Assembly: GCA_009843915.1 (NCBI GenBank)
Contig: VYCM01000074.1
Location: forward strand, 1-43,173
Reading direction: 5' to 3'
From: Acidimicrobiaceae bacterium
GTDB lineage: Bacteria; Actinomycetota; Acidimicrobiia; Acidimicrobiales; Aldehydirespiratoraceae
DNA length: 43,173 nt
The notes beneath the pieces were generated by a model. The model was not told the origin of the DNA and made no database searches. It worked only from the letters and a program-made list of their open reading frames with translations. Every line of letters starts with the position of its first letter. Position 1 is the stretch's first letter. Positions 1 to 43,173 of this stretch are shown here, one piece after another. The position numbers and the translations under genes are program-made.

Positions 1-220
1 CGGCCAGCACCAGCGACACCAGCGCGGCCTGGTCCTGCCCGTAGCCGAGCCCGCCGGCGCCCTGCGGCAGCATCGGGTGGGCGTAACCCGCTCCGGCCAG
101 CAGCCTCCACCACTGCTCGACGGTCGCGTCGGGGTCCCAGTGCTCGTCGCAGAAGACCTCGACCTCGGCGCGCACGGTGGCCGCGTCGACCTCGGATGGG
201 GCGGAGACGGTGTCGGTCAT
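1..220 (-). CDS. Acyl-CoA dehydrogenase, N-terminal fragment (gene runs off the window)
   Basis: Reading the minus strand from the ATG at 220-218 gives about 73 residues with no stop before the window edge. The start resembles the N-terminal helical domain of FadE-type acyl-CoA dehydrogenases: a helix around FCDEHW, a tryptophan-rich stretch near EQWWRLLAGAGY, then a glycine-rich turn (QGAGGLGYG) that in the family precedes the next helix. Such enzymes oxidise acyl-CoA thioesters to 2-enoyl-CoA with FAD. The FAD-binding and catalytic glutamate regions lie outside the window, so substrate class cannot be judged. The ATG lies 4 bp after the stop of the amidohydrolase at 225-1463, so the two are probably one operon. 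The family call rests only on the N-terminus and is moderate. Confidence 0.6.
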   Translation of the reverse strand, partial: MTDTVSAPSEVDAATVRAEVEVFCDEHWDPDATVEQWWRLLAGAGYAHPMLPQGAGGLGYGQDQAALVSLVLA

Positions 221-224
221 GGTC

Positions 225-1463
225 CTAGGTGGGTTGGGGCTGGTTCAGGTAGGCGACGTTGTCGAGCATGATGGCGCGGCGGTCGGCGTCGGAGAAGCCC
301 TTCAGATCGGCCAAGTAGTCGAGGGGCTCGGGCATCCCCTCGATGTGAGGCCAGTCCGATCCGAAGATCACCCGTTCGGCGCCCATCAGGGCGGTGACCT
401 CATTGACGTCGTCCTCCCAGAACGGGTTGACCCAGACGTGGGCCTTGAAGGTGTCGATCGGGTGGTCGTCGAACCATCCGCTGCTCTTCCTGGCCATCTG
501 GGAGAACTTGCGGAACATGGGCGCCAGGAAGTCGGAGCCGTTCTCCACCGAGGCCACCCGCAGGTTCGGGAAGCGGTCGTAGATCTTCTCGAACACCGAC
601 TGCATCAGCCAGTCCTGGGCGGCCCGCTCGATGGCGAAGGCCCGCAGGTTTGGAGCGCCCATCAGGCCGCTGCCCAGATTGGCTGAGAACTTGTCCTCCG
701 CGTAGCCCTGGGACGAATAGCCCGAGTCCGAGGCGTGGATCACCACGGTCACGCCGGCGTCGTCGATGAGCTGCCACACCGGGTCGAACATCGTGTGGAA
801 CGGCGACACCTGGCCGGTGCGGGTGGTGACCGCGGCCGGGCGCATCACCAGAATCCTGGCGCCCAGCCCCAGCACCCGCACCACCTCGGCGGCCGCAGCC
901 GCGGCGTCGGCCAGCGCGATGTACGGCGCGCCGAAGATGCGCTCGGAGCAGTTGTAACCCCAGTCGTCGTGCAGCCAGCGGTTGAAGCCGCCCATCATGG
1001 CCACCACCGCGTCGACGTCGTGGCGGAGCAACTCCTCATACAGCACGCCGAGAGTGGGGAACAGCCAGATGGCCTGCAGTCCCTGAGCGTCCATCACATC
1101 GAGCCGGGCCTGCGGGTTCATGTAGTGCCCGGGGAGCGGCTCGCGGTCGCGCAGCAATTCGGCCGGTCTCCGGCCGTCGGGGTTGCCTCTGAAGTAGTCG
1201 CGCAGCGCTCCGGGCTTGGCGATGGGGTTCCAGGTCGGGTTGGTCACGGCCCGAGCCAGCCTGCCACCCACGAGGTGGTGCTTGCGGCCGTCTATGTCCA
1301 CCCACTGCACCACCCTGGACTGCATGCGGGGGTCTACGTGGCGGGTGAACGCGTCGAGGGCCTCGTAGTAGTGGTTGTCGGCGTCGAAGGGCCGGTAACC
1401 GAGGTCGTCGGCGGTGAGTGGGGACGACTGGTCGGGCGGGGCGGATAGGTCGTCGGGTGCCAC
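225..1463 (-). CDS. Amidohydrolase-2 family metal-dependent hydrolase
   Basis: A 412-residue protein of the amidohydrolase 2 (TIM-barrel) family, whose members hydrolyse or decarboxylate small carboxylated compounds using a bound metal. Family marks are an N-terminal DADNHYYE stretch (residues 27-34), in place of the usual D-x-H-x-H/E strand, a VIHASDSG segment with His243, and the C-terminal FGSDWPH (residues 367-373) carrying the metal-binding Asp. The GTG start at 1463 is supported by a TAGCGT -10 box ending 6 nt upstream, which implies a leaderless mRNA. It is followed after 4 bp by the acyl-CoA dehydrogenase gene. Homologues with this layout in actinobacteria often sit beside fatty-acid or aromatic degradation genes; the substrate is unknown. 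Confidence 0.85.
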   Translation of the reverse strand: MAPDDLSAPPDQSSPLTADDLGYRPFDADNHYYEALDAFTRHVDPRMQSRVVQWVDIDGRKHHLVGGRLARAVTNPTWNPIAKPGALRDYFRGNPDGRRPAELLRDREPLPGHYMNPQARLDVMDAQGLQAIWLFPTLGVLYEELLRHDVDAVVAMMGGFNRWLHDDWGYNCSERIFGAPYIALADAAAAAAEVVRVLGLGARILVMRPAAVTTRTGQVSPFHTMFDPVWQLIDDAGVTVVIHASDSGYSSQGYAEDKFSANLGSGLMGAPNLRAFAIERAAQDWLMQSVFEKIYDRFPNLRVASVENGSDFLAPMFRKFSQMARKSSGWFDDHPIDTFKAHVWVNPFWEDDVNEVTALMGAERVIFGSDWPHIEGMPEPLDYLADLKGFSDADRRAIMLDNVAYLNQPQPT

Positions 1464-1469
1464 GGGGTC

Positions 1470-1479
1470 ACGCTACCGT
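1470..1479. promoter_or_regulatory. Overlapping divergent -10 boxes for two leaderless genes
   Basis: On the minus strand TAGCGT (1475-1470) lies 6 nt before the GTG at 1463. On the plus strand TACCGT (1474-1479) lies 8 nt before the ATG at 1488. The two hexamers share the TA at 1474-1475, so one symmetric 10-bp element appears to serve both genes. With a -10 box this close, transcription would begin at or within a base or two of each start codon. Confidence 0.6.
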
Positions 1480-1487
1480 GTGGGCCG

Positions 1488-1925
1488 ATGCCGCCCAAGG
1501 TCTTCACCACGTCACAGCTGCAGGCCCGCACGCTCAAGCGGGGCGAGAAGGTGAGGCTCGTGTCGGAGCTGCCCGGCGTTCCCCAGGGCAGCGAGGGCAA
1601 GGTGGCCATGGCCAACGGGTTCACCTGGAACCGCTACTGGGTGAGGCTGGTCGACGGCCGGGTGGTGGGCCACATCGATCACGACGACCTGGTACGCACC
1701 AAGGACTACGAGAGGTACCTGGTCGCCCGCGATCGAGAGGCGGAGGAGGCCGAGCAGGCCGCGCTGGCGGCAGCCGAGGCCGCGGACGCAGGCCCGCAGG
1801 ACGGACCAGCCGACGACGAGGCCGGGGATGGCGCCGGTTCGGGAGAGGCCGTCGTCAACGGTGTGGCTGTCCCCGCCTACCTCCTCCAGCGCTCGGCGGA
1901 CGCCCGGGTCAGACTCGGCGCCTGA
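1488..1925 (+). CDS. Conserved hypothetical protein with a small beta-domain and acidic Ala-rich tail
   Basis: A 145-residue protein I cannot assign to a named family. Residues about 18-72 look like a small beta-barrel (alternating hydrophobic residues around RLVSELPGV, GKVAMANGF and YWVRLVDG), reminiscent of SH3-like folds. Residues about 85-125 are a charged, alanine-rich, probably disordered linker. A short conserved-looking end (VAVPAYLLQRSADARVRLGA) follows. No signal peptide or membrane segment is visible, so it is probably cytoplasmic. The ATG at 1488 is supported by the -10 box TACCGT ending 8 nt before it. It is a single-gene unit, divergent from the amidohydrolase and facing the aminotransferase gene. 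Confidence 0.65.
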   Translation: MPPKVFTTSQLQARTLKRGEKVRLVSELPGVPQGSEGKVAMANGFTWNRYWVRLVDGRVVGHIDHDDLVRTKDYERYLVARDREAEEAEQAALAAAEAADAGPQDGPADDEAGDGAGSGEAVVNGVAVPAYLLQRSADARVRLGA

Positions 1926-1956
1926 GTCACGCCGTGCTACGGTAGGCGTCGGCGAA

Positions 1957-2012
1957 CCGGAGCCGCCCGTCTGGCTCAGTGGTCAATTGGGTTCTCAGAC
2001 GGACGGCTCCGG
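1957..2012. terminator. Long inverted repeat between convergent genes (candidate bidirectional terminator)
   Basis: The gene-free stretch 1926-2102 holds a 17-bp inverted repeat: arms 1957-1973 and 1996-2012, loop of 22 nt. The single mismatch becomes a G-U pair in minus-strand RNA but a C-A mismatch in plus-strand RNA, so the hairpin is fully paired only in a transcript coming from the aminotransferase gene, whose stop lies about 90 nt away. No run of T follows on either strand, so it is not a classical intrinsic terminator. I see nothing else convincing in 2013-2102. Confidence 0.4.
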
Positions 2013-2102
2013 CCAACCATGAGCGTACATCTTGCACACTGAAATGCATTGACATCGCTATCGCTCGGATCGTGCAGTCGAAGCCGACGCGGGGCTCTTC
2101 GC

Positions 2103-3269
2103 CTATCCGCTCCACTCCCCCAGCCGGCGCATCGCCTCGGCCATGTCCTCGGTGGCGCCCGCGTAGGAGAACCGGGCGTAGCGGTGGCCCTCGGCCGGGT
2201 CGAAGTCGATGCCTGGAGTGACCGCCACTCCCAGTTCGTCGAGCCAGCGCTTGCACAGCGTCTGGCTGTCGGCGGCTAGGTGGTCCACGGCTGCGTAGAC
2301 ATAGAACGCTCCGTCGCTGGGAGCCAGGCGGTCGATCCCGGCCGCAGGGAGCCCTTCACGCAGGATGGCTCGGCTGGTCGCGTAGCGGGCCACGTTGGCT
2401 TGCAACTCTTCGTGGCAGTCGAAGGCCGCCACCGCGGCTATCTGCGAGAGGGTGGGGGCCGAGATGAAGAAGTTCTGGGCCAGCCGGCGGACGGGCTCCA
2501 CCAGATCGTCGGGAGCGACCACCCAGCCGAGGCGCCAGCCGGTCATCGAGAAGTACTTGGAGAAGCTGTTCACCACCAGCGCGTCAGCGTTGAGGCCGAG
2601 CGCGGTGGGGGCCGGGTCGCCGAAGGTGATGCCGTGGTAGATCTCGTCGGCCACCAGGCGCACTCCATGGGCTGTGCACCAGTCCGACACGGCCGCCAGT
2701 GCGCGGCCGTCGAGCATCGTCCCCGACGGGTTGGACGGAGAGGCCAGCACCAAGCCGTCGACGGAACCGGTGCGGCGGACGAGATCCTCCAGCAGGTCCG
2801 GTGATGGCTGGAATCGGGTCTCGGCCGAGGTCGGAAGGGTCACGACCTCCACGTTGAGGGCTTGCAGCGCGTTGCGGTAGCACGGATAGCCCGGGGAGGA
2901 CACCACGACCCGGTCGCCGGCGTCGAAGGCGGCCAGGAACGACAGGACGAAGGCCCCCGAGGCACCGAAGGTCACGACGATGCGGCCGGGGTCGACGTCG
3001 ACGCCGTACCAGGAGTCGTAGTGCTCGGAGATCCGTCTCCTCAACGACTCCAACCCCGCGGCGGTGGTGTAGCCGAGCACGTCCGATTCGAGCGCGGACC
3101 TGGCGGCCCGGATTACGCCGGCGGGCGCCGGGGTGGACGGCTGGCCCACCTCGAGATGCAGCACCTCGCCACCGGCTGCTTCGCGCTCCTCGGCAGCCCG
3201 CATCACCTCCATCACGTAGAACGGGCTGATGTCCGATCGCCGGGACTCCTGCAACGCCACGCCGGCCAT
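2103..3269 (-). CDS. PLP-dependent class I/II aminotransferase
   Basis: A 388-residue fold-type I aminotransferase that moves amino groups between amino and keto acids using pyridoxal phosphate in the cytoplasm. The family landmarks are in order: SNPSG (residues 179-183), DEIYHG (208-213), and the PLP-lysine motif SFSKYFSMTGWRLGW with Lys238. The N-terminal VGQPSTPAP corresponds to the substrate-gating stretch seen in aspartate/alanine-type enzymes, and the overall length is typical of the AspC-like subfamily. The donor substrate cannot be told from sequence. It is transcribed away from udk with a 36-bp gap; no clear leaderless box precedes its ATG. The gene stands alone on its strand. Confidence 0.9.
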   Translation of the reverse strand: MAGVALQESRRSDISPFYVMEVMRAAEEREAAGGEVLHLEVGQPSTPAPAGVIRAARSALESDVLGYTTAAGLESLRRRISEHYDSWYGVDVDPGRIVVTFGASGAFVLSFLAAFDAGDRVVVSSPGYPCYRNALQALNVEVVTLPTSAETRFQPSPDLLEDLVRRTGSVDGLVLASPSNPSGTMLDGRALAAVSDWCTAHGVRLVADEIYHGITFGDPAPTALGLNADALVVNSFSKYFSMTGWRLGWVVAPDDLVEPVRRLAQNFFISAPTLSQIAAVAAFDCHEELQANVARYATSRAILREGLPAAGIDRLAPSDGAFYVYAAVDHLAADSQTLCKRWLDELGVAVTPGIDFDPAEGHRYARFSYAGATEDMAEAMRRLGEWSG

Positions 3270-3291
3270 GATGCCAGCACCGCCGGCCCGG

Positions 3292-3297
3292 TATGGT
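3292..3297 (+). promoter_or_regulatory. -10 box for leaderless udk
   Basis: TATGGT at 3292-3297 is followed by an 8-nt spacer and the GTG at 3306. No Shine-Dalgarno sequence precedes that GTG. The box supports choosing GTG 3306 over the second in-frame GTG at 3312 and over upstream in-frame codons that would overlap the aminotransferase gene. Confidence 0.55.
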
Positions 3298-3305
3298 GTC
3301 GGCCC

Positions 3306-3932
3306 GTGGACGTGTTCGTCTTCGGGATCTGCGGCGGCTCAGGCGCGGGCAAGACAACCCTCACCAGGAGACTGGTTCCGCGCCTCGGCCCGGGTGAGGT
3401 GAGTGTCCTCGCCTTCGATGCCTACTACCGCGACCTCAGCCATCTGTCCTTCGCCGAGCGCCGGGCCGGGAACTTCGACCACCCGGACTCCCTGGACGGC
3501 GAACTGTTCCTGCAGCACCTCGACGCCCTCAAGCAGGGCATCGATGTGGACGTGCCCGTCTACGACTTCTCCACCCACACCATGACCGGACACTTCGAGC
3601 GGGTGGAAGCCGCTCCCCTGCTATTGGTGGAGGGCATCCTGCTGCTGGCCTTCGAGGAGGTCGCAGAACGGCTCGATTACTCGATTTTCATGGACGTGCC
3701 CGAGGACGTGCGGCTGCATCGTCGAATCCATCGCGACGTGACCGAGCGTGGCCGCCCCGAAGACCATGTCCGCCGGCAGTTCGCGGCCACCGTCGCACCC
3801 ATGCACGACGCCTACGTGCAGCCCAGCGGCCACCGGGCCGACCGGGTCGTGACCGGTGACGCCTCCGACGAGTTCGTCGACGAGTTGATGGCCATGCTGG
3901 CACCCGGCATGGCCGCAGCGCCCGCGGGATAG
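3306..3932 (+). CDS. udk: Uridine kinase family protein
   Basis: A 208-residue P-loop kinase of the uridine kinase/phosphoribulokinase family, which phosphorylates uridine and cytidine for pyrimidine salvage. Seen in the sequence: Walker A GGSGAGKT (residues 10-17), the acidic FDAYYRDL segment (37-44), FDHPDSLD (57-64) and YDFSTHTM (86-93), which are nucleoside-site motifs of Udk, and a hydrophobic strand ending in VEGILLL (108-114). Length matches bacterial Udk (about 205-215). The frame is open far upstream, but the GTG at 3306 gives the expected N-terminus and sits 8 nt behind a TATGGT box. It converges with ogt, with 6 bp between the stops. Confidence 0.88.
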   Translation: MDVFVFGICGGSGAGKTTLTRRLVPRLGPGEVSVLAFDAYYRDLSHLSFAERRAGNFDHPDSLDGELFLQHLDALKQGIDVDVPVYDFSTHTMTGHFERVEAAPLLLVEGILLLAFEEVAERLDYSIFMDVPEDVRLHRRIHRDVTERGRPEDHVRRQFAATVAPMHDAYVQPSGHRADRVVTGDASDEFVDELMAMLAPGMAAAPAG

Positions 3933-3938
3933 TCGCCG

Positions 3939-4484
3939 CTAGAGGGCTACGCCCTCGTTGGCTAGCAGCTTGGCTTTCGTCTCGGGGCTGTTGCCGTAGT
4001 TGCCCACTCCCCCGCTGCTGGGCACCACCCGGTGGCACGGGACCAGCAGCGGCACCGGATTGCGGGCCATGGCCGTGCCCACGGCGCGGGCGGCCCTGGG
4101 CCGTCCCACGACGGCAGCCAGCTCGCCGTAGGTGCGGACCTCGCCCCGGGGGATGCGGGCGGTGGCCCGCAGGACCTCCTGCTGGAACGGCGAGCGCGAC
4201 GACAGGTCGACGGGCACGTCGGTGCGGCCGGTGGCGAGAGCCTCGCTCACCCTGGCCACCAGCTTCGGATCAGGATCGGGATCGGGCTCGACGTCGGTGC
4301 CCACCTCGTCGCGCATGTAGTCGACGAACCGTCCGGGGTCGGGCTCGTGGCCGCTGGGGGTGATCTGGAGACCGGACACCCAGCCGTTCGAGTGGGCCAC
4401 GAACACCGGCCCAGCGGGACTGTCGGCCATGAACCACAGGTGCGGCTGGCCTGCCCTCTCGGGTACTGACTCCGGCGCGTCCAT
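3939..4484 (-). CDS. ogt: Methylated-DNA--protein-cysteine methyltransferase
   Basis: A 181-residue DNA repair protein that transfers alkyl groups from O6-alkylguanine to its own cysteine. The active-site motif LVPCHRVV is present with Cys150 in PCHRV (149-153), preceded by the winged-helix DNA-binding part (SPFQQEVL to YGELA, with the arginine-finger region RAARAVGTAM) and followed by GNYGNSPETK. The frame stays open upstream, but translation from ATG 4484 fits the family length and this ATG sits 6 nt behind a TACGGT box. The N-terminal domain (about residues 15-85) is divergent and unusually acidic (DPDPDPD near residue 68), as is common in this domain. It follows ung on the same strand with its own promoter. 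Confidence 0.93.
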   Translation of the reverse strand: MDAPESVPERAGQPHLWFMADSPAGPVFVAHSNGWVSGLQITPSGHEPDPGRFVDYMRDEVGTDVEPDPDPDPKLVARVSEALATGRTDVPVDLSSRSPFQQEVLRATARIPRGEVRTYGELAAVVGRPRAARAVGTAMARNPVPLLVPCHRVVPSSGGVGNYGNSPETKAKLLANEGVAL

Positions 4485-4490
4485 GGTCGT

Positions 4491-4496
4491 ACCGTA
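4491..4496 (-). promoter_or_regulatory. -10 box for leaderless ogt
   Basis: TACGGT on the minus strand (4496-4491) is separated by 6 nt from the ATG at 4484. It lies in the 20-bp gap after ung, so ogt probably has its own leaderless transcript even though ung is just upstream. Confidence 0.5.
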
Positions 4497-4504
4497 GTTG
4501 CCGG

Positions 4505-5179
4505 CTACGACAGCTCCGGGATCGCCCAGTCCACGGGTTCTCGCCCCGCCGCGACAAGGGCCTCGTTGGCCCGGCTGAAGGGACGGCTGCCGAAGAATCC
4601 GCCCGAGGCCGACAGGGGCGACGGATGGGTCGACTCGATCACCGTGTGCCGGCTGGCGTCCACCAGCGCCTTCTTGCGGCGGGCCGAGCCGCCCCACAGG
4701 ATGAACACCACCCGCTCACCCTTGTCGTTGACGACTCGTATCACCTCGTCCGTGAAGGTCTCCCAGCCTCTGCGCTGGTGGCTGGCCGCCTGGTGGGCCC
4801 GGACGGTGAGGGTGGCGTTGAGCAGCAGCACCCCCTGGCGGGCCCAGTGCTCCAGCGAGCCGTGACTTGGGACAGAAGCGCCGATGTCGTCGTGCAACTC
4901 AGTGAGGATGTTCACCAGAGACGGCGGCTTGGTGACTCCGGGGCGCACCGAGAAGCAGAGCCCGTGGGCCTGCCGGGGTCCGTGGTAGGGATCCTGGCCC
5001 AGGATCAGCACCTTCACCGACGCGTACGCGGTGAGGTGCAGGGCCGCGAAGACTTCGTCGTGGGGCGGGAACACCTGGTGCCGGTCCCGCTCGGACCGCA
5101 CGAAGTCCTGCAGCTCGCGCCAGTAGGGCTTGTCGAACTCGCCCCGCAGCAACGGGTTCCAGTCGGTCTTGGGCGCCAT
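4505..5179 (-). CDS. ung: Uracil-DNA glycosylase, family 1
   Basis: A 224-residue family 1 uracil-DNA glycosylase, which removes uracil from DNA to begin base-excision repair. Motif A GQDPYHG (residues 61-67, catalytic Asp63) and motif B HPSPLSA (185-191, His185) are intact, along with the uracil-pocket stretch LLLNATLTV (118-126) and the RRGWETFTD segment. An in-frame GTG lies three codons upstream (5188), but ATG 5179 is preferred because TACTGT (5192-5187) lies 7 nt upstream of it and would itself be overlapped by the GTG start. Pairing with ogt groups two DNA-repair genes side by side. Confidence 0.96.
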   Translation of the reverse strand: MAPKTDWNPLLRGEFDKPYWRELQDFVRSERDRHQVFPPHDEVFAALHLTAYASVKVLILGQDPYHGPRQAHGLCFSVRPGVTKPPSLVNILTELHDDIGASVPSHGSLEHWARQGVLLLNATLTVRAHQAASHQRRGWETFTDEVIRVVNDKGERVVFILWGGSARRKKALVDASRHTVIESTHPSPLSASGGFFGSRPFSRANEALVAAGREPVDWAIPELS

Positions 5180-5186
5180 CGGCGCC

Positions 5187-5192
5187 ACAGTA
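5187..5192 (-). promoter_or_regulatory. -10 box for leaderless ung, deciding its start codon
   Basis: TACTGT on the minus strand (5192-5187) ends 7 nt before ATG 5179. A GTG start at 5188 would lie inside the box, so the box argues for ATG 5179. Confidence 0.55.
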
Positions 5193-5197
5193 GATCA

Positions 5198-5253
5198 GCT
5201 CAAGCGGGGCGTGGCGCGACCCCGGGCTGGGGCTCGCGCTCAAGCGGGGCGTG
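5198..5253. repeat. 16-bp direct repeat duplicating the 3' end of the TauD-like gene
   Basis: An identical 16-bp sequence (gctcaagcggggcgtg) occurs at 5198-5213 and 5238-5253, period 40. The second copy contains the last codons and the stop of the dioxygenase gene; the first copy lies in the spacer before ung, so the final codons and stop appear to have been duplicated downstream. This looks like a short slip or recombination duplication; its role, if any, is unknown. Confidence 0.7.
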
Positions 5254-6253
5254 TGCCTACGATGCTGGCCCGTTCCATGATCCGGATGTCGGGGTAGTAG
5301 TCGCTGGCCGCGTAGTGCTGCACAGAGCGGTTGTCCCAGAACACCACCGTGTCGGGCGCCCAGCGGACCCTGAACTGGTACTCGACCACCTTGGCCTGGT
5401 CGGCCAGGTGCCTGATCAACTCGACGCCCTCGCCGGTTTCCATCCCGTCTATGTGGGAGGTGAAGTAGCAGTTGACGAAGATCAGCTTGCGGCCCGTCTC
5501 GGGATGGGTGCATACCACCGGGTGGCGGGCCTCCGGGTAGCGGGCTCGGAACTCCTCTTGCTTGCCGTCGGGGACTTGGTGGGCGAAGGCGAGCATGAAG
5601 TCGTGGATCGCGAACAAGCCGTCGATGCGCTCCTTGGTGTCGCCGTCCAGCCCGTCGTAGGCCGCTCCCATGTCGCAGAACAACGTGTCGCCGCCGGTGG
5701 CCGGGACCTGTATGGCGTGCAGGATCGCGCCCATCGACGGAACCTCGCGCCAGGTGACGTCATGGTGCCAGCCGTTCTCGAATCCGCCGGTGTCGACGCC
5801 CTTCTCGAAGCGGACCAGCTCGGGGTGCTCGGCGTTGCCGGTGATGAACGGGTGGATCTCGAGATCCCCGAACCTGCGGGCGAAGGCAACGTGCTGGGCC
5901 GGAGTGATGGGCTGGTCGCGGAACACCAGGATCTTGTAGTCGAGCAGCGCCTGCCGGATCTCGGCGACCACCTCGTCGGGCAATTCGGTCCCCAGGTCGA
6001 CCCCGCTCACCTCGGCGCCCAGCGTTGCGCCCTGGGGAGCGACGCTGATATGGGCGAACGACGGGCAGGCCAGCCGGGATCTCTCCTCGGCGAGGTGCAG
6101 CCACGGGCCGAGGTCAAGACCGTACTGGTCTATGCGGACCCTTCCGGGCGCGATGCCGGCAGCGGGGTCCGAGGTTCCGGCCTGCTCAGGGCCGCCGTTG
6201 GAAGCCACATCGCCGTCGTCTTCCATGGTGATCGAGGTGGTGGCGGATGACAT
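5240..6253 (-). CDS. TauD/TfdA-family Fe(II)/2-oxoglutarate dioxygenase
   Basis: A 337-residue non-heme iron dioxygenase of the TauD/TfdA family, which couples decarboxylation of 2-oxoglutarate to hydroxylation of a substrate (taurine, phenoxyacetates, sulfonates and others). The iron ligands are visible as WHHD (His163-x-Asp165) and the distal His313 in VQHYA; the 2-oxoglutarate arginine is probably Arg324 or Arg328 in RIMERASI. The TauD core begins near residue 65, so about 60 N-terminal residues, starting with an acidic low-complexity stretch, are extra. The ATG at 6253 is supported by TATATT 6 nt upstream. The gene is divergent from the ABC ATPase with only 23 bp between start codons. Substrate unknown. 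Confidence 0.9.
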   Translation of the reverse strand: MSSATTSITMEDDGDVASNGGPEQAGTSDPAAGIAPGRVRIDQYGLDLGPWLHLAEERSRLACPSFAHISVAPQGATLGAEVSGVDLGTELPDEVVAEIRQALLDYKILVFRDQPITPAQHVAFARRFGDLEIHPFITGNAEHPELVRFEKGVDTGGFENGWHHDVTWREVPSMGAILHAIQVPATGGDTLFCDMGAAYDGLDGDTKERIDGLFAIHDFMLAFAHQVPDGKQEEFRARYPEARHPVVCTHPETGRKLIFVNCYFTSHIDGMETGEGVELIRHLADQAKVVEYQFRVRWAPDTVVFWDNRSVQHYAASDYYPDIRIMERASIVGTRPA

Positions 6254-6259
6254 GCTGCG

Positions 6260-6269
6260 AATATACCGT
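6260..6269. promoter_or_regulatory. Overlapping divergent -10 boxes (dioxygenase / ABC ATPase)
   Basis: Minus strand TATATT (6265-6260) lies 6 nt before ATG 6253; plus strand TACCGT (6264-6269) lies 7 nt before GTG 6277. They share the TA at 6264-6265, the same geometry as at 1470-1479. The plus box makes GTG 6277 the likely start of the ATPase rather than ATG 6247, which would overlap the divergent gene. Confidence 0.6.
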
Positions 6270-6276
6270 TGGGGGC

Positions 6277-7167
6277 GTGGTCAGCGCCGTTGAGGTAGAA
6301 GACCTCACAGTTAAGTTCGATGCGGTCACCGCCCTCGAAGGAGTGACTCATTCCTTCGAGCCGGGCACGGCCACCGCGGTCATGGGGGTCAACGGTTCGG
6401 GCAAGACCACCATGCTGGAGTGCCTGGCCGGGCTGCAGAAGCCCACGTCGGGCACTGTCAGCGGCGTGTCCGAGAACCTGGCCTACGTGTGCCAGCATCT
6501 CCCGGCATGCTGGATGCCCATAACGGCGGGCGAGGTGCTGGCCATGGGCCGCTACGGCAAGCGGGGCCTGCTCGGGCGGCTGCGGGGCGAGGATCGGTCC
6601 GCCATGCGCCGCGCCGGTGAGCAGCTCGACGTCAACCAGTTCACCAATCGGAGCTTCGGCGATCTCAGCGGCGGGCAGCAGCAGAGGGTGCGTATCGCCC
6701 AGGTGCTGGCGGGCGAGCCCGACGTGCTCATGCTGGACGAACCGGTGACCGGCCTCGACATCCCCAGCCAGGAGCGGATCCTCGAGGTGATCGAGGACTA
6801 CTCGAGCCGGGGGGCCATCGTGATCATCACCACCCACCACTTGGACGAGGCCCGGCACTGCGACTCGGTGATGCTCTTGGCCAACCGGCTGGTGGCCGCC
6901 GGCACCCCCGATGAGATGCTCACCGAGGAGCGGCTCCGGGAGGCGTTCGGAGACCGGCTGCTCGGGGACCACGCCGACCACGACCACGATCAGGACTTCA
7001 TCGTGCTCGACGATCACGGCCATCACGGCCATGGGCACGACCACCACGAGCACGACCACCACGGAACCGGTCACAGTCACGGTCATAGTCACGGTCACGA
7101 TCACAGCCACCGGGACCACGACCACGGCCATCACGGCCATCAGGACCACGGACCCCACGCCCATTAG
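6277..7167 (+). CDS. Metal-type ABC transporter ATPase with a histidine-rich C-terminal tail
   Basis: A 296-residue ABC ATPase with complete Walker A (GVNGSGKTT, residues 37-45), signature LSGGQQQR (130-137), Walker B (LMLDEP, 151-156) and switch histidine (TTHH, 185-188). The ATPase most resembles those of zinc/manganese importers (ZnuC/MntB type). After the core ends near residue 228 comes a 66-residue tail holding about 28 histidines alternating with Asp, Gly and Ser (231-296), an obvious metal-binding or metal-sensing segment. No permease or solute-binding protein gene is adjacent: the left neighbour is a divergent dioxygenase and the next gene 15 bp on is a flavoprotein. It may serve a permease encoded elsewhere. 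Zinc is the likeliest metal, by inference only. Confidence 0.85.
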   Translation: MVSAVEVEDLTVKFDAVTALEGVTHSFEPGTATAVMGVNGSGKTTMLECLAGLQKPTSGTVSGVSENLAYVCQHLPACWMPITAGEVLAMGRYGKRGLLGRLRGEDRSAMRRAGEQLDVNQFTNRSFGDLSGGQQQRVRIAQVLAGEPDVLMLDEPVTGLDIPSQERILEVIEDYSSRGAIVIITTHHLDEARHCDSVMLLANRLVAAGTPDEMLTEERLREAFGDRLLGDHADHDHDQDFIVLDDHGHHGHGHDHHEHDHHGTGHSHGHSHGHDHSHRDHDHGHHGHQDHGPHAH

Positions 7168-7182
7168 AGACAAAGCGGCACG

Positions 7183-8415
7183 ATGAGAGCGGTTCGGCGG
7201 GATGTGGCCGTCATCGGTGCCGGTCCGGCCGGGGCGGCGACAGCCATCAGGGCCGCTCGCGGCGGTGCCCGGGTGACGGTCTTCGAGAAGGGGTCTCCCG
7301 GTCGGGACAAGGTGTGCGGAGACGGCCTCACTCCCAGGGCCGTGGCGGCTCTCGATGAGCTCGGCATCACCCTCGACGGCGCTCACCGCATCGACGGACT
7401 GCGGATGATCGCGGGCAGCACCCGGCGTGAACTGCTGTGGCCCTCGAACAATCGGTTCGGCCCCCACGGAGCGGTGTGGCCCCGCCGGGCGCTGGACAAG
7501 CATCTCGTCGAGGCGGCCGAGGAGGCCGGTGCCGAGATCGTGTGGAACACCGAGGTCATGCCCACCCTGGCCGACGACGGCACAGTCGTCGGCGTGGAGA
7601 GCGCCAAAGACAAAGGGCGCTGGCCGGCCGACCTGGTCGTGCTGGCTGCCGGTGCACCCGGCGCAGCCGCCCGCGCTCTCGGCGCCGAACGGGTCGAGTC
7701 GGAGCCCTTCGGTCTTGCCATCCGCACCTACGCCCCCAGCCCTCGCCACGCCGACCGGCACCTCGAGGCCTGTCTCACCCTGCGGGGAGCCGAGGGCGGA
7801 TGGGTTCCCGGCTACGGCTGGATGTTCCCGGCCGGCGACGGCACGGTGAACATCGGCGCGGGCTCCATGTCCACCATGAAGGGCTTCCGAAAGCTCAACC
7901 TCAACCAATTGTTGAGCGATTACCGGGATCTGGTGGCTGAGGAGTGGGAACTCGGCGACTTCCTGGAGCGGCCCCGGGCCTGGAGGCTGCCCATGAGCGT
8001 CGGCCGTCGCCACGGACCCGGATGGGCCGCAGTAGGCGATGCGGCCGGACTGATCAACCCGATGAACGGCGAGGGCATCGACTACGGGCTGGAGTCGGGG
8101 ATGCTCCTGGCCGATCTGTTCCTGGCCGGCCCGGCGGCGGCTCCCAACGCCTACGACCGCATCATCGGCGAGCGCTTCGACGGGTTCCTGCGCACCGGGC
8201 GGCGCTTCAGCTTCCTCATCGGCCACCCCTGGATCCTGCGCAACGGCCTGCGCATGGCCGTCGGCACCCAGGCGGTCGCCAACGTCACCCTCCAGGTGAT
8301 GGGCAACCTCGTCGACGGCGACACGCCGGGGCTTGCGCCTCGTGTCCTGGACGTAGTCGACCGGGGCCTGAGGCTCGCCGATCCGATCCTGCGCCGCACC
8401 CGCGCGGCCGCATAG
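7183..8415 (+). CDS. Geranylgeranyl reductase family FAD-dependent oxidoreductase
   Basis: A 410-residue flavoprotein of the geranylgeranyl reductase family, which saturates double bonds in isoprenoid chains; in mycobacteria a member (MenJ) reduces menaquinone side chains. Seen: the N-terminal dinucleotide motif GAGPAG (residues 12-17), the family hallmark CGDGLTPRAV (45-54), the PRRALD segment after a tryptophan, and the second FAD motif GDAAGLINPMNGEGI (285-299). The C-terminus has no membrane helix but is rich in hydrophobic stretches. It starts 15 bp after the His-tailed ATPase and ends 12 bp before ppc, so the three are probably co-transcribed, though their functions do not obviously connect. 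A menaquinone-modifying role is an inference. Confidence 0.85.
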   Translation: MRAVRRDVAVIGAGPAGAATAIRAARGGARVTVFEKGSPGRDKVCGDGLTPRAVAALDELGITLDGAHRIDGLRMIAGSTRRELLWPSNNRFGPHGAVWPRRALDKHLVEAAEEAGAEIVWNTEVMPTLADDGTVVGVESAKDKGRWPADLVVLAAGAPGAAARALGAERVESEPFGLAIRTYAPSPRHADRHLEACLTLRGAEGGWVPGYGWMFPAGDGTVNIGAGSMSTMKGFRKLNLNQLLSDYRDLVAEEWELGDFLERPRAWRLPMSVGRRHGPGWAAVGDAAGLINPMNGEGIDYGLESGMLLADLFLAGPAAAPNAYDRIIGERFDGFLRTGRRFSFLIGHPWILRNGLRMAVGTQAVANVTLQVMGNLVDGDTPGLAPRVLDVVDRGLRLADPILRRTRAAA

Positions 8416-8427
8416 AGGAGTTGGAAG

Positions 8428-11160
8428 GTGTCCGACGGGCCGCTCGGAGAGCTCGACTCCGCCCTGCGCGGCGACATCCGGCGTATCGGTGTCCAGCTTG
8501 GCGACACGCTGGTCCGCCAACACGGTCCCGGACTGCTCGAACGGGTGGAGCAGGTACGCGGCCTGGCCCGAGGCCTGCGCCGCAGCGATGAGGACAGCAC
8601 GGCGCTGGCCGAACTGCTGGCCGATGTGGACGTGGCCGAGGCCGGCCTGCTGGCCAGGGCCTTCACCGTCTATTTCCACCTTGCCAACACCGCCGAGCAG
8701 GTGCACCGAATCGACGACCTCACCGAGAAGCGAGCCGCTGGCTCCAACCGCTTCGGCGAGATGGTCGGCCGGCTGCGAGAGATGGGCTACGCCGACGACG
8801 AGATAGTCGCGACGGTCAACTCGGCCGAGCTGCGACCGGTATTCACCGCCCATCCGACCGAGGCGTCGCGCCGATCGATCCTCGACAAGCTGGCCGAGAT
8901 CTCCAGCCTGATCGAGCAGCGGGCCCATGCCGGGGCCGACGACACGGCCCGCCGCAGGGTGGACCGCAGGGTGGACGAGTTGATCGACGCCATCTGGCAG
9001 ACCGACGAGTTGCGCCGGCAGCGTCCCGACCCCGTGGACGAGGCCCGGTCGATCCTCTACTTCCTCACCGAGATCGCGGTGGAGGGTGTGCCCGAACTGC
9101 TCGACGACATCGACTCCGTGCTCGAGTCTGTGGGAGGGGAACTCGATCCCGACCGGTCGCCAATCCGCTTCGGTTCGTGGGTGGGCGGCGACCGGGACGG
9201 CAACCCCAACGTCACCCCGGCCACCACCGTGGAGGTGCTCGAATTCCAGCGTCACCGGGCCCTGCGCATCCTGGTGGAGGAGATCGAGGGGCTGTCGTCG
9301 GAGTTGAGCGTGGGCCTGGCGGTCCGCGGCGTCTCCGAGGAGCTGGCCGAGCATCTCACGGCCGACCACGAGCAGTTTCCCGACGTCACGGCCCGGTTCG
9401 ACACGCTCAGCGCGGGCGAGCCCTACCGCCAGAGGCTGGCAGTGGTCCACCGGCGCCTGACCGAGACGGACCAGCCGGTGCCGGGAGCCGGCGCCTACCG
9501 CTCGACCGACGAGCTGGCCCACGATCTGGGCGTGATCGCACGATCGCTGGAGGCCAACCACGGCCGGCTGCTGGCCCACGGTCGGTTGGCCCGCGTGCGG
9601 CGCATCGTGGCCATGATTGGATTCGACCTCGCCACACTGGACATCCGCGAGCATTCCGAGCGTCACCACCGGGCCCTGGCCCGCCTGTTCGCGCCGCTGG
9701 GGATCGACTACGGCGGGCTCTCGGGAGCCGAGCGAACCGAGCTGCTCGCCGGTGAGCTGGCCGGCCCCCGGCCGCTGGCGCCGCGCGGGCGGTCCCTGGG
9801 AGACGGCGTCGAGGACGTGCTGGAGCTGTTCCGGGTGCTGCGCCGTCAGATGGACCTGCGGGGCGACCAGATCGTGCGCAGCTACATCGTGTCCATGACC
9901 CGGGGCGTCGACGACGTACTGGCGCCGGCTGTCCTGGCCCGGGAGGCCGGGCTCGTCGACCTGACCGCGGGAGTGGCCCGGCTGGGGTTCGTGCCCCTGT
10001 TCGAGACCATCGACGACCTGCGATCGGTCGGGCCGGTACTGCGGGACCTGCTGGCACTGGAGCCCTACCGGCGCCTCGTCGAGTTGCGGGGCGGCGTCCA
10101 GGAAGTGATGGTCGGCTACTCCGACTCCAACAAGGACGGCGGGATCACGACGTCGCAGTGGGAGATCCACAAGGCGCTGAGGGCCATCGCGGAGGTCTCG
10201 GACGCCACCGGGGTTCAGATAACGGTGTTCCACGGCCGGGGAGGCACCGTCGGGCGGGGCGGAGGACCCACCCATGCCTCGATCCTGGGCCAGCCGCCCG
10301 GTGCGGTGCGCGGCTCGGTCAAGATCACCGAGCAGGGCGAGGTGATAGCCGACAAGTACGGGCTGCCCCGGCTGGCTCACCGCAACCTCGACCTGGCCTT
10401 CACGGCTGTGGTCGAGGCGTCGATGGCCCACCGGTCGCCCCGCCACGACCCCGGAGTGACCCGGCGGTGGGACCAGGTGATGGAGGTCGCCTCCGGCGCG
10501 GCCTACGACGCCTACCGGGCCTTCCTGCAGGCCCCCGGCCTGGTCGAGTACTTCCAATCGTCCACTCCGGTGGAGGAGTTGGCCGAGATGAACATCGGCT
10601 CCCGCCCGGCCCGGCGCAGCCGCGCCGACGAGGGGATCGACGGGCTGCGAGCCATCCCCTGGGTGTTCGGCTGGACCCAGTCCCGCCAGATCGTGCCCGG
10701 ATGGTTCGGAGTCGGCACAGGGCTGGCCGCGGCCCGCTCCACCGGCATGGGGTCGGAGCTGCACGACATGTACGAGTCCTGGCAGTTCTTCCGCACGTTC
10801 GTGTCCAACGTGGAGATGACCCTGTTCAAGACCGACCTGGCCATCGCCCGCCACTACGTGGCCACACTCGTGGAACCGACCCTGCACTGCCACTTCGACG
10901 CAGTTTGCGCCGAGTACGACCGGACGGTGGCCGAAGTCACTTCGCTCACCGGCCGGGGCCTGCTCGAGGACCTGCCCATCCTGCGCCGCACGCTGGCGGT
11001 GCGTGACGCCTATCTCGACCCGATCAACGTGTTGCAGGCCGATCTCCTGGCCCGGCATCGGGCCGGGCGGGCCGGAGGCTCAGCTGAAGACGAGCTGCTG
11101 CTTCGCACGCTGCTGCTCACCGTCAACGGAGTGGCCGCCGGCATGCGCAACACCGGTTGA
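8428..11160 (+). CDS. ppc: Phosphoenolpyruvate carboxylase
   Basis: A 910-residue PEP carboxylase, which carboxylates PEP to oxaloacetate to refill the TCA cycle. The key motifs are all intact: VFTAHPTEASRRS with catalytic His142, GYSDSNKDGG with Lys569, the glycine-rich FHGRGGTVGRGGGPT loop (residues 601-615) containing the essential arginines, and QGEVIADKYG. Length and layout match bacterial homotetrameric enzymes (880-940 residues). The GTG start at 8428 has a Shine-Dalgarno sequence (GAGGAG, about 8 nt away). It lies 12 bp after the flavoprotein gene and converges with the monooxygenase gene, with 6 bp between stops. Confidence 0.97.
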   Translation: MSDGPLGELDSALRGDIRRIGVQLGDTLVRQHGPGLLERVEQVRGLARGLRRSDEDSTALAELLADVDVAEAGLLARAFTVYFHLANTAEQVHRIDDLTEKRAAGSNRFGEMVGRLREMGYADDEIVATVNSAELRPVFTAHPTEASRRSILDKLAEISSLIEQRAHAGADDTARRRVDRRVDELIDAIWQTDELRRQRPDPVDEARSILYFLTEIAVEGVPELLDDIDSVLESVGGELDPDRSPIRFGSWVGGDRDGNPNVTPATTVEVLEFQRHRALRILVEEIEGLSSELSVGLAVRGVSEELAEHLTADHEQFPDVTARFDTLSAGEPYRQRLAVVHRRLTETDQPVPGAGAYRSTDELAHDLGVIARSLEANHGRLLAHGRLARVRRIVAMIGFDLATLDIREHSERHHRALARLFAPLGIDYGGLSGAERTELLAGELAGPRPLAPRGRSLGDGVEDVLELFRVLRRQMDLRGDQIVRSYIVSMTRGVDDVLAPAVLAREAGLVDLTAGVARLGFVPLFETIDDLRSVGPVLRDLLALEPYRRLVELRGGVQEVMVGYSDSNKDGGITTSQWEIHKALRAIAEVSDATGVQITVFHGRGGTVGRGGGPTHASILGQPPGAVRGSVKITEQGEVIADKYGLPRLAHRNLDLAFTAVVEASMAHRSPRHDPGVTRRWDQVMEVASGAAYDAYRAFLQAPGLVEYFQSSTPVEELAEMNIGSRPARRSRADEGIDGLRAIPWVFGWTQSRQIVPGWFGVGTGLAAARSTGMGSELHDMYESWQFFRTFVSNVEMTLFKTDLAIARHYVATLVEPTLHCHFDAVCAEYDRTVAEVTSLTGRGLLEDLPILRRTLAVRDAYLDPINVLQADLLARHRAGRAGGSAEDELLLRTLLLTVNGVAAGMRNTG

Positions 11161-11166
11161 GCACTC

Positions 11167-13053
11167 CTAGATCAGCTCGAAGTCTGCTGGGCTCGGGGCG
11201 CGGGTCTGGCGCCAGTAGTCGATCAGCGGCAGCGGCCAGTTCTGGGCGATCCGGCCGCTTGGGCTCTTGTACCAGCTGTTGACCGGCGAGATGCCCCAAG
11301 CCATCTGCGAGTTGTGCTCGTCCATCCTTGCGGCGTAACGGTTGTAGGCGTCGGTCCGGCAGTCCATGGCCGCCGCGCCCTGGGAAGCCAGGAGGCGCAG
11401 GCACTCGACCACGTAATGGGTCGCGCACTCCGCGAAGTAGATGATGCTGCCGTTGACGACGATGTTGGTGTTGGGTCCGTAGAGGCAGAACAGGTTGGGG
11501 AATCCGGGGACGCAGACGCCGTTGTAGGCACGGGCGTCGCCATTCCACGTCTCGTGCAGGTCGGCTCCTCCTCGCCCCGCCACCCGCATCGGCATCAGGA
11601 ACTCCGAGGCACGGAAGCCGGTGCCGAACACGATCACGTCGGCTCGGTGCAGGCGCCCGTCGGCTCCCCTCACACCCTCCGGCTCGACTCGCTCGACGCC
11701 GTCGCTGACCAGCTCCACGTTGGGCCGTTTGAGCGTGCTGGCCCAGATGCCGTTGTCGAGCACGACCCTCTTGGACCCCACCGGGTAGTCGGGCACGACC
11801 TTCTCGAGCAGGTCGGGGCGGTCGCCGAACTGCGACCTCAGGTAGAGGGTCAGCAGGCGGCGGGTCTCTTCGTTACGGCGGCTCACGGCCTGATCAAGCG
11901 GTCCGTCCCAGGCCGGGTCGCGTCGCAGCGCACCGACGGTGCCCTCGTGGGTGCACCAGAACAGCCGCAGCCGGAACCAGTGGGCGTAGCCGGGGATCAG
12001 CCGGAAGAGTTCCAGTAAGCCCTCGGCCAGCGGCTCGTGGTAGACGGGCCGCGGGATCAGCCACGGCGGCGTGCGCTGGAACACCGTGACGCAGGCGGCC
12101 TCTTCGGCTAGGTGCGGGATGAACTGCAGAGCGCTGGCCCCGGTGCCGATCACGGCCACCCGCAGGCCGTCCCAGTCGATGTCGTGGCGCCACGAGGAGC
12201 TGTGGAACTTCTCCCCCGCGAAACTGCCGATCCCTTCGATGTCTGGCATTAGCGGCCGGTTGAGCTGACCCACCGCCGACACGACCGCGCCGGCCGTGAT
12301 GGCCTCCCCGCCGTCGAGCTGAAGGGTCCAGCGCCGTGCCCGCTCGTCCCAGGACATCGCGTCGACTCCGGTGCCGAAGCGCATGCGGTCGCGGATGCCC
12401 CATCGGCGAGCGCAGTCCTGGAAGTAGTCGAGCAGGACAGGCTGGCTTGAGTGGTACTGGGGCCAATCCGGACGCTGCTCTCCGGCGTATGAGTACACGT
12501 GGTTGAACACGTCCACCCGGCAGCCGGGATAGGTGTTCTCCAGCCAGGTGCCGCCCACGTCGCGGTTCTTCTCGAGAACCACGCAGTCCACCCCGGCCTG
12601 CTTGAGCCGGTGGGCGGCCAGGATGCCCGACATCCCCGCCCCGATCACGGCTACCGGGTGGTCGGCATCGGTGGGCGGCCAGCCGTCCCCGCTGATCGGT
12701 TCGGGCACCCGCAGATCCCCACTGACGGCCAATTCCTCGGCGAGCATCCTCCGGTAGCCGTCGTCGAGGTCGGCGCCGGTGAGCCAGTCGATCAGGGACC
12801 CGACCAACTCGTCGGCGGGACCGTCGGCGCCGGTTCGCGACGAAATCAGGCGCTGAAGGCCGGAGGAGGCGAGCACGCGAGCCTTCTCCATTTGCTGCTC
12901 GTCCCAGCCGCCGTCGGGTTGGAGGGCCAGATCAGGGTTCAGCCACAGGTCTGCGGGTGCCATGCCGGGATCGCCGGTGGCGTGGGCCAGCGCGGCCAGC
13001 AGGCTGGGAAGGTCGGCGGCTTCCAGCAGCTGCTCGATCTGCTCTGCGTCCAT
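11167..13053 (-). CDS. Flavin-containing / Baeyer-Villiger-type monooxygenase
   Basis: A 628-residue FAD- and NADPH-dependent monooxygenase. The FAD motif GAGMSG (residues 138-143), the Baeyer-Villiger fingerprint FxGxxxHxxxW seen as FAGEKFHSSSW (278-288), and the NADPH motif GTGAS (303-307) occur in the expected order, so it likely inserts oxygen into a ketone or oxidises a heteroatom. An extra N-terminal domain of about 130 mostly helical residues precedes the FAD domain, as in the long actinobacterial BVMOs related to hydroxyacetophenone-type enzymes. It follows the DsbA-fold gene by 17 bp on the same strand, suggesting one operon. Substrate unknown; steroid, terpene or aliphatic ketones are all possible. 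Confidence 0.88.
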   Translation of the reverse strand: MDAEQIEQLLEAADLPSLLAALAHATGDPGMAPADLWLNPDLALQPDGGWDEQQMEKARVLASSGLQRLISSRTGADGPADELVGSLIDWLTGADLDDGYRRMLAEELAVSGDLRVPEPISGDGWPPTDADHPVAVIGAGMSGILAAHRLKQAGVDCVVLEKNRDVGGTWLENTYPGCRVDVFNHVYSYAGEQRPDWPQYHSSQPVLLDYFQDCARRWGIRDRMRFGTGVDAMSWDERARRWTLQLDGGEAITAGAVVSAVGQLNRPLMPDIEGIGSFAGEKFHSSSWRHDIDWDGLRVAVIGTGASALQFIPHLAEEAACVTVFQRTPPWLIPRPVYHEPLAEGLLELFRLIPGYAHWFRLRLFWCTHEGTVGALRRDPAWDGPLDQAVSRRNEETRRLLTLYLRSQFGDRPDLLEKVVPDYPVGSKRVVLDNGIWASTLKRPNVELVSDGVERVEPEGVRGADGRLHRADVIVFGTGFRASEFLMPMRVAGRGGADLHETWNGDARAYNGVCVPGFPNLFCLYGPNTNIVVNGSIIYFAECATHYVVECLRLLASQGAAAMDCRTDAYNRYAARMDEHNSQMAWGISPVNSWYKSPSGRIAQNWPLPLIDYWRQTRAPSPADFELI

Positions 13054-13070
13054 CTCCAGTCCCGCCGGGA

Positions 13071-13769
13071 CTACGACCGGTCGAAGGTGATGACCTCGCC
13101 CCGGTTGATGCTCACCCAGTCGCGTGCCTCGACATAGGGGCGGAAAACCTCCGCGATTTCCCGTTCGTCGTCACGGGACTTGGGCCGTTGGATCTCGTAG
13201 AGGTGAGGGAACTCCAGCCATGCCGTCACCGCATCCCACAGCCGCAGGGCCTCATCCCCGAACGGCGGGTCGATCAGCACCGGTCCGAACAGAGCCTGAT
13301 CGCCGAAGAACAGCGTGGGCACGCCGAAGCCGCCCGCCGCCACCACACGGTCGTGCTCGACCTTGACGACGTCGTGGGTGGTGGTGTCCTCGAGGGCCTC
13401 GTCAACTGTGGCCGGGTCGAGGCCTATTTCGTCCAGAAGCGCCCGGGCCACGTCGGGCTCGTGAACTCGCAGCCCCTCCTCGTGAAGCGCCCGGCCCGAG
13501 CGCTCGTACCAGGCGTCGAGCTGGTCCATGCTCTCCCGGCGCAGCACCGCGCCGATGCGCATGAGCGACCAGCCGTATGACCATGGCCGTTCCCACGGGT
13601 GCTTCTTGCCTTCGAAGCGGTTGATCTCCTCCAGGCTGAAGAAGCGCCAGTTGATCTCCAGCCCGTTCTGGCTGCGGACGTCCCGGATCCACCTGGACGT
13701 CTGGTAGGCCCACGGGCAGAGCACGTCGAAGTGGAAGTCCACTACGCCGGTGTCGACGGTGTCGCTCAT
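13071..13769 (-). CDS. DsbA-fold thioredoxin-like protein (FrnE/HCCA-isomerase type)
   Basis: A protein of about 232 residues with a DsbA-like fold. It opens with a strand and [14 protein letters not shown], where most relatives have CPWC or CPWS; here the second cysteine is Ala, so classical dithiol exchange is unlikely and a glutathione/mycothiol-dependent isomerase or transferase role as in 2-hydroxychromene-2-carboxylate isomerase relatives is possible. The cis-Pro region GFGVPTLFF and the final helix are present. No signal peptide is seen, so it is cytoplasmic. ATG 13769 is chosen because the fold starts a few residues later; ATGs at 13778 and 13781 and a GTG at 13805 are alternatives. 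It precedes the monooxygenase by 17 bp. Confidence 0.8.
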
Positions 13770-13830
13770 GGCGCCCATCATGGCACCGCCGCAGCGATCC
13801 CCCACCGGTCCCGGGGCACGGGGCCCAGTC

Positions 13831-14820
13831 TCACCCGCCGTAGTGCTCGGTCATCCTCTCGCCGGCTCGCATCTCGTCTATGGCCCGCCGCACATCGCCG
13901 ACCGCTGACTCGAGCGCCGCGATGACGGCGTCGCGGTCACTGGTGAACTCGAGTTCGTCGATTAGCGACTGGAGCTGCCCGCGAGCCCGCCATGCCGCTG
14001 TCTTGGCCCATTCAGTCCACAGCGACTCGTGGTCGTCCACGATGATCAGATCGGCGGTGCGACTCTGGTCATCGCGAGAGGTGTCCAGCGCGATATAGCC
14101 GTTGACCATCGAGATCCGCTCGGTCAGCGCTGCCAGTGGCGCGGCCCGGTGGACCACCATGTCGCCGTGCAGGGCGATCGCATAACCGGGACCACCGAAC
14201 TCCGGCACCGCGGTCCGCTCCGGCGGTGGGGTCCGATCCTGGGCGGCTAGCGTCGCAGCTTCGTGCTTAGTGCCCAGGAAGTACTCGAATCGCCCGCCTG
14301 GAACGAGCGCGGGATCGGTGACCGTCATCACGTAGTCGAGCGGAAGGGTGTCGTGGTGCCACTTGTCGACGGCCGTGTCGATGCTTGACGGTTCGTAGTT
14401 GATGTGGCCCAGGTGAACGGGCATGGGATGGGGCGCGATCGCGGTCCCGTAAATGCGTTCCAGTTGGTCGGTGACCTCTCTGCTGGTGCACAGATCGCGC
14501 AGCCACCGCGACCGGTAGCAGCCGCCCCGGCTCATCCGCTCGATGCGGTTTCCGGCGGGTCGGGCAAAGCTACGCAGCCGCCGGGCAACGCCGAGCATCA
14601 CGGTCGCGCCCTCGTCGCTCAGGATCCGGAACGGTGAGGAGGCGGCCACCGGGGTGGCCTTGGTGGCGATCTCGGCCTGGTCGTAGCCGAGGTCCGCGAG
14701 CATGACGACCTCTTCGGGCTCCTCGAGTTGGAGATGGCGCTCCGGGTCGAACGCAGGCTCGTCGTCGAACCACTCGTAGCCGGCCGGCTGCGTCTCGGGA
14801 AACGGCACCGCGACACCCAT
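13831..14820 (-). CDS. Putative Fe(II)/2-oxoglutarate-type oxygenase (double-stranded beta-helix)
   Basis: A 329-residue protein without a family name I can give. Its middle carries the spacing of a non-heme iron 2-oxoglutarate oxygenase: [12 protein letters not shown] (His155-x-Asp157), GGRFEYFLG after about 20 residues, [11 protein letters not shown] (distal His224) and ERISMVNGY (Arg235, candidate 2-oxoglutarate anchor). The last 70 residues are a helical, charged segment. The function call is from motif spacing only. ATG 14820 sits 6 nt behind a TAGCCT box, implying a leaderless start. Downstream on the same strand come the DsbA-fold and monooxygenase genes, so the three could form an oxidative operon. 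Confidence 0.6.
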
Positions 14821-14826
14821 GCCCGA

Positions 14827-14832
14827 AGGCTA
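14827..14832 (-). promoter_or_regulatory. -10 box for the leaderless gene at 14820
   Basis: TAGCCT on the minus strand (14832-14827) ends 6 nt before ATG 14820. Confidence 0.5.
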
Positions 14833-14914
14833 GGCCACTTGTTCATGGGCGTTCGCGCCGGACACGGTCACCGCTACACGCGGACGCGGGGCCGGTGCTG
14901 GAGGCGGGCGGCGG

Positions 14915-14920
14915 TAGTTT
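14915..14920 (+). promoter_or_regulatory. -10 box for the leaderless carboxyltransferase gene
   Basis: TAGTTT at 14915-14920 is followed by 7 nt and GTG 14928. It supports that GTG over in-frame codons upstream and places the promoter of the carboxylase cluster here. Confidence 0.55.
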
Positions 14921-14927
14921 CTCTGCG

Positions 14928-16622
14928 GTGAAGATCGACGCCGGCGACGCTGCCGGCCTGCCCCGGCTGCTGGCACCCGCGCTGCCGACGGCCGTGAACG
15001 CGGACAGCGAGGCGTTCCGCCAGAACCGCGACGACGTGCTGGAGCAGCTCGCCGAGATCGAGGAACTGCTCGACGAGGCCGATGCAGGCGGCGGCGCGGC
15101 GTCGATGGAGCGGTTGCGGTCGAGAGGCAAGCTGCCCATCCGGGAGCGCATCGCCAACGTGATCGACCCCAACAGCCCGTTCCTCGAGATCAGCTCGCTG
15201 GCCGCCTACCACTCCGACTACACCATGGGCGGCGGGATGGTGGTCGGCGTCGGCGTGATCGGCGGAACCGAGTGCGTGATCATGGGCAACGACCCCAGCG
15301 TCCTGGCCGGCGCGCTGACGCCCTACGCCAGCAAGAAGTGGATGCGTGCCCTCGAGATCGCCCGCGACAACCGCATCCCCTATGTGAGCTTCGTGGAGTC
15401 CGCCGGCGCAGACCTCCGCCTCGGCGGTCGCGAAGAGGGCGGCTCGGAGTTCACCGGCGGGGGCAGTAGCCGGGTCCAGACCACCCACTTCGCGGAGTCG
15501 GGCCGGTTCTTCTACGAGATGATCGAGCTGTCCAAGATGCGCATACCCACGGTGTGCGTGGTGTTCGGGTCGTCGACGGCCGGCGGCGCCTACCAGCCGG
15601 GCCTGTCCGACTACAACATCGTGGTAGCCGACCAGTCCAAGATCTTCCTGGCCGGGCCGCCGCTGGTGAAGATGGCCACCGGTGAGGAGTCCGACGACGA
15701 GACCCTGGGCGGCGCCCGCCTCCACGCCGAGGTCTCCGGTCTGGGTGACTACTTTGCCACCGACGAGATGGACGCCATCCGCATGTGCCGCGAGGTGGTC
15801 TCGCACCTCAACCGGCGCAAGCCCCATCCCGGCCCGACCATGGCCGCCGATCCGCCGGTCCATGATCCCGAGGAGCTGCTGGGGCTGGTGAGCCGGGACC
15901 TGCGCCAGCCCTTCGACATGCGCGAGGTGATCGCCCGGGTTGTGGACGGCTCCCGCTTCGAGGAGTACAAGGCCCGCTACGGAACGACGCTGGTGTGCGG
16001 CTGGGCGTCGATCTGCGGCTACCCGGTGGGGATCCTGGCCAACAACGGCGTGCTCTACCCCGACTCGGCCCAGAAGGCCGCCACCTTCATCCAGCTCTGC
16101 AACCAGATCGACGTCCCCCTGGTGTTCCTCCAGAACATCACCGGCTACATGGTCGGGCGGGACTACGAGGCCGACGGCATGGTGAAGAAGGGCTCGCAGA
16201 TGATCAACGCGGTGACCAACTCCACGGTCCCCCACTTGACGGTGATCATCGGCTCGTCCTACGGAGCGGGGACCTACGGCATGTCGGGGCGGGCCTTCGG
16301 CAACCGCTTCACCTGGCTGTGGCCCACGGCCAAGATCGCGGTGATGGGTCCCAAGCAGATCGCCGGGGTGATGTCGCAGGTGCGACGGGCCCGGGCGTCC
16401 CGCAAGGGCGAGCCCTTCGACGAGGAGGAGGACGCCCGCATCGTGGCCCAGGCCGAGGCCATCCAGGAGCGGGGCTCGCTGGCGCTGCGGGCCACCGGTG
16501 CCATCAGCGACGACGGGATCATCGACCCCCGAGACACCCGCAACGTGCTGGGCATGTGCCTGTCGGTCGTGGGCAACCGGCCCATCACCGGCGCCGAGGG
16601 CTACGGGGTGTTCCGGCTGTGA
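14928..16622 (+). CDS. Acyl-CoA carboxylase, carboxyltransferase beta subunit (methylcrotonyl/geranyl-CoA type)
   Basis: A 564-residue carboxyltransferase that moves carbon dioxide from carboxybiotin to an acyl-CoA. Both crotonase-like halves are present; the oxyanion-hole glycine segments are seen as GSSTAGGAYQPGLSD in the N-half and IIGSSYGAGTYGMSGR in the C-half. The phrase SAGADLRLGGREEGGS and the C-terminal half with QNITGYMVGRDYEADG are more like methylcrotonyl-CoA or geranyl-CoA carboxylase (LiuB/AtuC) than propionyl-CoA carboxylase. The biotin partner is the gene at 16771. GTG 14928 follows a TAGTTT box by 7 nt. Substrate is inferred from resemblance and from the AtuA-like and hydratase genes nearby. 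Confidence 0.9.
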   Translation: MKIDAGDAAGLPRLLAPALPTAVNADSEAFRQNRDDVLEQLAEIEELLDEADAGGGAASMERLRSRGKLPIRERIANVIDPNSPFLEISSLAAYHSDYTMGGGMVVGVGVIGGTECVIMGNDPSVLAGALTPYASKKWMRALEIARDNRIPYVSFVESAGADLRLGGREEGGSEFTGGGSSRVQTTHFAESGRFFYEMIELSKMRIPTVCVVFGSSTAGGAYQPGLSDYNIVVADQSKIFLAGPPLVKMATGEESDDETLGGARLHAEVSGLGDYFATDEMDAIRMCREVVSHLNRRKPHPGPTMAADPPVHDPEELLGLVSRDLRQPFDMREVIARVVDGSRFEEYKARYGTTLVCGWASICGYPVGILANNGVLYPDSAQKAATFIQLCNQIDVPLVFLQNITGYMVGRDYEADGMVKKGSQMINAVTNSTVPHLTVIIGSSYGAGTYGMSGRAFGNRFTWLWPTAKIAVMGPKQIAGVMSQVRRARASRKGEPFDEEEDARIVAQAEAIQERGSLALRATGAISDDGIIDPRDTRNVLGMCLSVVGNRPITGAEGYGVFRL

Positions 16623-16635
16623 GCCCGTCTCCCGA

Positions 16636-16683
16636 GAATTGGCAGCGTTTTGTGCCCTATGGGGGGCATTCTGCTGCCAGTTC
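16636..16683 (+). repeat. 48-bp palindromic repeat, copy 1
   Basis: Left arm GAATTGGCAGC (16636-16646) pairs with the right arm at 16673-16683; a smaller inner inverted repeat TGCCC/GGGCA lies between. It matches copy 2 at 45 of 48 positions. Its one arm change (G at 16680 instead of A) gives a U-G pair in plus-strand RNA, so the hairpin is kept in the mRNA. It lies in the 148-bp gap between two carboxylase subunit genes. Confidence 0.85.
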
Positions 16684-16707
16684 GCGGCGGGTGTTCGGTC
16701 TGAGGCG

Positions 16708-16755
16708 GAATTGGCAGCGTTTTGTGCCCTATAGGGGGCAGTCTGCTGCCAATTC
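16708..16755 (+). repeat. 48-bp palindromic repeat, copy 2
   Basis: Second copy, starting 72 bp after copy 1. Outer arms GAATTGGCAGC (16708-16718) and GCTGCCAATTC (16745-16755) are perfectly complementary over 11 bp. It ends 15 bp before the GTG of the alpha subunit gene, so the hairpin could influence that start. Its run of T and A stands out from the GC-rich surroundings. Confidence 0.85.
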
Positions 16756-16770
16756 GGGTGGGAGCGGGGT

Positions 16771-18906
16771 GTGACGGGGATCGGCACGCTGCTGGTCGCC
16801 AACCGGGGCGAGATCGCCCGCCGGGTGTTCCGCACGGCGCGGGCCATGGGCATGCGCTGCGTGGCCGTGTTCGCCGACGCCGACTCGAATGCGCCCTTCG
16901 TGGCCGAGGCCGACGTAGCTGTGCGGCTGCCCGGCGGCTACCTCGAGGTTGACGCGGTGGTGGCCGCCGCGGTTGAGGCCGGCGCGGATGCTGTTCATCC
17001 CGGCTACGGATTCCTGGCCGAGAACGCCGGCTTCGCCCGGGCCGTGACTGCCGCGGGCTTGGTGTGGGTCGGCCCAGGCCCGGAAGCAATCGAGACCATG
17101 GGCGACAAGCTGGCGGCCAAGGCCGCAGCCGAGGCCGCGGGGGTTCCCACGCTGCCGTCGTCCGAGGATCCTGGCGACCCGGGAGACGTCGGCTTCCCGC
17201 TAATGGTCAAAGCGGCCGCGGGCGGCGGCGGCAAGGGCATGCGTCTCGTGTCCGATCCCGCCAACCTCGCCGAGGCGGTGGCCGCGGCCCGGCGCGAGGC
17301 ACTAGGCGGCTTCGGTGACGACACCGTGTTCCTCGAGCGCTACCTACGCCGGTGCCGTCACATCGAGGTCCAGATTCTGGGCGACGCCCACGGCAGCGTC
17401 GTGCATCTCGGGGAGCGGGAGTGCTCCATCCAGCGCCGCCACCAGAAGATCATCGAGGAGTCGCCGTCGACCGCGGTGGACGATGCGCTGCGGGCTGCCG
17501 TGGGCGACGCCGCGGTGCGGCTGGCGTCCTCCATCGGCTACATCTCGGCGGGAACGGTGGAGCTGCTCCTCGATGATGACACGGGCGAGTTCTTCTTTCT
17601 GGAGGTGAACACCCGACTGCAGGTGGAGCACCCGGTGACGGAAGAGGTCACCGGCATCGATCTGGTCCGCGAGCAGTTGCGGATTGCTGCCGGCGAGCCG
17701 CTGGGATACGGGCAGGCAGACATCGCCTATCGGGGCCACGCCGTCGAGGCCCGGCTCTATGCCGAGGACCCCGCGTCCGGCTTCCTGCCCGCAGTGGGCA
17801 CCCTGGCCGCGTTCTCGCCCCCTGCCGAGCCGGCGGTCCGGTGGGACAGCGGCGTGGAGGCCGGCAGCGAGGTCGGCCTCGACTTCGACCCGATGCTGGC
17901 CAAAGTGATCGCTCACGCGCCCACACGGGCCGAGGCGGCCGGGCGGCTGGCCTTGGCCCTAGAGCGCCTGCACATCGGCGGGGTGACCACCAACCGTCAC
18001 TTTCTGGTGGCCGCGCTCCGCTCGGAGGCCTTCCTCGCCGGTGACACCACCACCGACTTCATCGAGCGGATCGATCCGAGCCGGGCTGCCACCCTCACGC
18101 TGGCCGAATGCCGGCAGACCGCGGTGGCCGCCGCCATGTGGCTCCAGGCCGCCGAGCGACAGGAGGCCCGGACGCTTCGTTGGATGCCCAGCGGGTGGCG
18201 CCACGGTCGCCTCCCACCCGAGCGGGCGGAACTGGCGGTCGAAACGGCCGCCGGCCCCGTCGAAGTGCGCGTCTCGTACCGGCCCCAGCGCGACGGTTCC
18301 TTCACCGCCCGGGCCGAGAGCGCCGAACAACCAGCCGTTGACGGCGTCGAGGCCACGGCCGGGTCTCCTGAGGAGAGCGCCGAACAACCAGCTGCCGGCG
18401 CCGTCGAGGCCACGGCCGACATGGCGGCCGGGTCGCCCGGAGTGGGTGGCGTCGAGCAGGCGGATGTCGTCGGTGTCGAGGCCGCAGCAACCGTCGCGAC
18501 GTGGTCGCCCAACGGGCTCGACCTGCAGTGGGATGGACGCCGGGTCCGGTACGCGGTCACTGAAGACGGCGAACGGCTGCACCTGACCGGCGACTCTGAG
18601 ACGGTGACGGTGGCGGTGGTGCCCCGCTTCGGCGCTCCCGACGGCGGTCTGGCTGCCGGCGGGTTCGCTGCCCCGATGCCGGGTGTGATCACCGAGGTGC
18701 GGGTTGAGCCGGGCGAGCAGGTGGTCGGGGGCACCACGTTGGTGGTGATGGAGGGCATGAAGATGGAGCACCACGTCAGCGCCCCGTGCGACGGCACAGT
18801 CGTCGAGGTGCTGGTCAACCCCGGGGACCAGGTGGACAACGGCTCGCCGCTGCTGGTGTTCGAAGCGGCCGGAGCCTCAGCCGCAGAGGACTCCGAGAGT
18901 GGCTGA
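16771..18906 (+). CDS. Acyl-CoA carboxylase alpha subunit (biotin carboxylase plus biotin carrier)
   Basis: A 711-residue biotin-dependent carboxylase subunit. Residues 1 to about 450 are the biotin carboxylase: VANRGEIARR near the start, the ATP-grasp loop AAGGGGKGMR (149-158) and EVNTRLQVEHPVTE with the catalytic region. The last 75 residues are the biotinyl domain with MEGMKMEHH, Lys664 being the biotin site. Between them lies a beta-domain interrupted by a low-complexity insert containing a 19-residue tandem repeat (516-553) and a weaker third copy. GTG 16771 has only a weak ribosome site (ggagcgggg). The stop overlaps the next start by 8 bp, so translation is coupled to the AtuA-like gene. 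Pairs with the beta subunit at 14928. Confidence 0.93.
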   Translation: MTGIGTLLVANRGEIARRVFRTARAMGMRCVAVFADADSNAPFVAEADVAVRLPGGYLEVDAVVAAAVEAGADAVHPGYGFLAENAGFARAVTAAGLVWVGPGPEAIETMGDKLAAKAAAEAAGVPTLPSSEDPGDPGDVGFPLMVKAAAGGGGKGMRLVSDPANLAEAVAAARREALGGFGDDTVFLERYLRRCRHIEVQILGDAHGSVVHLGERECSIQRRHQKIIEESPSTAVDDALRAAVGDAAVRLASSIGYISAGTVELLLDDDTGEFFFLEVNTRLQVEHPVTEEVTGIDLVREQLRIAAGEPLGYGQADIAYRGHAVEARLYAEDPASGFLPAVGTLAAFSPPAEPAVRWDSGVEAGSEVGLDFDPMLAKVIAHAPTRAEAAGRLALALERLHIGGVTTNRHFLVAALRSEAFLAGDTTTDFIERIDPSRAATLTLAECRQTAVAAAMWLQAAERQEARTLRWMPSGWRHGRLPPERAELAVETAAGPVEVRVSYRPQRDGSFTARAESAEQPAVDGVEATAGSPEESAEQPAAGAVEATADMAAGSPGVGGVEQADVVGVEAAATVATWSPNGLDLQWDGRRVRYAVTEDGERLHLTGDSETVTVAVVPRFGAPDGGLAAGGFAAPMPGVITEVRVEPGEQVVGGTTLVVMEGMKMEHHVSAPCDGTVVEVLVNPGDQVDNGSPLLVFEAAGASAAEDSESG
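18316..18429 (+). repeat. 57-bp in-frame tandem duplication inside the alpha subunit gene
   Basis: Two 57-bp units, 18316-18372 and 18373-18429, both begin gagagcgccgaacaaccagc and encode 19-residue repeats starting ESAEQPA. A degenerate third unit follows to about 18490. The period is a multiple of three, so the reading frame is kept. It lengthens the linker before the biotinyl domain. Confidence 0.8.
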
Positions 18907-20665
18907 GCCCATCCGGATCGCCAACTGCTCCGGCTTCTACGGCGATCGCCTCTCAGCCGCGGCCGAGATGGTGAACGACGGACCCATCGATGTCCTCACC
19001 GGCGACTGGCTGGCCGAGCTGACCATGCTGATACTGGCCCGCACCCGCTCCCGGCGGCCCGGCGGGGGGTACGCCCGCAGCTTCGTCAAGCAGATGGAGC
19101 AGGTGATGGGGACCTGCCTGGACACGGGAATCAAGGTGGTTTCCAACGCGGGCGGGCTCGATCCCCGAGGTTGCGCGGAGGCGGTCGCCGATGTGGCCGA
19201 GCGGCTGGGACTGCGCCCGAGGATTGCCAGTGTGGAGGGCGACGACCTCATGGCGCGGCTGGATCCAGACGCGGCCGACGCGGTGACCCTCCGGTCGTTC
19301 GTCACAGGCGAGCCGATGGCCGACACTTCCGATCTCATCACCGCCAACGCCTACCTGGGCGGCTGGGGCATTGCCGAGGCCCTGCGCCGCGGCGCCGACA
19401 TCGTGGTGACCGGGCGGGTCACCGACGCGGCGGTGGCCTGCGGTCCCGCCGCCTGGCACCACGACTGGGCTGTCGACGACTGGGACGCCCTGGCCGGCGC
19501 GGTGGCGGCCGGGCACGTCATCGAGTGCGGCACCCAGGCCACCGGCGGCAATTACTCGTTCTTCAACGAGGTCGAGGGCATGGCTCGGACCGGCTTCCCG
19601 TGGGCCGAGATCGCGGCCGACGGCTCGTCGGTGATAGGCAAGCACGACGGCACCGGCGGCGAGGTCACCGTGGGGACGGTCACCGCGCAGTTGCTCTACG
19701 AGATCGATGCGCCCGGCTACCTTGGCCCCGACGTCACCGCCCGCTTCGACACCATCCGGCTGACCCAGGCCGGCAGCGACCGGGTGCGGATCGACTCGGT
19801 GCGGGGCGAGCCGCCCCCGCCCACCCTCAAGGTGGCCACCAACCAGCTGGGCGGCTACCGCAGCGAGATCAACGTCGCGCTCACCGGACTCGACATCGAC
19901 GCCAAGGCCGCTCTGGTGCACGACGCGTTCTGGCGGGCCTGTCCCCACGATCCGGGCGACTACGCCAAGGTCACCGAGCGAGTGGTGCGCACCGACAAGA
20001 CGGATCCGGCCACCAACGAGGAGGCCGTAGCCGTGTGGCGGCTGACCGTGTTCGACCACGACGAGGACCGGCTCGGGCGCACCCTGTCGGACGCCACGAA
20101 CGAGCTGGCGCTGGCCACCATCCCGGGAATGTTCTCGGCAGGATCGGCGGCCCGGCCCCGCGCCTTCGGCGTCTACCGGCCGGCCACCGTGCCGGCCGAG
20201 ACTGTTCCGCAGTACGTGACGTTCCTCGACGGCGAGCGCACCGTCGTCGACCCCGTGCCCGTTCCGGTGGCGCCGGTGCCGCCCGTGCCGTCCCCCGCAG
20301 CAGCCGCAGCCGTCCGGGACTGGGGCCCGGTGGTGCGAGCGCCGCTGGGTCGCGTCGCAGGCACCCGCTCCGGGGACAAGGGCGGCAACGCCAACCTGGG
20401 GGTGTTCGCCCGCTCCGCCGATGCCTTCGAGTGGCTCGACGGCTTCCTGACCACCGAGCGGGTGCGCGAGCTGCTGCCGGAGACGGCCCCGCTGCGGGTT
20501 GACCGGCACCGGCTCCCCAACATCTGGTCGCTCAACTTCGTTGTCCACGGTCTGCTCGGCGACGGGGTGGCCGCTTCTGATCGCCAGGATCCGCAGGCCA
20601 AGAGCCTCGGCGAATGGCTCCGGGCCCGGGTCGTGGCCGTTCCGGAGATCCTCCTCAGACCGTGA
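18899..20665 (+). CDS. AtuA-like protein (DUF1446) with C-terminal ferredoxin-fold domain
   Basis: A 588-residue protein of the DUF1446 family, whose founding member AtuA belongs to the acyclic terpene utilisation cluster of Pseudomonas; its biochemical role is not settled. The N-terminal domain (1 to about 445) starts with RIANCSGFYGDRL and contains GDWLAELTM, SNAGGLDP and VVTGRVTDAA. After a proline/alanine-rich linker (about 455-480, PVPVAPVPPVP) comes the C-terminal AtuA-like domain with the hallmark RSGDKGGNANLGV. Its GTG overlaps the end of the alpha subunit gene by 8 bp, with GAGGA upstream as a ribosome site. Association with a biotin carboxylase and a hydratase repeats the neighbourhood seen for atu genes. 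Confidence 0.88.
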   Translation: MAEPIRIANCSGFYGDRLSAAAEMVNDGPIDVLTGDWLAELTMLILARTRSRRPGGGYARSFVKQMEQVMGTCLDTGIKVVSNAGGLDPRGCAEAVADVAERLGLRPRIASVEGDDLMARLDPDAADAVTLRSFVTGEPMADTSDLITANAYLGGWGIAEALRRGADIVVTGRVTDAAVACGPAAWHHDWAVDDWDALAGAVAAGHVIECGTQATGGNYSFFNEVEGMARTGFPWAEIAADGSSVIGKHDGTGGEVTVGTVTAQLLYEIDAPGYLGPDVTARFDTIRLTQAGSDRVRIDSVRGEPPPPTLKVATNQLGGYRSEINVALTGLDIDAKAALVHDAFWRACPHDPGDYAKVTERVVRTDKTDPATNEEAVAVWRLTVFDHDEDRLGRTLSDATNELALATIPGMFSAGSAARPRAFGVYRPATVPAETVPQYVTFLDGERTVVDPVPVPVAPVPPVPSPAAAAAVRDWGPVVRAPLGRVAGTRSGDKGGNANLGVFARSADAFEWLDGFLTTERVRELLPETAPLRVDRHRLPNIWSLNFVVHGLLGDGVAASDRQDPQAKSLGEWLRARVVAVPEILLRP

Positions 20666-20712
20666 GTGGGCAGGAACCGCAGGGTTCGCTACCGCGGCGG
20701 CGCCACACGCGG

Positions 20713-20741
20713 TATCTTCCTAGGACGGTAACTTCCTAGGA
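20713..20741 (+). promoter_or_regulatory. Promoter with twin palindromic boxes (candidate operator)
   Basis: CTTCCTAGGA occurs at 20716-20725 and again at 20732-20741, a 16-bp period. The second copy is part of a perfect palindrome TTCCTAGGAA; the first breaks it at one base. Two possible -10 boxes (TATCTT 20713-20718, TAACTT 20729-20734) overlap the copies. The leader carries AGGAAGG as a ribosome site about 11 nt before GTG 20757. A dimeric repressor binding two sites across the promoter would fit. Confidence 0.5.
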
Positions 20742-20756
20742 AGGGACTCGCCGACT

Positions 20757-21614
20757 GTGAACCTGGCCGACCTGCTGCAGGATCTGCTCGACGAGCAGGC
20801 AAGCCTCGACGAGATTGTGGCGTCGCTGGATGAGCGCGACTGGGACCGGCCGACCCCGAGTCCCCGCTGGTCGGTGACCGACCAGATCGGCCACCTGCGC
20901 TACTTCGATGGCGCAGCCGCGCTGGCCATCCGCGATCCGGATGCGTTCTCGGCCGAGGCCAAGCAGCTCATGGAGGCCTCGCTGGTGAGCGAGACCTCCG
21001 GAGACGACTTCACCCTGGGCGACTTCCGCCTCCTGCCCCCCGCCGACCGTCTTGAAAGCTGGCGGCAGGGTCGGGCTGCGCTGGCCGCGGCCGCCGGCAC
21101 CCTCGGCGAGCGCGACCGGGTGAGCTGGTACGGGCCCTCGATGGGGGCCAAGTCCTTCGTCACCGCCCGGCTCATGGAGGCGTGGGCCCACGGCACCGAC
21201 GTGTGCGACACGGTGGGCGCTCATCGCGAGCCCACCCACCGGCTCCGCCATGTGGCCCAGCTCGGCTACATCACCCGGGCCTGGACCTACATCAACCGGG
21301 GCCTCGCACCGCCCGAGGGAGATGTCCGGGTGGAGCTGGCTGCCCCATCGGGGGACGTGTGGTACTGGGGCGGCGCCGACGCGTCCGGAGAGGACGCGGT
21401 GACGGGACCGGCACTCGATTTCTGCCTGGTGGTGACCCAGCGCCGCCACGTGTCCGACACTGCCCTGGAGGTCTCCGGGGAGCGTGCCCGCGAGTGGTTG
21501 ACCATGGCGCAGGCATTCGCCGGGCCGCCCACCGATGGACCCAGGGCCCGAGCGGCCCGTGAGCGCAGCGAACAGGAACGGGAGACAGGCGAGCGTGAGA
21601 GGATCGGTGCGTGA
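20757..21614 (+). CDS. TIGR03084-like DinB/maleylpyruvate isomerase-fold protein
   Basis: A 285-residue protein resembling the actinobacterial TIGR03084 group of the mycothiol-dependent maleylpyruvate isomerase/DinB superfamily: a four-helix N-terminal domain with WSVTDQIGHLRYFD (a metal-binding His in IGHL) and, after about 120 residues, MEAWAHGTDVCD with a second conserved His. These proteins probably bind a metal and use mycothiol, but the reaction is unknown. The last 25 residues are a charged Arg/Glu tail without resemblance to the domain. GTG 20757 follows AGGAAGG; the stop overlaps the next GTG by 4 bp. It heads the second half of the catabolic cluster behind a possible operator. Confidence 0.8.
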   Translation: MNLADLLQDLLDEQASLDEIVASLDERDWDRPTPSPRWSVTDQIGHLRYFDGAAALAIRDPDAFSAEAKQLMEASLVSETSGDDFTLGDFRLLPPADRLESWRQGRAALAAAAGTLGERDRVSWYGPSMGAKSFVTARLMEAWAHGTDVCDTVGAHREPTHRLRHVAQLGYITRAWTYINRGLAPPEGDVRVELAAPSGDVWYWGGADASGEDAVTGPALDFCLVVTQRRHVSDTALEVSGERAREWLTMAQAFAGPPTDGPRARAARERSEQERETGERERIGA

Positions 21615-22393
21615 GCCTGGTCGAGACGGCCCGGGACGGCCGTGGCGTGGTCACCGTCAGGCTGGCCGACGAGGCCAACCGAAACGCCCTGAGCCGCCGG
21701 CTGCTGGCCGAGCTGTCCGCGGTACTGGACGACGCCGACACCGACCCGGCGGTGCGGGTGGTGGTGCTCACCAACGCGGGGCGGGTGTTCTGCGCCGGCG
21801 CCGATCTGCGGGAGAGCTCAGCCCCTGTCGGCGACAACCCGGTCGTGGTCAGGGCCAGCGAACTCTTCGGGCGGTTCCGCCGGTCCCCGAAGCCCTACGT
21901 GGGACGTATCGCGGGGCACTGCGTGGCCGGCGGGTTGGGCCTGGCCGCGGCCATGGACATCTCCATCGCCCGCGACGACGCCCGGTTCGGCTTCACCGAG
22001 GTGCGGGTGGGGGTGGCTCCCGCCATGATCTCGGTGCTGTGCCTGCCCAAGATGCGCCGGGCCGAGGCGGCCGCGGCCTTCCTGCGGGGCAACCGCTTCA
22101 GCGCCGCCGAGGCCGCCCGTCTGGGCCTCATCAACGCAGCAGTGCCGCCGGAGAGCCTCGACGACGAGGTGGAAGCGGTGGTCACCGATCTGCTGGCCGG
22201 AGGCCCGACGGCGCTGGCCGCGGCCAAGCAACTGGTCTATCGAGTCCCTGAGATGTCCTTCGACGATGCCCTCGACTGGGCTGAGCGGCTCTCTGCCGAG
22301 CTGTTCGCCGGCGACGAGGCGGCCGAAGGTATGGACGCTTTCTTGAACAAGCGCACCCCTGAATGGGTGCCGGACAACGGGGAGAACCCATGA
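21611..22393 (+). CDS. Enoyl-CoA hydratase family protein (methylglutaconyl-CoA hydratase-like)
   Basis: A 260-residue crotonase. The two oxyanion-hole segments are seen as CAGADL (near residue 61) and HCVAGGLGLAAAMD. The segment TEVRVGVAPAMISVLCLPKM resembles the signature of methylglutaconyl-CoA/isohexenylglutaconyl-CoA hydratases (LiuC, AtuE), keeping the first catalytic Glu but with Ala where rat mitochondrial hydratase has its second Glu, by my rough alignment. This fits a step after the biotin carboxylase of the cluster, hydrating the carboxylated enoyl-CoA. GTG 21611 has AGAGGA 7 nt upstream. Starts and stops overlap by 4 bp on both sides, so it is translationally coupled to its neighbours. 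Confidence 0.85.
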   Translation: MSLVETARDGRGVVTVRLADEANRNALSRRLLAELSAVLDDADTDPAVRVVVLTNAGRVFCAGADLRESSAPVGDNPVVVRASELFGRFRRSPKPYVGRIAGHCVAGGLGLAAAMDISIARDDARFGFTEVRVGVAPAMISVLCLPKMRRAEAAAAFLRGNRFSAAEAARLGLINAAVPPESLDDEVEAVVTDLLAGGPTALAAAKQLVYRVPEMSFDDALDWAERLSAELFAGDEAAEGMDAFLNKRTPEWVPDNGENP

Positions 22394-23487
22394 CAGAGAT
22401 CCTCAATTCAGTGGCGACGATGACCCCGCAGTGGCTCCAAGGGGCGCTCACCGAGGCGGGGCACGCCCCGCCACAGATATCAGCCGTCGAGGTGCGCCCC
22501 ATGGACGACTTCCTGGGCGCCATGGGCGAGGTGGTGATCGTGTCCGTCAGCTACGCCGGCGACACCGACCTGCCGGACGAGTTCGTGGCCAAGTGCCCCA
22601 TGGACAACGACTTCGCCCGCCAGAACGCCCAGGTGATGGTGTCGTACCAGCGCGAGCACGGCTTCTACGACCACCTGGCGGGCCAGGTCGCAGCCCGCAC
22701 CGACATCACCATCCCCGCGTGCTTCGTCAACCTGTTCGACCCCGAGACCCACGCGGCCACCCTGGTAATCGAGCGGATCCATCCGGCCGACAAGGGCGAC
22801 ATCCTCGACGGCACCACCTTCGAGCGGATGCGCACCCTGGTCGGGGACCTAGCCGGGATGCACGGCGCCTACTGGATGGACGGGTCGCTGAACGATCAGG
22901 CCTGGCTGATCGACTGGAATGCACCGACGCTGCTGGCGGGAATCCCGCGAACCCAGGAGTGTTGGCGCAACATGCGCGAGCAGTACCCGCAGTACCACTC
23001 CGACGACCTCGTCGCGATGGCGGATGTCTTCCTGGCCGACGTCCCGGCGTGGCTCGGGCGCTTCGCCGAGCGACCCTGGACGCTCATCCACCAGGACTAC
23101 GAGCTGGACAACGTCCTGTTCCGGGACGACGGCCCGGTGATAGTCGACTGGCAGTCGCCGATGCGGTCGTTCCCCGGGATGGATCTGGGCTGGCTGCTGA
23201 TGGCCAGCCACAACGACGAGACCCTGGCCCGCGAGTCCGAGTTGCTGGACCACTACCGCCGCGAGCTGGCCGCGGCCGGCGGGCCCCAGTGGAGCGCCGA
23301 GGACCTGGCCGAGGACCTGGCCTGGGCCGCCTTCTTCTGGGTGTCGGTCTCGCATGTTCCCTATATGGAGACGGTTCAATTCGGCGAGGAGTTCCGCTTC
23401 CATCGCCGCTTCAAGGCCATGCTGGAGGGCACCATCGCCGGCGCCGAGCGCTGGGGCGCCGCCGAGCGCATGAAGGCCCACATGTGA
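22390..23487 (+). CDS. APH/EcKinase-like phosphotransferase
   Basis: A 365-residue protein of the aminoglycoside phosphotransferase / ecdysteroid-kinase-like superfamily. The catalytic loop HQDYELDNVLF (His234 to Phe244, Asp236 as base, Asn241 as metal ligand) and the DFG-equivalent IVDWQ (251-255, Asp253) are intact; the N-lobe contains VAKCPM with the probable ATP lysine. Such kinases phosphorylate small hydroxylated molecules; in acyl-CoA catabolic clusters relatives are often annotated simply as phosphotransferases. The substrate here is unknown and antibiotic resistance is not implied. ATG 22390 has GGAG 5 nt upstream and overlaps the hydratase stop (ATGA). Confidence 0.8.
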   Translation: MTEILNSVATMTPQWLQGALTEAGHAPPQISAVEVRPMDDFLGAMGEVVIVSVSYAGDTDLPDEFVAKCPMDNDFARQNAQVMVSYQREHGFYDHLAGQVAARTDITIPACFVNLFDPETHAATLVIERIHPADKGDILDGTTFERMRTLVGDLAGMHGAYWMDGSLNDQAWLIDWNAPTLLAGIPRTQECWRNMREQYPQYHSDDLVAMADVFLADVPAWLGRFAERPWTLIHQDYELDNVLFRDDGPVIVDWQSPMRSFPGMDLGWLLMASHNDETLARESELLDHYRRELAAAGGPQWSAEDLAEDLAWAAFFWVSVSHVPYMETVQFGEEFRFHRRFKAMLEGTIAGAERWGAAERMKAHM

Positions 23488-23537
23488 TCCGGCCGTAGGT
23501 TGGGGGCCGACGGCTACACGGCAGAGGAGGCCGCGGC

Positions 23538-24629
23538 GTGCAGGGACTGATACTCGAGGGCACCACCGAGGACAGCGTCCGCCTCTCCGGCGACCTGGAG
23601 TTGGTGGGTTCGCTGGCGCCCCGCCAGGTACGGGTGGAGGTCCGGGCGGCCGGGGTTTGCGGCAGCGACCTGAGCTGCGTGCTGGGCAAGTACTACATGC
23701 CCACTCCCCTGGTGCCCGGCCACGAGGCCGCCGGCGTGGTGCTGGAGGTCGGCTCGGCCGTCACCTACTGCACGGTGGGCGACCACGTGATCCTGTCCAC
23801 GTTCGGCAACTGCGGACACTGCCCGGACTGCGAGGGCGGCGACCCGGGCAACTGCACCAACGTGGCGCTGGGGTCGCTGAGCCAGCCCTTCGCCGAGAAC
23901 GGCCGGCCCATCTACAACTTCGCCAACATCGGGGCCTTCGCCCAGCAGGTCGTGGTCGGCGAGAACCAGTGCATCCCCGTCCCTGCGGAGATGCCCCTGG
24001 CCGCGGCCGCGCTCATCGGCTGCGGGGTGGTGACCGGCACCGGCGCGGTGTTCAACCGGGCCAGGGTGCAGATCGGCGACACCGTGGCCGTGATCGGCGC
24101 GGGCGGGGTGGGCCTCAACGTGATCCAGGCCGCCCGGCTGGTCGGCGCTTCCGGCATCATCGCCATCGACCAGGTCGCGGCCAAGGAGGCCCTGGCCCGC
24201 GAGTTCGGCGCCACCGACTTCGTACTGGCGGAGGGCGACGACTTCGACCCGGTGGCCGCGGTCAAGTCGCTGTGCCCCGCGGGGGTGCACCACGCCTTCG
24301 AGGTGGTGGGCAGCACCGCGCTGCTGGCCCAGGCCATCTCGATGACCCGCCCGGGAGGCAACGTGTGCGCGGTGGGTGTGCCGGACCTGGGGGCCAAGGT
24401 CACCTACCCGTTCCTGGACCTGCACCAGAACAAGAGCCTGCTCGGCATCCGGGCCGGCGGCGCCCGCCCCCGCAAGGACTTCGGGATGCTGGCCGACCTC
24501 TACCTGCGGGGACGGCTCAAGCTCGACGAGATGATCTCCCGCACCGCCGGCCTCGACGGCCTGCAGGGCGCCTTCGACGCCCTCAAGACCGGAGCGGAGG
24601 CCCGCACAGTCCTGCTCCCCAACGGCTGA
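23538..24629 (+). CDS. Zinc-dependent alcohol dehydrogenase (MDR family)
   Basis: A 363-residue medium-chain dehydrogenase that interconverts alcohols and aldehydes with NAD(P). Catalytic zinc ligands are Cys41 (VCGSDLS) and His62-Glu63 (GHEAAGV); the structural zinc site is complete with Cys92, Cys95, Cys98 and Cys106 in NCGHCPDCEGG and GNC. The Rossmann motif is GAGGVGLN, followed by an Asp-ended strand (IIAID), which suggests NAD. The layout resembles class III/benzyl or aryl alcohol-type enzymes. GTG 23538 follows GAGGAGG by 7 nt. The gap to the kinase gene is 50 bp, so it is probably the last gene of the catabolic cluster. Confidence 0.9.
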   Translation: MQGLILEGTTEDSVRLSGDLELVGSLAPRQVRVEVRAAGVCGSDLSCVLGKYYMPTPLVPGHEAAGVVLEVGSAVTYCTVGDHVILSTFGNCGHCPDCEGGDPGNCTNVALGSLSQPFAENGRPIYNFANIGAFAQQVVVGENQCIPVPAEMPLAAAALIGCGVVTGTGAVFNRARVQIGDTVAVIGAGGVGLNVIQAARLVGASGIIAIDQVAAKEALAREFGATDFVLAEGDDFDPVAAVKSLCPAGVHHAFEVVGSTALLAQAISMTRPGGNVCAVGVPDLGAKVTYPFLDLHQNKSLLGIRAGGARPRKDFGMLADLYLRGRLKLDEMISRTAGLDGLQGAFDALKTGAEARTVLLPNG

Positions 24630-24645
24630 GCATCCCAGGTCTCCT

Positions 24646-25260
24646 TCAGGACGCCGCCTCGTCGAGGCAGCGGGTCAGCTGCTCCATCTCGGCGACCAGG
24701 CACGCCGACACCGATGCTCTGGCAACGGCTTCGCAGCGGGCAAGGTCCTTGGTGGCGAAGGGGCTGATCACCACCAGCGTCACGCCCAGCCCGTCGTCGC
24801 GGACGAGGCTGACGCACAGCGCTATGCCGTTCTCGTCGGGGATTTCCGGAGTGTCGGCTGCGCATCCTGGTGCCGGAGCCGTGTTCAGGCTCGTCAACAG
24901 GTCGTCCACCCGGGATGCGGGCAGCGACGTGGTGAAGGCGAAAGACGTGGTCTCGCAGCCCACTACCCGGTAGAGGCCGCCCCCGAGGTGGCCCATGTCG
25001 ATGCCCGATGAGGTGAGGGTCAGCGTCGGCTCGTCCACCAGGGCGAAGCCCAGCAGCGAGCCGAGCAGCTGGAAGTCTCCGGCGGCCACCACCAGCTCGC
25101 GGAACTCAGCGGGGTGCAGGGTGCATCGGGGATCGGTCATCGGGCCGATCGAGCAGCGGTGGCCGCTGGGGCTGCTCAACTCCAGCCGGGCGCCCGGCAG
25201 GTGGAAGACCAGGGCGGCCGCTATCTGAAGGGTTCCGGCCGTGGGGACGGGCGAGGGCAT
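24646..25260 (-). CDS. Hypothetical protein of unknown family
   Basis: A 204-residue protein I do not recognise. No signal peptide, lipobox or clear membrane helix is seen. It is a mixed alpha/beta sequence with six cysteines (near residues 36, 45, 102, 133, 148, 175 by eye) and a C-terminal helix with ATKDLARCEAVARASVSA. Weak periodic strands (LELSSPSG, PTLTLTSSG, TSFAFTTSL) suggest a beta-sheet protein, possibly two related halves. ATG 25260 has AAAGGAG 7 nt upstream, a strong ribosome site. It converges with the alcohol dehydrogenase gene (16 bp) and has an apparently long leader (see 25287-25309). Confidence 0.6.
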   Translation of the reverse strand: MPSPVPTAGTLQIAAALVFHLPGARLELSSPSGHRCSIGPMTDPRCTLHPAEFRELVVAAGDFQLLGSLLGFALVDEPTLTLTSSGIDMGHLGGGLYRVVGCETTSFAFTTSLPASRVDDLLTSLNTAPAPGCAADTPEIPDENGIALCVSLVRDDGLGVTLVVISPFATKDLARCEAVARASVSACLVAEMEQLTRCLDEAAS

Positions 25261-25286
25261 GGGTGTGCTCCTTTCGGCGTGGGAAT

Positions 25287-25309
25287 GCCGCCGCCAGAGC
25301 TGCGGCGGC
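25287..25309. other. Hairpin in the leader of the gene at 25260, with direct repeats upstream
   Basis: GCCGCCGC (25287-25294) and GCGGCGGC (25302-25309) form an 8-bp stem with a 7-nt loop. The gene-free stretch 25261-25421 also holds CGGGCTTGGT twice (25318-25327 and 25343-25352, period 25) and a minus-strand TAGAGT box (25395-25390). If transcription starts after that box, the hypothetical gene has a leader of about 120 nt with this hairpin close to its ribosome site. It could instead be a terminator for the deacetylase gene at 25422. Confidence 0.35.
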
Positions 25310-25389
25310 GAAGGGAGCGGGCTTGGTGCGGGCGCTCCGACCCGGGCTTGGTCCGTCGCGTGGGGCGAGGGCTCAGCGATCGGCGGGTG

Positions 25390-25395
25390 ACTCTA
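25390..25395 (-). promoter_or_regulatory. Possible -10 box for the gene at 25260
   Basis: TAGAGT on the minus strand, just after the stop of the deacetylase gene. The start codon is about 130 nt away, so this would be a leadered transcript, unlike most others here. Weak evidence: one TANNNT match. Confidence 0.25.
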
Positions 25396-25421
25396 GCCAC
25401 CAACCGGGCCGGCCCGCGTCG

Positions 25422-26318
25422 CTAATTCCTGGCGGCGCGCCAGCCGTCGCGCAGCTCGCGCATGGTGGCCAGCTCGTAGAGGCGGGACTCCAGCCAGTCC
25501 TTCCAGCCGGCCGTACGGAACAGCTCGTACTCGTCCGTGCGCACATGGAACTGGTCCGGCTCGATGACCTCGATCTCGGCACCGCCGGGGGCGTTGGGGT
25601 GGAAGGCGCAGTAGGTGAGGCCGGCATCCAGGTCACCGAGCAAGGCCCGGTAGTCGGCCGGTCGGCCGCGGGGCCGGGAGAAGTCCGTCTCCAGCACCCG
25701 GTCGAACACCGGCATCCCGGCCGATCGGGCGGCAACCACGGCGTCATCGAAGGGGTCTTGGTCGACGCCGGCCAGGTGGTTGCACGGTCCGTAGTCGCCC
25801 AGCGTGCCGGTGATCAGCACCGGGACGCCGTACTCGATCCCGACGGCCACATAGCGTTCGCACCACTCCGGGGCGAGAGCCGAGCCCATGTGCGCGTCGA
25901 GGTGGGTGACGTCGATGCCCGCGGCCAGAGCCCGGTCGATCTGGGCTCGCCACTCAGCCTCGACCGCCTCGGGGTGGGCGTGGCGGCGCACCGACGCCAC
26001 ATCAGGCCACAGGTACCCGTGGCCGTCGATGAGTCCGGACGCCGGCCCCGGTCGGGTGACCGGGCCCCAGCGATAGTGGGTCATCTCGGAGTTGAGGGTC
26101 AGGTGGACGCCGCAGTCGAGGCTGGGGTCGGCCGCGGCCTGCTCGGCGATCTCGCTGAACCACGGGCACGGCACCATCACCGAGCCGGCGGTGACGGTGC
26201 CGAGACGGGACAGCTCCACGAAGGCCCGGTTGGCGCCGTGGTTCATCCCGACATCGTCGGCGTGGATGACAAGCCGGGTGGCGGCTGGAATGGGCGGCAG
26301 GCCGGCTGTCGGCGCCAT
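25422..26318 (-). CDS. ChbG/HpnK (YdjC)-family carbohydrate deacetylase-like protein
   Basis: A 298-residue protein of the YdjC/ChbG family, metal-dependent deacetylases acting on acetylated sugars (chitooligosaccharides, hopanoid-linked sugars). The metal-site motifs are seen in order: HADDVGMNHG (residues 19-28, Asp21-Asp22), GVHLTLNSE (70-78, His72) and THLDAHMG (138-145, His139 and His143). No signal peptide is visible, so it acts in the cytoplasm. ATG 26318 lies 7 nt behind a TAGCCT box. Divergent from the PhyH-family operon with 38 bp between starts. Substrate unknown. Confidence 0.88.
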   Translation of the reverse strand: MAPTAGLPPIPAATRLVIHADDVGMNHGANRAFVELSRLGTVTAGSVMVPCPWFSEIAEQAAADPSLDCGVHLTLNSEMTHYRWGPVTRPGPASGLIDGHGYLWPDVASVRRHAHPEAVEAEWRAQIDRALAAGIDVTHLDAHMGSALAPEWCERYVAVGIEYGVPVLITGTLGDYGPCNHLAGVDQDPFDDAVVAARSAGMPVFDRVLETDFSRPRGRPADYRALLGDLDAGLTYCAFHPNAPGGAEIEVIEPDQFHVRTDEYELFRTAGWKDWLESRLYELATMRELRDGWRAARN

Positions 26319-26325
26319 GCGGTCG

Positions 26326-26349
26326 AGGCTAGGCGAATGGCCCTACCAT
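26326..26349. promoter_or_regulatory. Divergent -10 boxes for two leaderless genes
   Basis: Minus strand TAGCCT (26331-26326) is 7 nt before ATG 26318; plus strand TACCAT (26344-26349) is 7 nt before GTG 26357. The boxes here do not overlap. The plus box contains part of the ATG at 26348, so the PhyH gene more likely begins at GTG 26357. Confidence 0.5.
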
Positions 26350-26356
26350 GCCCGCC

Positions 26357-27256
26357 GTGGGCCTGCACCACTTCCGCGCCGATGTCGATCCGCAAGAGGT
26401 CAGCGACCATCTGGGGCGCTTCGGCTACGCCATCGTGGACGATGTGGCCGACCCGGGCCTGCTGGACCGGCTGGGAGCGGAAGCGATGCCCTACATCGAG
26501 GCGTCGGCCGTCGGGCGCGATACCTACGACGGGCGCTTCACCCGCCGGACCGGTTCCTTGGTGGCCCGCTGCCCGTCGGTCCGGCCGCTGGTGATGCATC
26601 CGCTCGTAGTCGGGGCGGTGGGTCACTTCCTGGGCCACGCCAGCGCCGTGCAGCTGCACCTGACCCAGATCATCTCGGTCGAGCCGGGTGAGACCCGGCA
26701 GAAGCTCCACCGCGATGAGATGGCCTTCGACTTCTTCGCTTTCGGCCCGGACTACCACGTGCAGTGCAACACCATGTGGGCGCTCAGCGACTTCACTGCA
26801 GACAACGGCGCCACCTGGATCCTGCCCGGCACTTCCGGCATGGACGACGCGGCGGCTTTGGCGGTGGTCGGTGCTCAGGCCGAGATGGGCCGAGGCAGCG
26901 TGCTCTTCTACGAGGGCAAGGTGCTCCACGGCGCTGGGGCCAACACCTCGGGCGGTGTGCGCCGGGGCGTGAACATCACCTACGCGGTGGGCTGGGTCCG
27001 CCAGGAGGAGAACCAGTACCTGGCCTGCCCGCCGGAGATCGCCCGCACCCTCGACGACGACCTCCTGCGCATGATGGGCTACACCCAGGGTGCCTTCGCG
27101 CTGGGGTACGTTGGTGACCAGACGGACCCCCTGGCCGCGCTGCGGGGCGGGACGGCCAAGGCCATGACCATCGGCGAGGTGGCGGAGCACAGCACCGACG
27201 CCCACCGCTTCGTTACCGACATCGAAGACATCGCCGAGTCGAGGAGACCACGATGA
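26357..27256 (+). CDS. Phytanoyl-CoA dioxygenase (PhyH) family protein
   Basis: A 299-residue Fe(II)/2-oxoglutarate dioxygenase of the PhyH family, which hydroxylates diverse substrates from acyl-CoAs to small secondary metabolites. Iron ligands: His118-x-Asp120 in KLHRDEM and His191 in KVLHGAGAN; the 2-oxoglutarate arginine is probably Arg202 or Arg203. An in-frame ATG three codons upstream (26348) overlaps the -10 box, so GTG 26357 is preferred. It leads an operon: the next two genes overlap by ATGA and a fourth starts 6 bp later. This is one of three separate non-heme iron oxygenase-like genes in the window, all at the head of a transcript. Confidence 0.87.
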   Translation: MGLHHFRADVDPQEVSDHLGRFGYAIVDDVADPGLLDRLGAEAMPYIEASAVGRDTYDGRFTRRTGSLVARCPSVRPLVMHPLVVGAVGHFLGHASAVQLHLTQIISVEPGETRQKLHRDEMAFDFFAFGPDYHVQCNTMWALSDFTADNGATWILPGTSGMDDAAALAVVGAQAEMGRGSVLFYEGKVLHGAGANTSGGVRRGVNITYAVGWVRQEENQYLACPPEIARTLDDDLLRMMGYTQGAFALGYVGDQTDPLAALRGGTAKAMTIGEVAEHSTDAHRFVTDIEDIAESRRPR

Positions 27257-27537
27257 CAACCGAGTTCCAGGTGCCCGACGACACCCAGTGGGACGAGACA
27301 CCCCGCAGCGGCGTGTCACGGATCTGTCTGTACGCCGGCTGGTCGCTGGCCGTCGTCTGGGCCGTCGGGCTGGTCGCCGTCCTCATCTGGCAGGCCGCTA
27401 CCGAGGGCGAGTCGGTCCGGTTCGGCGCTCTGCTCGGCCTAGTCCCGCTCGTGGCCTTCGGCCTGATCATCCTGTCGGCGCTGATAGACCGCATGCACAC
27501 CCGCAAGACCGATCCCTACCGGAAGGTTCAGAAATGA
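27253..27537 (+). CDS. Small two-helix membrane protein
   Basis: A 94-residue protein with two predicted transmembrane helices (about residues 24-46 and 58-78), a soluble acidic N-terminus and a short basic C-terminus (HTRKTDPYRKVQK), which would place both ends in the cytoplasm. I do not recognise a family. ATG 27253 has GAGGAG 6 nt upstream and overlaps the stop of the PhyH gene (ATGA). Its own stop overlaps the ATG of the YbjQ-like gene, so the three are translationally coupled, and a functional link with YbjQ is plausible. Confidence 0.7.
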   Translation: MTTEFQVPDDTQWDETPRSGVSRICLYAGWSLAVVWAVGLVAVLIWQAATEGESVRFGALLGLVPLVAFGLIILSALIDRMHTRKTDPYRKVQK

Positions 27538-27875
27538 TCGTCTCGACAACCTCCCACATCGCCGGGCATCGCATGACGCAGACACTCGGCCTGGTTCGGG
27601 GCAACACCATCCGCGCCCGCCATCTGGGCAGAGACATAAAAGCCATCGGTCGGCAGATCGTCGGCGGCGAGATCGCGGAGTACACCAAGCTGCTGGCCGA
27701 GGCCCGCGAGCAGGCTCTCGACCGCATGGTCGCCGAGGCCACTGAACTCGGCGCCAACGCCATCGTCGGAACCCGGTTCGCCACCTCCATGGTCGTCACC
27801 GGCGGTGCCGAACTCCTCGCGTTCGGAACCGCGGTCGTCGTCGAACCCGAGGCTGCTCACGACGGAGGCGGGTGA
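27534..27875 (+). CDS. YbjQ/UPF0145 family protein
   Basis: A 113-residue member of the YbjQ family (UPF0145), small proteins that form pentameric rings and have been called heavy-metal-binding domains; function is not known. Recognisable features are the opening IVSTTSHIAGH, LGLVRGNTIRARHLGRDI, the helix EAREQALDRMVAEATELGANAIVG and the strand VVTGGAELLAFGTAV. Length is typical (about 105-115). ATG 27534 follows GGAAGG and overlaps the upstream stop. The pairing with a small membrane protein may tether it to the membrane, an inference from overlap only. Confidence 0.88.
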   Translation: MIVSTTSHIAGHRMTQTLGLVRGNTIRARHLGRDIKAIGRQIVGGEIAEYTKLLAEAREQALDRMVAEATELGANAIVGTRFATSMVVTGGAELLAFGTAVVVEPEAAHDGGG

Positions 27876-27881
27876 CGAGCC

Positions 27882-28286
27882 GTGCGGCGGATGCACATCG
27901 GACTGCAGGTCGACGACCTCGAGGAGTCGATCGGGTTCTACACCCGGCTGTTCGGCGTGGAGCCCACGCTGCGGCGACCCGACTACGCCAAGTGGATGCT
28001 CGACGACCCGCGGGTGAACTTCTCGCTTGACACCCACGGCGAGGGCGCCCCGGGCTCGGCCCACTACGGCATCCAGGTCGAGTCTCATCCCGAGTTGGAG
28101 GATCTGCGGGAGCACATCGATTCGGCCGGCATGGCCCGGGCCGACCAGGACGACCTGGTGTGCGGCTACCAGCTCCAGCACAAGTCCTGGGTCGCCGACC
28201 CCGACGGCGTCATGTGGGAGGCGTTCTTCACCGAGGGCGTGGTCGACTCCGGCTACGGCACCGCCGAGATGCCCGACCCGCACTGA
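27882..28286 (+). CDS. Glyoxalase/VOC-fold protein related to ArsI/CadI
   Basis: A 134-residue vicinal oxygen chelate protein with the ArsI/CadI pattern: HIGLQVDDLEESIGFYTRLF (His5), DYAKWMLDDPRVNFSL, HYGIQVE (His61) and VADPDGVMWEAF (Glu113), giving the three metal ligands His/His/Glu. ArsI enzymes that break carbon-arsenic bonds have a vicinal cysteine pair in the loop before WVxDPDG; here that loop reads LVCGYQLQ with a single Cys94, so carbon-arsenic lyase activity is doubtful. The start may be GTG 27882 (ribosome site GGAGG further upstream) or ATG 27891. It starts 6 bp after YbjQ as the last gene of that operon. Confidence 0.82.
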   Translation: MRRMHIGLQVDDLEESIGFYTRLFGVEPTLRRPDYAKWMLDDPRVNFSLDTHGEGAPGSAHYGIQVESHPELEDLREHIDSAGMARADQDDLVCGYQLQHKSWVADPDGVMWEAFFTEGVVDSGYGTAEMPDPH

Positions 28287-28322
28287 GCGTTCGTGGCGGT
28301 CGGCACGCCGGGCTTGCCGGAA

Positions 28323-30047
28323 CTAGTCGAGGCTGGGGCCGGTAGTGTGGGTGCCTGAGCGCAGCAGGGTGCCGGGGCGGGCGCCGGTGAACTGCCCCTG
28401 GCGGACGATCTCGGTGCCGTTGCAGATCACGTGCTCGATGCCGGTGGCCCCGGCGTACAGGCGGGACGCTCCCGCGGGCAGGTCGGAGCGGAACTCGGTG
28501 GACCCTGAGCCGACCTCGCTCTCGTCCAGTACCACCACGTCGGCGTAGGCGCCCTCGGCCAGCACTCCCCTGTCCACCAGGCCGTAGAGGTTGGCCTGAT
28601 CCTCGGTGAGGAGGTGCACCGCCTCCTCCAGGGAGACGAGTCCCCGCTTGACCACGGCCTCGTTCAGCATCGTGGTTGCGTAGTTGGCCGACAGGAACAG
28701 GTCGAGGTGCGCCCCGGCGTCGGAGGCACCGACCACGGCCCGCGGGTCTCGCCAGATCTCGACCCTGGCTTCCCAGTCGGCGGTCGGCTCGGGCATGGCC
28801 GGATTGCCGAACGACGTCTCCAGGTCGTCGGCCAGGGCCATGTCGCACAGCGCGTCCCAGGGGTCCTGGCCCCGCTCCTCGGCGATCTCGCCCACCGTGC
28901 GGCCCGCACAGCCCTCGTTCTCGGGCGCCGGGGAGTGGAACACGACTTTGCGCGCCCAATGCGCCAGCCGGCGCAGAGGATGGTCCCCCTGGGCCAGTTC
29001 GTCGAGCCGGCGCCGCTCGGCCGGGTCGGCCAGGACGCGGAGCTTCTCCTCTTTGGGGAGGAGCATCACCTCCTCCCAGCCGGGCAGGGCGTCGAGCACG
29101 AAGCCACTGTTGAAGTTCAGGTGCAGTGAGAGCGTGAGAGGCACGGTCAGAGCCACGATCTTTCCGCCCCGGGCCACGGCCTGGTCCCCGGCGGCCAGCT
29201 CGGCCCGGTTCGTCTCCAGCGAGCGGGCGCTGACCGCCAGCACGTTCCAGTTGAGCGGCCGGCGGGCTGCGGCCGACATGTCGGCCATGAGGTCGAAGGC
29301 CCACGGCTCGAACGGCCTAAGCGCGGGGTTGAACTCGACGGAGGTGCCGTCGTATCCGGCCAGCACCGAGCACAGAGCTGTCAGCTCGTCACGCTCCGCG
29401 TACCGGCTGGGGACCATGTTCCCCATCGGGTCGTTGTGGGTGCGCGACCACGACGACGAGAAGCCCAGCGCCCCGGCCTCCAGGCCGTCGCGCAACAGCC
29501 CCTTCATCGCCTCCAGCTCCTCGTCGGTGCAGGTCCGGAGGACGCTGTCTTCGCCCATCACCACCCGGCGCAGGGCCGAGTGGCCCACCTTGAACCCGGC
29601 GTTGACGGCCACGTTGCCGTCGATGGCGTCGAAGTACTCGGCGGTGGTCTGCCAGCTCCACGGCACGCCCTGCTGCAACGCCTCCAGCGGGATGCCCTCA
29701 ACCCGGGCCAGCATCCGCATCAGGTAGTCGCCGTGGGCCGGATCGTTGCCCAAGGGTGCGATGGTGAATCCGCAGTTGCCGCCGATGACAGTGGTCACGC
29801 CGTGCAGCGGCGACGGCGACAGGTCCGGGTCCCAGAACACCTGAGCGTCAAAATGGGTGTGCACATCGATGAACCCCGGCGTCACCGCCAGGCCGGTGGC
29901 GTCGATGGCGGCCGCGGCCTCCGCACCTCCGTTGACCAGGTTCCCGATGGCCGAGATCCGGTCCCCGACGATGCCGATGTCGGCCCGGCGCCGGGGCCCG
30001 CCCCTGCCGTCGATCACGTCGCCGCCCTGGATGAGAAGGTCGAACAT
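28323..30047 (-). CDS. N-acyl-D-amino-acid deacylase-like amidohydrolase
   Basis: A 574-residue amidohydrolase of the D-aminoacylase branch. N-terminal beta-sandwich strands (LLIQGGDVIDG) lead to the metal motif PGFIDVHTHFD (His63, His65, Asp67), the Cys-containing IGGNCGFTIAP (Cys92, a zinc ligand in D-aminoacylase), VGHSALRRVVMG and the late SDAGAHLD. D-aminoacylases average about 480-530 residues, so this is a slightly long member. The substrate may be an N-acyl amino acid or another amide. ATG 30047 lies 7 nt behind a TAGCGT box, indicating its own leaderless transcript although carbonic anhydrase lies 35 bp upstream on the same strand. Confidence 0.87.
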   Translation of the reverse strand: MFDLLIQGGDVIDGRGGPRRRADIGIVGDRISAIGNLVNGGAEAAAAIDATGLAVTPGFIDVHTHFDAQVFWDPDLSPSPLHGVTTVIGGNCGFTIAPLGNDPAHGDYLMRMLARVEGIPLEALQQGVPWSWQTTAEYFDAIDGNVAVNAGFKVGHSALRRVVMGEDSVLRTCTDEELEAMKGLLRDGLEAGALGFSSSWSRTHNDPMGNMVPSRYAERDELTALCSVLAGYDGTSVEFNPALRPFEPWAFDLMADMSAAARRPLNWNVLAVSARSLETNRAELAAGDQAVARGGKIVALTVPLTLSLHLNFNSGFVLDALPGWEEVMLLPKEEKLRVLADPAERRRLDELAQGDHPLRRLAHWARKVVFHSPAPENEGCAGRTVGEIAEERGQDPWDALCDMALADDLETSFGNPAMPEPTADWEARVEIWRDPRAVVGASDAGAHLDLFLSANYATTMLNEAVVKRGLVSLEEAVHLLTEDQANLYGLVDRGVLAEGAYADVVVLDESEVGSGSTEFRSDLPAGASRLYAGATGIEHVICNGTEIVRQGQFTGARPGTLLRSGTHTTGPSLD

Positions 30048-30054
30048 GGTGCCG

Positions 30055-30060
30055 ACGCTA
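30055..30060 (-). promoter_or_regulatory. -10 box for the leaderless amidohydrolase gene
   Basis: TAGCGT on the minus strand (30060-30055) ends 7 nt before ATG 30047, in the 35-bp gap after carbonic anhydrase. Confidence 0.5.
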
Positions 30061-30082
30061 GCCGAGCCGCCGGTTGGTCCAG

Positions 30083-30601
30083 TCAGGAGGCCGGCGCCCC
30101 TACCTCATAAAGCTTGCCGTCAGCGACGTCGTACACGAAGCCCCGGATGTGGTCCTTGCAGGGCAGGAACGGAGAGGAGTGCAGGCGCCGCATCGACTCC
30201 GCGACGTTGTCATAGGGATCCGTGAACGCTTCGAACGGCCATGAGGGCCTGATCCCGGTCTCGGTTTCGAGTTCGGACAGGAACCGTTGCTCGTCGAGTG
30301 ACTGGAGCCCGCAGCCGGTGTGGTGCACCAGCACCACCTCACGCGTGCCCAGCAGCCGCTGCGACAGGCACAATGATCGGATCACGTCGTCGGTGATAAC
30401 TCCACCGGCGTTGCGGATGATGTGGGCTTCGCCGACGTGCAGCCCGAGGATCCTGGCCACGTCGATCCGGGCGTCCATGCAGGCGACCACTGCCAGCCGG
30501 CGCGCTGGCGCCGCCGGCATCCGGGCGCCCTCGAAGTCCCGGGCGAAGGCGGCGTTGCCGGCCAGCAGCTCCGGCGTGCTGGGATTGAAGTCGCCCGTCA
30601 C
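30083..30601 (-). CDS. Beta-class carbonic anhydrase
   Basis: A 172-residue beta-carbonic anhydrase, which interconverts carbon dioxide and bicarbonate. Zinc ligands Cys41 (ACMDARID, with the Asp43-Arg45 dyad), His94 and Cys97 (HHTGCG) are all present, as are the IIRNAGG and short C-terminal strand segments of the small actinobacterial subtype. No signal peptide, so it is cytoplasmic. The GTG start has only a weak ribosome site. It begins 9 bp after a His-rich lipoprotein gene on the same strand, so the two are very probably co-transcribed; a zinc enzyme beside a His-rich surface protein is suggestive but unproven. Confidence 0.93.
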   Translation of the reverse strand: MTGDFNPSTPELLAGNAAFARDFEGARMPAAPARRLAVVACMDARIDVARILGLHVGEAHIIRNAGGVITDDVIRSLCLSQRLLGTREVVLVHHTGCGLQSLDEQRFLSELETETGIRPSWPFEAFTDPYDNVAESMRRLHSSPFLPCKDHIRGFVYDVADGKLYEVGAPAS

Positions 30602-30610
30602 GGCAGCCTG

Positions 30611-31873
30611 TCAGGAGATCTCGAGTAGCAACAGCAGGCGGCCCGAGCCCTCGAACTCGACTTCGAACACACCGGGAATCGCCGCACTGAAGGCGAAGTG
30701 GGCGGGATTCCCTTCGGATACGGCTCGCAGGATGTCGTAGCCGTGGACATGGACCTCTTCGGCGGCGTCGGATGTCACCATCAGGGCTACTACCGAGCCG
30801 AGATCGACCTCGACCCTGCGGACCCCGCTCACCGGCACTCCGCCGACCGCGTCCACCGTGATCGTCTGGACGGCGTCCGCCAAGTCCGCGTCGTACCGGG
30901 TCGGTTCACCCGCCGATCCGTGATCGTGGTCGTGGTCGTGATCGTGGTGGTCGTGTGTGCCGTCAGGGCTGGCTTCGTGGCCGTCCGGCATGGTGGCTTC
31001 GTCCTCGGACACTTCCAGCGTGGCGAACGCCGCTATCACGACACCGCCCCTGGTGAGCGGGGCGTGGTCGTTGGTCCGCATGATCACCGAGATGTCATGA
31101 GTCCCGGCCGGCAGCGGCGGCATCTGGTACCACGTCTCGTAGACCCGGGCCACTTCCTCGCCGTTGATGTACAGGTACATGTAGCCCTCGCCATCGACGT
31201 GGTCGCCGGAGGCGTTCTCGGGGGCCAGGCGGAAGTAGGAGGGCACCGCGTGGAGGCTCCAGCCCCCGGCCGGGTCGTCCACCAGCTCAACGCTCACCGA
31301 CGGGTGCGGCTCCTGAGCCTCCCTCGTCGCGGGGCCGTCGTGGCCCGTGGCGTGGCCGTCCATCTCTCCGGTCACGATGACGGCGGTGGCGTCGATGATG
31401 TCGCCGTCCACGGCCATTGTCGAATGGTCGTTGGCCGACAGTTCGACCCGTACCTCGTGCTCACCGGGCGCGAGCGGGCCGATGTGGTGCCATTGGCCGT
31501 AGAGCCGCGACACCTTCTCTCCGTCGATGTAGAGGTGCATGTGGCCCTCCCCGTCGACGTGGGCGGTGGAGACGTTCTCGGGCACGATCTCGAAGGCGGT
31601 GGTGAGGACGCGGAGGTTCCACCCCTCCACCGGATCCTCGGAGACATCGATCTCGATGGTCGGCACCGGCAGGCCTTCGGCCACTTCGACGGACCTGCCA
31701 TGGTCGTGATGGCTGCCGTTCTCGCTTGCCATACCGGCCGTCTCGCTCGATGGGGCGTCGTCAGCGGGTGTGGCGGGCGTGTCTTCACCGCTACAGGCGA
31801 TGAGAGTGAGCACGGTGAGAGCCAGCACCGCTGTCCAGAGATGTCGACCGGCGGGCGTCGCGGGGTTCTTCAA
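30611..31873 (-). CDS. Histidine-rich lipoprotein with two repeated domains and a cupredoxin-like end
   Basis: A 420-residue predicted surface lipoprotein. The N-terminus has a hydrophobic signal ending in lipobox LIAC (Cys27). Two domains of about 97 residues (71-168 and 192-287) are clear repeats: the first has HVDGEGHMHLYIDGEK, the second HVDGEGYMYLYINGEE. A His/Asp tract (307-318, eight histidines) then links to a C-terminal cupredoxin-like domain (about 335-420) with EVHVHGYD and IPGVFEVEF. A smaller His cluster (SHHDH) lies near residue 55. This strongly suggests binding of zinc or copper outside the cell. The TTG start at 31873 has GAGG upstream and a TAGCGT box at 31917-31912. No close family name is claimed. 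Confidence 0.72.
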   Translation of the reverse strand: MKNPATPAGRHLWTAVLALTVLTLIACSGEDTPATPADDAPSSETAGMASENGSHHDHGRSVEVAEGLPVPTIEIDVSEDPVEGWNLRVLTTAFEIVPENVSTAHVDGEGHMHLYIDGEKVSRLYGQWHHIGPLAPGEHEVRVELSANDHSTMAVDGDIIDATAVIVTGEMDGHATGHDGPATREAQEPHPSVSVELVDDPAGGWSLHAVPSYFRLAPENASGDHVDGEGYMYLYINGEEVARVYETWYQMPPLPAGTHDISVIMRTNDHAPLTRGGVVIAAFATLEVSEDEATMPDGHEASPDGTHDHHDHDHDHDHGSAGEPTRYDADLADAVQTITVDAVGGVPVSGVRRVEVDLGSVVALMVTSDAAEEVHVHGYDILRAVSEGNPAHFAFSAAIPGVFEVEFEGSGRLLLLLEIS

Positions 31874-31911
31874 GTCTGGGCCTCGTGTCGGGGTGTCCGT
31901 GTGGTCCGCAC

Positions 31912-31933
31912 GCTAACGACCTGCGTCTAGATT
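31912..31933. promoter_or_regulatory. Divergent promoters: lipoprotein (leadered) and Rieske oxygenase (leaderless)
   Basis: Minus strand TAGCGT (31917-31912) would start a leader of about 32 nt before TTG 31873, containing GAGG. Plus strand TAGATT (31928-31933) lies 7 nt before GTG 31941, with no ribosome site. Here a leadered and a leaderless transcript point away from each other. Confidence 0.45.
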
Positions 31934-31940
31934 GGGGCGC

Positions 31941-33119
31941 GTGACGAGCATCGAGGCCCGAGCATCCGAGCGCCAGGCGCCCTCCAACGGCGACAGCACT
32001 TCCGCCTCGGGAATCGCCGCGGGTTACGACCCCGATCCGACGCGTTCGATGTCCCTGCACGCCGACGCCTACCTCGAGCCCCGCTGGCTCGAGATCGAGC
32101 AGAGCCAGATCTTCAGCCGCTCCTGGCAGTGGGTGTGCCACGTCGAGTCGCTGCGGGAGCCGGGCTCGTATCTGGCGCTGGAGGTGGCGGGCATGCCCGT
32201 CGCCCTGGTGCGGGGCGGCGACGGCGAGCTGCGGGCGTTCTACAACGTGTGCCAGCACCGGGCCCACGAACTGCTGGCGGGATCGGGACGCACCGACAGC
32301 ATCGTGTGTCCGTACCACGGCTGGACTTACGAGTTGACAGGCCGGCTCGCCCAAGCCCGGCGCACTGCGGACGTGGCCGGGTTCGATGTCTCGAGCATCT
32401 GCCTGAGCGAGGTTCAGGCGGAGGAGTTCGGCGGCTTCGTGTACGTCAACCTCGACCCGGAGGCGGTGTCACTGGCCGAGCAGTCAGGGGGCCTTGGCGA
32501 GGAGATCGCCCGTTACGCGCCCGACGTGAACGACCTGACCCATGTGCGCCGCATCCACTACGACATCGCCTCCAACTGGAAGAACGTGGTCGACAACTTC
32601 CTGGAGTGCTACCACTGCCATGTCGCCCACAAGGACTTCGTGACGCTGGTGGAGATGGACACCTACGAGGTCACCACCCACGGCATCTACTCCAGCCAGG
32701 TGGCCAGGGCCGGGTACTCGGACAACGCCGCCTACGACGTGTCCGGGTCCACGGTAAAGGACCTGGCCGTGTGGTGGCTCTGGCCCAACACGTGCCTGAT
32801 GCGCTATCCGGGCCGGGGCAACTTCAGCGTCATGCAGATGGTCCCGGCCGGGCCGGAGCGCACCCTGGAGACACTCGACTTCTACTTCGAGACGTCGGAG
32901 CTGACCGAGGCCGACACCGAGTCGATCCGCTACATGGACGACGTGCTCCAGCCCGAGGACATCGCCATAGTCGAGAGTGTGCAGCGGGGCATGCGCACCC
33001 CGGCCTTCGACCAGGGTCGAATCGTGTGCGATCCGGGCGGCTCGGGCCTCTCCGAGCACGGCGTGCACCACTTCCACGGCCTGGTGCTCGACGCCTACAG
33101 CCGGGCCGGCGCGGCCTAG
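31941..33119 (+). CDS. Rieske ring-hydroxylating oxygenase alpha subunit
   Basis: A 392-residue Rieske non-heme iron oxygenase. The [2Fe-2S] cluster ligands are Cys104-x-His106 (CQHRAHELL) and Cys123-x2-His126 (CPYHGWTY). The catalytic iron site is in NFLECYHCHVAH with His225 and His230. The residue bridging the two sites is Glu222 where benzoate- and naphthalene-type enzymes have Asp; Glu occurs in quaternary-amine oxygenases such as carnitine oxygenase CntA and choline monooxygenase-type proteins, so a betaine-like substrate is possible. No reductase gene is adjacent. GTG 31941 follows a TAGATT box by 7 nt. Its stop overlaps the stop of the convergent SDR gene. Confidence 0.88.
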   Translation: MTSIEARASERQAPSNGDSTSASGIAAGYDPDPTRSMSLHADAYLEPRWLEIEQSQIFSRSWQWVCHVESLREPGSYLALEVAGMPVALVRGGDGELRAFYNVCQHRAHELLAGSGRTDSIVCPYHGWTYELTGRLAQARRTADVAGFDVSSICLSEVQAEEFGGFVYVNLDPEAVSLAEQSGGLGEEIARYAPDVNDLTHVRRIHYDIASNWKNVVDNFLECYHCHVAHKDFVTLVEMDTYEVTTHGIYSSQVARAGYSDNAAYDVSGSTVKDLAVWWLWPNTCLMRYPGRGNFSVMQMVPAGPERTLETLDFYFETSELTEADTESIRYMDDVLQPEDIAIVESVQRGMRTPAFDQGRIVCDPGGSGLSEHGVHHFHGLVLDAYSRAGAA

Positions 33120-33904
33120 CGGGCCGTCCAGCCGCCGTCCACGAGGATGGTCTGGCCGGTGATGTAGCTGCCCGCGTCGGAGGCCAGCAGCAGCAGCGCC
33201 CCGTCGAACTCGCGGATCTCCCCGGCCCGCCTCATGAGGGTGTTGCGCTGGATATGGCGCAGACCGGGGGCGTCGTCGGCCGCAAACATCTCCTCGGTCA
33301 ACTCGCTGCGGAAGTAGCCGGGGCCGATGGCGTTGACCCTGATGCCCTCCGGGGCCCACTGCTTAGCCAGCTCCCGGGTGAGCCCGATGAGGCCGCTCTT
33401 GGAGGCGACGTAGCCGGCCTGGTGGTTGCCGCCCGACGCCACTGTTCCCAGCATCGAGGCCACGTTGACGATGCTTCCGCCGCGACCGTGGTCGATCATC
33501 TGTCGAGCCGCGGCCGCCGACAGCACGAAGGCGGCGGTGAGGTTGATGTCCACCACCCGCCGGAACTGGTCCGGGTCCTGTTCATGGGCCCGAACAACTG
33601 CATCGGTGACGCCCGCGTTGTTGACCACGATGTCGGGGCCGCCGTGCTCCGCGGCCACCTCGACCAGCCGCTCGAGCTGCGAGTCGTCGGCCACGTCGCA
33701 ACCCACCGGCACCACCCCGGAGACCTCGACGGCCAGAGCCTTCAGGCGGTCGAGCCGGCGGGCCGCGGCAACGACGGTGGCTCCCCGGCCGGCCAGCACC
33801 CGGCAGTACCGCGCTCCCAGGCTCCCGCTGGCCCCGGTCACTATGGCGACCTTGCCGTCCAGCGCGAATATGTCGCCGCGCCGTGGTTCGTCAGGTGCGG
33901 CCAT
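33116..33904 (-). CDS. Short-chain dehydrogenase/reductase
   Basis: A 262-residue classical SDR. The cofactor motif TGASGSLG, the NNAG motif, a serine in VASMLG, the catalytic YVASK (Tyr, Lys) and the C-terminal GQTILVDGG are all present; an Ala-Arg-Arg after the second strand (VAAARR) suggests NADP preference. It would reduce a ketone or oxidise an alcohol; substrate unknown. The ATG lies 6 bp after the PPOX gene at 33911, so the two are translationally coupled. The stop codon overlaps that of the convergent Rieske gene by 3 bp (ctag), so the two 3' ends have no space for a terminator. Confidence 0.9.
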   Translation of the reverse strand: MAAPDEPRRGDIFALDGKVAIVTGASGSLGARYCRVLAGRGATVVAAARRLDRLKALAVEVSGVVPVGCDVADDSQLERLVEVAAEHGGPDIVVNNAGVTDAVVRAHEQDPDQFRRVVDINLTAAFVLSAAAARQMIDHGRGGSIVNVASMLGTVASGGNHQAGYVASKSGLIGLTRELAKQWAPEGIRVNAIGPGYFRSELTEEMFAADDAPGLRHIQRNTLMRRAGEIREFDGALLLLASDAGSYITGQTILVDGGWTAR

Positions 33905-33910
33905 TCCGGT

Positions 33911-34330
33911 CTAGCCGTGGATCAGGCCCGCTGCGCCGGTCGGCGTGAAACGAGCCACCAGCCGGCCTTCGTCGATCATTGCCTGGCGGTACTCGTCCCA
34001 GTCGGGGTGCTGTCCGGCCAGCCGCTCGTAGTAGTCGACCAGGACGTCGCTGGTGGCGTCGCCGGGTGTCGTGGTGGGGGGCGACAGCTCGACCGTCCCG
34101 TCGAGCGACACGTAGGACCACGCCTTCTCGTCGGAGATGTGCAGCACGGCCCTCGGGTCACGCCTCAGGTTGACCGCCTTGGCCCTGCCGACGGTCATCG
34201 AGATGTAGAACACTCCGGTGTCGACGTAGTAGACGATGTCGGACGACTGGGGCCGGCCGTCGGATCGGATGGTGATGAGCACCCCGAGCTTGCGCTCGGC
34301 CGCCCAGTCGACTGCCTCTGAGAGTTCCAT
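33911..34330 (-). CDS. PPOX-class oxidoreductase (F420/flavin split-barrel), short form
   Basis: A 139-residue split-beta-barrel protein of the pyridoxamine 5'-phosphate oxidase-like family; many actinobacterial members bind F420. Segments LGVLITIRSDGRPQSSDI, AKAVNLRRDPRAVLHI and YVSLDGTVEL match the family. This length fits the TIGR03618-like F420-dependent group, but F420 rather than FMN cannot be read from sequence. Second gene of a three-gene minus-strand operon: PPOX (34889), this gene (34 bp later), then an SDR (6 bp later). AGGA precedes ATG 34330. Confidence 0.85.
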   Translation of the reverse strand: MELSEAVDWAAERKLGVLITIRSDGRPQSSDIVYYVDTGVFYISMTVGRAKAVNLRRDPRAVLHISDEKAWSYVSLDGTVELSPPTTTPGDATSDVLVDYYERLAGQHPDWDEYRQAMIDEGRLVARFTPTGAAGLIHG

Positions 34331-34364
34331 GCCGCGTTCCTAGCGCTCCGGCGGCGACGTTGCT

Positions 34365-34889
34365 TCAGCCGGGGCCCGGCAGGCCGGGACCGTCGATGTG
34401 GGGGCCGGTTGTGCCACCGACGTCGGTCGAGCCCATGCCCAGCTTGCGGTGGTCCCAACTGCGAACGCGCTCCACGTCGAGGCGCACCGCCACTCGCTTG
34501 CGCAACATCGCCTCCACGAACGGCTCGAACTCCTGGGAGTAGGGAGCGGTGTAGCGCTCCCACACGTCGACACCGACCCGCCAGAGCTCATCGGGGTCCT
34601 CCACGATCACGCCGCGGCCCTCCAGCGACACGCCCCGCAGGGTGTCGTAGGTGTTGCCGGCCTCGATCATCACCGACATCCGGTCGTCGCGGCGCAGGTT
34701 GACGATCTTCTGGGCCTTGGCCTTGGACTCCAGCCAGATATGGCCGTCCAGCCAGGCGTACCACATGGCCACGAGATGCGGCATTCCGCCGGGGCCGACG
34801 GTGGCCATGGTGCAGGTGCGCGACTGGTCGATGAAGAGGTCGAGCTCCTCCTCAGTCATCTCGATCTGTGATCGCTGGTTCTGTCCCAC
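34365..34889 (-). CDS. PPOX-class oxidoreductase (F420/flavin split-barrel), long form
   Basis: A 174-residue PPOX-class split-barrel protein: the N-terminal helix EEELDLFIDQSRTCTMATVGPGG, HLVAMWYAWLDGHIWLESKAKAQKIVNLRRDDRMSVMI and SLEGRGVIVED match. The C-terminal 30 residues (from about 145) are a Gly/Pro-rich tail not found in the short paralogue downstream. The two paralogues are only distantly similar, so they are not a recent duplication. The GTG start at 34889 has AGAGG upstream and a TAGTTT box at 34934-34929. Divergent from the ABM-domain gene. It heads the operon with the second PPOX and the SDR. Confidence 0.85.
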   Translation of the reverse strand: MGQNQRSQIEMTEEELDLFIDQSRTCTMATVGPGGMPHLVAMWYAWLDGHIWLESKAKAQKIVNLRRDDRMSVMIEAGNTYDTLRGVSLEGRGVIVEDPDELWRVGVDVWERYTAPYSQEFEPFVEAMLRKRVAVRLDVERVRSWDHRKLGMGSTDVGGTTGPHIDGPGLPGPG

Positions 34890-34928
34890 CTCGGATCCTC
34901 TATGTCGCCCTCAAGAATCTCAGTCGAG

Positions 34929-34934
34929 AAACTA
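34929..34934 (-). promoter_or_regulatory. -10 box for the PPOX/SDR operon, inside an inverted repeat
   Basis: TAGTTT (34934-34929) is about 38 nt before GTG 34889, leaving a leader with AGAGG. It lies between arms AGAATCT (34914-34920) and AGATTCT (34962-34968). A plus-strand TATGCG (34933-34938) shares its TA and could serve the divergent ABM gene, though it lacks the final T. Confidence 0.35.
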
Positions 34935-34988
34935 TGCGGCCAGGGCACAATACCGGCACCAAGATTCTCCAAGAGAAGGACGAGAACC

Positions 34989-35294
34989 ATGTCGAAGGTC
35001 TCAGTGTTCGCAAAATTCTCCTGCCAGGAGGGCAGGGGCGACGAGATGGACGAGGCCCTGCGGGCCATCGTCGCGGCGAGCGAGTCAGTGGACGGCGTCG
35101 AGTCGTACTCCTATCACCGGGGGGAGGACGGCACGTACTGGTTCTTCGCCCTCATGTCGAGCATGGAGGCGGCCCAGCAGCACGGCAACAACGAGGCCAT
35201 GCAGGCGGCCATGCCGGCCCTGATGGCGCTCATGGCCGGCCCGCCCGACATGGCCATGACCTCCCCGGTGGCCGCCAACGGCTTCGATTTCTGA
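34989..35294 (+). CDS. Antibiotic biosynthesis monooxygenase (ABM) domain protein
   Basis: A 101-residue protein with the dimeric alpha/beta-barrel ABM fold: VSVFAKFSCQEGRGDEMDEALRAIVAA at the start, then YSYHRGEDGTYWFFALMSSMEAAQQH, matching the small cofactor-free monooxygenase or heme-binding family. The C-terminus is methionine-rich (AMQAAMPALMALMAG). ATG 34989 has GAAGGA about 9 nt upstream; in-frame codons further upstream give no family-like residues. Single gene divergent from the PPOX operon; the Ldh_2 gene follows 59 bp later. Substrate unknown. Confidence 0.78.
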   Translation: MSKVSVFAKFSCQEGRGDEMDEALRAIVAASESVDGVESYSYHRGEDGTYWFFALMSSMEAAQQHGNNEAMQAAMPALMALMAGPPDMAMTSPVAANGFDF

Positions 35295-35353
35295 CACGAG
35301 CCGGGATCAGACGCGATCCTCGCATCAGGATCGTCGCGCTGGACGGAGTGCGG

Positions 35354-36403
35354 GTGTCTGACGAGGCGACCAAGGCTGAGCCGGTCCATGTGGTCGGCGT
35401 CGAGGAGTTGATAGCCCTCGCCACCGATGTGATGACCCGCGTGGGGTGCGACCTCGACATCGCGGCTGAGATCGCGGAGCATCTCGTGGGCGCGGACCTG
35501 TGCGGTGTGCCGTCGCACGGCACGATGCGGCTCACTCAGTACGCCAAGCAGGCCCAGACCGGCTACCTCAATCCCGAGGGCCGGCCCAGCGGGGCGCGCA
35601 ATCCCGCTGGCCGCATCGTGGTCGACGGCAACGGCGGCTTCGGCCATCCTGCCGCCGCGCTCGGGATGCGGCTGGGCATAGAGGAGTGCCGCGACGCCGG
35701 GATGTCGGTGGTCGCAGTCCGGAACTGTGGCCACACCGGCCGGCTAGGCACCTACTCGGAGATGGCCGCCGCGGCAGGCATGTTCTCCATCATGTGCGGC
35801 GGCGGCCGGCGCGATCTGTGGCCCCAGGTCGCTCCCCACGGCGGCATCGACCCGAAGCTGCCCACCAACCCGTACTGCTTCGGGTTCCCGGCCGGCGACG
35901 GCGGGCCGGTGATCGCCGATTTCGCTACCGGCATGGTGTCGGGCGGAAAGGTCATGAACGCCCGGGTGCGGGGCATGCAACTCGACGGCGAGTACCTGCT
36001 CACCGCCGACGGCACCCCCAGCGCCGACCCCGGTGCCTATCTCGACGGCGGGGCCATCCGGCCGTTCGCCGGCGCCCGGGGCTACGGCATGGGTCTGGTG
36101 GCCGAGATCATCGCTATGGCCCTGATCGGTGGGGACACGCCGGAAGGCAACTGGCTCATTCTCCTGGTCGACACGTCCTCCTACCAGGCGCCCGATGCCC
36201 TCCGAACGGCCGTCGGTGAGATACTCGACGACGTGCGCTCATCCCGCACCGCACCCGGAATCGAGCGGGTGGAGATCCCCGGCCAGCGGGAGCACGCCCT
36301 GGCCGAGCAACGTCGCCACGAAGGCATCCCCATCCCGGAATCGGTGTGGACCGGCCTCATCGACCTGCACGAGAGACTTGGTCGTGGGCGGACGCGAACC
36401 TAG
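35354..36403 (+). CDS. Malate/L-lactate dehydrogenase family (Ldh_2) oxidoreductase
   Basis: A 349-residue NAD(P)-dependent dehydrogenase of the Ldh_2/YlbC family, which includes malate, sulfolactate, ureidoglycolate and 2,3-diketogulonate-type enzymes. Conserved points are the catalytic HGTMRL (His55), NCGHTGRLGTY (124-134, with His127) and DFATGMVSGGK. It is not the classic Rossmann LDH. The reading frame is open far upstream, so GTG 35354 is chosen because GGAG lies 5 nt before it and the family N-terminus begins there; GTG 35348 is an alternative. It may share a transcript with the ABM gene. Substrate unknown. Confidence 0.88.
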   Translation: MSDEATKAEPVHVVGVEELIALATDVMTRVGCDLDIAAEIAEHLVGADLCGVPSHGTMRLTQYAKQAQTGYLNPEGRPSGARNPAGRIVVDGNGGFGHPAAALGMRLGIEECRDAGMSVVAVRNCGHTGRLGTYSEMAAAAGMFSIMCGGGRRDLWPQVAPHGGIDPKLPTNPYCFGFPAGDGGPVIADFATGMVSGGKVMNARVRGMQLDGEYLLTADGTPSADPGAYLDGGAIRPFAGARGYGMGLVAEIIAMALIGGDTPEGNWLILLVDTSSYQAPDALRTAVGEILDDVRSSRTAPGIERVEIPGQREHALAEQRRHEGIPIPESVWTGLIDLHERLGRGRTRT

Positions 36404-36434
36404 GTATCTCTGTCAACCGCAGTAGTCGGACGCC

Positions 36435-36851
36435 CTAGCTGCAGCTTCCCCGGAGGCGCTCCAGGGCGATCTCGGCGGCCGCGCCGACGGCGGCGAGTCC
36501 GTCGACGCGGGCGCACAGCGCGGCGGATCCGGATACCAGTTCATCGCAGCCGACGGCGGTGGCGTCCCGGGTCTGTTCGATCATGGCGTTGCCCAGCCAT
36601 TGTCCCGCGCTCGCCACCGCGGGGCTCGGCTCGGCCAGGTCCACCTCAGTGGCCGTCCCGAGCCTGTCGAGGTACTCCTGCTGGAGCGCGGCCCACCGGT
36701 CGGCCAGCGCCTCACATCCGAATGCGGCCTCGAACTGGACTGTCGTCGATCCGCCTGTCATCGCCGGCTCGTCGTCGGCCGTGCTGCACGCGCCCACGAC
36801 GACCATCAGAATCGCCGCCACACAATGTCGGCGACGCCAACGCCTGTGCAT
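36435..36851 (-). CDS. Small secreted lipoprotein, unknown function
   Basis: A 138-residue predicted lipoprotein: a basic N-terminus (MHRRWRRRH), a hydrophobic stretch and lipobox VGAC with Cys22, then a short disordered segment and a helical domain with four more cysteines (near FGCEALADRW, GCDELVSG, LCARVDG and the final GSCS), probably paired outside the cell. No family recognised. ATG 36851 is preferred over TTG 36866. A perfect inverted repeat gggcaaccttgccc (36861-36874) sits just upstream, between it and the preceding gene's stop, and could be a hairpin or a regulator site. Probably co-transcribed with the gene at 36877. Confidence 0.65.
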   Translation of the reverse strand: MHRRWRRRHCVAAILMVVVGACSTADDEPAMTGGSTTVQFEAAFGCEALADRWAALQQEYLDRLGTATEVDLAEPSPAVASAGQWLGNAMIEQTRDATAVGCDELVSGSAALCARVDGLAAVGAAAEIALERLRGSCS

Positions 36852-36876
36852 CAGGATCGTGGGCAACCTTGCCCGG

Positions 36877-38166
36877 TTACGAAACCCGACGACCGAGCTC
36901 TACCCGGCGTTCGGTGAGGTCGAAGGTGCGCAGGCCTCCCCCGCCGCACATCTCGGCCAGCCAGTGGGGCTCGACCGGCTCTGCTTTGGGATCGATGCGC
37001 AGGTCCCATGAGCGGTCGCCGGTCTGTGCCGCCACGCACCGGGGGTTGACGGCCTGGGCCATGTGGATGAACCCGTCGATCCAGTCGAGGGGGCTCCGGC
37101 ACACGTCGTCGCCGATGCCGGCGCACTCACCGAACGAGATAGACCCGCTGGCTTCGTCGTGCACCTCCACCGAGTAGTCCACGTAGTCGTCGACCAGGAA
37201 CGGGTCGACCTGAAGGACCTTGCCGATCGCGGCCATATCGTCGCCTTCGATGCCCAGCGCCTCCCGCAGGCGGGCCACCAGGACCGGGGCGATCGCAGCC
37301 CGGTGCTGGGGCGCGATCTCGTCGAGTAGTTCCGGACCGAAGTTCTCGTCGACCGAGAGGTAGGCGGCCCGCATCAGCAGGTGTACGTCCAGCGCGAACT
37401 CCTTGGCCTGCCTCACCAGCAGCGCGTGCGACAGGTCCTCCAGCCGGAAGTCGGGCCGCATCGGCCCGGCGTAGTCCTCCATCCCGCCGGGCTCGCGAGA
37501 TTCTCCCAACTCGAACGTGAACGTGGCTGCAGCCGACTGCCGCACGACCGCCAGGGACGGCTCGCCGGCGCGGGGGCCGGGCTCGTCCTCGACCACCCGG
37601 ACCTCCCACCGGCAGTGGTCGCCGGTGAATTCGTCCGGCTTGGGCGGCCGATGCACCGGGATCGCTCTCAGCTTCGGGTTGGTCACCCCGAGGGTGGCGT
37701 CGAAGGTGCGGTCCTCCATGTGATGGCACATGTTGGTCACCAGCTGCGGGTCGTTGCTGGTCAGCTCCCGCAGGTAGTGGTGCGCACCGCAGAACGGCAG
37801 CCAGAAGTAGCCGAGATCGTGGTCGATCACCTCGAAATGGAAGTCCAGGAAGTGGTGCGGCGCGCCGACGTCGAACTGGAATCCCTTGAAGGCCTCGCCC
37901 ACACCGTCGCCCACGATCCCCAGGTTCCGTTTGTTGCGCTCGGTGTAGATCGGGCTCGCCCCCATCCACTCGCTGTCGGCCTGGCGGATGGTCGCCTCCT
38001 GCCCCGCCGAGATCGCGATGTGGGGCATCAGCGCCCGATCGTGGTACATCGACACCACCATGTACTCACGGCACAGGCGGGCCAGCGCGGCTCGCGACAA
38101 GCGGTCGAGCGTCCACTCAGGATCGAAGGGACCGGCGTATTCTCCGCTGACCGTATTTTCTGGCAT
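36877..38166 (-). CDS. Unrecognised protein made of two tandem homologous halves
   Basis: A 429-residue cytoplasmic-looking protein I cannot assign. It contains an internal duplication: residues 9-33 (EYAGPFDPEWTLDRL...) match 231-255 (DYAGPMRPDFRLEDL...), the middle parts match around FHFEVIDHD and YSVEVHDEA, Cys126 (LPFCGAHH) aligns with Cys348 (FGECAGI), and both halves end in a WEVRV/WDLRI strand. The N-half is rich in His (HHFLDFHF, CHHMEDR) and may bind metal, while the C-half has lost most of these. ATG 38166 has AGAAGG 9 nt upstream and a TACGTT box. It shares its promoter region with the divergent sulfatase and precedes a lipoprotein gene by 25 bp. Confidence 0.7.
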   Translation of the reverse strand: MPENTVSGEYAGPFDPEWTLDRLSRAALARLCREYMVVSMYHDRALMPHIAISAGQEATIRQADSEWMGASPIYTERNKRNLGIVGDGVGEAFKGFQFDVGAPHHFLDFHFEVIDHDLGYFWLPFCGAHHYLRELTSNDPQLVTNMCHHMEDRTFDATLGVTNPKLRAIPVHRPPKPDEFTGDHCRWEVRVVEDEPGPRAGEPSLAVVRQSAAATFTFELGESREPGGMEDYAGPMRPDFRLEDLSHALLVRQAKEFALDVHLLMRAAYLSVDENFGPELLDEIAPQHRAAIAPVLVARLREALGIEGDDMAAIGKVLQVDPFLVDDYVDYSVEVHDEASGSISFGECAGIGDDVCRSPLDWIDGFIHMAQAVNPRCVAAQTGDRSWDLRIDPKAEPVEPHWLAEMCGGGGLRTFDLTERRVELGRRVS

Positions 38167-38200
38167 GGCGACTACCTTCTCTGTGTCAGGTCAGGTCAGA

Positions 38201-38210
38201 AACGTACCCT
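38201..38210. promoter_or_regulatory. Overlapping divergent -10 boxes beside tandem TCAGG repeats
   Basis: Minus strand TACGTT (38206-38201) faces the two-repeat gene (leader about 28 nt with AGAAGG); plus strand TACCCT (38205-38210) faces the sulfatase. They share the TA at 38205-38206. Just beside them, 38186-38198 reads tcaggtcaggtca, a short direct repeat in the minus-strand leader that could bind a regulator. Confidence 0.5.
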
Positions 38211-38228
38211 GGAGGTTCGTTGGCAGCG

Positions 38229-40505
38229 ATGAGCGACCCTGACATGCAGATCGGCTTCACTCTGGCCGAGTCGTCGGTGTCGCGTCCTCCGAGTCCATTC
38301 CCCCCGGGCGGACCCAACGTCCTGATGGTGGTGCTTGACGATTGCGGTTTCGCCCAGCTCGGGTGTTACGGCAGCCCGATCGCCACCCCTACCATCGACC
38401 GGCTGGCGGCCGAGGGGCTGCGGTACACGAACTTCCATACCACCGCGTTCTGCTCGCCCACCCGGGCCTGCATCCTCACCGGGCGCAACCACCACCGCGT
38501 CGGCATGGGAGTGTTCCCCGATTTGCCCCTCCCTTTCCCGGGATACACGGGAGTGGTTCCGCCCGAGGCCGCCATGTTTCCGGCCGTGCTGCGCGAGGCC
38601 GGCTGGGTGACGTGGGCCGTCGGCAAGTGGCACCTCACGCCGCGCGACCACCGTGGCCCGGCCGGGCCGTTCCACAGCTGGCCCACTGGGCAGGGATTCG
38701 ACCGCTACTACGGCTTCCTCGGCGGCGAGGAGTCGCAGTGGACCCCCGACCTGGTCCGCGACCAGAGCTATGTCGACCCGCCCCGGACGCCGGAGGAGGG
38801 ATACCACTTCACCGAGGACATGGCCGACGAGGCCATTCACATGATCCGCGAGCTGCGGCTGCACCAGCCCAGCCGGCCGTTCGTGCTGTATTGGGCCACG
38901 GCCGCCCCCCACGCCCCGCACCATGTGCCGGACGAGTGGATCAAGCCGTACGAGGGTGTGTTCGACGACGGCTGGGACGCGCTGCGGGAGCGCACCCTGG
39001 CCCGCCAGATCGAGCTCGGCGTGGTGCCGGAAGGCACCGAGTTGAGCCCGAGACCGGACTGGATCGAAGCGTGGGACGGCATCGACGCCGGCACTCGGCG
39101 GCTGTACGCCCGGCTCCAGGAAGTGTTCGCCGGCTTCCTCACCCACACCGACGCGCAGTTGGGCCGGATCATCGACTGCCTTACCGAACTCGGCGAGCTG
39201 GACAACACCATCGTCATGGTGATGTCCGACAACGGTGCGTCGGGTGAGGGCGGTCCGCACGGCTCGACCAACCACTTGACCCAGATCAACGAGAGGCTCG
39301 AGTCGCTCGACCGGTTGAAGGACACAGTGCGCACGGCGGGCGGCCACCGCGGCTACAGCCACTACCCGTGGGGTTGGGCCCACGCCGGCAACACTCCCCT
39401 GCGGCGCTGGAAGCGCTACACCCTGGAAGGCGGCGTCCGTGATCCTCTGGTCGTCCGTTGGCCGTCCGCAGTGCCGGATCCCGGCGGGTTGCGTTCCCAG
39501 TACTGCCACGCCGTCGACCTCCTGCCCACCGTGCTCGACCTGCTGGATGTTGAGATGCCGGCGACGGTGCGCAGCGTGCCGCAGATGTCGGTGGACGGCG
39601 TCTCGCTGGTCCCGTCGATCGCGGACGCCGGCTCGCCCGAGTTCCGGACCACGCAGTACTACGAGTGCTGGGGCAGTCGGGCCATCTACCACGACGGCTG
39701 GAAGGCCGTGACCAACCACGTCAACCAGTTCAATCCGTACGAGCGGGACATGATCGACGGCAGTGTCGACTTCCAGGCCGACGAGTGGATGCTGTTCGAC
39801 ACGGAGAGGGACTTCGCCGAGTCGACGGACCTTGCCGCGACCCACCCCGAGCACCTCGCCGAACTGGGCGCCCGCTGGGATGCGGAGGCGGAGCGCAACG
39901 GCGTGTTGCCGCTCCAGGACGGACCGGCTTACCTCCAGAACCCGCACCTGATCCATATGCCCTTTGCCGGATACCGGCGCCGCTACGAACTCCGCGCCGG
40001 GGAGCGGCTGAACTTTCAGGCGGGGCCGCTGATCTTCGGCGGGTTCACGGCTTCGGCCGAACTCGTCAGCCCCCTCGGCAGCGGCGACGGTGTGATCGTC
40101 GAGCACGGCAGCTGGATCGCGGGATGGGCGTGGGTGGCGCTGGGCCCTGAGCTGGTGGCGTTCATCCAGGTGCCCGACCGCGGGCTTCGCCGGTTCGGTG
40201 TGCCCCGGCCTGCGGGTGCCACCGAGCTTGGGCTAAGGATTGCCGAAATCGACGGCGGCAGCTCGGTCGAGCATTTCGCCGACGGCTCGTCGCTGGGATC
40301 TACGACCATCGACGCCGTCATCCCCTTCATCTCCACCGCCAACGGCACTTGGACCACGGCCGGATACGGCAGGGCTTTCCCGGTCAGCGACGAGTACCAG
40401 CCACCGCTGCCGCTGGCAGCTCTGCGGCGGATCGTGATCGATACCGACGCGTCGACCCTCCCCGGTCTGGACGATCTGCTCGACGAGGTCATGCGCCATC
40501 AATGA
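38229..40505 (+). CDS. Arylsulfatase-type sulfatase
   Basis: A 758-residue type I sulfatase, which hydrolyses sulfate esters. The signature CSPTRACILTGR carries Cys75, which must be converted to formylglycine by a sulfatase-modifying enzyme not present in this window. Metal-site residues are at VVLDDCG (Asp37-Asp38) and VMSDNGASG; GKWHL gives the Lys-His pair. The last 180 residues form a separate beta-rich domain (from about 590) seen in long Pseudomonas-type arylsulfatases. No signal peptide, so it is probably cytoplasmic like PAS. ATG 38229 is preferred; TTG 38220 is possible. Divergent from the two-repeat protein. Confidence 0.93.
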   Translation: MSDPDMQIGFTLAESSVSRPPSPFPPGGPNVLMVVLDDCGFAQLGCYGSPIATPTIDRLAAEGLRYTNFHTTAFCSPTRACILTGRNHHRVGMGVFPDLPLPFPGYTGVVPPEAAMFPAVLREAGWVTWAVGKWHLTPRDHRGPAGPFHSWPTGQGFDRYYGFLGGEESQWTPDLVRDQSYVDPPRTPEEGYHFTEDMADEAIHMIRELRLHQPSRPFVLYWATAAPHAPHHVPDEWIKPYEGVFDDGWDALRERTLARQIELGVVPEGTELSPRPDWIEAWDGIDAGTRRLYARLQEVFAGFLTHTDAQLGRIIDCLTELGELDNTIVMVMSDNGASGEGGPHGSTNHLTQINERLESLDRLKDTVRTAGGHRGYSHYPWGWAHAGNTPLRRWKRYTLEGGVRDPLVVRWPSAVPDPGGLRSQYCHAVDLLPTVLDLLDVEMPATVRSVPQMSVDGVSLVPSIADAGSPEFRTTQYYECWGSRAIYHDGWKAVTNHVNQFNPYERDMIDGSVDFQADEWMLFDTERDFAESTDLAATHPEHLAELGARWDAEAERNGVLPLQDGPAYLQNPHLIHMPFAGYRRRYELRAGERLNFQAGPLIFGGFTASAELVSPLGSGDGVIVEHGSWIAGWAWVALGPELVAFIQVPDRGLRRFGVPRPAGATELGLRIAEIDGGSSVEHFADGSSLGSTTIDAVIPFISTANGTWTTAGYGRAFPVSDEYQPPLPLAALRRIVIDTDASTLPGLDDLLDEVMRHQ

Positions 40506-40541
40506 GCTAGCCGGATGACCTAGTCCCAGACAGGAGGGCGA

Positions 40542-41330
40542 GTGGAAAGGACCCGAAACCCGATCCGTGCGGTTGCCATGCCGTCGGAGCACGGCGGGTG
40601 GGGTCTGACCATCGAGCCCGGACTGCTCGGGCTGCTGGTCGCTCCGAGCCTGGCCGGGGCCTGCCTGGCGGCGGCCGCTCTCGTGTTGTTCGTGCTGCGG
40701 ACCCCGCTGGAGCTGGCCCTCGTCGACCGCCGTAGGTACCGTCGGCTCCCCCGCACCCGTCTGGCCGAGCGGGTTGCGGCAGCCGAGACGGCGCTCCTGG
40801 CCGTCCTGGTTGCGGTCGCCGCGATCACGGCCCACGACGGCCGCTGGTGGATTCCCGCGGTGGTGGCGGCTCCGCTGGTGGCGGTGGAGCTCGCCTACGA
40901 CATCCGCTCGCGACGCCGCCGCCTCGTGCCCGAGCTCACCGGCGCCGTCGCCATCGCCGCGGTGGTGGCGGCGGTAGTCATTGCCGGTGACGGCGACCCC
41001 CGCCTGGCCGCCGGGCTCTGGCTGATCCTGGCGGCCCGGGTCACGACTTCCATTCCCCACGTGCGGGCCCAGATCGACCGCCTGCACAGTCGAGACTGGC
41101 AGCCGGGCATCATCCTTGCCAGCGACCTAGCGGCGGTGGTTGTCGCGGGGGTCGCCGTGGTTCTCGACGGGCGGATCATCGTCGGCGCGGCTGTCCTGAT
41201 CGCGGTCGTCGTTGTCCAGCAGGTACGCCGGCGCCGGCCGGTCGCCCCCGTGAAGATCATCGGCATCAGCCAGATGGCCCTCGGCTTCGCGGTGGTGGCG
41301 GCCTCCGCTATCGGCGTGGCCGCGTGGTAG
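40542..41330 (+). CDS. YwiC-like integral membrane protein
   Basis: A 262-residue membrane protein of the YwiC-like family, recognised by the N-terminal PSEHGGWGLTIEP (residues 14-26) before the first helix and by the overall pattern of about seven to eight hydrophobic segments. Arg-rich loops (VDRRRYRRLPRTR, RSRRRRLV, QQVRRRRPV) mark the cytoplasmic side. YwiC function is unknown; an association with nitrate-respiration genes in Bacillus comes from gene position only. GTG 40542 is preceded by AGGAGGG. It follows the sulfatase by 36 bp on the same strand and precedes the DDN-like gene. Confidence 0.82.
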   Translation: MERTRNPIRAVAMPSEHGGWGLTIEPGLLGLLVAPSLAGACLAAAALVLFVLRTPLELALVDRRRYRRLPRTRLAERVAAAETALLAVLVAVAAITAHDGRWWIPAVVAAPLVAVELAYDIRSRRRRLVPELTGAVAIAAVVAAVVIAGDGDPRLAAGLWLILAARVTTSIPHVRAQIDRLHSRDWQPGIILASDLAAVVVAGVAVVLDGRIIVGAAVLIAVVVVQQVRRRRPVAPVKIIGISQMALGFAVVAASAIGVAAW

Positions 41331-41357
41331 CTGCCGGGCACCGAGACTGTTCGCTGG

Positions 41358-41363
41358 TACGGT
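41358..41363 (+). promoter_or_regulatory. -10 box for the leaderless DDN-like gene
   Basis: TACGGT at 41358-41363 is followed by 8 nt and ATG 41372; no ribosome site is seen. Confidence 0.5.
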
Positions 41364-41371
41364 CCAGCCGG

Positions 41372-41899
41372 ATGGACAGCGGGACAGGCGAATCCGACCC
41401 CGGCCAGCCGCCGGCACCGCCGAAGGGGTTCCGCGGGTCTGGCCGCCTGCTGGTGTCGCGGCCCTTCCGGGTCATCGGCCCCCACGTCTTCCCTCCGCTC
41501 CACCGGGCGATCAACCGGCTCACCGGGGGCCGCACTCTGCTCGACACCCCGGCGCAGCCCATGCTCATGCTCATCACGACGGGCGCCAGGACGGGCCGGC
41601 TACGGGAGACACCGCTGGGCGCCGTCCCGCTCGAAGGGGGCCGCTTCCTGCTGGTGGGCAGCAACTTCGCCCGCGAGCACCATCCGGCCTGGACGGCCAA
41701 CCTGATCGCCAACCCCGATGCCGAGATCGTGTTCCGAGGCAAGCGGATCCGGGTACGGGCCCACCTGCTGGAGGGTCCCGAGCGCGAGCGGCGGTGGCAG
41801 ACCGCGGTGACCTGGTTCCCCGTCTGGACCCGGTACGTAACCGTCACCGACCGCGAGTTCCGCCTGTTCGAGCTCGAGCCCGTCGCCAATGACGATTAG
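41372..41899 (+). CDS. Deazaflavin (F420)-dependent nitroreductase family protein (DDN-like)
   Basis: A 175-residue split-barrel protein of the DDN/nitroreductase family (TIGR00026-like) typical of F420-using actinobacteria. Seen: LMLITTGARTGRLRETPLGAV, NFAREHHPAWTANLIANPDAEI and the C-terminal TVTDREFRLFELEP. In Mycobacterium a relative activates nitroimidazoles and may reduce quinones. The first about 25 residues are Pro/Gly-rich and probably unstructured. The frame is open upstream but the TACGGT box and family length support ATG 41372. It is followed after 15 bp by the cupin gene and is likely co-transcribed with it. Confidence 0.88.
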   Translation: MDSGTGESDPGQPPAPPKGFRGSGRLLVSRPFRVIGPHVFPPLHRAINRLTGGRTLLDTPAQPMLMLITTGARTGRLRETPLGAVPLEGGRFLLVGSNFAREHHPAWTANLIANPDAEIVFRGKRIRVRAHLLEGPERERRWQTAVTWFPVWTRYVTVTDREFRLFELEPVANDD

Positions 41900-41914
41900 G
41901 CGAGGTTCCCCAGC

Positions 41915-42517
41915 GTGATCGACGGGCTGCTCCGGCGGATCGCCGAGTTTCACCGGAGCCGCCCGAGCGTCCCGGAGTTCCCGATGGTCGCTCCGGTGCT
42001 CGACGCGCTCGACGACGCCCGCTGTCCCGCCACCATCGAGTCCCGCACCCTGCCGGTGGTCCAGCACCTCGACGCGGTCGAACCCAGCGCCGACGCCACC
42101 ATCAACGCCGTTCTGGACGAGCTTCTTCGTCTCGCGCCGGTCCTGCCGTGGCGCCAGACCGTCGGCTACCTCGACGTGTTGAGCCGGGACTACCTCGACA
42201 ACTACGGCTACGTGCAGCTGCTGGGCCCGAACGCGATCGTCGAGCACCCCGACGTGAGGGTCGGGATCGGTCTGTGGGGTCCGAACCTCCACTATCCCGC
42301 CCACCAGCACGAGGCCGAGGAGTTGTACCACGTGCTGGTCGGCGAGCCCTCGTTCCGCGATGGCGACGGTGAGCGTCGCGCCACCCGGCCGGGCGACGCC
42401 GTCCACTTCGTGCCCTGGCAGGTGCACAGCCAGGACTTCGGGGCCACGCCGACCGTACTGCTGTACTGCTGGACAGGGGCCGTCGAGCCCGACGCGGTGC
42501 TGGTGGACGTCGGTTGA
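41915..42517 (+). CDS. Cupin resembling DMSP lyase (DddQ/DddL-like)
   Basis: A 200-residue protein whose C-terminal half is a cupin with the residue pattern of dimethylsulfoniopropionate (DMSP) lyases. LHYPAHQHEAEELYHVLVGE gives Tyr127, His130, His132, Glu136 and Tyr138, and FVPWQVHSQ gives His171. These match by spacing the DddQ set as I recall it (Tyr120, His123, His125, Glu129, Tyr131, His163), where His125/Glu129/His163 hold the metal and Tyr131 is the proposed base. DMSP lyase would release dimethyl sulfide and acrylate. Cupins are versatile, so activity is inferred. The N-terminal 90 residues are helical, as in DddQ/DddL. GTG 41915 has GAGG 9 nt upstream. Confidence 0.7.
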   Translation: MIDGLLRRIAEFHRSRPSVPEFPMVAPVLDALDDARCPATIESRTLPVVQHLDAVEPSADATINAVLDELLRLAPVLPWRQTVGYLDVLSRDYLDNYGYVQLLGPNAIVEHPDVRVGIGLWGPNLHYPAHQHEAEELYHVLVGEPSFRDGDGERRATRPGDAVHFVPWQVHSQDFGATPTVLLYCWTGAVEPDAVLVDVG

Positions 42518-42525
42518 ATCCTGTT

Positions 42526-42543
42526 CCGGGTCCAGGACCCCGG
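42526..42543. terminator. Candidate bidirectional terminator between convergent genes
   Basis: In the 37-bp gap between the cupin and AhpD-like genes, ccgggtcc and ggaccccgg face each other around one central base (6 contiguous pairs, more with a bulge). There is no T-run, so the call is weak. Confidence 0.3.
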
Positions 42544-42554
42544 CCCCTGGTCGC

Positions 42555-43085
42555 TCAGCCGTGGATGTAGTGGGACGGGTCCTCGGTGGGGTCGGGGGTC
42601 TGGCTGATGGCGCAGTCGTTGGCGATGTCGAGGATGGCCATGGTCCGGCCCATGGCCACGCAGTAGCCGATCAGGGTCAGCAGTTCGAGTATCTGCTGGT
42701 CGGTGAAGTGCTCCTTCATGCGGGCCCAGTAGTCCTCGTCGCTCATCATCGCCTCGTGATCCCAGCAGAAGCGCTCGGCCGTCTCGGCCGCCAGCTTCTC
42801 GGCCTCACTGAACGCCCCGATTTCGGTGTACTCGGAGACGTGGTGGTAGAGGTCCTCGTCGAGTCCTTGCTGCATCGCCGATGCAGACCGGGTGTCAATT
42901 CAAATGTGGCACCGGTTGATCTGAGCCACCCTCATGCGAGCGATCTCACGGACCCGCACGTCGAGGGAGATCTTGGTGTACAGCGTCTTGGCAGCGGCTC
43001 CCATGGCCATGCCCACATCGGGCTGGAGGCTCCACATCCGGATGCGCTCCAGCCCTTCGCCGTCGGGGAAATCGATGCGTGCCAT
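42555..43085 (-). CDS. Carboxymuconolactone decarboxylase/AhpD-like protein with in-frame TGA at the CxxC position (candidate selenoprotein)
   Basis: Read through a TGA at 42902-42900, the gene gives 176 residues, the usual length for this family. Residues 1-61 end in REIARMRVAQINRCHI; the TGA is codon 62; then IDTRSASAMQQGLDEDLY follows with no frame change and continues to TGA 42555. AhpD-type proteins reduce peroxides or disulfides through CxxC. Here Glu47 and Cys59 keep the 12-residue spacing of Mycobacterium AhpD Glu118 and Cys130, and codon 62 aligns with the resolving Cys133; Arg66 replaces His137. So TGA stands where Cys is expected, consistent with selenocysteine. GAAGGA lies 7 nt before ATG 43085. 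A gene ends 17 bp upstream. Alternative: a nonsense mutation or sequencing error. Confidence 0.72.
42870..42902 (-). promoter_or_regulatory. Candidate bacterial SECIS element directing selenocysteine at the TGA
   Basis: On the minus strand, 20 nt after the TGA (42902-42900), a perfect hairpin forms: CTGCATC, loop GGC, GATGCAG (42886-42870). Bacterial SECIS elements are hairpins a short distance downstream of UGA, inside the coding region, with a small apical loop having G among its first two bases and lying roughly 16-37 nt from the UGA. All of these conditions are met. Confidence 0.6.
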
Positions 43086-43102
43086 GCCGGCGTCCTTCGG
43101 GG

Positions 43103-43173
43103 CTAGCCCTTCTCGGTTGTGGGATCGATGATCTTGCCGACCTCGGTGACCACCGTCGCCGGGAACCCGCTGC
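43103..43173 (-). CDS. 3' end of an unidentified gene (runs off the window)
   Basis: The minus strand is open from the window edge to TAG 43105-43103, giving the last 22 or so residues, ending SGFPATVVTEVGKIIDPTTEKG. I cannot identify a family from this fragment. It is 17 bp upstream of the AhpD-like gene on the same strand, so it is likely co-transcribed with it. Its identity would help show what the candidate selenoprotein works with. Confidence 0.45.
   Translation of the reverse strand, partial: SGFPATVVTEVGKIIDPTTEKG

Follow-up and report, generated by a model that had tools for sequence, protein, structure and literature searches.

A Predicted CxxU Selenoprotein of the CMD/AhpD Superfamily Encoded Across an In-Frame TGA in an Acidimicrobiaceae Bacterium

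Organization of the Locus

The window (i.e., the whole stretch of DNA that was analyzed, 43,173 nucleotides of contig VYCM01000074.1 from an Acidimicrobiaceae bacterium) carried close to its end, on the minus strand, one frame made up of 61 sense codons (43085–42903), a TGA (42902–42900), 114 further sense codons (from 42899) and a terminal TGA. A reading made earlier from the sequence alone had placed a single TGA, splitting one frame, at the second cysteine position of a CxxC motif; the frame itself and the alignment of homologues described below bore this out. The redox motif of the full-length protein was C59-H-I-U62. The features of the locus were as follows:

42555..43085, minus strand: complete gene for a predicted CxxU CMD/AhpD-like selenoprotein, 176 residues, with an ATG start and a TGA stop, assigned on the PF02627 score
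42900..42902, minus strand: in-frame TGA, predicted Sec62, aligned with TGA or Cys codons of the homologues
42909..42911, minus strand: Cys59, first residue of the CxxU redox pair, Cys in 90/90 and 80/80 homologues
42945..42947, minus strand: Glu47, Glu in 90/90 and 80/80 homologues
42888..42890, minus strand: Arg66, four residues past the Sec, Arg in 90/90 and 80/80 homologues and aligned with a His of PA0269
42870..42886, minus strand: predicted SECIS apical hairpin, CTGCATC-GGC-GATGCAG, assigned on covariation, absence from Cys forms and frozen synonymous codons
43093..43098, minus strand: GAAGGA, 7 nt ahead of the ATG and likely a ribosome-binding site, called on consensus resemblance only
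43103..43171, minus strand: 3' end of the upstream gene, which is cut by the contig end; its ending, SGFPATVVTEVGKIIDPTTEKG, resembles the end of a gene in the named relative L137

An ordinary ORF listing of the locus returned exactly two fragments, of 61 and 106 aa, the second beginning at the ATG at 42875, which is codon 71 of the full gene. Both fragments had been foreseen by the sequence-only reading as the product of standard annotation, and a plain ORF call of this kind splits the gene and conceals its active site.

The ending of the truncated upstream gene was nearly identical to that of the gene at 5705–5989 in L137, which matched the Pfam family SCO4226-like (PF14026) with 64.6 bits. 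This family is nickel-responsive, and in L137 its member terminates immediately before the selenoprotein gene. L138 and L139 had SCO4226-like relatives in the corresponding position, as did, judged by the tail, the window; among the 80 named loci, some of them short, phmmer matched such an upstream relative only in L137, L138, and L139. The convergent neighbor on the other side (41915–42517, plus strand) encoded a cupin that matched Pfam DMSP_lyase (PF16867) with 101.4 bits and is possibly a dimethylsulfoniopropionate lyase.

The window was also scanned for other coding stretches that traverse a TGA. The scan missed the known gene, a sign of poor sensitivity, and gave one candidate, at 30611 on the minus strand. 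This candidate was rejected, as the TGA is the stop of a 420-aa histidine-rich ORF with a new GTG start about 10 nt further on, i.e., an ordinary junction. The 172-aa ORF that follows the junction resembled a carbonic anhydrase by eye.

Homologues, Fold and Active Site

When 298 genomes of the same order were searched with the protein, at least 163 gave matches. The set analyzed comprised 90 matches (30 loci and 60 fetched stretches) from 71 genomes; left out of it were 11 listed matches of at least 75 bits, all 11 without an inner stop, and matches below 75 bits, some of which had TGA, TAG or TAA. A second set, referred to as the named set, comprised the 80 best of 171 relatives; it overlaps the first.

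With the TGA read through, the window protein matched Pfam CMD (PF02627) with 39.4 bits, compared with a gathering score of 23, over residues 22–103, a region that spans the TGA. It reached no cut-off in NCBIfam 20.0, its best match there being NF053654 (46.8 bits, cut-off 310), and its scores were 24.9 bits on TIGR01926 (cut-off 81.8) and 22 bits on TIGR00778 (cut-off 27.8). An AlphaFold2 model of the protein (pLDDT 87.5) had the all-helical AhpD-type fold expected of the superfamily. The best fold match in the PDB was PA0269 of Pseudomonas aeruginosa (chain 2ijc_I, E = 1.2e-5, TM 0.68 by query and 0.82 by target), and a profile search agreed in placing PA0269 first. The closest fold matches carried titles of AhpD, antioxidant-defence or unknown-function proteins. 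AhpD of Mycobacterium tuberculosis matched the model poorly (Foldseek E = 2.6, rank 41).

Glu47, Cys59, and Arg66 were invariant in both of the overlapping sets (90/90 and 80/80). In M. tuberculosis AhpD, a Glu, two Cys and a His make up the catalytic relay. The sequence-only reading had drawn a parallel with this enzyme from the Glu–Cys spacing, which is indeed 12 between Glu47 and Cys59; we take Glu47 to be the counterpart of the catalytic Glu of AhpD, and Glu118–Cys130 to be the equivalent pair in the M. tuberculosis numbering. The parallel stood for the Glu and for the redox pair, and failed for the His that follows the CxxC in AhpD, in place of which all homologues have Arg66, aligned with the His of PA0269. 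With Arg in place of this His, it is uncertain whether the protein carries out true AhpD peroxide chemistry.

The protein can with high confidence be predicted to be a selenoprotein of the CMD/AhpD superfamily and to have a redox function, with no specific substrate assigned, and an AhpD-like thiol/selenol oxidoreductase chemistry appears probable. A selenoprotein in which the Arg brings about a different reaction, for instance thiol-disulfide exchange or the removal of a leaving group by reduction, is a possible though unlikely alternative. It would accord with the presence of Arg66 in every row of the two overlapping sets, with scores short of the TIGR01926 and TIGR00778 cut-offs, and with the occurrence of the debrominase Bmp8 among the matches (E = 6.5e-5 by sequence and 2.8e-4 by fold). 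However, Glu47 and both redox residues are retained, and the closest folds, those of AhpD, antioxidant-defence and unknown-function proteins, scored above Bmp8, which argues against this alternative.

Codon 62 Among Homologues

Alignment of the homologues revealed either a TGA or a Cys codon at position 62 throughout both sets, the comparison for which the sequence-only reading had called. Of the 90 matches, 50 had TGA at codon 62 and 40 had TGC or TGT, and in the named set the counts were 53 TGA and 27 Cys out of 80. The TGA was conserved at this one codon across many genera and was replaced by Cys codons only. Among the best 80 of 171 named relatives, the closest was a 96% identical Acidimicrobiaceae bacterium, also with TGA, and most of the TGA forms came from records whose titles describe MAGs of Acidimicrobiia or of other Actinomycetota. 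Three named records (L146, L161, and L181) were titled Euryarchaeota or Bifidobacterium breve and were 67%, 48%, and 43% identical to the Acidimicrobiia-type selenoprotein; these titles are probably wrong.

If the TGA were a true stop, the locus would give rise to two short proteins, one of 61 aa and another of 106 aa that starts at the ATG at 42875; codon 71 is indeed an ATG. This reading is very improbable and was rejected, as the split cuts the CMD domain (22–103) and parts the two redox residues, the stop is interchanged only with Cys in the homologues, and the ATG at codon 71 lies in the 3' arm of the hairpin and has given way to other codons in several TGA forms, among them L042, L043, and L047.

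A Cys form that has been mutated or mis-sequenced, leaving a pseudogene or an artefact, has next to nothing to recommend it. The ATG does lie only 88 bases short of the point where the window, and with it the contig of an incomplete assembly, ends, and the locus (L020, 2116 bases) is cut there; but the TGA is shared with the congeners G281 and G262 and with the named genomes L137–L140, and the identical TGA was found in separate assemblies of relatives 91–96% identical. Its retention in 50 of the 90 homologues rules out both pseudogene and sequencing error. Stops scattered through the gene, named by the sequence-only reading as the mark of a pseudogene, were seen in none of the 90 homologues. 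A natural end was defined in this set as a stop no more than six residues from the end of the match, or beyond it, and the second stops counted as natural ends were those of 3/90 matches listed with two TGA and of 1/90 with TGA and TAA; the sole other stop counted was at column 163 of L046, close to its end. In the named set, 10 of 80 showed a further stop 99 codons past the site, which was read as the natural end. On either side of the TGA dN was well under dS (downstream, in comparison with G262, dN 0.064 and dS 0.254), indicating that purifying selection continues beyond the TGA.

On a tree of the homologues built with the Sec/Cys site masked, the Sec/Cys state changed at least seven times, and five of these changes were forced by supported branches. 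Repeated switches within a single order provide a good system for asking why lineages keep or drop selenocysteine. Three different TGA-form homologues (L039, L060, and L075), on separate branches of the tree, were found in genome G239, and a second TGA-form paralogue made up family f27 (L080, L082, L087, L088, L093, and L103).

SECIS Hairpin

The hairpin CTGCATC-GGC-GATGCAG has a perfect 7-bp stem, which begins 13 nt after the TGA, and a GGC loop at 42879–42877 with the G first, which begins 20 nt after the TGA. The stem and loop were thus as described in the sequence-only reading; the distance of 20 nt given there for the stem fits the start of the loop instead. Hairpins were called by a rule that combines a stem of at least 7 bp with loop-G and spacing conditions, the spacing limits being those of bacterial SECIS elements. 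A qualifying hairpin arose in 1.25% of 20,000 synonymous-codon shuffles of the window gene.

Under the loop rule, a stem of at least 7 bp was present in 39 of the 50 TGA forms compared with 2 of the 40 Cys forms (Fisher p = 5.5e-13, relatedness ignored); synonymous shuffling of the TGA forms, repeated 200 times, produced such a stem in a mean of 2.1% and a maximum of 8%. In an eight-pair model, the fraction of paired cells was 0.886 in 45 distinct TGA forms and 0.344 in the 40 Cys forms. The observed 0.886 was never reached in 1000 column shuffles of the TGA set (maximum 0.816), although their mean of 0.777 indicates that conserved columns account for much of the pairing; slid versions of the model went no higher than 0.537. 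At offsets 20/28 the pair was GC in 23, AT in 19, and TA in 3 of the 45 TGA forms, and that at offsets 16/32 was CG in 33, TA in 6, GC in 4, and TG in 1, indicating that changes on both sides are compensated. Non-standard pairs in the 45 forms numbered 18 at the outermost and 13 at the innermost position. By the rule, 11 of the 50 TGA forms had no stem of at least 7 bp, and five of these were f27 paralogues; all of the f27 paralogues except L093 (5/6) had a best stem of 3 to 5 bp, and this family perhaps carries a different SECIS shape.

The degenerate codons of the hairpin (67, 68, 69, 70, and 72) were identical in all 14 near relatives (5/5), compared with 1/83 for the other degenerate codons with an invariant residue (p = 1.5e-7), the lone frozen codon outside the hairpin being codon 73, which adjoins it. 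This indicates that both the RNA and the protein are under selection. In a search of 42300–43173, none of the SECIS-type families of Rfam matched, even at E up to 10. By the comparative evidence, the hairpin after the TGA is a SECIS element.

Selenocysteine Machinery

Of the machinery genes for which the sequence-only reading had recommended a search, selC, selA, and selD were found in the same assembly, and selB was absent from it, the assembly being incomplete. The tRNA-Sec had the anticodon tca and scored 66.9 bits with a covariance model, ARAGORN agreeing on its identity; selA scored 342.7 bits and ran off the end of contig C78; and selD (L009:1531, G000:C54) scored 362.6 bits with an in-frame TGA of its own in GAGUACKI. 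The SelD of the source genome is probably a selenoprotein itself; a strong hairpin followed its TGA, with a predicted CCC loop without G.

A family search for selB in the 87.8%-complete assembly gave only matches below the cut-off, and the SelB of a congener, used as query, matched at no more than 31% identity and to parts of the query only; the best of these matches, just after a frame of EF-G length, looks like EF-Tu. Of 13 genomes tested, 11 had selB, the three congeners among them; only the source genome and G170 lacked it. Because the selA contig is cut off, and because selB starts 9 nt after selA in the congener G281, the simplest reading would be that selB lies in the missing part of the assembly. 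One of these three congeners, G223, had selA and selB, no match to the selenoprotein gene, and no tRNA-Sec at E ≤ 1e-9.

Over the 71 genomes with analyzed homologues, machinery was called from selA at E ≤ 1e-60 or tRNA-Sec at E ≤ 1e-9. It was present in 37 of the 38 genomes with a TGA form compared with 15 of the 33 Cys-only genomes (Fisher p = 8.7e-7), and the lone TGA-form genome with neither was G170 (83% complete). When relatedness was controlled for, the link was not significant (sign test median p 0.5 over five independent pairs, all on branches with support), the pairs being too few for this test to decide. That the TGA encodes an ordinary amino acid, such as Trp, through a changed genetic code is scarcely credible: a tRNA with anticodon tca exists in the genome, but it is a tRNA-Sec by both ARAGORN and the covariance model, the homologues show TGC or TGT and not TGG at the site, and the recoding is contradicted by the TGA in which the same gene terminates.

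Interpretation

On these genomic grounds, the locus 43085..42555 is almost certainly a selenoprotein gene. The CxxU proposal of the sequence-only reading is supported by the conservation of TGA or Cys at a single codon, by a covarying hairpin with no counterpart in the Cys forms, and by the presence of tRNA-Sec, selA, and selD. SelB with Sec-tRNA(Sec) would bind the hairpin just past the UGA, and selenocysteine would be put in at residue 62, creating a CxxU active site within an AhpD-like helical fold. Sec62, polarized by Glu47, may act as the attacking selenolate, which Cys59 would then resolve in a peroxide- or disulfide-reducing cycle.

A wider proposition, which we regard as speculative and rather improbable, is that there exists within the Acidimicrobiia a branch of CMD selenoenzymes, as yet without a name, with an invariant Arg for the AhpD His, a CxxU chemistry other than AhpD peroxide reduction, repeated Sec/Cys switching (at least five supported changes) and at least three Sec paralogues in G239.

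Comparison With Known Systems

CxxU selenoproteins of the AhpD-like (COG2128) and CMD-domain kinds were reported from the Sargasso Sea in 2005, together with the loop guanosine as a feature of the bacterial SECIS (PMC1088965). AhpD-like proteins (COG2128) appear among 25 bacterial families (PMC1794560), 299 AhpD-like 1 and 70 AhpD-like 2 sequences have been counted (PMC2398784), and the AhpD-like and CMD-like selenoprotein families are tabulated in reviews (PMC9312934, PMC13188914). A partial search of the literature, mainly of titles and abstract openings, gave no description of the present CxxU group in Acidimicrobiia. A 2017 study of sponge symbionts, which included Acidimicrobiales bins, reports SelA and SelB together in the majority of symbiont bins and neither in most of the close references (PMC5649159). 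The window gene provides one concrete example of a Sec protein, probably from the order to which those bins belong.

The window protein shares with the AhpD-like selenoprotein (COG2128/TIGR01926) a CxxU at the AhpD core with Sec in the second position, many Cys homologues, and a stem-loop just past the UGA with a loop guanosine; it differs in its TIGR01926 score, well below the cut-off, the published examples being compared by description only. With the CMD-like selenoprotein it shares the CxxU motif and a PF02627 score above gathering, whereas that kind is defined only by this broad domain. NF053654 (GroundWater_YciW, YciW-related (seleno)protein) was matched at E ≤ 0.01 by 24/24 aligned members, yet the low score of the window protein places it outside the named family. 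PA0269 (2ijc and 2o4d; 7xw1 is titled AhpD) is the best fold and profile match and has its CxxC at the same position, but it has Cys for the Sec and His for the Arg, and is 20–24% identical to the window protein. Bmp8 (6ohi and 6ohj) shares the CMD-type fold, although it is a debrominase by title and a weaker match than PA0269; we take it to be a Cys enzyme, as the title of a C82A entry likewise suggests.

The new details, as read from the sequence, are scores below every NCBIfam cut-off and an invariant Arg66 at the predicted position of the AhpD catalytic His. CxxU selenoproteins of the AhpD/CMD type are an already described kind, to which the window gene adds, and with it a well-supported CxxU selenoprotein group.
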